From: a virus
Direction: 5' to 3' (one strand)
DNA: 31,290 nt
IMG/VR virus record: IMGVR_UViG_3300027741_000180
Coordinates: 1-31,290 of that record
Positions within the stretch are counted from its first letter, which is position 1. Every line of letters begins with the position of its first letter. Made by a program: the position numbers and the translations under genes. The notes beneath the pieces were generated by a model that did not search any database, had not been told where the DNA came from, and saw only the letters and a program-made list of their open reading frames with translations. This document shows positions 1-31,290 of this stretch, piece by piece.

Positions 1-726
1 ATGCCCATAAATAACAGACTCATGGTGATTAGCGCTGACGTGCTTTAACGCCGTAGAGCCGCTTGCCGTAGCCGCTGTGCCATGACGCGCCACAAGGCGT
101 GGATTTAGATAGTACTTGTCTGCTGGGTAACCTGAGACGTGGGTTACATTACCAATACTGTCAAAATTCAACAAGAAAGGAATACTGACAACGGGCAGTT
201 CATTACCTACCTGCTTCATGTTCTCCATAGCACGGGCTTGGATATTGACGTACTTAACTGCACGACAATCGTGATTACCGTCAATAAATACAATCTCTGC
301 GTTTGGCGCTAGTGCACGTTGTGATGCAATATAGTCATGCCCAGCCTGTAACGAGTGGTTAATGGTGTTCTCAAAAGTTGACTCTTGGGCGTACTTACCA
401 AACATAGGCAAATCAAGGGTATCGCCAAGATTGACAACTTTGTCTACGCCATATTCTGCGTCTACGGAAGCCAATACCTGCAACGCCACGTTGATTGCCT
501 GTACATCGTGAAATGGGTCTAGCGTCCCATCTTCGTACCTACGATAACCAATTTGGGTATCAGGTAAGGCTACTGCTAATTTCCAATCACTCTTCCCTTT
601 TTTTACTTTAGCCTTCTTTGGCTTAGGTAATGAAGCAGGCGTAGCTTGATTAAGTTGAGTAGATTGACCTGGGGCAGGCTGTGATAAAGCCTCTGAAATA
701 ATATCTAAAATGCTTAATGTTGACAT
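1..726 (-). CDS. Calcineurin-like metallophosphoesterase (3' end cut by window edge)
   Basis: Reading leftward from an ATG at 726 the frame stays open for 242 codons to the window edge, so the C-terminus is missing. The first ~45 residues are Ala/Pro/Lys-rich and probably a flexible tail. The core then shows the metallophosphoesterase motifs in order: D56-T-Q58 (metal motif I with Gln in place of the usual His), G101-D-x-x-D105, G150-N-H-D153, and a closing G241-H at the edge. Enzymes of this family use two metal ions to hydrolyse phosphomono- or diesters; phage members are usually thought to act on nucleic acids or nucleotides, but the substrate cannot be read here. The start overlaps the upstream 77-aa gene by 13 bases, suggesting translational coupling. 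The family call is firm, the role is not. Confidence 0.88.
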   Translation of the reverse strand, partial: MSTLSILDIISEALSQPAPGQSTQLNQATPASLPKPKKAKVKKGKSDWKLAVALPDTQIGYRRYEDGTLDPFHDVQAINVALQVLASVDAEYGVDKVVNLGDTLDLPMFGKYAQESTFENTINHSLQAGHDYIASQRALAPNAEIVFIDGNHDCRAVKYVNIQARAMENMKQVGNELPVVSIPFLLNFDSIGNVTHVSGYPADKYYLNPRLVARHGTAATASGSTALKHVSANHHESVIYGH

Positions 727-947
727 GAGCAGTATCCTCGCATGTGACTTCTAAAAGTAGTTAATTTAAATGGTAACTTTACTTGCTGTTCAATGGCGGC
801 AAACAAACTACTGGCGTTTAATTTACTATTATTTATTAATGTGTTAAGTGCTTCTTGTTCTTTTTGTTCTAAAGTATCAGTCCATTTTCCAACTGAACAC
901 TTTGAACTCAACAATTTTGAGTGGTTCTCAATTATGTCTAACAACAT
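714..947 (-). CDS. Small basic protein, possible helix-turn-helix, CxC end
   Basis: A 77-aa protein with a clear AGGAG ribosome site seven bases before its ATG. It overlaps the metallophosphoesterase start by 13 bases. The first half is helical and charged. The second half (about residues 36-75) reads like a small DNA-binding fold in which a recognition-type helix ends in a short RSHMRGYCSC tail. Similar short actinophage proteins ending in basic-Gly-x-Cys-x-Cys are often annotated as helix-turn-helix, and I infer the same here without a family match. It is the first gene after a terminator and a candidate promoter, so it and the metallophosphoesterase probably form their own transcription unit. 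Confidence 0.65.
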   Translation of the reverse strand: MLLDIIENHSKLLSSKCSVGKWTDTLEQKEQEALNTLINNSKLNASSLFAAIEQQVKLPFKLTTFRSHMRGYCSCQH

Positions 948-981
948 GTCATTCTCCTAATGTGCGTCGTCGCTTCATCAA

Positions 982-1009
982 AGCATAGCATATTAAGTGA
1001 CACGTGCAA
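982..1009 (-). promoter_or_regulatory. Candidate promoter for the 947-to-left unit
   Basis: On the minus strand a TTGCAC (1009-1004) lies 16 bases before TATGCT (987-982), which is preceded by TGC and so forms an extended -10 element. Transcription would begin near 975, about 28 bases before the ATG at 947. The promoter sits immediately downstream of the hairpin terminator at 1024-1054, a terminator-then-promoter arrangement that separates two transcription units. The -35 match is weak, so the extended -10 carries most of the weight. Confidence 0.45.
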
Positions 1010-1023
1010 ATCGCAAAAACGAC

Positions 1024-1054
1024 AAAGCCCCGCCAGAATATCTGACGGGGCTTT
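1024..1054 (-). terminator. Rho-independent-type hairpin, possibly bidirectional
   Basis: AAAGCCCCG-C-CAG (1024-1036) pairs with CTG-A-CGGGGCTTT (1042-1054) around an AATAT loop: 12 base pairs with one C/A mismatch. It lies 15 bases past the stop of the 108-aa gene. On the minus strand the stem is followed by a broken T-run (TTTGTCGTTTTT). The opposite strand has a cleaner T5 run, so it could also stop antisense transcripts. Confidence 0.8.
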
Positions 1055-1068
1055 TTGACTATTAGGGG

Positions 1069-1395
1069 TTAGTCGAAGTCTGCCATACCTGCTTGGAAGT
1101 TTGGAGCAGAGCGATTAACGGCTGCGCTAAACAAGCGACCATTACCTAGTGTTGGTCCTGCTTCTGGGGCTACATGAGCCTCAAATCCTACCTGAATGCC
1201 GTAGCATGCGCCGCAACGCTCTTTTGGAGCATAAGCACGCTTGCCGTAAGGCTGGAAAGCTGGGTCAGCAGCCTGTGCGTTCTTACGAGCCATAAGGGTG
1301 GTGTTTCTTGATGGGGCACCTGAAGCGTTAACTGCGTTGGCTGAGCCAATAGGAGCAGAATCGCCAACAGGGGCTGGGGCAAGGTTCTTAGCCAT
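1069..1395 (-). CDS. Hypothetical Ala-rich protein with a CxxC
   Basis: A 108-aa protein with a strong ribosome site (AGAGG, six to seven bases before the ATG). The N-terminal ~45 residues are low-complexity Ala/Pro/Ser/Asn, suggesting disorder. A CGAC dipeptide pair (about residues 61-64) is the only potential metal-binding feature, followed by a Gly/Ala-rich C-terminal part. I recognise no family. It is the last gene before the hairpin terminator and follows the SpoVS-like gene, with which it shares a near-identical leader (GAGGTACAC before the ATG). High translation is therefore plausible, and a minor structural or DNA-associated role cannot be excluded. Confidence 0.7.
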   Translation of the reverse strand: MAKNLAPAPVGDSAPIGSANAVNASGAPSRNTTLMARKNAQAADPAFQPYGKRAYAPKERCGACYGIQVGFEAHVAPEAGPTLGNGRLFSAAVNRSAPNFQAGMADFD

Positions 1396-1462
1396 GTGTA
1401 CCTCTTTAGGGTTAAAGGAATTCCTACTTAGATTTTACGACAGAAAACTTAAATAAGCAGGC

Positions 1463-1741
1463 TTAAGCAGAAATAACTGTGAAAACAATTGCTGAAATAT
1501 CGCCATCGTGGCTTTTAATAGTGGAAAATCCTGGAATACAGACCAGATTGTGACCTCTAGGGGCAGCGTAACCTCTAGCAATAGCAATAGCTTTTACCGC
1601 CTGATTTACTGCTCCAGCGCCAACAGCCCTGAGTTTGCAGGACTTGGACTCATAAATGGTATTGGCGATTGCTGATGCTACAGACTGTGGGCTAGACCCA
1701 GCGCCTACCTTTAAAAACTCTTCGTTTGGTGATTCGGACAT
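1463..1741 (-). CDS. SpoVS-like (stage V sporulation protein S) Alba-fold protein
   Basis: A 92-aa protein that lines up over nearly its whole length with Bacillus SpoVS. It has the N-terminal LKV-x5-S-P-x-S-V-A segment, the signature V-G-A-G-A-V-N-Q-A-V-K-A-I-A-I-A-R-G in the middle, then APRG and LVCIPGF, and a closing beta strand. SpoVS proteins are small Alba-like dimers thought to bind nucleic acid; in Bacillus they affect septation and sporulation timing. I chose the ATG at 1741 because GAGG lies six bases before it; an in-frame TTG at 1777 has no ribosome site. A perfect 6-bp inverted repeat lies just upstream (1758-1773). The family assignment is secure, but its phage role is unknown and could be nucleoid binding or host regulation. 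Confidence 0.93.
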   Translation of the reverse strand: MSESPNEEFLKVGAGSSPQSVASAIANTIYESKSCKLRAVGAGAVNQAVKAIAIARGYAAPRGHNLVCIPGFSTIKSHDGDISAIVFTVISA

Positions 1742-1757
1742 TGTGTACCTCGTATAG

Positions 1758-1773
1758 TAGAACGGTTGTTCTA
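1758..1773. promoter_or_regulatory. Inverted repeat upstream of the SpoVS-like gene
   Basis: TAGAAC (1758-1763) and GTTCTA (1768-1773) form a perfect 6-bp inverted repeat around GGTT. It ends 16 bases before the SpoVS-like ATG and overlaps a possible -10 (TACTAT on the minus strand, 1759-1754). It could be an operator or a small leader hairpin; sequence alone cannot decide. Confidence 0.35.
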
Positions 1774-1795
1774 TCAATTATGAACGAAAATAAGC

Positions 1796-2344
1796 CTATT
1801 TTCCTGGCAAAGTCAGTTTATCGTAGACTTCTTTTTCGTACTCAAAGTCGTGCTTATTTCTAACTAGGCGGGCTAATCCATAAGAATCCGCAGCGTTATC
1901 ATCAGTAAACTCTACTCCCCACTTCTTATACACACTGAGAAGTACTTGATTCTTCTTAACCCCAGTTCCTTTGCCTGTGATATATTTCTTAAGACTAGTA
2001 GGCGGCACTACAAGTGGGTACGCACACTCTGGCTTATTAAAGTATTGAAATAAAGCAAGTTTTACGGTTCCACCCAGTTCCCCCAACATGTTAGCCATTT
2101 GACTACCAAAAGCGTAACCTTCCATAGCAATTGCTTTGACATTAAACTTGGATGAAAAATCATAAATAAGCGACTCGGCGTACACCAATCGCTCTACACC
2201 ACTACCTTCTAGTTTCCAGACCTCGGTGTAGTAGTTATCAGCATCGTCAACAGCAGTCATAGCAAACCCAGAGTATGACTGGTCAATACCTATGGCTACT
2301 GCGCCTTTGAGATTTGAGTCACCCCAAATTTTTGGCTTAGGCAT
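1796..2344 (-). CDS. RuvC-like Holliday junction resolvase
   Basis: A 182-aa protein with the RuvC/RNase H-fold metal-binding residues in the expected order. D21 lies in IGIDQSYSGFA, E75 in the strand AIAMEGYA, and D149/D153 in TDDNAADSYGLA, with a basic loop (K119-K131) near the substrate-binding region. RuvC enzymes cut four-way DNA junctions symmetrically. In phages they resolve recombination and replication intermediates before packaging. The length (~180) is typical. The gene starts within the TAATG stop-start overlap of the 96-aa gene, so the two are probably co-translated. A second, unrelated junction-type nuclease is encoded at 5130-5462. Confidence 0.9.
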   Translation of the reverse strand: MPKPKIWGDSNLKGAVAIGIDQSYSGFAMTAVDDADNYYTEVWKLEGSGVERLVYAESLIYDFSSKFNVKAIAMEGYAFGSQMANMLGELGGTVKLALFQYFNKPECAYPLVVPPTSLKKYITGKGTGVKKNQVLLSVYKKWGVEFTDDNAADSYGLARLVRNKHDFEYEKEVYDKLTLPGK

Positions 2345-2634
2345 TACTGCTCACCGTCTTGTTTAACTCCGTGTTTGCGACAAAACTCTCCGCAAATGCG
2401 CTCACCACGAAGTGTCTTGTTATTTAAAACTTGGAAGTTAACTACTCGTAACCCTTTTATTGCCCTAAAGCAAATCCAAACATGGTTATGGAAATGCTGA
2501 ATAGCAAGGATGTTATTTCCGTGTATGCTATCTTTAGGGAGCGGAAATGTGCTCAGTAAAATTCGCTTTGATTTAAACCTATGTATAACTTGCAAGCCTT
2601 GTTGGGTCTTGTTTATTTCTTTCTCAAACTTCAT
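2344..2634 (-). CDS. Hypothetical basic protein with Cys/His near the C-terminus
   Basis: A 96-aa basic protein that I do not recognise. The C-terminal third contains C-G-E-F-C-R-K-H, a possible partial metal site. The middle alternates hydrophobic and aromatic residues (IQHFHNHVWICFRAIKG), suggesting a compact alpha/beta domain. Both ends are stop-start overlaps: its ATG shares TAATG with the 35-aa membrane gene upstream, and its own stop overlaps the RuvC start. This strongly supports it as a real gene in one co-translated string. HNH-type nuclease similarity was considered because of the HFHNH stretch, but spacing does not support it. Confidence 0.7.
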   Translation of the reverse strand: MKFEKEINKTQQGLQVIHRFKSKRILLSTFPLPKDSIHGNNILAIQHFHNHVWICFRAIKGLRVVNFQVLNNKTLRGERICGEFCRKHGVKQDGEQ

Positions 2635-2741
2635 TACTGCCTATCCTTCTTGTTTAAACGATAGTTTAATATACCAACAGTAGCGTTTATACTTACGCCT
2701 ATCAGAATAGATATTTCAATTATGATACTTAGTAACTTCAT
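2634..2741 (-). CDS. 35-aa single-pass membrane microprotein
   Basis: ATG at 2741 to TAA at 2634-2636 encodes 35 residues. A hydrophobic segment (about residues 3-24, LLSIIIEISILIGVSINATV) could span a membrane once, and the C-terminal end is basic (RLNKKDRQ). Its stop overlaps the next ATG as TAATG. Its start sits inside the end of the 57-aa gene, with the sequence GGTGAGCAGTAATG that recurs before the RuvC start. Function is unknown. With two neighbouring small hydrophobic genes it could contribute to lysis (holin or accessory) or host-membrane modulation. Confidence 0.5.
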   Translation of the reverse strand: MKLLSIIIEISILIGVSINATVGILNYRLNKKDRQ

Positions 2742-2889
2742 TACTGCTCACCATTTTCTGTTTCTTTTTCCTGCTCTTGACGTCTTTCAAGTCTTCCCAC
2801 ATCAAACTAAACATTACTACGGTGCTTAGTAACATCACACTAGCCGTTGATACTAATAATAACCCTAATAGAATCTCAGTAATATTCAT
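2716..2889 (-). CDS. 57-aa membrane microprotein with basic cytoplasmic tail
   Basis: ATG at 2889, preceded by AGGAG with a 5-7 base gap, opens a 57-codon frame ending in TGA at 2716-2718. Residues 6-29 form a clear transmembrane helix (ILLGLLLVSTASVMLLSTVV). The second half is strongly charged and Lys/Arg-rich. It overlaps the 35-aa gene by 26 bases and the 21-aa gene by 4 bases (ATGA). One hydrophobic helix plus a basic tail would fit a small holin/antiholin-like or membrane-anchor protein, but no family is recognised. Confidence 0.5.
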   Translation of the reverse strand: MNITEILLGLLLVSTASVMLLSTVVMFSLMWEDLKDVKSRKKKQKMVSSNEVTKYHN

Positions 2890-2951
2890 ACGCCTCTCCT
2901 AGCCTGTCCTATCCAAAATAACAATAAACCGATGAGCACTATCTTGTTCAC
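2886..2951 (-). CDS. 21-aa hydrophobic microprotein, coupled at both ends
   Basis: A GTG at 2951 overlaps the stop of the 74-aa zinc-knuckle gene as GTGA. The frame's own stop overlaps the next start as ATGA. The 21 residues are almost entirely a hydrophobic helix (KIVLIGLLLFWIGQ) ending in ARRGV. Four-base overlaps on both sides are the junction type used by undoubted genes elsewhere in the window, which argues for translation. The very short length and GTG start leave open that it is only a bridging reading frame that delivers ribosomes to the 57-aa gene. Confidence 0.4.
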   Translation of the reverse strand: MNKIVLIGLLLFWIGQARRGV

Positions 2952-3172
2952 CCTAGACCTACTCTCCGTAATGATGCACAGGGGTAAGTCTGTGGGTGTT
3001 CTACACCGCCTACAATCTCTCTACAGTAAACGCAATTGCCATCTACGTTTGTATGCCGCTCTAAATGACGACTTTGTACCTCTAAGTAAGTAGGCAGTTG
3101 TTCTTTACGTTTACGTTTTTGATGTCCGTACTGTGCTAATAACTCTTCGCGGGTGTACCTAGTCTTTGCCAT
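2948..3172 (-). CDS. Small zinc-knuckle protein
   Basis: A 74-aa basic protein. After a Lys/Arg-rich N-terminal helix (KRKRKEQ) comes H-x(5)-G-x-C-V-Y-C, then H-P-Q-T-Y-P-C-A-S-L-R-R. This arrangement of two close cysteines followed by a YPC-x-x-x-R is common in small actinophage proteins of unknown function. Cys47, Cys50, a His and the later Cys likely bind zinc. The gene begins one base after the following gene's boundary (3173) and its stop overlaps the 21-aa frame. A nucleic-acid-binding role is plausible but inferred. Confidence 0.7.
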   Translation of the reverse strand: MAKTRYTREELLAQYGHQKRKRKEQLPTYLEVQSRHLERHTNVDGNCVYCREIVGGVEHPQTYPCASLRRVGLG

Positions 3173-3664
3173 TTAAGTTGTAAACTTTCCTGCTCTACTG
3201 CTAAACCCACTTGAAGTACGGCGGGTCAACTCACGGCTAATGAAGTTGCAATCACGCTCCACGTTACTATAAAGCATGGCTAATACCTTGCGGTAATTAT
3301 GTGCCACAAAATATTCGTAATCAGCGTCTATAACTTCTTGCTCAGCCATTACTAGAGCCTTAATAGCGGACACAGTCATCTTAGGCTGAGTATGCGTAGC
3401 GCTGTACTTAGCCTCAATTAAGTCTAGTTTTTTCTTAACAGACTGCTCGTCCATTTCAGCAACAGTTACTTGAGCCAAAATGAAAGATAGATACGCGTTG
3501 TACTCCTGCCATAGTCGCATGACACCTAGGTCATCTAGGTCTGTAATATCAAAAGGCATCTGAGGCAAAGCCCCAGTAAACTCTGAATCGATTTCGAACC
3601 CCTGACTACGGATAGCGCTCAATGCAGTATTGCCACTGTCGCTTACGTTCATCTTAATTGTCAT
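3173..3664 (-). CDS. Helical protein, possible UvsY-like recombination mediator
   Basis: A 163-aa, mostly helical acidic protein. The ATG at 3664 is preferred because GAGG lies six bases before it; longer in-frame starts run deep into the previous gene. After a short Asp-rich segment (about residues 37-46) comes a long helix with heptad-like spacing. A second part follows (IKALVMAEQEVIDADYEYFVAHNYRK) and a C-terminal ERDCNFISRELTRR. The family is not recognised with certainty. The size, the two long helical blocks and the position between a RecA-like recombinase cluster and a Cas4-like nuclease resemble the UvsY class of recombination mediators, but this is inference from context, not a sequence match. 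Confidence 0.75.
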   Translation of the reverse strand: MTIKMNVSDSGNTALSAIRSQGFEIDSEFTGALPQMPFDITDLDDLGVMRLWQEYNAYLSFILAQVTVAEMDEQSVKKKLDLIEAKYSATHTQPKMTVSAIKALVMAEQEVIDADYEYFVAHNYRKVLAMLYSNVERDCNFISRELTRRTSSGFSSRAGKFTT

Positions 3665-4535
3665 TGTAAACCTCACACTTGTAGCATGAATTGCCTTGGC
3701 TAACATTACACGGTGGTGGAGTCTGAGTTTTAATGCACTCGTTAATCATTAACGCCGCATCAAATAACTCGGTAACTCCGAAGTCACTCTTACTGACCAC
3801 AAGTTCTTTCATCTCTTGGTCAACCTTAGACTCGTAAATAAACACAGCCTCTTTAGGGTGGTCTTCTGGGTCCATGATTTCAAGCAACTTCATGTATACC
3901 TGAGCCTGCATTAGGTGACTATAAAAGGGCTGTTTCATATCAGACCAGTACTTCTTAAAGTTCTGCTCGTAGTTACCCCAACCCGCTGGGTCTTCCCAAC
4001 GAATGGTGCCCTCGCCAACAGACTTAATCTCAAGAAGTAAGTCGTCTTTAAGACCCTTAATCCAGCCATCAGAATGACCAGAAATACTATGTGCAGGGCT
4101 ATGTACAGGAACTTCACGGTACTTAATGCCAGAACCGCAGTACAAACATACTGATGGGCTTAACTCGTAGAACGTCTTGCTACATAGTGGGCTAAGGCAC
4201 TGCCACTTACCGTAAAGCTTTCCCATATTCCAGAACCAAGTCTGCCAACGGTCGTGAATACGATGACCCTCTTCAAATACTAAGTACTGCTTCATAGAAG
4301 CCTTGAACTTAGATGGAGCAGGCTCAGCACCCTGCAGAGTGTAGTACTCAGCACGATGACACCAATCAGACTTAACCATTGCTGATGGGTGAATTACATT
4401 CGTAGGACGACTAGTGTCCTTTGGCTGTGCTAGTACCCAGCGTTCTACTGAGCCAAGTACGCGAGTGTTTTTCTTACCCGCGTCAACTAACTTCTTAAGC
4501 GTTCCCGTTGGGTGACTTGTACCCATATTCTCCAT
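3654..4535 (-). CDS. Cas4/RecB-like PD-(D/E)XK exonuclease with Fe-S cysteines
   Basis: About 293 residues. Nuclease motifs are visible in order: GHRIHDRWQ (H91-H94), S-G-H-S-D156-G, L-L-E169-I-K171, and Q212-V-Y214. One cysteine near the N-terminus (C59 in KSDWC) and three near the C-terminus (C276, C284, C287) give the 1+3 pattern of the Cas4/AddB iron-sulfur cluster. Between the halves is an inserted zinc ribbon (C113, C118, C130, C133). Enzymes of this type resect DNA ends for recombination, consistent with the RecA-like gene nearby. The start is uncertain: ATG 4535 and ATG 4526 are both poorly spaced from purine-rich sites (AAGGGG, GGAG), and an upstream TTG at 4586 has no site. It overlaps both neighbours. 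Confidence 0.9.
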   Translation of the reverse strand: MENMGTSHPTGTLKKLVDAGKKNTRVLGSVERWVLAQPKDTSRPTNVIHPSAMVKSDWCHRAEYYTLQGAEPAPSKFKASMKQYLVFEEGHRIHDRWQTWFWNMGKLYGKWQCLSPLCSKTFYELSPSVCLYCGSGIKYREVPVHSPAHSISGHSDGWIKGLKDDLLLEIKSVGEGTIRWEDPAGWGNYEQNFKKYWSDMKQPFYSHLMQAQVYMKLLEIMDPEDHPKEAVFIYESKVDQEMKELVVSKSDFGVTELFDAALMINECIKTQTPPPCNVSQGNSCYKCEVYNDN

Positions 4536-4794
4536 ACCCCTTATTTCGTTTACTCCGACAACTTCCACAACGTGTGTGTTGTTCAAGCATATCTTGCTTA
4601 GAAAGCGGCTCTTTGCACTTAACGCACGTGTAATGCTTGCTCCAGTCTGTTTTTACTTTCCAGTAACCTTTTTCATCCCTTTCAGCGTTTGCTGGTGGAT
4701 TAACTGTAACTGTTACATTAGGTACATCACACTTGTGAGTCTCACTGCGCCACCAAACTTTACAGTCTGGACATTTAAACGGCGTGTATTCCAT
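4495..4794 (-). CDS. Double zinc-ribbon protein
   Basis: A 99-aa protein with two cysteine clusters: C8-x2-C11 with H20-x-C22, and C57-x2-C60 with C76-x2-C79. These are separated by a short beta-like linker (VTVTVNPPANAERDEKGYW). Zinc ribbons of this kind usually bind nucleic acid or protein partners. AGGAG lies seven bases before the ATG, and an extended -10 promoter (4826-4821) is in the short gap behind WhiB. The C-terminal tail is Gly/Tyr-rich. No specific family is recognised. Confidence 0.75.
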   Translation of the reverse strand: MEYTPFKCPDCKVWWRSETHKCDVPNVTVTVNPPANAERDEKGYWKVKTDWSKHYTCVKCKEPLSKQDMLEQHTRCGSCRSKRNKGYGEYGYKSPNGNA

Positions 4795-4820
4795 ATTGTT
4801 CTCCTAGTTCTTTCATCTGT

Positions 4821-4850
4821 ATTCTAGCACATACGGTTAGTGCTCTTCAA
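4821..4850 (-). promoter_or_regulatory. Candidate extended -10 promoter
   Basis: Minus strand: TTGAAG (4850-4845), 18 bases, then TAGAAT (4826-4821), immediately preceded by TGC (extended -10). TAGAAT matches the sigma70-type consensus at five of six positions. The -35 overlaps the last codons of WhiB. Predicted start of transcription is near 4814, 20 bases before the zinc-ribbon ATG at 4794. It would allow the recombination genes to the left to be expressed independently. Confidence 0.5.
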
Positions 4851-5145
4851 CCCATTCCTCTAAGGTCATTCCGTTACGCTCAGCTTTTCTTGCCAAAGCG
4901 TTTCTTTCTCTCCTACTTAGCCCGCCCCAGATACCGTACTCTTCATTTTTATTGTGAGCATACAGTAAACACTCTAGTCGCACTGAACAAGGTGGTCTAC
5001 CGTCCTTGCCTAAGCAGACTGCTTTGGACTGTGTTGCTATGTCAGTATACAAGTCTTTGTCTCTGGGTGGAAACCACATCTCGGTATCCATACCCATACA
5101 CTTAGCATCTGCACGCCAGTTTTCTACATCTAGGGGGTCTCGCAC
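4837..5145 (-). CDS. WhiB-family iron-sulfur transcription factor
   Basis: A 102-aa protein with the WhiB hallmarks: C16 in a WRADAKC context, the acidic/aromatic MWFPP segment, then C44, C53 and C59. The invariant G-I-W-G-G turn follows, then a basic LSRRERNALARKAER tail for DNA contact. WhiB proteins carry a 4Fe-4S cluster, occur in actinobacteria and their phages, and modulate host sigma factor. The spacing is unusual: C44 and C53 are eight residues apart where most family members have two. The start is a GTG at 5145 with GGAG five bases before it; it overlaps the nuclease gene by 16 bases. This is the strongest single indication of an actinobacterial host. Confidence 0.93.
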   Translation of the reverse strand: MRDPLDVENWRADAKCMGMDTEMWFPPRDKDLYTDIATQSKAVCLGKDGRPPCSVRLECLLYAHNKNEEYGIWGGLSRRERNALARKAERNGMTLEEWVEEH

Positions 5146-5462
5146 TTACACTCCTGGAGATTTTGCCGCATCTCCAGAAAATCATCTTCAGTTAACGCCA
5201 CATAGTTCTCACCGTTAAGGTGAAACCCAAGGACAGGCAACCTGCCGTCAAGGATTGCTTCCCTGACTATTTTTTCCAGAACATCCGACTTAACGGTTAT
5301 CTGTTTTTTGCCTGTCCACTTATGTTCTATAAGCAGGTCACTTGAACGGACATCACCCTTACGGCTCCAAAAGGCTCCGCTAGCAGCGACGGTTCCCCCG
5401 CCGACTGCCTTGGCTAGTCTGTTCTCATGCTTCTTTGACTGACGCTGACCCTCAGACCGCAT
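5130..5462 (-). CDS. PD-(D/E)XK nuclease, Holliday-junction-resolvase-like (Hjc type)
   Basis: A 110-aa protein. The motif pattern is E14 in the first helix (KKHENRLAK), then D37/D42 in GDVRSSDLLIE, E46-H-K48, and a following helix with K58-S-D-x-L-E-K. It ends in a beta strand (PVLGFHLNGENYVAL). This is the compact restriction-endonuclease fold of archaeal Hjc and phage junction resolvases. The short length matches that group, although a different nicking nuclease is possible. ATG 5462 is chosen for its GAGG six bases upstream; it overlaps the RecA stop by 11 bases, coupling it to the recombinase. Confidence 0.8.
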   Translation of the reverse strand: MRSEGQRQSKKHENRLAKAVGGGTVAASGAFWSRKGDVRSSDLLIEHKWTGKKQITVKSDVLEKIVREAILDGRLPVLGFHLNGENYVALTEDDFLEMRQNLQECKCETP

Positions 5463-6507
5463 CAGAGACCTCAGCCACATACTTAGAGCCAGCCCGTACA
5501 ACCGTACGAACATCCTTCTCTAGTGCGTCTTTGAGGTCAACCTCTTCTCTAATAGATTGTACCACTGCATTTGCCCCCTGCCATTTACGGTCACCATAAC
5601 TGTAGTAGGCGCCTGCTCTAGTGATGATTTTGTTAAGAATACCCAACGCCACAATCTCTTTAGCAAAGTCAAAGTCTCCCGCGTAACACTCGCCGTTATC
5701 AAAGTAGAAATCTACATAGGCTACCTGTGATGGTGGGGCTGACTTGTTCTTTAAGGTACGAATCTTGATAGTCTGACCTACCTTGTGCTTCTCTTGACCA
5801 GTGCCAGTCTCAAGCCACTCGTCTCGCTTGACCTCAATGCGGGTAAAGAAAGCGTAGTTCTTAGCCTCTCCACCTGGAGTTGTACGAGGGTCACCGTACA
5901 TAACACCAATCTTCATACGGTACTGGTTGATAATCAAACCTATGAAAGGACGCTCAGATTCTGTAAGGGACCGTCGTGAAGCCTTGCCAACCTTGCGAAA
6001 AAACTTACCTGTGAGCAGAGCACCACGACCAACAGTAGCCTCGTCCATGTTCTTTTCATCTTCGGTCATAGGTACAAGGGCTGGGAGTGAGTCAATAACA
6101 ACGCAGTCAACTGCTTTAGTCTCAACAAGGTTGATGACGGCTTCGTATGCTTCTTCCATAACGTTAGTTGCCACTACGAATACGCGGGACAAATCTACAC
6201 CACACATCTCTGCATAAGACGGCACCCAAGACTCAGCCGCCACCCATACAGTCATAAACTCTGGGTCACGCTGTTGGTTAGCCGCTACGGTCTTAAGTGC
6301 AATGGCAGTCTTGCCATTAGACGCTTCACCTACAATCTCATGCCACTGGTTAACAGGAAACCCCCCGCCCAAAATGACATCAAGAGCAAGAGACCCTGTG
6401 GTCATCCTACCCATTACTTCATCTTTGATGTCTGCGCCAAGAACAATAGTGTCTGAGCCAAACTTTTTATTCAATAGTGTGATTGCTTTTAATAGTTCTG
6501 CGTCCAT
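5452..6507 (-). CDS. RecA-like recombinase
   Basis: A 351-aa RecA/UvsX-type ATPase. Visible features are the TTGSLALD core entry, Walker A G60-E-A-S-N-G-K66-T67, a Walker B strand VDCVVIDSLPAL, and the INQYRMKIG...PGGEA region corresponding to DNA-binding loop L2 and its flank. The P-loop reads EASNGKT rather than the common bacterial PESSGKT. The protein lacks the long C-terminal acidic tail of bacterial RecA but keeps an extra C-terminal basic domain. It would coat single-stranded DNA and drive strand exchange for recombination-dependent replication and repair. Neighbours are two nucleases, a polymerase and an ssDNA-binding protein, making a coherent recombination set. Confidence 0.95.
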   Translation of the reverse strand: MDAELLKAITLLNKKFGSDTIVLGADIKDEVMGRMTTGSLALDVILGGGFPVNQWHEIVGEASNGKTAIALKTVAANQQRDPEFMTVWVAAESWVPSYAEMCGVDLSRVFVVATNVMEEAYEAVINLVETKAVDCVVIDSLPALVPMTEDEKNMDEATVGRGALLTGKFFRKVGKASRRSLTESERPFIGLIINQYRMKIGVMYGDPRTTPGGEAKNYAFFTRIEVKRDEWLETGTGQEKHKVGQTIKIRTLKNKSAPPSQVAYVDFYFDNGECYAGDFDFAKEIVALGILNKIITRAGAYYSYGDRKWQGANAVVQSIREEVDLKDALEKDVRTVVRAGSKYVAEVSDAV

Positions 6508-6517
6508 GTGTTACTCC

Positions 6518-6886
6518 TTATAAGAATGATTTGTCTACGTTTTGTGGATTCCAGTTATTTGATTTTGAAATTTGTCGGGCTGGCTGTGCTGGACCAGATG
6601 CTTGGTTGCCTGTAATACCTGTGCCTAAACCAGAACCAGACTGTTGGATTGGATACCCGCAGTCGTAGCAACGAGCCTTAGTGTTAGGGTCTGATGAACC
6701 GTAGTTGCCACTACCACACCCAGGGCAACGAGAAGCAGCCACAGCGCTTTGTGGTAGACGTGGCGGTTCCTGTGGTTGTTGAGGCACAGGGTTGTACACA
6801 GGAGTCTGCGGTACAGATGTAGGTGGGGTAGGCGGTACAGGGGCACTAGTGCCCATTTTATTTGCCCACCAATTACTAGAACTCAT
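6518..6886 (-). CDS. Pro-rich protein with a zinc ribbon
   Basis: A 122-aa protein. Residues 14-48 are a Pro/Gln-rich disordered stretch, then C-P-G-C and C-Y-D-C (about residues 54-76) form a classic zinc ribbon of the kind CPGC-x(n)-CYDCGYP. The tail is Gly/Gln/Asn-rich and may be disordered. Such Pro-rich zinc-ribbon proteins are common beside replication genes in actinophages, function unknown. Its start overlaps the preceding gene's stop by 11 bases. Recruitment of the ribbon to single-stranded DNA or to the RecA-like protein is only a guess. Confidence 0.75.
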   Translation of the reverse strand: MSSSNWWANKMGTSAPVPPTPPTSVPQTPVYNPVPQQPQEPPRLPQSAVAASRCPGCGSGNYGSSDPNTKARCYDCGYPIQQSGSGLGTGITGNQASGPAQPARQISKSNNWNPQNVDKSFL

Positions 6887-7343
6887 TGTCTGCCTCCACT
6901 ACATACGCACCTGGATTAACAATTATACCTAAATGTAGAGCGGCTGAGAACGCTGGGACAATGCAAGACAATGCTACCCCTGCGTATAGTTCAGACAACA
7001 TCTCTCTACCCTCAACTAAGTCTTTATCATTAACTTCAATGTCTAACTTGTCTAAAATACTACTAAATGTCTCTGCCAAAATTTCACCGTTAATACTTGA
7101 AACAAGTTCAATGAAATCAATGTAGGGGTCAAGGCGAGCCATACGAGCACGGCTTTCACGCAACTCCATTTCTTCACCCTCTTTACTAATTGGAGTAAAG
7201 CCAAGAGCCAATGCGTACTCGTTAGGGTCAGGTATGCCCGTGTCGTACAACGCCCAACGTAACAAAGTGCTTGTAGGAATTGCTGATGTATCAATGTATA
7301 CCTCAGTAGACTTTGATTTCTTTTCCCAAAACTTCCAATTCAT
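6876..7343 (-). CDS. Hypothetical acidic helical protein
   Basis: A 155-aa acidic, mainly helical protein. The N-terminus (MNWKFWEKKSKS) is basic and aromatic; the middle is a helical block rich in Glu/Arg. The C-terminal part (ALSCIVPAFSAALHLGIIVNPGAYV) is hydrophobic and may pack as a helical hairpin. I recognise no family. Its ATG forms an ATGA overlap with the polymerase stop, so its production is likely tied to polymerase translation; a polymerase accessory role is possible but not shown. Confidence 0.75.
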   Translation of the reverse strand: MNWKFWEKKSKSTEVYIDTSAIPTSTLLRWALYDTGIPDPNEYALALGFTPISKEGEEMELRESRARMARLDPYIDFIELVSSINGEILAETFSSILDKLDIEVNDKDLVEGREMLSELYAGVALSCIVPAFSAALHLGIIVNPGAYVVEADNEF

Positions 7344-9319
7344 TTTGCTTCACCCCATCTTTCTACTACTGTAATGTCTGCTATTAGGGGTACGGCTAAT
7401 AACTTAATGTCTTCCATTGCTTCACGGATTGCTTCCACAGTCTCTTCCACCTTATCATCTGGGGCTAGTGTGACTAGTTCGTCGTGAACAGTCAGAAGTA
7501 ACTTGGCACCTTCTGGAATCCTACCATACGCACGAATCATAGCCAGCTTAATAATGTCAGCCGCTGAACCCTGGATACGGGTGTTGAACGCTTGGCGCTC
7601 AGCACTAGCCCGTAGACCTTGGTCCTTTGACAACATGTCTGGTAGGTAACGCTTACGTCCCAGAAGGGTAGTGACGTAAGGAATCTTTTGACGGCGAGAA
7701 ACTTCTAGCAACTTTAGTCTATATGAAGCCACTGACGAAAACTCAGATGAGAACTTGCTCAACAAGTCACGCGCCTCAGTTACAGAACAGCCAATCTGGC
7801 TAGCAATCTTTGCTGGACCTACGCCGTAAGCCATAGACAGCACTAGCACCTTACCTGCCTTGCGGTCTACACCCATAGTCTCGCCAACCGTAGTGTAGAT
7901 ATCTTTACCATTTAGGTAGTTGTTCATCATAATCGGGTCTTTAGCCATAGACGCAATAACACGCGGCTCAATCTGGCTGTAGTCCGCGACCACAAGTTTG
8001 TATCCTTCTGGGGCATAGAAGAGGTTCCGAATGGCTTTTCCGTGCGGAGTGTGAGGCGCAGGTACATTCTGAAGATTCGGGTTGCGACTACTGAAGCGAC
8101 CCGTTTCCGCACCGTGCTGGACAAAGTCACAATGGATGCGCCCGTTAATAAGGAGGCTTTCTTTATGTTCACGCTTTTCCTTTCCACTTACTGTACGAAC
8201 TACTTCACCACCAAGGTATGGCACAACGTAAGTAGTACTCAACTTATTAAGGTCGGCGTACTTAAGTAACGCGGACACTAATGGGTCTTGCCCTCGGTAA
8301 TATTCTAACGCCTCCGCAGATACAGAGTAGTCGGCGTACGTTAATTCCTGCCCTAGCGCCTCTTTCTTCTCACCTGCTGGAGTAAGAATCTTTGGCTTAA
8401 GACCACGCCCACCCTCAGACTTTGGAGAGTACAGTAGGAACTGCTTTTCAGAGTTAGAGTTAATGTTGAACACACGCTCAGCAATACTAAAGATTTCAGC
8501 CCTAGAAACCTCAATGTCCTCGCGGAGTTGAGCATCCAGAGCAGTAAGTGCTTCCACATCAATAGGTGCACCTGTCAACTTAATATCGCACAGTACGGTT
8601 AGTACGTCCATCTCTAAATCAAACACCGTAGAAAGCCCGCCATCTTCAATCTTCTGGCGTAGAGACTTCCATAGCAGGAACGTATACTTGGCATCAAGGA
8701 ATGCGTACTTAGCAACCTCGTCAAACGAGTACACCTCTACTTCTTTACCTACACCTTTGACCATCTCATATCCAAACTCGCGCTGTAAACAGGCATCAAG
8801 ACCACACTTGTTCTTGTTACGGTTATCAGATACGAAAGATGCAATCATGGTGTCAAAGTATGGACCTACTGGAACCCTGCCACCGTAATACTTGGCTACG
8901 GATGTAAGGTCAAAGATTAAGTTATGACCTACGGTAAGAATAGTATCGTTGAACATCAAAGGTTCAAGCGCGTCAAATACAAACTTAGGTGCCAACTGCT
9001 TTGGTGGGTCACCAAAAAGCTTTGTGGCTTTTTTCTTATCACGAGAGTAATCGCTAGGGCGAGCGGTAAGCCCTGCATCTACGCGAGCCTGTCCCTGACC
9101 TGTCAGCGGGAATCGCTCTTCAATAAAATCACCATTAGGATGACCCATAGGAATAACGTCACAACGTCCATGCGTCGCAAAAGTAATCCATAGCACTTCG
9201 TTAATAGGCGTGAGACCACGGTTATCTCCAACTGTTTCTACGTCAAATGCAAAAGCATCTTGTGTTAAATAATAATCGACCATTTCAAACAGTTGGTCAC
9301 CTGTAGTAATAATGTTCAT
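7340..9319 (-). CDS. Family A DNA polymerase with 3'-5' exonuclease
   Basis: A 659-aa PolA-type enzyme. The exonuclease domain starts with FDVET near residue 26 and continues through NLIFDLTSVA and a YAFLDAKYT block. The polymerase domain shows motif A VVADYSQIEPR (about residue 440), the O-helix motif R-x3-K-x3-L-x3-YG, and motif C LLTVHDELV (about residue 610). There is no 5'-nuclease domain, as usual for phages. The O-helix residue matching E. coli Phe762 is Leu. The ATG at 9319 is chosen for AAGGGG six bases before it; a GTG at 9340 lies inside a hairpin arm. The enzyme is the phage replicase, acting with the DnaB-like helicase, primase and ssDNA-binding protein. Confidence 0.96.
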   Translation of the reverse strand: MNIITTGDQLFEMVDYYLTQDAFAFDVETVGDNRGLTPINEVLWITFATHGRCDVIPMGHPNGDFIEERFPLTGQGQARVDAGLTARPSDYSRDKKKATKLFGDPPKQLAPKFVFDALEPLMFNDTILTVGHNLIFDLTSVAKYYGGRVPVGPYFDTMIASFVSDNRNKNKCGLDACLQREFGYEMVKGVGKEVEVYSFDEVAKYAFLDAKYTFLLWKSLRQKIEDGGLSTVFDLEMDVLTVLCDIKLTGAPIDVEALTALDAQLREDIEVSRAEIFSIAERVFNINSNSEKQFLLYSPKSEGGRGLKPKILTPAGEKKEALGQELTYADYSVSAEALEYYRGQDPLVSALLKYADLNKLSTTYVVPYLGGEVVRTVSGKEKREHKESLLINGRIHCDFVQHGAETGRFSSRNPNLQNVPAPHTPHGKAIRNLFYAPEGYKLVVADYSQIEPRVIASMAKDPIMMNNYLNGKDIYTTVGETMGVDRKAGKVLVLSMAYGVGPAKIASQIGCSVTEARDLLSKFSSEFSSVASYRLKLLEVSRRQKIPYVTTLLGRKRYLPDMLSKDQGLRASAERQAFNTRIQGSAADIIKLAMIRAYGRIPEGAKLLLTVHDELVTLAPDDKVEETVEAIREAMEDIKLLAVPLIADITVVERWGEAK

Positions 9320-9334
9320 GTTATACCCCTTGAA

Positions 9335-9371
9335 GCCCACCTAGCAGGAAGGGGAAACCTGCTAGGTGGGC
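9335..9371 (-). promoter_or_regulatory. 14-bp perfect hairpin before the polymerase gene
   Basis: GCCCACCTAGCAGG (9335-9348) and its exact complement CCTGCTAGGTGGGC (9358-9371) enclose a 9-base loop. In the transcript the loop reads UUUCCCCUU, whose CCCCUU is complementary to the polymerase ribosome site AAGGGG (9331-9326), three bases past the stem. There is no T-run after the stem in the direction of transcription, so it is not a standard terminator. It may regulate polymerase translation, protect mRNA ends or mark an RNA-processing site. Confidence 0.7.
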
Positions 9372-9384
9372 GGTCTGTGTGCGA

Positions 9385-10062
9385 TTAGAGAAGGTCGTTA
9401 GCAATTTCTACAAGGTCAGCGTATGAGTGCTCGCGGATTGTGGAGCGGTCATAAGCCTCAACTGTAGCAATGAAGTCACTAACTTCATCAGCGCTAAGTT
9501 CGTACTCTTCAGTAAGGTCGCGTTCCTTAACAGGAATCAAGTTGTAAACGGTAGTTTGCTTTACGCCACTACGGCTTAATGACCAGAAGTGCTTGTTAAG
9601 TGGACCGAACTTGTCTGCATTCGCAGATGCAAGGGTGCGGTATAAACGAGGGGTGGCAGTAAGAATCTGCTTCTGGAACCCGCCCTCAGCACTGAAGTTA
9701 ACAATCGTAAACGAACGCTTGTCTTCAGCCTTGTGGTTAAGCATGGTGCACAGTGGGCAGTTCTTGCTATTCATAGGGTCTAAACATACATAAGAACGCT
9801 TGCCAGAAGTTTTCTGACTTAGGAAGTGCATCTTGTATGTAGCAAAAGGTCCGTCACCAATAAACTTGATGAGTTGTGGCTTTTCACCCTGTCGGAATTC
9901 AGTTGGAAAATCTTTCGATGGTGGGGTCAAGCTTTCTGCTGATTCCCAACCTGCACCAACTGCGGTGCTCGTAGCCTGTGTAGGGCGAGCGTCAATGTCA
10001 AAGTCGTCTAAGCGAACTGCTTCGGCGTACTTTTCGTCTTCTATCTTTCGGTTGACTGTCAT
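9385..10062 (-). CDS. ssDNA-binding protein candidate (gp32-like, zinc-binding)
   Basis: A 225-aa acidic-tailed protein. An N-terminal charged stretch is followed by beta-rich core sequence (KFIGDGPFATYKMHFL). A likely zinc site follows: C93, C102-P-L-C105 and H110, as in T4-like gp32 proteins, which embed a zinc module in the OB fold. The position just upstream of the polymerase and in the same operon as helicase and primase fits a single-strand binding protein, and it is the only candidate for one in this window. AAGGA precedes the ATG by six bases. The assignment rests on motif and context rather than a full-length match. Confidence 0.75.
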   Translation of the reverse strand: MTVNRKIEDEKYAEAVRLDDFDIDARPTQATSTAVGAGWESAESLTPPSKDFPTEFRQGEKPQLIKFIGDGPFATYKMHFLSQKTSGKRSYVCLDPMNSKNCPLCTMLNHKAEDKRSFTIVNFSAEGGFQKQILTATPRLYRTLASANADKFGPLNKHFWSLSRSGVKQTTVYNLIPVKERDLTEEYELSADEVSDFIATVEAYDRSTIREHSYADLVEIANDLL

Positions 10063-10090
10063 GTCATTTCCTTAATGTGATTAGTTATTA

Positions 10091-10552
10091 TCATTGGTTT
10101 TCAATTATACGCAGATTGCTCCACGCTTCGGCAAGTGCTTGTGACACCTGCCTGTTCTTAGACCAGTCTATCCTAACAACGTCCCTAAGTCCATTCGTAG
10201 TGAACAGGTCCACTGCAGAGTCTATCATAGCCCTAGTGTAGAGCCAACGTCCCTGCCGTGTGTCACCATTCTTATCTATGGTACTTGGCATTTTGTAGGT
10301 AGATGTCGGGATGTACCCGTTATCAATCCAATACCTGATTGTAATGATAGGTCTACCCAATGCTTCAGCCAGTGCCCCAATGGTAAAGAACTCTACGTCC
10401 TTGCCATTGAGTGGCTTAACATATGGACGAGAATCCCAAGTCTTAGTTTCCTGAGGCTTAGGCTTCTCTTTTATTTCTCTGCGCTTACGCTTACTACCTG
10501 GGTAGTACTCGTCCATCTCAGAGAAAAACTCGTCAATGAGGTCATCGCTCAT
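10091..10552 (-). CDS. MerR-like helix-turn-helix DNA-binding protein
   Basis: A 153-aa protein. A charged, Lys/Arg-rich N-terminal arm (about residues 20-38) leads into a MerR-type winged helix. The turn is FFTIGALAEALGRPIITIRYW, followed by IDNGYIP and a wing carrying the basic GDTRQGRWLYTR. No effector-binding domain follows, so it is a stand-alone DNA-binding protein. Its ATG shares TAATG with the upstream 133-aa gene. Proteins of this kind in actinophage early regions are usually annotated as excise/transcription factors; repression, activation or a role at the origin are all possible. Confidence 0.8.
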   Translation of the reverse strand: MSDDLIDEFFSEMDEYYPGSKRKRREIKEKPKPQETKTWDSRPYVKPLNGKDVEFFTIGALAEALGRPIITIRYWIDNGYIPTSTYKMPSTIDKNGDTRQGRWLYTRAMIDSAVDLFTTNGLRDVVRIDWSKNRQVSQALAEAWSNLRIIENQ

Positions 10553-10953
10553 TACTTAACTACTAACGCCCAGACTACCTTAGACGGGAACATTGCGTCA
10601 ATGTCTTCTTCAGTAATCTGCTCTTCCCAATAAGCGTTCATAATCTCGTCCTCATTTAATTGAGGAACCATTTCAACACACTTATCGTACAAGCCTTTAG
10701 ACTTTAGTAGTTCTTCTGCAACATCCATGTCAAGATTTTTTGACACTTTTTTTTGTTGCATTACGTTTCTAACACCAGAAACTTCGTCATTAAGTTCTAC
10801 AACGATATGTCCTTTGTCGGACTCAACGCCAAGTTCTTTAACGCCTTCCCTAATGTTGTTCTTAAGTTCTGATTGAATTGCACTAAGTTCTGCAATACGC
10901 TCAGCAAGTACGGCGTTCTGTCGTACATACTCCGTAAGTTCTTTGATATCCAT
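10552..10953 (-). CDS. Hypothetical coiled-coil protein
   Basis: A 133-aa acidic protein. Residues 1-45 have a strong heptad pattern (EYVRQNAVLAERIAELSAI), indicating a coiled coil, then a beta-like stretch (HIVVELNDEVSG). It ends with EEDIDAMFPSKVVWALVV, a conserved-looking end. The architecture resembles small phage proteins of unknown function that start with a coiled coil and end in a Trp-containing strand. It is translationally coupled to the MerR-like gene by TAATG. No firm function. Confidence 0.7.
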   Translation of the reverse strand: MDIKELTEYVRQNAVLAERIAELSAIQSELKNNIREGVKELGVESDKGHIVVELNDEVSGVRNVMQQKKVSKNLDMDVAEELLKSKGLYDKCVEMVPQLNEDEIMNAYWEEQITEEDIDAMFPSKVVWALVVK

Positions 10954-10976
10954 TTAATATCCCGTCTGTTTAGATG

Positions 10977-11171
10977 TTACTCTACCACAGATTGTGCGTC
11001 AAATTGTTCCGACAAGTCACGGTTGCGGGAGTCTTTAAGATACCGCAGTAACCCATCAATAATTATACTGGTCACGGTGATTCCGTCAATTTGGGCTTGC
11101 GCCTGTACGGCGTGCCAAAGTTCGTCATCAACCCTGATAGTACGGGTAGGTGTTTTAGGTGCATTAGGCAT
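10977..11171 (-). CDS. Ribbon-helix-helix (CopG/Arc-type) DNA-binding protein
   Basis: A 64-aa protein (from ATG 11171). The beta strand PTRTIRVDDELW is followed by two helices (AVQAQAQIDG and VTSIIIDGLLRYL), the standard ribbon-helix-helix layout of small dimeric repressors. The ATG begins exactly where a transcript from the TATACT box at 11183-11178 would start, so translation may be leaderless. An in-frame GTG 15 bases upstream is less likely. It probably represses its own or neighbouring early promoters; the tRNA gene lies immediately upstream. Confidence 0.85.
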   Translation of the reverse strand: MPNAPKTPTRTIRVDDELWHAVQAQAQIDGITVTSIIIDGLLRYLKDSRNRDLSEQFDAQSVVE

Positions 11172-11177
11172 ACCTAT

Positions 11178-11183
11178 AGTATA
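11178..11183 (-). promoter_or_regulatory. Candidate leaderless -10 element
   Basis: TATACT ends six bases before the ATG of the ribbon-helix-helix gene, which places the expected transcription start on the A of the ATG. This TANNNT-to-ATG spacing is the typical arrangement of leaderless genes in actinobacteria. No convincing -35 box is seen at the usual distance (a TTGTCA is too close at 11 bases). Confidence 0.4.
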
Positions 11184-11205
11184 CACACCTGTACTGACAA
11201 AAACA

Positions 11206-11302
11206 TACTAAAGTACCCCCTGCTGGATTCGAACCAGCGCCACGCAGGGTAGAAACCTGCTGCTCTATCCCCTGAGCTAAGGGGGCAGGTACTACTTTAG
11301 TA
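11206..11302. repeat. 10-bp inverted repeat flanking the tRNA gene
   Basis: TACTAAAGTA (11206-11215) and TACTTTAGTA (11293-11302) are exact complements on either side of the tRNA. The left copy includes the last acceptor base and discriminator; the right copy covers the stop codon of the transglycosylase gene. In a primary transcript the two arms could form an extended stem that competes with or extends the acceptor stem, perhaps guiding processing. Confidence 0.6.
11214..11286 (-). tRNA. tRNA-Arg (anticodon TCT)
   Basis: A 73-base cloverleaf. The acceptor GCCCCCT pairs with AGGGGGT with one G-U pair at the end. The D stem is GCTC/GAGC, the anticodon stem GCAGG/CCTGC with loop TTTCTAC (anticodon TCT at 11253-11251), and the T stem GCTGG/CCAGC with loop TTCGAAT. 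The discriminator is A, and CCA is not encoded. It reads AGA (and possibly AGG) arginine codons, which are uncommon in many actinobacteria, so it may support translation of this relatively AT-rich phage. Confidence 0.95.
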
Positions 11303-11749
11303 CCAGTTATGGTTGTTCCAGAAACCAAGTGCTTGGCATGGAGTTCCGTAACGTTTCTTGATGTACCGTAACCCCCAGTTAATCTGAGTCTCTGGACTGG
11401 ACTGCCAACCCTTACCCATTTTATTTCCTGGGAGAGCCTGAGGTATGCCATGAGCACCTGATGAGGAATTGTGGGCAGTAACCCGCCAACCACTTTCATG
11501 GTTCCATAGTGTCTCTAGACATTTGTATTGAGAACCGCACCAATTATATCTAGCCGCCATAGTTGCATGGGCTAATCTTTTGTTATAGGTGGGTGAGGCA
11601 TAGGGTACACGAGTGTACGACCTAGATGATGCTTGCGTCTTGCACTGTTTCGCATTAGCGTTAGCCTGACTCTGGGCTATTGGTAGCGATACTAGCAGGC
11701 TAGTAAGAAGCGCAATAGCGGGAATCAGACGTTTGGTTTTGTCTAACAT
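11297..11749 (-). CDS. Secreted transglycosylase-like muralytic enzyme
   Basis: A 150-aa protein with a clear signal peptide (KTKR n-region, hydrophobic IPAIALLTSLLVSLPIA, likely cleavage around AQSQANA). The mature part has CLETLWNHESGWR, whose Glu in the WNHESGW motif is the expected catalytic acid, then AHGIPQALPGNKM and WGLRYIKKRYG. This matches the lysozyme-like domain of aggregation-promoting factors and Rpf-type lytic transglycosylases. It would cut the glycan strands of the host wall, either as an endolysin exported by the host Sec system or for late wall weakening. Four cysteines in the mature part suggest disulfides outside the cell. A possible TAGGGT box lies seven bases before the start. 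Confidence 0.88.
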   Translation of the reverse strand: MLDKTKRLIPAIALLTSLLVSLPIAQSQANANAKQCKTQASSRSYTRVPYASPTYNKRLAHATMAARYNWCGSQYKCLETLWNHESGWRVTAHNSSSGAHGIPQALPGNKMGKGWQSSPETQINWGLRYIKKRYGTPCQALGFWNNHNWY

Positions 11750-11789
11750 TACTTCTACCCTAACACAGATAGGTGAAAAAATCCAATAC

Positions 11790-13367
11790 CTAAACCGAAG
11801 TGTTGGAAATAAAGGCTCTAAGTGTACCTAAATTAAGTTCCACCCCGCCTTTATCATTGATTCCCTCACCGTCAATAACTGCGCTAGCCACAGAGTTTTT
11901 CTGTTGTAACGCGGAATGCTGGCGTACTTCAATAGAACCTGCAACTAGTATGTCTTGAACTACAATGGTTTCCCATGTTGACGATGCTCGTTTGATTCTT
12001 CCGTTTCTTTGGACCGCAAGTCCCGACGACCAAGGTAAATCATAATTAACCAAAAGATTAGCGGCAGGAAGGTCCACACCATAACCACCAGCGTCACTGC
12101 TGATAAGGATACGGACGTTAGGGTCGGTATTGAAAGCAATTTTATTCTCCTCTTTAGTCTTAGCATCTAAGTTGCCCGTGTATATTTTAGAACGGTCAAC
12201 CCCAAGAGTGTTTTGAAGTATGTCCACCATGTCTACGTATGTAGCAAAAATAACGCACTTGTTATCTGGACGTAAGTCTAGAAAATCGTTAACGTATTCA
12301 GTTAACGCATTAAGTTTAGGGGACGCGGTAATCCCATCTAGCAACCCATCGTCTAATAAACCGTAGGCGTATTGAGAACCCTCACCTGTCAATCCTTTAA
12401 ACTTTTCTGCGCTAATGCGTAGCAGTTCAGGGTGCGAGCACAACATCTTAAGGCTCTGTACCTTAGACATAATAGCCCCGCGTACTTCGTCTGCCCTACT
12501 ACCTGATTGGCTTTGGTATCCGTAGTGAGCCAAGATGTTAAAGGAACCGCCAAACAACGCTTGAGCATTGTCTAAGTCTAAAACCAAATCATCTACAATC
12601 TTTTTGTATAGCTTGGCAGACTTACGGTCAAGGTAAACAAGTAAGGGGTCTTTGTGAATAGAGTCAGGCAGGTACGGCGCTACATCAGGGTCCTTCTGAG
12701 ACTTGCGTACAGACGCATCTTTCATCTTGGTATGTAGTGTAGGGAGATTACGGTAACGGTCTACTCCACCCCAAGTGTTACGCACAATAAAAGTTTGGTC
12801 AAAGATGTCAAACCGACCCAGCACTTTGCTGTCTACAAACTGCATGATTGAGTACAACTCTTCTGGCTTACCATTTTCAATTGGGGTGCCAGTAAGGGCA
12901 AACTTAATTGGAGCGTCTGCAAGTTTCTTGACCTGCTTAGAGCGCTTAGACTTAAAAGACTTAATAGCGGTTGCTTCATCTAGTACAACAAAACCGCGTG
13001 GGAGTTTCTTTACATGCTCCCAGTCATTAACTACCTGCTCGTAGTTCATAATGATGTAGTCAACGCCAGACATTTCCCAGTCCATTGCTTCTGCGTACTG
13101 GGCTTGACGTTGCTTAGGGGTGCCATCAATTACTAAAGACCGTGATGTGCCATCGGTAAACTTTTCAATCTGGTTAGCCCATTGGTACTTCAAACTGGAC
13201 AGGCAAATGATAAGCCCTGGTGTCAAGTCTTGTTTCATTGACTCCAGTGCCGCGATTGTTAATACCGTCTTGCCTAGACCGAGGTCGTATGCAACAAGCA
13301 GTTTCTTTTGCTCGCACATACGACCCACGGCTTCGACCTGGTACGGAAGCAGCGTACCTGTAAACAT
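11790..13367 (-). CDS. SNF2-family DNA helicase/translocase
   Basis: A 525-aa superfamily 2 ATPase with motif I DLGLGKT (residues 28-34), motif II LDEATAIK, motif III LTGTPIEN, motif V SSDAGGYGVDLP and motif VI QRNGRIKR. The LLPYQVEAV start is the SNF2 Q-motif region. Such phage proteins translocate on double-stranded DNA and are thought to remodel forks or remove proteins. The start overlaps the M23 stop as TAATG, so it is co-translated with that gene. The length is that of a minimal SNF2 core without extra domains. Confidence 0.93.
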   Translation of the reverse strand: MFTGTLLPYQVEAVGRMCEQKKLLVAYDLGLGKTVLTIAALESMKQDLTPGLIICLSSLKYQWANQIEKFTDGTSRSLVIDGTPKQRQAQYAEAMDWEMSGVDYIIMNYEQVVNDWEHVKKLPRGFVVLDEATAIKSFKSKRSKQVKKLADAPIKFALTGTPIENGKPEELYSIMQFVDSKVLGRFDIFDQTFIVRNTWGGVDRYRNLPTLHTKMKDASVRKSQKDPDVAPYLPDSIHKDPLLVYLDRKSAKLYKKIVDDLVLDLDNAQALFGGSFNILAHYGYQSQSGSRADEVRGAIMSKVQSLKMLCSHPELLRISAEKFKGLTGEGSQYAYGLLDDGLLDGITASPKLNALTEYVNDFLDLRPDNKCVIFATYVDMVDILQNTLGVDRSKIYTGNLDAKTKEENKIAFNTDPNVRILISSDAGGYGVDLPAANLLVNYDLPWSSGLAVQRNGRIKRASSTWETIVVQDILVAGSIEVRQHSALQQKNSVASAVIDGEGINDKGGVELNLGTLRAFISNTSV

Positions 13368-13981
13368 TATTTCTTCTTCGCTGGTGCTTTCTTAACAGGC
13401 TTTGCTGGAGCCTTCTTCACTGGCTTTTTAGCAGGAGCCTTGGCAGGCTTCTTTGCTGGAGCCTTCTTTACAGGAGGCTTAACAGCACTTGGTTTAGCAG
13501 GCGCTGTTGGGTTAGCAGGCAGTGGATTAGACGCTAAAGGTGGCTGGTAGTCAATTACAAACTGCGGGTCTACATCGTTGGTCTTGGACCAGAAGCGAGA
13601 AGTCTGTACTTCAAAATGTAGGTGAGGACCTGAGACATTACCCTCAGCGCCTGACTTACCAATAAGTTGTCCAGCCTTAACCTTGTCACCAATCTTTACG
13701 TATGACTTAGAGCCATGAGCAAGAATTGCGTAGTAGGTACGAGCAGGAAGAAGTGGTGAACGCTTTGCAGTAAACTGCAGAATAATTTCAAAGCGACCAA
13801 AGGCTGTGCCCCAACCGCCCTGTACACCTACACCAACGACAGTTGCATCGATAGGCGCGTACAAATCTGTGCCAATTGGACAAGCGTAGTCAACTCCTTG
13901 GTGATGTCCAGAAGACCACATGGGTCCACGCTTGCCATAGGGCGTAGTGATTCTATACTTACTTGGTACTGGTGCTACCAT
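13367..13981 (-). CDS. M23 family endopeptidase with Lys/Ala/Pro-rich tail
   Basis: A 204-aa protein. Residues 1-155 are a LytM-type zinc endopeptidase domain: HHQGVDYAC supplies the first His and Asp ligands, and HLHFE near residue 119 the remaining His residues; an intermediate TPYGKRG and GHHQG loop are also typical. From ~160 onward it is a histone-H1-like tail of repeated KAPAKK/PVKKAPAK units. There is no signal peptide, so it would need a holin or export, or be a virion protein. The tail may bind teichoic acids, wall polymers or DNA. An AGGAG precedes the ATG, and the gene sits inside the replication operon, an uncommon place for a lysin. Confidence 0.9.
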   Translation of the reverse strand: MVAPVPSKYRITTPYGKRGPMWSSGHHQGVDYACPIGTDLYAPIDATVVGVGVQGGWGTAFGRFEIILQFTAKRSPLLPARTYYAILAHGSKSYVKIGDKVKAGQLIGKSGAEGNVSGPHLHFEVQTSRFWSKTNDVDPQFVIDYQPPLASNPLPANPTAPAKPSAVKPPVKKAPAKKPAKAPAKKPVKKAPAKPVKKAPAKKK

Positions 13982-13990
13982 TTATTTCTC

Positions 13991-14929
13991 CTAGTGTGTT
14001 GTTACGAAAGGTAACATGTATCGAACTGAGTGTACTGCTGATTCTATACCATGCAGAACTTCAGTCTTACTCATGCCACCCACATCCTTCATATCTGTAT
14101 GGTCGTAGTTAAAAAACCACGCTTCAAAGTCCAGATACTGAGTAGCCTTTAGCATCTTGTTAGATGCGGCAACACCAGCATGGTCTGAATCCATAGCAAA
14201 AATTATTCTATCAGCATTTCTGATGAACGTTAACTGTTTGTCTGATACCTGTGAACCATACACAGCCACAGCCCCAGAAATACCAATAGATTCAAGGCGA
14301 ATAACGTCTAACGGTGACTCCACTACAATCATGTCTCCACCTGAATACTGCTGGTATCCGAATAGGCATTCGCTCTTCTTGACACCTGCTGGGTAGTTCT
14401 TGAAGTAACGGCTAGAGAAACCCTTCTCCTGCCAACCAAGCAACTTGTCTGTGCCTAATTCTCGCTGAGGAATAATCCACAACTCTCTACGCCTATCCCA
14501 AAGTACTTGGTGCTTCTCGCACGCCTGTGCAGTTAGCCCACGAGCCTTTAGCGCATGTTCAGGTGGTATGGTAAACGCGGCTAGAGATGCCTCAGAGATA
14601 TAAATAACTTCTTCAAAGGCTTCTTTAGGTTTGTTAACGGCACGCTCAAATAGTTCTAGCAGTTCGCCACCCTCGGTTAACCACTCACGAGCCTCATCAA
14701 AGTCAATTCCCTTGATGTTAGAAACCAAAGACACCGTACTACCCTTGAACTGGCATGAGAAACAAATGTGTGCCCCAGTCTCAGCATTGATGTACCAAGA
14801 AGGGTTACGGTCGTCTTTGCCTGTCCGTGCTTTGTGAGCAGGGCAGTACCCACGAATCTCGTCGCCGTACGAACTGACGTACTCAACACCTAAAGTGTCA
14901 AGCACTCTTTCCATCTCATCTACTGTCAT
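13991..14929 (-). CDS. DnaG-type primase (CHC2 zinc finger plus TOPRIM)
   Basis: A 312-aa protein. The N-terminal zinc-binding domain has C29-x2-H32 and C56-x2-C59; the RNA polymerase core follows. The TOPRIM motif comprises E204 in VVESPLD and D247-S-D249 in FAMDSDHAG. It lacks the C-terminal helicase-interaction domain of bacterial DnaG and is short (usual ~550-600), as often in phages. It would make RNA primers for lagging-strand synthesis by the phage helicase and polymerase. Its start overlaps the stop of the 38-aa gene by four bases (ATGA), giving a coupled helicase, microgene and primase string. Confidence 0.93.
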   Translation of the reverse strand: MTVDEMERVLDTLGVEYVSSYGDEIRGYCPAHKARTGKDDRNPSWYINAETGAHICFSCQFKGSTVSLVSNIKGIDFDEAREWLTEGGELLELFERAVNKPKEAFEEVIYISEASLAAFTIPPEHALKARGLTAQACEKHQVLWDRRRELWIIPQRELGTDKLLGWQEKGFSSRYFKNYPAGVKKSECLFGYQQYSGGDMIVVESPLDVIRLESIGISGAVAVYGSQVSDKQLTFIRNADRIIFAMDSDHAGVAASNKMLKATQYLDFEAWFFNYDHTDMKDVGGMSKTEVLHGIESAVHSVRYMLPFVTTH

Positions 14930-15042
14930 TCCCAGTCCTGTATGTAATAGACGCCAACTCTTGTAGCATCTTCTCCGCCTTTTGCACCCATTGCCCAGTT
15001 ACAAATTCTGTGTACCAACCTGTACATTAAATGCTTAATCAT
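14926..15042 (-). CDS. 38-aa microprotein between helicase and primase
   Basis: ATG at 15042 overlaps the helicase stop by four bases (ATGA) and its TGA overlaps the primase ATG likewise. The 38 residues have a basic amphipathic first half (MIKHLMYRLVHRICNW) and a Gly/Asp-rich second half ending in YYIQDWE. Exact four-base coupling at both ends strongly suggests translation. The function is unknown, but its position between the two replisome partners makes a helicase-primase adaptor a testable idea. Mere bridging of translation is the alternative. Confidence 0.65.
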   Translation of the reverse strand: MIKHLMYRLVHRICNWAMGAKGGEDATRVGVYYIQDWE

Positions 15043-16268
15043 AGGTCATCTGCGCTTATCTCTCGGAAGTCACCTGTGTTCCAGTCCCATAGTAACGATA
15101 CTTCCATAGGGCTTACGTTACGACCAGCCATAATCTTAAACAAACGAGTGTCGTCTACGTTCTCGTCTTCACGCTGTAAACCATACAAGACATCTGAGTC
15201 CTGGAAAAACGACGACGAGTAACCAATAGAGTCTGCGGTAACACTGCCATTCTTCATCTTCCAAGTAAGCGCCTGCGTAGACATTACAACAGGTACTTGG
15301 AACTGCTGTGCCACACGCTTCAAACTACGGGTGATGTTAGTCAAAGCAATTGGAGTATTGCGCTCACCTGATTGCTCGTCAGTCATTAAGTACACACCGT
15401 CAATAAATACGATGTCTGGCTGTAGTGCCTGAATCTTATTAGCAATACCTGTGATAGTTCCAGCCGCGATTGAATCAGTAAGCCAAAACTTGTGGCGCAT
15501 AGACTCAAGACTACGAAGCTTTGCTTGGTAGCGTGATTCTTCTTCATCAGTCAACGTACCTGTAATCAAACGGTGGTGCGACAAACGAGAACGCATGGCG
15601 TCGTAACGGCTCAACTGCTCTTGGTTGCTCATCTCAAAAGATTGGAACATTGGGACAGCGCCGTGCTTGTGAACGTTGTGTGCCCACTGCAATGCAAGGG
15701 TTGACTTACCTGTCTTAGGTGGAGCAACAATAGTAATCAACTGACCGTTCTGCATACCACTGGTTACCTTGTCAATGGACGGGAATCCCGTAGGCAAACC
15801 AAGTAGACCGTCAGGCAAATTCTTGCGCTGTAAATACTCTTCCCAACGAGTCATAGTATCTGCAGTCAGGTCTACGTCAGTAGCATCAGACAAACCATCT
15901 TCAGCCAAGCGAGCGATACCGCGCTGGAATACATTGACAGCACTCTCAGGGTTCTGACGTAGTTCAATCTCTTCAATTGCTCCACGCATTGAGTTGTTAA
16001 TAATAGCTGAGCGCTTAGCCTCAACTACCTTGTCAATAAGAAACTCAAATGAATCTGGAATTGACTCAAACTTGTAGGTCGGGTAGTTCTCTAGTACTAC
16101 AACTTCACTAGGGCACTCGCTGTACTTCTTGAAGTGCTCTTTAACAAATACAAAGACGCGCTTGTCTTCTTCGTTGCCAAACCACTTCTCAGTAACGCCA
16201 CGGTTAAACAAAGGAGACAGGTCGCGTTCGTGTAGAGCCTTGCTTAGTAATCGGTTTTCATAATTCAT
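15039..16268 (-). CDS. DnaB-like replicative helicase
   Basis: A 409-aa RecA-fold helicase. The N-terminal helical domain (residues 1-125) is shorter than in bacterial DnaB. The motor domain has Walker A APPKTGKST (182-190), the FQSFEMS strand, Walker B DIVFID290G, and MAGRNVSP in the place of motif H4. It should form hexamers that unwind DNA ahead of the family A polymerase, loaded by the DnaC-like protein encoded upstream. AGGAGAACAAT precedes the ATG. It is followed without a gap by the 38-aa gene and the primase. Confidence 0.93.
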   Translation of the reverse strand: MNYENRLLSKALHERDLSPLFNRGVTEKWFGNEEDKRVFVFVKEHFKKYSECPSEVVVLENYPTYKFESIPDSFEFLIDKVVEAKRSAIINNSMRGAIEEIELRQNPESAVNVFQRGIARLAEDGLSDATDVDLTADTMTRWEEYLQRKNLPDGLLGLPTGFPSIDKVTSGMQNGQLITIVAPPKTGKSTLALQWAHNVHKHGAVPMFQSFEMSNQEQLSRYDAMRSRLSHHRLITGTLTDEEESRYQAKLRSLESMRHKFWLTDSIAAGTITGIANKIQALQPDIVFIDGVYLMTDEQSGERNTPIALTNITRSLKRVAQQFQVPVVMSTQALTWKMKNGSVTADSIGYSSSFFQDSDVLYGLQREDENVDDTRLFKIMAGRNVSPMEVSLLWDWNTGDFREISADDL

Positions 16269-16277
16269 ATTGTTCTC

Positions 16278-16673
16278 CTAAAGGTCCATGCCCCAACGAC
16301 CATACATTAGTTGGTGGTCTGGGTCAATTACACCCAGCACCTCTGGTCGGTGAGGTAAGTCGGACGCTAATGTCTTGGGTGACTTGTAGTAAGAGAACCC
16401 GCGAAAAGGGTTAACTCCGTTCCTGTCTAACTCGTTGTATACCTCTTGTAAATCATCATAGTCATGCTCAAAAGAAATCAACTCAAGAGATATGCCTTGG
16501 TTCACAGTGTACTGGTATAACTTGTTTAGAAATATTCTGTCGTACACAATGTCGTACTTGACTCTAGGTATAATCCCAAAAATCTTTTCAATACGAGGTT
16601 GTTTGATAATTACTAAGTCTTCCGCAATCAACACACGCTTTGGCATGTCATTGCTTATGTCCCCTTTGTACAT
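16278..16673 (-). CDS. Hypothetical protein, alpha/beta fold (possibly HAD-like)
   Basis: A 131-aa protein. It begins KRVLIAEDLVII and continues with alternating beta-alpha elements (GISLELISFEHD, PEVLGVIDPD). The C-terminal VIDPDHQLMYGRWG reads like the second acidic strand of a HAD-type fold, but a clear nucleophile motif DxDxT is absent. I therefore do not assign catalytic activity. The ATG at 16673 follows GAGG by nine bases and lies one base beyond the SWIM gene stop; an internal ATG at 16646 is less likely. It lies in the replication operon just ahead of the helicase. Confidence 0.65.
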   Translation of the reverse strand: MYKGDISNDMPKRVLIAEDLVIIKQPRIEKIFGIIPRVKYDIVYDRIFLNKLYQYTVNQGISLELISFEHDYDDLQEVYNELDRNGVNPFRGFSYYKSPKTLASDLPHRPEVLGVIDPDHQLMYGRWGMDL

Positions 16674-16674
16674 T

Positions 16675-16977
16675 TTAACAGACCTCTATTTTTCCAAATT
16701 TAATTATGAATTCGCGAAATGATTCAGGGGACTCCATAGCCTTGTCGGCATCAGAGTCTTTGCAACGAGTAGATATCTCTAACGGATACACTCCCTCGTT
16801 ATTCTTTACGCGAGACTTCACAAAGTTGATGTGCTTGCATGAGTGTTTAGCAGTATACCCAGGGCAGGTGCATACAAAAACTTTATCCTTTGTAATGCTT
16901 ACTTCATAAATACCTAGCGCAGAGCCATGACTTAAAAATATTTGAACTAGTTTAGTGTCTTCCACGGTACCCTCCAT
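16675..16977 (-). CDS. SWIM zinc-finger protein
   Basis: A 100-aa protein. Beta strands (IYEVSITKDKVFVC) lead into the C36-x-C38...C47-x-H49 signature of SWIM domains. SWIM modules bind zinc and usually mediate DNA or protein contacts; well-known members (Shu2/Sws1-type) act with Rad51/RecA-type recombinases. Start-stop coupling to the DnaC-like gene (TAATG at 16977) places it in the replisome string. It may link recombinase and helicase loading; this is an inference from the family and its position. Confidence 0.85.
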   Translation of the reverse strand: MEGTVEDTKLVQIFLSHGSALGIYEVSITKDKVFVCTCPGYTAKHSCKHINFVKSRVKNNEGVYPLEISTRCKDSDADKAMESPESFREFIIKFGKIEVC

Positions 16978-17666
16978 TATTTTCGTAAGTCTCCTTTACT
17001 AGATTGTAGTTCAATTGTGGCAAAAGCTTCGTGTATAAACGAACCAGTTGCTTCTCCGTACTCTGCTTCCCATGCCTTTACAGGAAGGTTTGTAGTAACA
17101 ATAGTTGGTAAGCCATTATTAAATCTTGCTCGTAAGATATCATGGAGTAAGGTGCTTTGCCAACCGCTGGTTGATGTGTGCTCTTTACCCACATCGTCAA
17201 TGACTAGTACGCGAATATTGTAAGCATCATCTTTGCAGTTACCATGTAAACCCAGAAACAATCTCTCACCTTCATCTGTGTGCTCGTTAATCAACGCACC
17301 CTTAAGTGCAACAATGTCACTAAACGTAGTGAAGTAACAAGGCTTGACTAAAGACTTACCCTCAGCCACATCAAAAGCGTCTAGCGGTAGTGTGCGTATA
17401 ATCTCTTGGATGATAGTTAAAGCCAAAGCAGTTTTGCCTTGACCAGGCTTACCTACAAGAAGTAGCCCTTTGCCACAGGACTTAAAGCCCTCAGCCCTGA
17501 TAACTCTCCCCTCACGAACTGCGCGAACCCATCCTTTACACGCAGACATGTCATCTTCTGTGACATCTACGCAATCAGAAAACTCCCATCCAATGCGAGC
17601 CTTAGGTATGTTAGCGATACGAACCCAAGAACTACGGCGTACAGGTAAATCATTCAGACTTATCAT
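16977..17666 (-). CDS. DnaC-like AAA+ helicase loader
   Basis: A 229-aa AAA+ ATPase with Walker A G72-K-P-G-Q-G-K-T79, Walker B RVLVID157D158VGKE, and sensor-1 TTNLP (N193). A short N-terminal segment (about residues 1-68) likely contacts the helicase. The ATG at 17666 is chosen because AAGGAG lies seven bases before it. The enzyme presumably loads the DnaB-like helicase encoded downstream onto the single-stranded origin. It overlaps the 46-aa gene by 17 bases and couples to the SWIM gene. Confidence 0.9.
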   Translation of the reverse strand: MISLNDLPVRRSSWVRIANIPKARIGWEFSDCVDVTEDDMSACKGWVRAVREGRVIRAEGFKSCGKGLLLVGKPGQGKTALALTIIQEIIRTLPLDAFDVAEGKSLVKPCYFTTFSDIVALKGALINEHTDEGERLFLGLHGNCKDDAYNIRVLVIDDVGKEHTSTSGWQSTLLHDILRARFNNGLPTIVTTNLPVKAWEAEYGEATGSFIHEAFATIELQSSKGDLRK

Positions 17667-17790
17667 CGTCATTCTCCTTAGTTGAGTTTTCAATCCATTT
17701 GCTTATGCGCTCAATGGTTTCTTTGGTAAGACCTGCCTCACGGTAGTTCTTTTCCTGCTCTTCTTCCCACTCACGCTTCATGTTACTCAT
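17650..17790 (-). CDS. 46-aa charged helical protein
   Basis: ATG at 17790 with AGGAG eight bases upstream; it overlaps the winged-helix gene stop by 8 bases and the loader start by 17. The 46 residues are highly charged (KREWEEEQEKNYREAG), then a second helix IERISKWIEN and an acidic tail. It could be a small adaptor between initiator and loader. No family is recognised. A longer frame reaching upstream exists but only overlaps the previous gene and lacks a ribosome site. Confidence 0.6.
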   Translation of the reverse strand: MSNMKREWEEEQEKNYREAGLTKETIERISKWIENSTKENDDDKSE

Positions 17791-18685
17791 ACAACCACTC
17801 CTGTGATTTCTTTGCTTGAGACATTGCTTCCTCAAGTTCTTCTTCTGATACAACCATACCTCGTGCCTTAGATGCAAATTCATCAGCACGTTTAATAAAC
17901 AACCGCCATAAATGCTCGGCGTTCTTGTAGTCCTGGAAGTTAATAGCATCGCAGAAAAGATTAATCATTTCAAACTCAATCTCTCCGTTGGTGCTAAGTC
18001 TATTCCGCATACCGCCAAGCGCCTTGACAAAATCTGTAGACCTGACTGACCAAGGTGGAATATGCCAATGGAACTCTAATCGGTAGGCAAACTCGTACGC
18101 AACATCGCTACACGTCCACATGTCTTTTGGAACATCCTGACGGCGGATAATCTTGCGCTCGCGCTTTTCCTTTTGCTTCTCCTGATAACGCTCCCGTGAC
18201 TTCTTCAAATCATCGGCTCGGTCCTGCAAATGGTCATCTGTAACAGACGACTCAAAGAACTCGTACGGCATATCCTCAACCTTCGCTTCTACGTTCACGT
18301 ACACACTTTGATAACTCTCGTCAGAGTATGTTTTACTATCTAGCTTATATTGGCTATTACTGCTACCTAGCTGTTTCTGCCTAAAAAGGAAGTCGGAAAA
18401 CCCGACTCCCGTAGCGACATATACTGACAGGTTTTCAGGCGTCGGAAAACCCGACCCCACAAGGTAGACCAAAGCCGACTCAGTTATCACACATTCGGTG
18501 CGTAAGTCGTTCCCAATCCGCATCTTTTTACGGCATAGAAAACCCAGGTCTTCTAGTTCTTTTAAGGCGCTAAGGTACATGTGTCGCCCACCCTGCCCAA
18601 AATGGCTCTGTACGGCTTCTACAGTGGGTTTAACCCCCAGGTACACACAAGCCACCAAAACGCCTGTAGCACGCGCTGAGGTCAT
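17783..18685 (-). CDS. Winged-helix replication-initiator-like protein
   Basis: A 300-aa protein. Residues 1-80 form a winged helix-turn-helix (KPTVEAVQSHFGQGGRHMYL, then a basic wing). A linker with a Lys/Arg-rich helix follows (about residues 160-180, RERYQEKQKEKRERK). The C-terminal helical domain (about 190-275) contains WHIPPWSVR and ISK-like helices. The arrangement is that of phage replisome organizers and DnaD/DnaA-replacement initiators. It precedes the helicase loader in the operon, which supports an origin-binding role. Its start forms ATGA with the upstream gene. Confidence 0.75.
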   Translation of the reverse strand: MTSARATGVLVACVYLGVKPTVEAVQSHFGQGGRHMYLSALKELEDLGFLCRKKMRIGNDLRTECVITESALVYLVGSGFPTPENLSVYVATGVGFSDFLFRQKQLGSSNSQYKLDSKTYSDESYQSVYVNVEAKVEDMPYEFFESSVTDDHLQDRADDLKKSRERYQEKQKEKRERKIIRRQDVPKDMWTCSDVAYEFAYRLEFHWHIPPWSVRSTDFVKALGGMRNRLSTNGEIEFEMINLFCDAINFQDYKNAEHLWRLFIKRADEFASKARGMVVSEEELEEAMSQAKKSQEWLYE

Positions 18686-19284
18686 TTACGGAGTACCTCA
18701 GCCAACTTCTCCGCTAGTTCTTCTGCAAAGATACCTGCAATGGTTCGGATAGCCTCGTACAGCGGGTCCTCGTACTCTTCAACGTCTGCATCAAGTTCTG
18801 GCGTGGGCTCTGGTTCTGGCTCTACAACTTGCTCTTCTTTAGGAATCTCAGGGGCTTTTACCTGCTTGATTGGCTTGGCTGACGAGATAGTTGCCAGACC
18901 ATTGGTCAGGTCTAGGGCTTGGATACCGTATTCGTCCAGTACTCCCAGAGCATTTAGGGACTCTACGTCTTCGTCATTCCACAGTAAAAAACCGATAACA
19001 TCTTTATGCGCCTGAAGTGCTGTACGCACAGGGTCTTCATCATTCTGACGAGTGGCTTCCAAAGGCAGACCAGTCATCTTGGCGCCTTGAGTCATGTAGG
19101 CTATAACAGAAATCTCGTTGTCTACAGCGTACTGAGCCGCCCAAATCTGACCCTCAGAGATGGCGGAATTTACTGCGATGTATACTTTTAGTTTTTTGTT
19201 GGCGTAGAAATAATCGTCTATCAGGGCTTCAACATTTGCCCTAGTAGTGGTACCATTTCCCGCGATAATAATTGCTTCAGTCAT
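18682..19284 (-). CDS. SLOG/Rossmann-like protein with Pro/Glu linker
   Basis: A 200-aa protein. Residues 1-75 have a Rossmann-like pattern (AIIIAGNGTTT, KVYIAVNSAISEGQIWAAQYAVD, ISVIAYM), as in SLOG/YspA-type nucleotide-binding proteins. Residues 100-130 contain VIGFLLWNDED and LDLTNGLATI. A Pro/Glu linker (about 150-170) and an amphipathic C-terminal helix (AEELAEKLAEVL) follow. It is first in the replication operon behind the promoter at 19338-19311, with AAGGAG five bases before the ATG. Enzymatic function is not assignable; ligand sensing is a family-level expectation. Confidence 0.75.
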   Translation of the reverse strand: MTEAIIIAGNGTTTRANVEALIDDYFYANKKLKVYIAVNSAISEGQIWAAQYAVDNEISVIAYMTQGAKMTGLPLEATRQNDEDPVRTALQAHKDVIGFLLWNDEDVESLNALGVLDEYGIQALDLTNGLATISSAKPIKQVKAPEIPKEEQVVEPEPEPTPELDADVEEYEDPLYEAIRTIAGIFAEELAEKLAEVLRK

Positions 19285-19310
19285 CTTGTCTCCTTAGACG
19301 GTAGGGTACC

Positions 19311-19338
19311 ATCATACACAAAGAACTGACTGTGGCAA
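19311..19338 (-). promoter_or_regulatory. Candidate sigma70-type promoter of the replication operon
   Basis: TTGCCA (19338-19333), 16 bases, then TATGAT (19316-19311), each matching consensus at five of six positions. Transcription would begin near 19304, 20 bases before the ATG at 19284. It fills the 55-base gap between the tail module and the replication module, the largest functional boundary in the window. It therefore probably drives early expression independently of the structural genes. Confidence 0.7.
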
Positions 19339-19339
19339 A

Positions 19340-19810
19340 TTACGGCTGAGCGTATTTAATATTTACCGAGTTTAAGGGACCGTTGACTAAGTAGGCTGTG
19401 GCGTAAGGGTACACATAACCAGCACTACTAATTCCACCAAAATTGTTGTAATCCCAATAACGCAATAAAGAACTAAATCCCTCATAAGGATGGTCAATGC
19501 AGAATGAGTAGGGGTCATCAATTCTTACAATAGGGGTAGCAATAATAGGTGCAATAAAATACACAGCAGTCCCAGTACCATACCAGTATTGCTGTAGACC
19601 CGTAACAGTTACAAGAGAACCTACAAAAAAGTTATGTGGGTCTTGGGTAGCAACTCTTAAATAAACAGGGGTAACGTTAGATGTGTCATAGATAAGAGGG
19701 ACGTTAGAGTTATTAGCTTTTGGTACAAATTTAGTAGTAACTCCTGTAGGGGATGAGTATACAACTTTTGCGGCTGCGTTACCCGTGCTCATCTTTTTAT
19801 TGTTAAGCAT
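19340..19810 (-). CDS. Small tail adhesin-like protein
   Basis: A 156-aa beta-rich protein. Its centre has PVYLRVATQDPHNFFVGSLV followed by VTVTG and then a VRIDDPYSF strand. This is the common tail-protein module where a P-H-N-F-x-V-G turn precedes beta strands; the same module recurs in the 1209-aa tail protein (about residues 800-880). It starts inside the end of that gene (8-base overlap) and is the last gene of the tail cluster. Likely a tail fibre accessory or host-binding domain; exact role unknown. Confidence 0.65.
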   Translation of the reverse strand: MLNNKKMSTGNAAAKVVYSSPTGVTTKFVPKANNSNVPLIYDTSNVTPVYLRVATQDPHNFFVGSLVTVTGLQQYWYGTGTAVYFIAPIIATPIVRIDDPYSFCIDHPYEGFSSLLRYWDYNNFGGISSAGYVYPYATAYLVNGPLNSVNIKYAQP

Positions 19811-22800
19811 AATTAATACCTCTTATAGCTAAACTATCTATGTTATCTTTATTTAACGAGCGATTTTTGTACAGGTGCGACCTACTTTGACCAGGTGTAC
19901 CTTGCCACATAGAATCTCTAGTGGATAAATAGTTAAACCCGTCAAAGTCTCCGTTGAAATACGTCAAGGCACTAGTGGCTTCTTCAAACAGTACGCCGTC
20001 AATACCGTAAGATAAAGCGGTAGTGTACGAGGTATCACTAGTAATAACTATGTATGCCCTAGTTGCTCCCGCAGGTGCTACTTGGGTTGTAGTGATTCTT
20101 GACCAGTAATCTCCACCACCCAGAGCGCCACTTGCAGTTCCATACACAGGACCTAAACCAATAGGGGCGGTGGCTGTTCCCCATTGAATTCCAATTTTTA
20201 CAGATGGGCTTCCAGGAGCTCCAACAATAGGTTTAACATAGGTACTTGCAGTGTAAGTTTTTCCAGCAACAACCGCCATAGGGGCTGTTTGCGCTATGCC
20301 TATCGAGTACCCTGGAGACGTGGCTGATTTAGCTGGTTTTAAATATTTAGTTCCAGTATGCGCTAAGTCACCTGAAGATTGAGTAACTAACGTTACCGTA
20401 CCAGACCCGTATACCCCCCAGTCATATGGAGTTGAGGTATCATTGTCAAAGGATGGGTTTAGAACAAGATTAATACGGTCAGCAATAACCTCTAACGTGG
20501 TATCTCTAGCGTCTTGAAAATTAGTAAGGTATCTATTGTTAGTAGACGAAAGAGAAAGCTTTACCATTGGGAATGATGCAACATACCCAGACGTAGTTGT
20601 AGACGTAACGTTAGGATTTGAAGTACCGTTTACATAACTAAAGGTATAATTTCCTAAAGCGTCTTGGGTAACACTAGATATGGTTGCTGAACTTGTATTA
20701 AACGAACTATCGTCAGAAACAACAACTGCAACTTTACCCGCAAGAGTATTAAGAATCGCTTGACCATTACCCGAAGAAAAACCAACGTTAGAATTAGCCA
20801 CCGTAAATTGAGAACCTGATACAGTAGCAATTATTGCGTCTTGTATATTTAAATCTGCGCCAGTGGTTACGGGAAGCCCAGAGATGCTAACAACCTGTCC
20901 AGCAGTATACGAATTTGTCGCATAGTATGTAATGCTTGTTCCGTTACCAGTCGCCGCATTTATGGTTACTTTACTTGCGGAATCAAATAAAAAGTTATGT
21001 GGAACATCTGTTGTTAACGTAGCAATATTAGAAGTTCTTGATTTTTTAATAATATTTATAGGTCTAACAAAGAACGCGCTATCTACACAATACCTATTAG
21101 TTACACTACCACCATCAGCGCTTAATACAGAAAACCCTGGAGACACATATGCCGCATTGCTTGGGCTAGTTCCTTGTATATAGGTAGGATACCAAGTTTT
21201 TAAATAATCCACGTTGTTTGCAAGCGGTGCCGTGGTTGACACAGCGCTTGACGTGGCTTCAATAGTAGAAAGTATATTTCCAGTAATATCATACCAAGTT
21301 AAATTAACCGATACGGATTTAGGCGTACCGTTATTGGCGTTGTGATGAATACCAAAGGCGTACGGAGTACTTGGTGAAACAGAAATCATATCAACAGCCG
21401 CACCCAGTTCAGTAGACTGCTTAGAGGAAAAGTTCAACAAAGTATTTATTGGAAGGTCCGCAGTTAATTTATTGCTTAATTTAGTTCTTGTAGTGGCATT
21501 TGTACCAAAACCTATAACTTTAGTTCCACTAGGGATAGAAGAGTGCCCTGATACGTAGTCTCCAACTTTAGCAATATTTGGTTTTATTGCTGAAATATAT
21601 TGGTATCCATTAACAATGCTAGAGGTTGACGCAACAGTGGTAGCGGATGTGTAACCCTTACGTATTCCGTTGTAGAAACTAATTGTTCTTGTGGTTGCTG
21701 TATTGGCTGCCCATAAACTTAAACTACTTGAAGTAATAGAGTTAGAAAATGCTATTGTCGCACCAGACGGAATTTCAACAGACGGGGGAATATTTATTTT
21801 AAAAGTTTTGCTGTCTTTAGCTATGTACGTGACAACTGTTTGAGCACTAAATGTTCCTGTGTTAGAAACAACTAGTGGAATAGAGCCCAATTTAATTTTA
21901 GATGTGTCATTTACTACAACAGTATAACTAGAGACAGAAGTAGAAGCGGTAGATGTAGTAACAATTGCAGAGGTAACTGCTGTTGTTTCGTAGTTATTAG
22001 TTACAGTTCCTGTACCCGTATAGGCTAACTTTCCTAAGTAAGACGCGTGTGGACTTATGTTTATTGTGTTAAACGCAGGGTTGGACAGCAGAGCAACTGA
22101 ATCATCATTAAACGGGGACACTACACTTGCAGGAGTAGTTGTGTAGTTGTACGGATAAGATGCGTCATAACTACCTGTGGTTGTGGTGCTAGGTACTGGG
22201 TACCAGTTGCCAATGTTTTCAACAAAAGACGATGTGTTGTAATCAGGAAGTAGGTTCATAGCAGGAAGTAAGTTTACGCCGTTACCAGTGTAGGACTCAA
22301 TTAGATTTTTTAATCCAAGCGTTGAACCATTCAAAGAATAATTTCTAATAATATTTGCTAATACTTTTCGGGCTTGGGTTAAATCAGATATGTTTAATAA
22401 CTCTGAGCCAAATTGCTTTAAAAACTGTTTAAGCAAAACCTCATCAGTTAATGCTGGGTCAGCCATATTAAATACCGCTTTAGCTTCAGCAAGGTATATG
22501 TCAAGATGGAAAGCAAACAAACTTAAGAAGTCTGACAAATCTTTATTTGTGCTTGTATTGTTTTTTGTGTTATAAAACGCAGGTAAGTGGTCAAGTAAAA
22601 CATCTTTAGTACTACGAGTAGTGTTCTGGTGAACTACAACAGATGACGCTTCACCAAGTTTAATCCATGTAAAGTCTGAGTAATGGACATCCCCTTTAGC
22701 AAGATAAACATCACTTACAGATGCCGCTGTGGTAGAGTTTGACGGGGCAACATAGGCAAACAACGAGTAGTAATATTTGTTGTATTGTTTAGCGTATGGG

Positions 22801-23432
22801 TTAGCTCCTGCAGTAACACCAGGGTTAGCAGTAGTAGCATAAGTAGCACCATTGTCATATAGGTGATACGTATTAGTAACGCCAAGTTGAGTGTTGCTAG
22901 TGACTCCAGGAAGTGTTGCTGTAGAAACTCCTGTAGGGTCTTTTAAAGAATTTCCTGGAATACGTAAGTAGTCACCAACTGCATAGTCTCCGCCATTATT
23001 ATTATAGACAGCAATAGCGCCGTTACTAGCAATATCTACTAAAAGATTTTTTCCTTTAAGGTTACCTACAGATACTGGGCTAACCGCTGTGGCAGTTGCG
23101 CCAACAGCAGCGCCAATACTTACAGTAGTTAGCCCTCCTGATGTAGAAACCGCACCCCCAGGGGCGCTTGCAACTCTAAAGATTACATCATCAGTAATAC
23201 CAATATTTTTATAGTCGCTGGTAGTCCACCCAGCATTTGTTGGGTCTGGAAAAATAACAGCCCCATCATCAGGAGACTGGGGGTAACCACTAGGGCTACG
23301 TACTACAACATATCTAAACCAATTTAAATTTGAGGCTGGTCTTTCCCAACTAATATGAGTTGTCTCATAGTTAGATGGGCGAGCATCCATAGCAACTTTA
23401 AATACAGGGTCTACCATTGATAATGGAGCCAT
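19803..23432 (-). CDS. Tail protein I-like baseplate/adhesin fusion
   Basis: A 1209-aa protein. Residues 20-90 and about 217-230 look like an Fn3-type domain interrupted by a ~120-residue insertion. Residues 275-385 match the phage tail protein I (P2 gpI) domain (HLPAFYN, FLSLFAFHLD, YSLNGSTLGLKNLIESYTG). The rest is beta-rich: two carbohydrate-binding-like jelly rolls (about 397-790, with inserted repeat modules at 490-565 and 595-670, and 988-1155, starting LVLNPSFDND) and a PHNF-type module near 800-880. The end (YFNGDFDGF, MWQGTPGQSRS) is a common module terminus. It likely joins the baseplate wedge to receptor recognition, combining gpI and fibre roles. Confidence 0.85.
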   Translation of the reverse strand: MAPLSMVDPVFKVAMDARPSNYETTHISWERPASNLNWFRYVVVRSPSGYPQSPDDGAVIFPDPTNAGWTTSDYKNIGITDDVIFRVASAPGGAVSTSGGLTTVSIGAAVGATATAVSPVSVGNLKGKNLLVDIASNGAIAVYNNNGGDYAVGDYLRIPGNSLKDPTGVSTATLPGVTSNTQLGVTNTYHLYDNGATYATTANPGVTAGANPYAKQYNKYYYSLFAYVAPSNSTTAASVSDVYLAKGDVHYSDFTWIKLGEASSVVVHQNTTRSTKDVLLDHLPAFYNTKNNTSTNKDLSDFLSLFAFHLDIYLAEAKAVFNMADPALTDEVLLKQFLKQFGSELLNISDLTQARKVLANIIRNYSLNGSTLGLKNLIESYTGNGVNLLPAMNLLPDYNTSSFVENIGNWYPVPSTTTTGSYDASYPYNYTTTPASVVSPFNDDSVALLSNPAFNTINISPHASYLGKLAYTGTGTVTNNYETTAVTSAIVTTSTASTSVSSYTVVVNDTSKIKLGSIPLVVSNTGTFSAQTVVTYIAKDSKTFKINIPPSVEIPSGATIAFSNSITSSSLSLWAANTATTRTISFYNGIRKGYTSATTVASTSSIVNGYQYISAIKPNIAKVGDYVSGHSSIPSGTKVIGFGTNATTRTKLSNKLTADLPINTLLNFSSKQSTELGAAVDMISVSPSTPYAFGIHHNANNGTPKSVSVNLTWYDITGNILSTIEATSSAVSTTAPLANNVDYLKTWYPTYIQGTSPSNAAYVSPGFSVLSADGGSVTNRYCVDSAFFVRPINIIKKSRTSNIATLTTDVPHNFLFDSASKVTINAATGNGTSITYYATNSYTAGQVVSISGLPVTTGADLNIQDAIIATVSGSQFTVANSNVGFSSGNGQAILNTLAGKVAVVVSDDSSFNTSSATISSVTQDALGNYTFSYVNGTSNPNVTSTTTSGYVASFPMVKLSLSSTNNRYLTNFQDARDTTLEVIADRINLVLNPSFDNDTSTPYDWGVYGSGTVTLVTQSSGDLAHTGTKYLKPAKSATSPGYSIGIAQTAPMAVVAGKTYTASTYVKPIVGAPGSPSVKIGIQWGTATAPIGLGPVYGTASGALGGGDYWSRITTTQVAPAGATRAYIVITSDTSYTTALSYGIDGVLFEEATSALTYFNGDFDGFNYLSTRDSMWQGTPGQSRSHLYKNRSLNKDNIDSLAIRGINYA

Positions 23433-23434
23433 TG

Positions 23435-25123
23435 TTATGAACCTCCGTCAGCAGTAACTGTGATGTATGTAGGCTCGTAGATTGGAACTTCGTTAATAGC
23501 GCAGGACAAATCTCGTGACCCAGCAACCAAGCCATTATTACCTTTAACAACTAGTACCGCTCCAGATGCGATAGTTGTAGCAGTGTTTAACGTAAGGGTC
23601 AATCCGTCGGTAGATACTACCCCAACTGTTTTTCCTACAGCAGCATGTGCTGTATCTCCACTTACTGAAACAATAGTGGCTCCCTTAAAGATACCCGCTG
23701 TGCCTGAGGCAAGTAAAACTGTAGTAGACGCCGTACACGTTGCGGACAAAGTTCCTGTCTGAGTGTATATACCACTACCAGAGTTAGGGTTCTTGGATAG
23801 CTTTTCGTAGTCGTTTACCGTAATCCAAGATACTCCATCAACTGATTTACATGTTGAATAGATTTCACCTTCAGTAATAAAATCGTTAAACGATACATTG
23901 TCAAAAGAAAACAAATCTTTAAGCGCAGATTGAACGGCAGAAATAACATTATCGCTGTTGTACTGAGGCAATACGTTAACGGCAACATTTAAATATGGAT
24001 ACACAGGAGTGTAATCTTTTACGCTCACTGTAGTTCCTGGAGGAGTTTTATTTGTGAAAGCGTTTTGCACACTTGTTTTAAGAGATGAAGATAGTGCTCC
24101 GCCACCCTCGCCCACAACGTAAATGGATACAGAGGCAAAAGAGTTAGCGAGTGCAATTGCTTTAGATACACCACTCTCTTTTACCGCTAAGTTTGCGTAG
24201 TCGGTCAACGACACTGCGCGGTTTGCGGTAGTCAGTGCTTTAGATGCGTTTGTTCTAATTGAATCAGTAGACTCTGCGTCAGCACCGCCACTAAATGTTT
24301 TTGAGTTGGTTACCGATACTGTTGTAGCTATTCCTAGTGTTTTAAGGGTACCTGCAGAAACGTTACCTAAACTTGGAGCAGTAGTAGTGTACCTGTAATC
24401 AGCCGTAATGTTAACACCACCTGGAGGTATCTTTCCTGATACTCCATCGCCAAATTGTATAAAAGTATTCCCAGCGCCATCTGTGGCAGCAACATAGGCT
24501 AAATCAGTAGAAGTAGCATCAATTAAATTATTAAATCTTGTGTAGGTTAGGCTACCTACAGAGATTGACATCGCACTATCAATAAATATATTTGAATTTT
24601 TTAATTGAAATACTTGGTTAGCCGTACCGTTCGAATCTCCAACAGGCTCAGCAGATACAAGTAAACCTTGAGTTACTTTTCCAGCGGTTGTAGCGTTAGC
24701 GGTGGCTGTCACTGCACTATCTAAAGTAAAAATAATAGCAGGGTTGACGCTGTCTCCCTGAGTGCTTATTTGAGTACCCTTAGCAACAGTTACATCAGAA
24801 CTAGTTGAGTTAGTAAAAGTCACGTCACCCGTAGCGGCTGAACCAGAGTTAGGAATGTACCCTAGCAAGTTTGCTAGTTTAATTACAGTGTCGCGCTGAG
24901 TAGCCGTGTCAATAAATGCTTCATTAGCAGCACGGTCAATTTGGTAATTTACTAAATCGCCAAAGTATGAAAACAATTCAAGCAAGACAATACCAAAGTC
25001 ACTAGAATCACGGCTTGTCCATTGAGGAGCAAAGTTAGGGATAAGACCAATAAGGTCATCACGAATTGCTGTAAATTCCCTAGAGGTGTAGTCCACCTGG
25101 GGTATATACAATTCATCAGCCAT
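23435..25123 (-). CDS. Baseplate J-like protein (gp6-like wedge)
   Basis: A 562-aa baseplate J family protein. The N-terminus (DFGIVLLELFSYFGDLVNYQIDRAANEAFIDTATQRD) is the typical start. The middle contains FIQFGDGVSGKIPPGG and the GGADAESTDSIRTNASKAL block, followed by the NRAVSLTDYANLAVKESGVSKA strand-helix signature. A ~74-residue beta module (455-528) is inserted near the C-terminus, just before the conserved end INEVPIYEPTYITVTADGG. It forms the wedge ring with gp25 and tail protein I. It is coupled to the gp25-like gene by TAATG. Confidence 0.95.
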   Translation of the reverse strand: MADELYIPQVDYTSREFTAIRDDLIGLIPNFAPQWTSRDSSDFGIVLLELFSYFGDLVNYQIDRAANEAFIDTATQRDTVIKLANLLGYIPNSGSAATGDVTFTNSTSSDVTVAKGTQISTQGDSVNPAIIFTLDSAVTATANATTAGKVTQGLLVSAEPVGDSNGTANQVFQLKNSNIFIDSAMSISVGSLTYTRFNNLIDATSTDLAYVAATDGAGNTFIQFGDGVSGKIPPGGVNITADYRYTTTAPSLGNVSAGTLKTLGIATTVSVTNSKTFSGGADAESTDSIRTNASKALTTANRAVSLTDYANLAVKESGVSKAIALANSFASVSIYVVGEGGGALSSSLKTSVQNAFTNKTPPGTTVSVKDYTPVYPYLNVAVNVLPQYNSDNVISAVQSALKDLFSFDNVSFNDFITEGEIYSTCKSVDGVSWITVNDYEKLSKNPNSGSGIYTQTGTLSATCTASTTVLLASGTAGIFKGATIVSVSGDTAHAAVGKTVGVVSTDGLTLTLNTATTIASGAVLVVKGNNGLVAGSRDLSCAINEVPIYEPTYITVTADGGS

Positions 25124-25536
25124 TATTTAACCTCAATCGTTTCGCCTGCGCGTGTTAAGGACGCAGTATTAATTTTAACAGAGTCCGTGACCCCAGATGG
25201 TAGCCCATAAGAAATACTCATAGTTACAGACCCAACTACTGAATCAAAACCCGCATTAACTTCGCGTAAAGTTAACTCTGGAAGCCAAGTAGCAAACATA
25301 GAACCTATGGCTATTCTTGCATCTTCTACAGCAGCAGATGATGTTTCAAATACTAGGCTAGATAAATTTGCCCCATAATTATGATACCAAATACGCTCGT
25401 CAGTTCCTGTGGATAGTAACGACAATATCTTGTTTTTCCAAGCTTGTGCACTATTATCAGGCACAACTGTTACTCCACCTTTAGTAGATAAATCAAAAGG
25501 TAAGTCAATTACATATGTTGTTTTTGGTGTAGCCAT
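25123..25536 (-). CDS. gp25-like baseplate wedge protein
   Basis: A 137-aa lysozyme-related gp25/W family protein. It has the PFDLSTKGG start, the amphipathic helix AWKNKILSLLSTGTDERIW, the NYGANLSSLVFE strand and the TWLPELTLREVN pattern. These small proteins connect the tube to the baseplate J ring. ATG 25536 is preferred because AGGAG lies seven bases before it and it shares TAATG with the upstream gene; an in-frame non-ATG start 18 bases earlier lacks a site. Confidence 0.93.
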   Translation of the reverse strand: MATPKTTYVIDLPFDLSTKGGVTVVPDNSAQAWKNKILSLLSTGTDERIWYHNYGANLSSLVFETSSAAVEDARIAIGSMFATWLPELTLREVNAGFDSVVGSVTMSISYGLPSGVTDSVKINTASLTRAGETIEVK

Positions 25537-25790
25537 TAGAACGCTCCTAGCCATAGTGGGAAATTAGGGTCTCCGCCTTCAAACATCGCCCAGACTCCTG
25601 TACCAACAACGTTTGGGGAAGTATTATTAATTGAGTAAGCCCAACCAGTCACAGCCTCCCCAAGAATTTGTGGAACCAGCATACGAACTCTACCTTGATT
25701 CAAAGGGTCAGCAGTATCTGCAACTACGCCACGGTAGATACCAAAGAATCGTTTATCTTGTGGGTCACCAGTAGTAAGACTGTTATACAT
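25536..25790 (-). CDS. gp5-type OB-fold baseplate spike protein
   Basis: An 84-aa protein equal to the OB-fold domain that begins gp5/VgrG-type spikes: FFGIYRGVVADTADPLNQGRV, VRMLVPQILG, and GTGVWAMFEGGDPNFPLWLG at the end. It lacks the lysozyme and beta-helix parts, so the tail tip must be completed by another protein. It starts by TAATG overlap with the hub gene and ends in TAATG with the gp25-like gene, keeping the three in fixed proportion. Confidence 0.9.
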   Translation of the reverse strand: MYNSLTTGDPQDKRFFGIYRGVVADTADPLNQGRVRMLVPQILGEAVTGWAYSINNTSPNVVGTGVWAMFEGGDPNFPLWLGAF

Positions 25791-27079
25791 TAGCCTCGCC
25801 TCTTAACGCCACTAGGATTTACAAATTGTTTAGTAGTTAGCCCGTCAAAAATCCAGATGTGTGGAACTTTGTTAGTATAGTCAGAGCCCTTACCACGTCT
25901 AGTTATCTGACTAAACGAGTTACCGTATTTGTCTGTTCCCTTTTTAAGAGTTGAGCTTGAAGAAGGGGTGTTACGAGTATTAGGTACTAAAGCACGTTTT
26001 TTAATCTTAGACGGCTTTAAAACTTTTACGTTATCTAAAGAGTTAGCCCCACCTAAAGAGTCTGTGCCTACTTGTAGGAACGTGGTGTAGGTTAATACAT
26101 TTGGTTTTGCTTCTTGTACGTGGTGCTCAGCCGATAAAACAATCCAGTATCCGTTGTACATTCTATCTATTCCGTCTAGATACACGGGCATACCTGGGGC
26201 TAGGGTTGGGTCTCCAAGAACCTGTACGCTTGCTCGGTAAGGAAAGCGATTGCGCTCATCAGCAGACACAGCTTCGTAGTAAGCACTTACCGCATCTGGG
26301 GCTACAGTATCAGTAGCGTAACTGTCAAAGAACTCAGTTTTTGATTGGGCACGAATAGTTTTAGCGCGTTCTTGATTAGTTACTACAGACGCCAATTTTG
26401 TAATTGGGTCTACTCCACCAACTTGAGTTGCGGACTTGTAAGCATCAGAGTATTTAACGCTTTCACCAATAGCTAAATTAAATGAATAGATAGTGGAACC
26501 TTTAGGGTCGTTAGCGTTACGCATTTCAAATATAGGTGCGGAAGCCCTATGCAAATTGTAATCAGTAGTAACTTTTTTAAATTTTACCGTAGTATTCTCA
26601 ACCCTGAATAAGTAGCCACACTGCTGTGCAAGACGTGCCATTAACTGCAAGTCAGTAATTCCAGCTTGTACTATCTGCGGATAGACTCTTGGGTGGTCCT
26701 CAACGTCAACGGCAAAGTTATGTTCAGCAGCAATTTTACGAACTACATCAGACGCGGTAACATTTTCAAATACACGTTGCTGTGGTTGTTTCAAGGTATA
26801 AGACGCGCCAATTAAAGTTACTCTCGTAAACCTTTTTCCAGGAGTTATGTCTGGACGGATGTCGTGGATGTACCCAACAAAAGTATGGTTTTTAGAAGTA
26901 CTGCGTAGAACTGCCTTAGCAGGGTCGCCTGGTTTTACGTTAGAGTATTGAAGGTCCCAGTCCCTAAAACTAATGGTAATGATTTCATGCGCGTAACGGT
27001 TCTGAGAAAAAATAAAAGAACTTATACGGGCAGGAGGTTTTTGGGATAAAGGAAATTCAATAGTAACGTAATTAAGCAT
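25790..27079 (-). CDS. Baseplate hub protein (gpD/gp27-like)
   Basis: A 429-aa hub protein. An N-terminal beta domain (LNYVTIEFPLS, HTFVGYIHDIRPD) precedes the QQRVFENVTASDVVRKIAAEHNF helix and the hub signature ITDLQLMARLAQQCGYLFRVEN. A second beta domain contains GDPTLAPGMPVYLDGIDRMYNGYW. The C-terminal ~80 residues are Lys/Ser-rich and unusual, possibly binding DNA or the tail tip. The family is late control protein gpD/gp27, which forms the trimeric hub around the spike. It overlaps the LysM gene by 8 bases. Confidence 0.92.
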   Translation of the reverse strand: MLNYVTIEFPLSQKPPARISSFIFSQNRYAHEIITISFRDWDLQYSNVKPGDPAKAVLRSTSKNHTFVGYIHDIRPDITPGKRFTRVTLIGASYTLKQPQQRVFENVTASDVVRKIAAEHNFAVDVEDHPRVYPQIVQAGITDLQLMARLAQQCGYLFRVENTTVKFKKVTTDYNLHRASAPIFEMRNANDPKGSTIYSFNLAIGESVKYSDAYKSATQVGGVDPITKLASVVTNQERAKTIRAQSKTEFFDSYATDTVAPDAVSAYYEAVSADERNRFPYRASVQVLGDPTLAPGMPVYLDGIDRMYNGYWIVLSAEHHVQEAKPNVLTYTTFLQVGTDSLGGANSLDNVKVLKPSKIKKRALVPNTRNTPSSSSTLKKGTDKYGNSFSQITRRGKGSDYTNKVPHIWIFDGLTTKQFVNPSGVKRRG

Positions 27080-27353
27080 TAGGTATCCTTAACAGCGTCC
27101 CGTCAGGAATATGCAAAAAGTCAGTTACCTCTGGGTTGTATTCTGCAATAGCCCACCACAAAGAAGGCGTACGTAAATAACGCTGAGATATCTCGTGCAA
27201 AGTTTCTTCTCGTCTATAAGTGTGGTAAAAGAATGAGATGTCAGTTAAATCGTCAAAACTATAAAAGACTATTGGGTAAGTTTTACCACCTGGTTCTTTT
27301 CTAAAATAATCTACTATAGAGTCTTCATAGCGAGAGCCTGATGTAATAGCCAT
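27072..27353 (-). CDS. LysM-domain baseplate protein (gp53/gpX-like)
   Basis: A 93-aa protein. The C-terminal half (about 43-91) is a LysM-type fold: YRREETLHEISQRYLRTPSLWW, IAEYNPEV, IPDGTLLRIPN. Such proteins join the inner baseplate in contractile tails (T4 gp53 and P2 gpX equivalents) or bind peptidoglycan. Position between the 299-aa tail protein and the hub matches PBSX and T4-like order. It shares TAATG at 27353 with the upstream gene. Confidence 0.9.
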   Translation of the reverse strand: MAITSGSRYEDSIVDYFRKEPGGKTYPIVFYSFDDLTDISFFYHTYRREETLHEISQRYLRTPSLWWAIAEYNPEVTDFLHIPDGTLLRIPNA

Positions 27354-28252
27354 TACTTTGTCGCCAATCCAGCCGTAGCCATTAAGTTGAATTGAATAGT
27401 AACTTCACTGGTAATAGGAATCATCCCTTTAGAAAATCTTACATGACGAATACCTAGAGTATTTACATAACCCAAGTAACTAAGGGGACCAATGTCTACC
27501 CGTAACAACGTAGGGCTTAAGAAACCGATGTCAGAACTTTCACGACCAGTAGCCTGGTTTACCCAGCCTGGACCATTGATAGCTTTGTACAGATACTCAA
27601 TGTCAGCAATGGTTCCCAAAGTCTGCAGGTCTTTTATTTTCTTTACAAAGGTGCTCGCAAAACCACTGTCGTGGCTATTACCGCCATTATAAAATGCACC
27701 GCTCGCGTATCTATTTGCTAATTTATCGTAAGTACTTACATATCCAGCAGCGTAAGGAGCCTGTGGAGGAATAGATTTAATAGCGGCAAAGTCATTAGTT
27801 CTGTCAATAGTAAGAGTAAACGTTAAGTACTCACCACTTGGAAATGCGCCAGCAACATCTACAAACTTATCAGCAAACGACGGGGTAATACTTGCGTTCA
27901 TAGCCACATTAATATCAATACTATTAGGATTCCACAAAAATTGAAATCCATAACGTGGGTCTTTTTTATCACTGCCGTTATTATATTGAGCACTATTTAA
28001 ATATGCGTTGTCAGTTCTAGCCAACCAATATATGCGACCTCTACGCCATTTATGGGATGAACCTAATAAATAACTCTCAGTGTTTACAACTAAAGGGTCA
28101 ACGTTGTAGGGTTCAACAGGCATGCTCCATTCGTGTGGAGGCAGGTTCCATTGGTATTGAGATAGAAAAGTTGTTACTTCTGAACCACCGTCTGGTCTTA
28201 AAATCTGAGTTCCTACGCTTTGTTTTAATAAGCCTGGTACTTTACTAGTCAT
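27353..28252 (-). CDS. Tail/baseplate protein upstream of LysM (XkdP/Afp7-like)
   Basis: A 299-aa protein. It contains the YGFQFLWNPNSIDINVAMN pattern typical of contractile injection tail proteins that precede the LysM gene, and a C-terminal LRVDIGPLSYLGYVN and FSKGMIPITSEVTIQFNLM. No LysM repeat is evident, consistent with the LysM part being a separate gene. GGAG seven to ten bases before the ATG supports the start. The role is inferred from the family pattern and position between tape measure and LysM genes. Confidence 0.85.
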   Translation of the reverse strand: MTSKVPGLLKQSVGTQILRPDGGSEVTTFLSQYQWNLPPHEWSMPVEPYNVDPLVVNTESYLLGSSHKWRRGRIYWLARTDNAYLNSAQYNNGSDKKDPRYGFQFLWNPNSIDINVAMNASITPSFADKFVDVAGAFPSGEYLTFTLTIDRTNDFAAIKSIPPQAPYAAGYVSTYDKLANRYASGAFYNGGNSHDSGFASTFVKKIKDLQTLGTIADIEYLYKAINGPGWVNQATGRESSDIGFLSPTLLRVDIGPLSYLGYVNTLGIRHVRFSKGMIPITSEVTIQFNLMATAGLATK

Positions 28253-28263
28253 TATTAAGTCTC

Positions 28264-29856
28264 CTATGAAAGCGCATCTACTAAGGCTGCTTTGTAAGCA
28301 GTTGGGTCTGAGCCTGGTGGAACTGAAATATTGATAGTAATGTCTCCATTAAATTGTTTTGGCAGGGTAGACGGAGTTGAGCCTGGCGCTCGGTTAGGTT
28401 CCATTTCTTTTGGTAGCCCTACTTCGTTTGCCTGATTCATACCCATTACTTGGTCAAGTGCCCCAGAACCCATAGTCCCCGCGCCTAACGCGCCTACAGC
28501 GGCGCCACCAAGAGCTAGTTTTCCAAGTGAAAGCCCGCTAAGAGCACCGCTTTTTATAATACCTTGAAGACCTTTTCCAGCCGCGCCAGCTAAATCTTTT
28601 AAAATTACCGCGCCAGCACCACCGCGAATACCACCAAAGGTAGTTAGCCCCGTAGATATTTCTTGTGCGCCTTTCATCATGTCGCTAAATGGACCGCTAT
28701 TTAAACCGCCTGTACCTAATATTCTGTACAAACCTTGAATAAAGTTATCTGTCCCTACCATGGCTTTATTGGTTGATTCAGTGTAAGACTGAACAAGTTG
28801 TAATTCTGCGGTGTTACGCATAGATAAAGACTCTAGTGGAGTTGTAGTCCCACCAAATTCATTTAGCCTTGCTTTTGTACCGCTTGTTCGTAAGGTTTCT
28901 TTAGACTTTACCCTCTGAATAAGACCAGAAACAATAGTTTGACGAGTGTTTTCGTCATCGCCAACGTATTGTCTAATTAAACTATCTAAAGCATTTCCAG
29001 GCATCATTGACACGGCAATATCTTGTGGCGTTGGATTAGGATTGTTCTTTGTAATAAGCGTGTAGAGTTGCTCAATAATTTGAGGCAGGTCATTCATAGT
29101 AGTACCGTTATTGCCGCGAACTTGAACACCAAGCATACGAAGCATGTTAACATTTTGAGGCTGGTTAAGGTTAGCCATTACGCCCATACCACCAGTCAAC
29201 CCAATGCCTGGAGATAAGTTAGACGCTAAGGCTGCGCCACCCATAACGCCAGAGAACCCTGCACCAGAGTTAAAGTTTTTTAGACCTGTAGTTAATCCAG
29301 AAGTAGCGCCAGTGTTAATTGCTTGAAGAACATCATCAGGACCTACAGCAGTACCCGTACGCATTGCCTCATTCATAATGCTGTATTGGTAGTATGGCAG
29401 GTAGGGGTTTGCACCACCAAAACCTCGCCCAGTATTTTTATTAGACAAAGGGTTTTTATCGTTTACTACACCTAAATTATTAGAGTAAAACCGCATACGT
29501 TCAGCAACCGCAGACGCATTAACAGTTTCTTGAGTGGTGGGTAATAACGCTACAGTGTCTTGAATTCCAGTCCCTAGACTTTTTAAGATACTTAGCATGC
29601 CTTCTCCACCACCGCCGCTAAATGCGGACTTAGCGGAACTTGCAGCATAATTAGCAACAGCGCCTGTTCTTGGACCTACTCCAAAACCCGATTGACTGGG
29701 CGCTCCAGGAGCCCCAGCATTTACTTGTTGCGAATAGTTTGAGCCCGTAACTTTAGTAGACATGTTGCTTGCTGCATCGCCAAGTTTGTCCATCTTAACT
29801 GTCAACGAGTCAATTAAGTCACCCATTTTAGACAAACTGTCATTCAACATTCCCAT
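28264..29856 (-). CDS. Tape-measure-like tail protein
   Basis: A 530-aa Gly/Ala/Ser-rich protein. The N-terminal coiled-coil-like start (DSLSKMGDLIDSLTVKMDKLG) is followed by long hydrophobic Gly-rich stretches (ALASNLSPGIGLTGGMGVM, GLSLGKLALGGAAVGALGAG), typical of tape measure proteins. It ends with a predicted beta strand (DITINISVPPGSDPTAYK). It is shorter than many tape measures, so the tail may be short, or the measuring role may be shared. The position after the tail chaperone matches that of the tape measure gene. AAGGAG lies five bases before the ATG. Confidence 0.75.
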   Translation of the reverse strand: MGMLNDSLSKMGDLIDSLTVKMDKLGDAASNMSTKVTGSNYSQQVNAGAPGAPSQSGFGVGPRTGAVANYAASSAKSAFSGGGGEGMLSILKSLGTGIQDTVALLPTTQETVNASAVAERMRFYSNNLGVVNDKNPLSNKNTGRGFGGANPYLPYYQYSIMNEAMRTGTAVGPDDVLQAINTGATSGLTTGLKNFNSGAGFSGVMGGAALASNLSPGIGLTGGMGVMANLNQPQNVNMLRMLGVQVRGNNGTTMNDLPQIIEQLYTLITKNNPNPTPQDIAVSMMPGNALDSLIRQYVGDDENTRQTIVSGLIQRVKSKETLRTSGTKARLNEFGGTTTPLESLSMRNTAELQLVQSYTESTNKAMVGTDNFIQGLYRILGTGGLNSGPFSDMMKGAQEISTGLTTFGGIRGGAGAVILKDLAGAAGKGLQGIIKSGALSGLSLGKLALGGAAVGALGAGTMGSGALDQVMGMNQANEVGLPKEMEPNRAPGSTPSTLPKQFNGDITINISVPPGSDPTAYKAALVDALS

Positions 29857-29858
29857 GC

Positions 29859-29981
29859 CTACTCCTTAAAAAATCTAGTTGACCTAATCATCCAATTGTT
29901 TCTTTCTCTACAAGAAAGCCCCTTTATATCTTTTAAAGTCCAACCAGGAAACATTCTGGTGAGTACTTCGTAACTATCCAT
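29859..29981 (-). CDS. 40-aa second reading frame behind the tail chaperone gene
   Basis: ATG at 29981 (AAGG three bases before it) opens 40 codons ending in TAG at 29859-29861, two bases before the tape measure start. The protein has SYEVLTRMFPGWTLKDIKGL and SCRERNNWMIRSTR, which looks like a conserved helix-turn-helix end. The frame is also open leftward from 30029 and lies +1 relative to the preceding 265-aa gene, so it may be reached by a ribosomal frameshift instead of its own start. In tail operons a second frame in exactly this place usually encodes the extension of the tail assembly chaperone. Confidence 0.6.
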   Translation of the reverse strand: MDSYEVLTRMFPGWTLKDIKGLSCRERNNWMIRSTRFFKE

Positions 29982-30003
29982 CAACCTTATGTAGTCGTCG
30001 TCA

Positions 30004-30801
30004 TCATAGGCGAAACAAGCTGGCGAGACCTAGCGATATCTTGATATTGTTATCGCATGCCTCACAAGCCTTGCTCACCTCCGCAAGGCGTGGACCTGGT
30101 GCACCATCGTATAGTGCACTTGCAATTGCTTCTCTGTCTGATAACCCAAGTTGTTGAGCCGTAATCTTACCCAAGGAATGTGAGTTATTTACTGAGACAA
30201 GGCAACCCGCAAGTATTTCGGTTAACGTCTCTGCGTAAGTAGCATTAGGAATGTCCATTAGCCGTTTGTTAGTAATAAGGTTAGGTAAAACAACTTCTGC
30301 TACACCAGACTTTAGTTCAACTGTAATTAGCCTGTCATTAACTCTGTCGTCCAATGTTTTAACTGGAATATCATTTGTTAAATCAATTTCTAAACTTTGG
30401 CTTGTGTTACAGGAGTTACACACAACGTCTACATCTACAAACTGTCCGAATGTAATACTACGAATTGCTAAAAGGATAGCATCTCGGTCACCCATTAGCA
30501 TAGAGTCCAAATCTGATTTAGATAAGGTCTCGTCGGCTACTGACACTAGTCCGCGTTCAAAAATAATTTTTAACGCACTGTTTATAGAATTTGCTTTAGC
30601 GAGGGCTTCTTCGTCAAACCCGTTTAGTTCTCGTACTTCAGCGGTAGTTCCTACAGAACCATCTTTAAAGATGTACCCGCCTGGCAAGTTAACTATGTTA
30701 TTTGCTGGCGGTTCCGTAGTTACGTTAACATCTTGAGATACCGTCTGAAATGCTTCTGCAAGTTTGTTGATTTCTTGTGGGTCGTTTATTAGTTCAGTCA
30801 T
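30004..30801 (-). CDS. gp26-like baseplate/tail assembly chaperone with zinc knuckles
   Basis: A 265-aa protein resembling the T4 baseplate gp26 family. It starts with a disordered segment and LPGGYIFKDGSVGTTAEVRELNG, then FDEEALAK and the MGDRDAILLAIRSITFGQFVDVDV core. Two CxxC pairs (C128/C131 and C246/C249) probably bind one zinc ion. It should act early in hub or tail assembly. Its TGA at 30004-30006 is followed in the +1 frame by an open 40+-codon reading frame. The ATG has AAGGA seven bases upstream and a TATAAT box behind it. Confidence 0.85.
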   Translation of the reverse strand: MTELINDPQEINKLAEAFQTVSQDVNVTTEPPANNIVNLPGGYIFKDGSVGTTAEVRELNGFDEEALAKANSINSALKIIFERGLVSVADETLSKSDLDSMLMGDRDAILLAIRSITFGQFVDVDVVCNSCNTSQSLEIDLTNDIPVKTLDDRVNDRLITVELKSGVAEVVLPNLITNKRLMDIPNATYAETLTEILAGCLVSVNNSHSLGKITAQQLGLSDREAIASALYDGAPGPRLAEVSKACEACDNNIKISLGLASLFRL

Positions 30802-30824
30802 TTTAATTCCTTATTGTCCAGTTA

Positions 30825-30830
30825 ATTATA
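30825..30830 (-). promoter_or_regulatory. Perfect TATAAT box before the chaperone gene
   Basis: Minus-strand TATAAT (30830-30825) lies in the 31-base gap between tail tube and gp26-like gene, with an expected start near 30818, 17 bases before the ATG. No matching -35 is seen at 16-18 bases (GTAAAG at 17), so it is only a weak internal promoter candidate within the structural operon. Confidence 0.3.
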
Positions 30831-30832
30831 CC

Positions 30833-31290
30833 TTAGAATCCTTTTGGCTTTACCGAACCGCTATGTACTGAGCCGTCGTAATCAAGGAACGCTACTGATA
30901 GACCTTCATGCACAAGGGTCATTGATTCGTACATAATTCCGCCTTGGCTACCTGCGTCCAAGTCTTGGTACCTTAGGCTTGTAATCCATGCGTTATGAAT
31001 ATAAAATCCCATACGAGGTTTATTGTTCACAGTGTTGGCTTGAGGATGGTCCATAAGTTCAATGGTAACATTGCAACGGAAAGACGACTTACCCGAATCA
31101 GATACCTGTAAACCTTCTCCAGACGTAACTGCAAATAATCCTCGCATCCAAGTAAGTGCACTATCGTTTCCAAATAACGCTCCACGAGTAAACGTAATAT
31201 TTTCAAACCTAGTCTGACCTGGAATCTGATGGGCAGTGGTATTGTAGCCGCCCTCACGATAGGCAAGAGGTTCGGTAGTTATCTGTAAAC
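30833..31290 (-). CDS. Tail tube protein (gp19-like), 5' end outside window
   Basis: The frame is open from the right edge to TAA at 30833-30835, giving the last 151 residues. It shows the gp19/XkdM tube pattern: EPLAYREGGYNTTAHQIPGQ, then RFENITFTRGALFGN, LTWM, and after a middle part FYIHNAWITSLRYQDLDAGS, ending in MYESMTLVHEGLSVAF. It polymerises into the inner tube of the contractile tail. The true start, and the sheath gene expected beside it, lie beyond the window. Confidence 0.9.
   Translation of the reverse strand, partial: LQITTEPLAYREGGYNTTAHQIPGQTRFENITFTRGALFGNDSALTWMRGLFAVTSGEGLQVSDSGKSSFRCNVTIELMDHPQANTVNNKPRMGFYIHNAWITSLRYQDLDAGSQGGIMYESMTLVHEGLSVAFLDYDGSVHSGSVKPKGF

Follow-up and report, generated by a model that had tools for sequence, protein, structure and literature searches.

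Programmed frameshifting that yields two forms of a tail assembly chaperone, G and GT, is classical, and a 2016 review excepts T4 from it and mentions a +1 shift for the halovirus HSTV-2 (PMC5009743). The lambda G/GT frameshift was reported by Xu, Hendrix and Duda in 2004, as treated in that review. T4-like tail assembly chaperone genes were identified by Vladimirov, Gautam and Davidson in 2022, a work cited together with polyT −1 signals in PMC12846349; judging from that citation, the −1 and gene-duplication parts of the picture given below are at least partly known. A TTT-CGC motif lies at the tail chaperone gene of the HF1-group haloviruses (PMC7230728), and the same source cites Firth 2012 for the influenza PA-X +1 frameshift at UCC_UUU_CGU. 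A report on cluster C mycobacteriophages mentions a programmed shift in the chaperone gene (PMC5122674), and a general +1 motif in bacterial phages has so far been left undefined (PMC10885494). A literature search that missed most subscription papers turned up no account of a +1 shift for the gp26 family, so that novelty is unproven.

The window analysed here, that is, the whole stretch of 31,290 nucleotides, carries on its minus strand a tail tube gene, a PF12322 chaperone gene, a small +1 frame and a gene at the tape-measure position, in this order. The T4 gp19-like tail tube gene (30833-31290; PF06841, E 1.9e-17; phrog_4542) has its 5' end beyond the window. The chaperone gene (30801-30004) matched PF12322, the T4_baseplate or gp26/gp51 family, with 45.1 bits in the profile search against a curated cut-off of 24.5 (E 1.2e-11; phrog_150). 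As originally predicted, it has 265 codons and ends in CGC CTA TGA; the entire 3' end reads AGC TTG TTT CGC CTA TGA, with the stop at 30006-30004. The original prediction also holds for the +1 frame, which is open through this stop from 30029 to 29862, ends with TAG at 29861-29859 and encodes VSPACFAYDDDDYIRLMDSYEVLTRMFPGWTLKDIKGLSCRERNNWMIRSTRFFKE. The next gene (28264-29856, 530 aa) had no match in Pfam or PHROG and is placed at the tape-measure position by gene order only. In a relative, Listeria phage LIS04, the annotated order is tube, hub and tape measure. Elsewhere on the minus strand of the window, we detected a RecA-like protein (5452-6507), an M23 peptidase (13367-13981) and a tRNA-Arg with anticodon TCT (11213-11286), the sole RNA gene found in the window.

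We interpret the chaperone gene, with high confidence, as a tail assembly chaperone gene that yields two products in the manner of lambda G/GT, with a chaperone from the T4 gp26 family and probably by means of a +1 shift. In the proposed mechanism, most ribosomes would terminate at the UGA and release the 265-aa short form (G), and a minority would slip by +1 with Phe-tRNA on UUU (30015-30013), fully re-paired on UUC. After the slip, reading would go on in the +1 frame and complete a 313-aa fusion (GT) that ends with a small helical T-domain of 50 residues, AYDDDDYIR...FFKE (30011-29862). By analogy with lambda, the tape measure would be bound by many G and few GT molecules, with T recruiting the tail-tube subunits. 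What the locus would share with lambda G/GT is a chaperone made in a short and a frame-extended form from a gene that lies between those for the tail tube and the tape measure; it differs by a +1 shift at UUU_C in place of the −1 shift of lambda, by a chaperone of the gp26 family and by a large, zinc-finger-like protein containing CxxC. Slippage in cells, the exact codon and its efficiency, and the chaperone function are what we infer, while comparison provides the conserved overlap, frame and domain, the purifying selection on the +1 frame, the retention of UUU_C against codon bias, the gene order and the relation of T to the gp51 C-terminus of T4 and to −1-encoded domains in other phages.

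Relatives were drawn from annotated phages, IMG/VR and genome contigs, and an HMM of the +1 extension was run on all three forward frames near the stop of every chaperone gene. The best match was in frame +1 and open through the stop in all 124 loci, 91 of them distinct, whose stop could be read; the HMM was made from the sequences of 30 of the loci, hits to which are non-independent, and loci from L075 onward were excluded from it. None of the 124 had the T-domain in another frame or past a gap, which is far beyond chance. The original proposal that a +1 frameshift extends a gp26-like chaperone, which pointed to the overlap and frame offset of homologous loci as a check, is thus supported, as both are kept in every homologue. 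A gap before the second frame, which was regarded as counter-evidence, was sought among the homologues and not found, and the "separate genes" of Streptomyces phages sit within the same open +1 frame.

The T-domain was ~45 aa long in the homologous loci, with the common pattern W-[ST]-L-x-[DE]-I-[KR]-x-L-[ST]-x-R-E-R-x-x-W. These loci include the cultured Streptomyces phages BRock, GiJojo, LuckySocke and pSt2308, contigs of Streptomyces, Actinomadura, Nonomuraea and Saccharothrix, and one MAG labelled Bacillota. The product gp135 of BRock starts at a TTG 34 nt beyond the stop, within the open +1 frame. Records of Streptomyces phages give the T-domain as its own gene with a TTG or later start (L002:4836-5018, L003:3824-4021, L004:3872-4027), it is left without annotation in L005 (after 3792), and the +1 frame of pSt2308 is without any annotation. 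The window also contains a gene for a WhiB-family transcription factor (4837-5145, minus strand; PF02467, E 2.5e-16). WhiB proteins are a hallmark of Actinobacteria and their phages, and this gene, together with the actinobacterial relatives, suggests that the host of the window phage is actinobacterial.

Purifying selection on the +1 extension is indicated by dN/dS, which in two sets of relatives was 0.13 and 0.20 in the +1 frame and 1.0-2.7 in the two other frames. Such a conserved domain might be a separate small protein translated from ATG 29981 or TTG 29984 by termination-reinitiation, because this pair of codons could in principle initiate a 40-aa protein, AAGG stands at a short spacing 5' of the ATG, an ATG is kept at the same place in two relatives (L007 and L009) and annotators call separate genes of this kind in Streptomyces phages. 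However, the first ten codons past the stop, 5' of most possible starts, also gave dN/dS of 0.20 and 0.24 in the relatives, and many relatives are without a start codon in the region; ATG, GTG and TTG are all absent from the slip site to 60 nt past the stop in 18 of the 32 lineages (clustered at <60% identity), and L026 lacks them throughout the +1 frame. Independent initiation is therefore no explanation for those loci, and a separate protein is highly improbable as the nature of the T-domain. ATG 29981 had been taken as the only ATG of the frame, which is wrong; it is the first of three (the others at 29954 and 29891) and comes after the TTG, all four being candidate starts 3' of the slip site. 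The window is a metagenome contig, and an apparent frameshift could arise from a sequencing error or a decayed gene, but cultured isolates, contigs of bacteria and scores of assemblies all have the two frames in the same relation, which, together with the purifying selection, makes the chance of this negligible.

A +1 frameshift also takes place in bacterial prfB, the gene for RF2, where CUU_UGA is the slip site at the stop. On this analogy the original prediction put the shift at the codon before the stop, CTA-TGA; in such a reading slow termination would drive it. CTA-TGA exists in the window, skipping T after CTA yields RL-DDDDYIRLMDSYEV as was written (a second quotation, 'YDDDYIR...', had one D missing), and the stop is always 3 to 8 codons from UUU. 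Nevertheless, the analogy is unsupported: the window has CTA TGA and no prfB-type CUU_UGA beside its stop, CTA re-pairs poorly after a +1 shift, and all three stop codons are found among the loci. In addition, the pre-stop codon is unconserved (CTA, CTC, TTC, TTA, ATA, GAA, GAG, TCA, GTC, TGG and others) and often unable to re-pair. UUU_C was present, and the +1 frame open as far back as UUU_C, in 71 of the 91 distinct loci, the motif having been spotted by inspection and then scored on the same loci; its distance to the stop was 9, 12, 21 or 24 nt, so that it is retained even 7-8 codons 5' of the stop. Because the pre-stop codon is variable and UUU_C near-invariant, UUU_C (30015-30012 in the window) is likely to be the slip site, and slippage at CTA-TGA is highly improbable.

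Counted by lineage, UUU_C was found in 31/32 lineages at <60% identity, 25/26 at <50% and 9/10 at <40%. Phe-tRNA with the anticodon GAA decodes both UUU and UUC; since this anticodon pairs with either codon, a +1 slip at UUU_C loses no pairing. TTT is hardly used elsewhere in high-GC loci (0/45, 0/44, 0/68, 2/67 and 3/77 Phe codons), yet it is used at the slip site. The product of background frequencies over 29 lineages, which were picked for UUU_C near the stop, a property of nearly all lineages, was 10^-22.9 for TTT and 10^-17.2 for C as the next base. The codon after UUU was most commonly CGN (17/29 lineages), and the context in the window is UUU_CGC. The predicted junction is accordingly ...SLF-AYDDDDYIR... 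and not ...SLFRL-DDDDYIR..., and the predicted tryptic junction peptide is ISLGLASLFAYDDDDYIR for a slip at UUU_C and LDDDDYIR for a slip at CTA-TGA. The remaining 20 of the 91 distinct loci form one subfamily of metagenomic phages (L015-L058) with an invariant TCC CTT TTA or TCC CTT CTA (CUU_U/C) in place of UUU_C; our guess is that CUU is the slip codon there. No consistent stimulatory RNA structure was seen downstream (mean z +0.52 for 29 lineages and −0.15 for 28).

The putative slip site resembles that of influenza PA-X, in which slippage is also at UUU_C and is followed by a CGN codon, the commonest one in the phage loci; the genes are unrelated, and the phage loci take any C-initial codon and have a stop close by. 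The HF1 group and HSTV-2 share with the reading proposed for the window a +1 shift with UUU_CGC in a tail chaperone gene between the tube and tape measure genes, and we confirmed TTT-CGC at the same place in the sequence of HSTV-2. Unlike the window chaperone, however, the halovirus chaperone is without a detectable relation to the gp26 family, and for HSTV-2 none was found by sequence. The likeness to prfB lies in a +1 shift near a stop and in the CUU_U/C of the L015-L058 subfamily; the differences are that the slip codon of the phage loci is away from the stop, that their stop may be any of the three and that no Shine-Dalgarno-like tetramer stands at a constant distance 5' of the slip site in the 29 lineages.

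Both T4 gp26 and T4 gp51 match PF12322, and gp51 has ~46 C-terminal residues that are absent from gp26 and appear to correspond to the T-domain. T4 thus has two genes of this family, whereas cyanophages, Ackermannviridae and KVP40-like phages encode the T-domain in the −1 frame and the window encodes it in the +1 frame. We opened six further T4-superfamily phages and surveyed 105 loci, and the T-domain was in the −1 frame across the stop in all 105. Every one of the 58 distinct loci from cyanophages, Schizotequatrovirus and Angelvirus had U_UUU_UUC, and the Ackermannviridae loci had R_AUU_UUC or G_GUU_UUC. Most cyanophage loci have an additional ATG at +5, so independent starts are possible there; most Ackermannviridae loci have no start codon for the −1 T-domain. 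In profile comparisons, the −1 T-domain matched the C-terminus of gp51 with prob 98.1 and E 7.6e-14. Its match to the +1 T-domain had prob 83 and a score of 31.6, where 60 shuffles gave 12.6 at most, and this ties the +1 T-domain to gp51 via the −1 domains with moderate confidence. The −1 T-domain lies in a gene-free part of the annotation in Ackermannviridae and Angelvirus records (L164 after 3956, L166 4212-4377, L167 after 4199), and the record of the cyanophage L162 gives it as a tiny "gp51 base plate hub assembly catalyst".

An unrooted tree built from the chaperone domain separated the +1 group by a branch with support 100/100 and put the gp26 and gp51 of T4-type phages together (99/97) beside the single-gene −1 phages (placement 89/83). 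The modest placement and the lack of a root make it likely, though short of proven, that the T4 gp26/gp51 pair arose when an ancestral gene with a frameshift was duplicated. Pseudotevenvirus-type phages have a gp51-like gene next to a gp26-like one in tandem (L155:1501-2794, L156:1501-2795), which fits a tandem duplication. The slip codon was 17 codons after the last CxxC in both the UUU_C and the −1 loci that have CxxC (most cyanophage loci are without it), and this same spacing suggests that the same codon serves both directions. It is reasonably probable that contractile-tailed phages kept one homologous site while its slip direction changed. In this view, cyanophages and phages like KVP40 shift by −1 at U_UUU_UUC, actinobacterial phages shift by +1 at UUU_C, SP15-like Firmicute phages perhaps do so too, and in T4 the slippage has been replaced by gene duplication. 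In the SP15-like Listeria phage LIS04 (L311:2285-3013 and the next 230 nt), a similar-looking, unannotated +1 domain follows GAG TTT TTT AGT with no start in between, as seen by eye at this one locus.

AlphaFold2 models were obtained for the window fusion (pLDDT 90, pTM 0.78) and for a gp51 96% identical to that of T4 (pLDDT 91, pTM 0.86), and the two models share a C-terminal series of helix, short helix and helix. In the fusion model the T-domain had no homologous rows behind it, and its confidence was low to moderate (about 55-77); the modelled junction was RL-DDDD, from which the UUU_C junction differs by two residues. Viral-protein fold matches were T4-like baseplate hub assembly proteins. 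The best PDB match, the HK97 tail assembly chaperone 2ob9, was weak (E 0.14, prob 0.85).

Taken together, the gene very probably carries a well-conserved programmed +1 frameshift, and UUU_C takes the place of CTA-TGA as its likely slip site. This corrects the annotation of several records in which the T-domain is called a separate gene or missed. The UUU_C held against extreme codon bias would be a clean comparative case of a +1 slip site in bacterial phages. The gp26 family, the T4 member of which, the best known, has long been listed as an exception, would come under the G/GT frameshift rule with a shift of +1. Furthermore, one homologous site, served by slippage of +1 or −1 or by gene duplication, would be a natural series, in which the rules for the direction of slippage may be tested on variants only a few bases apart.
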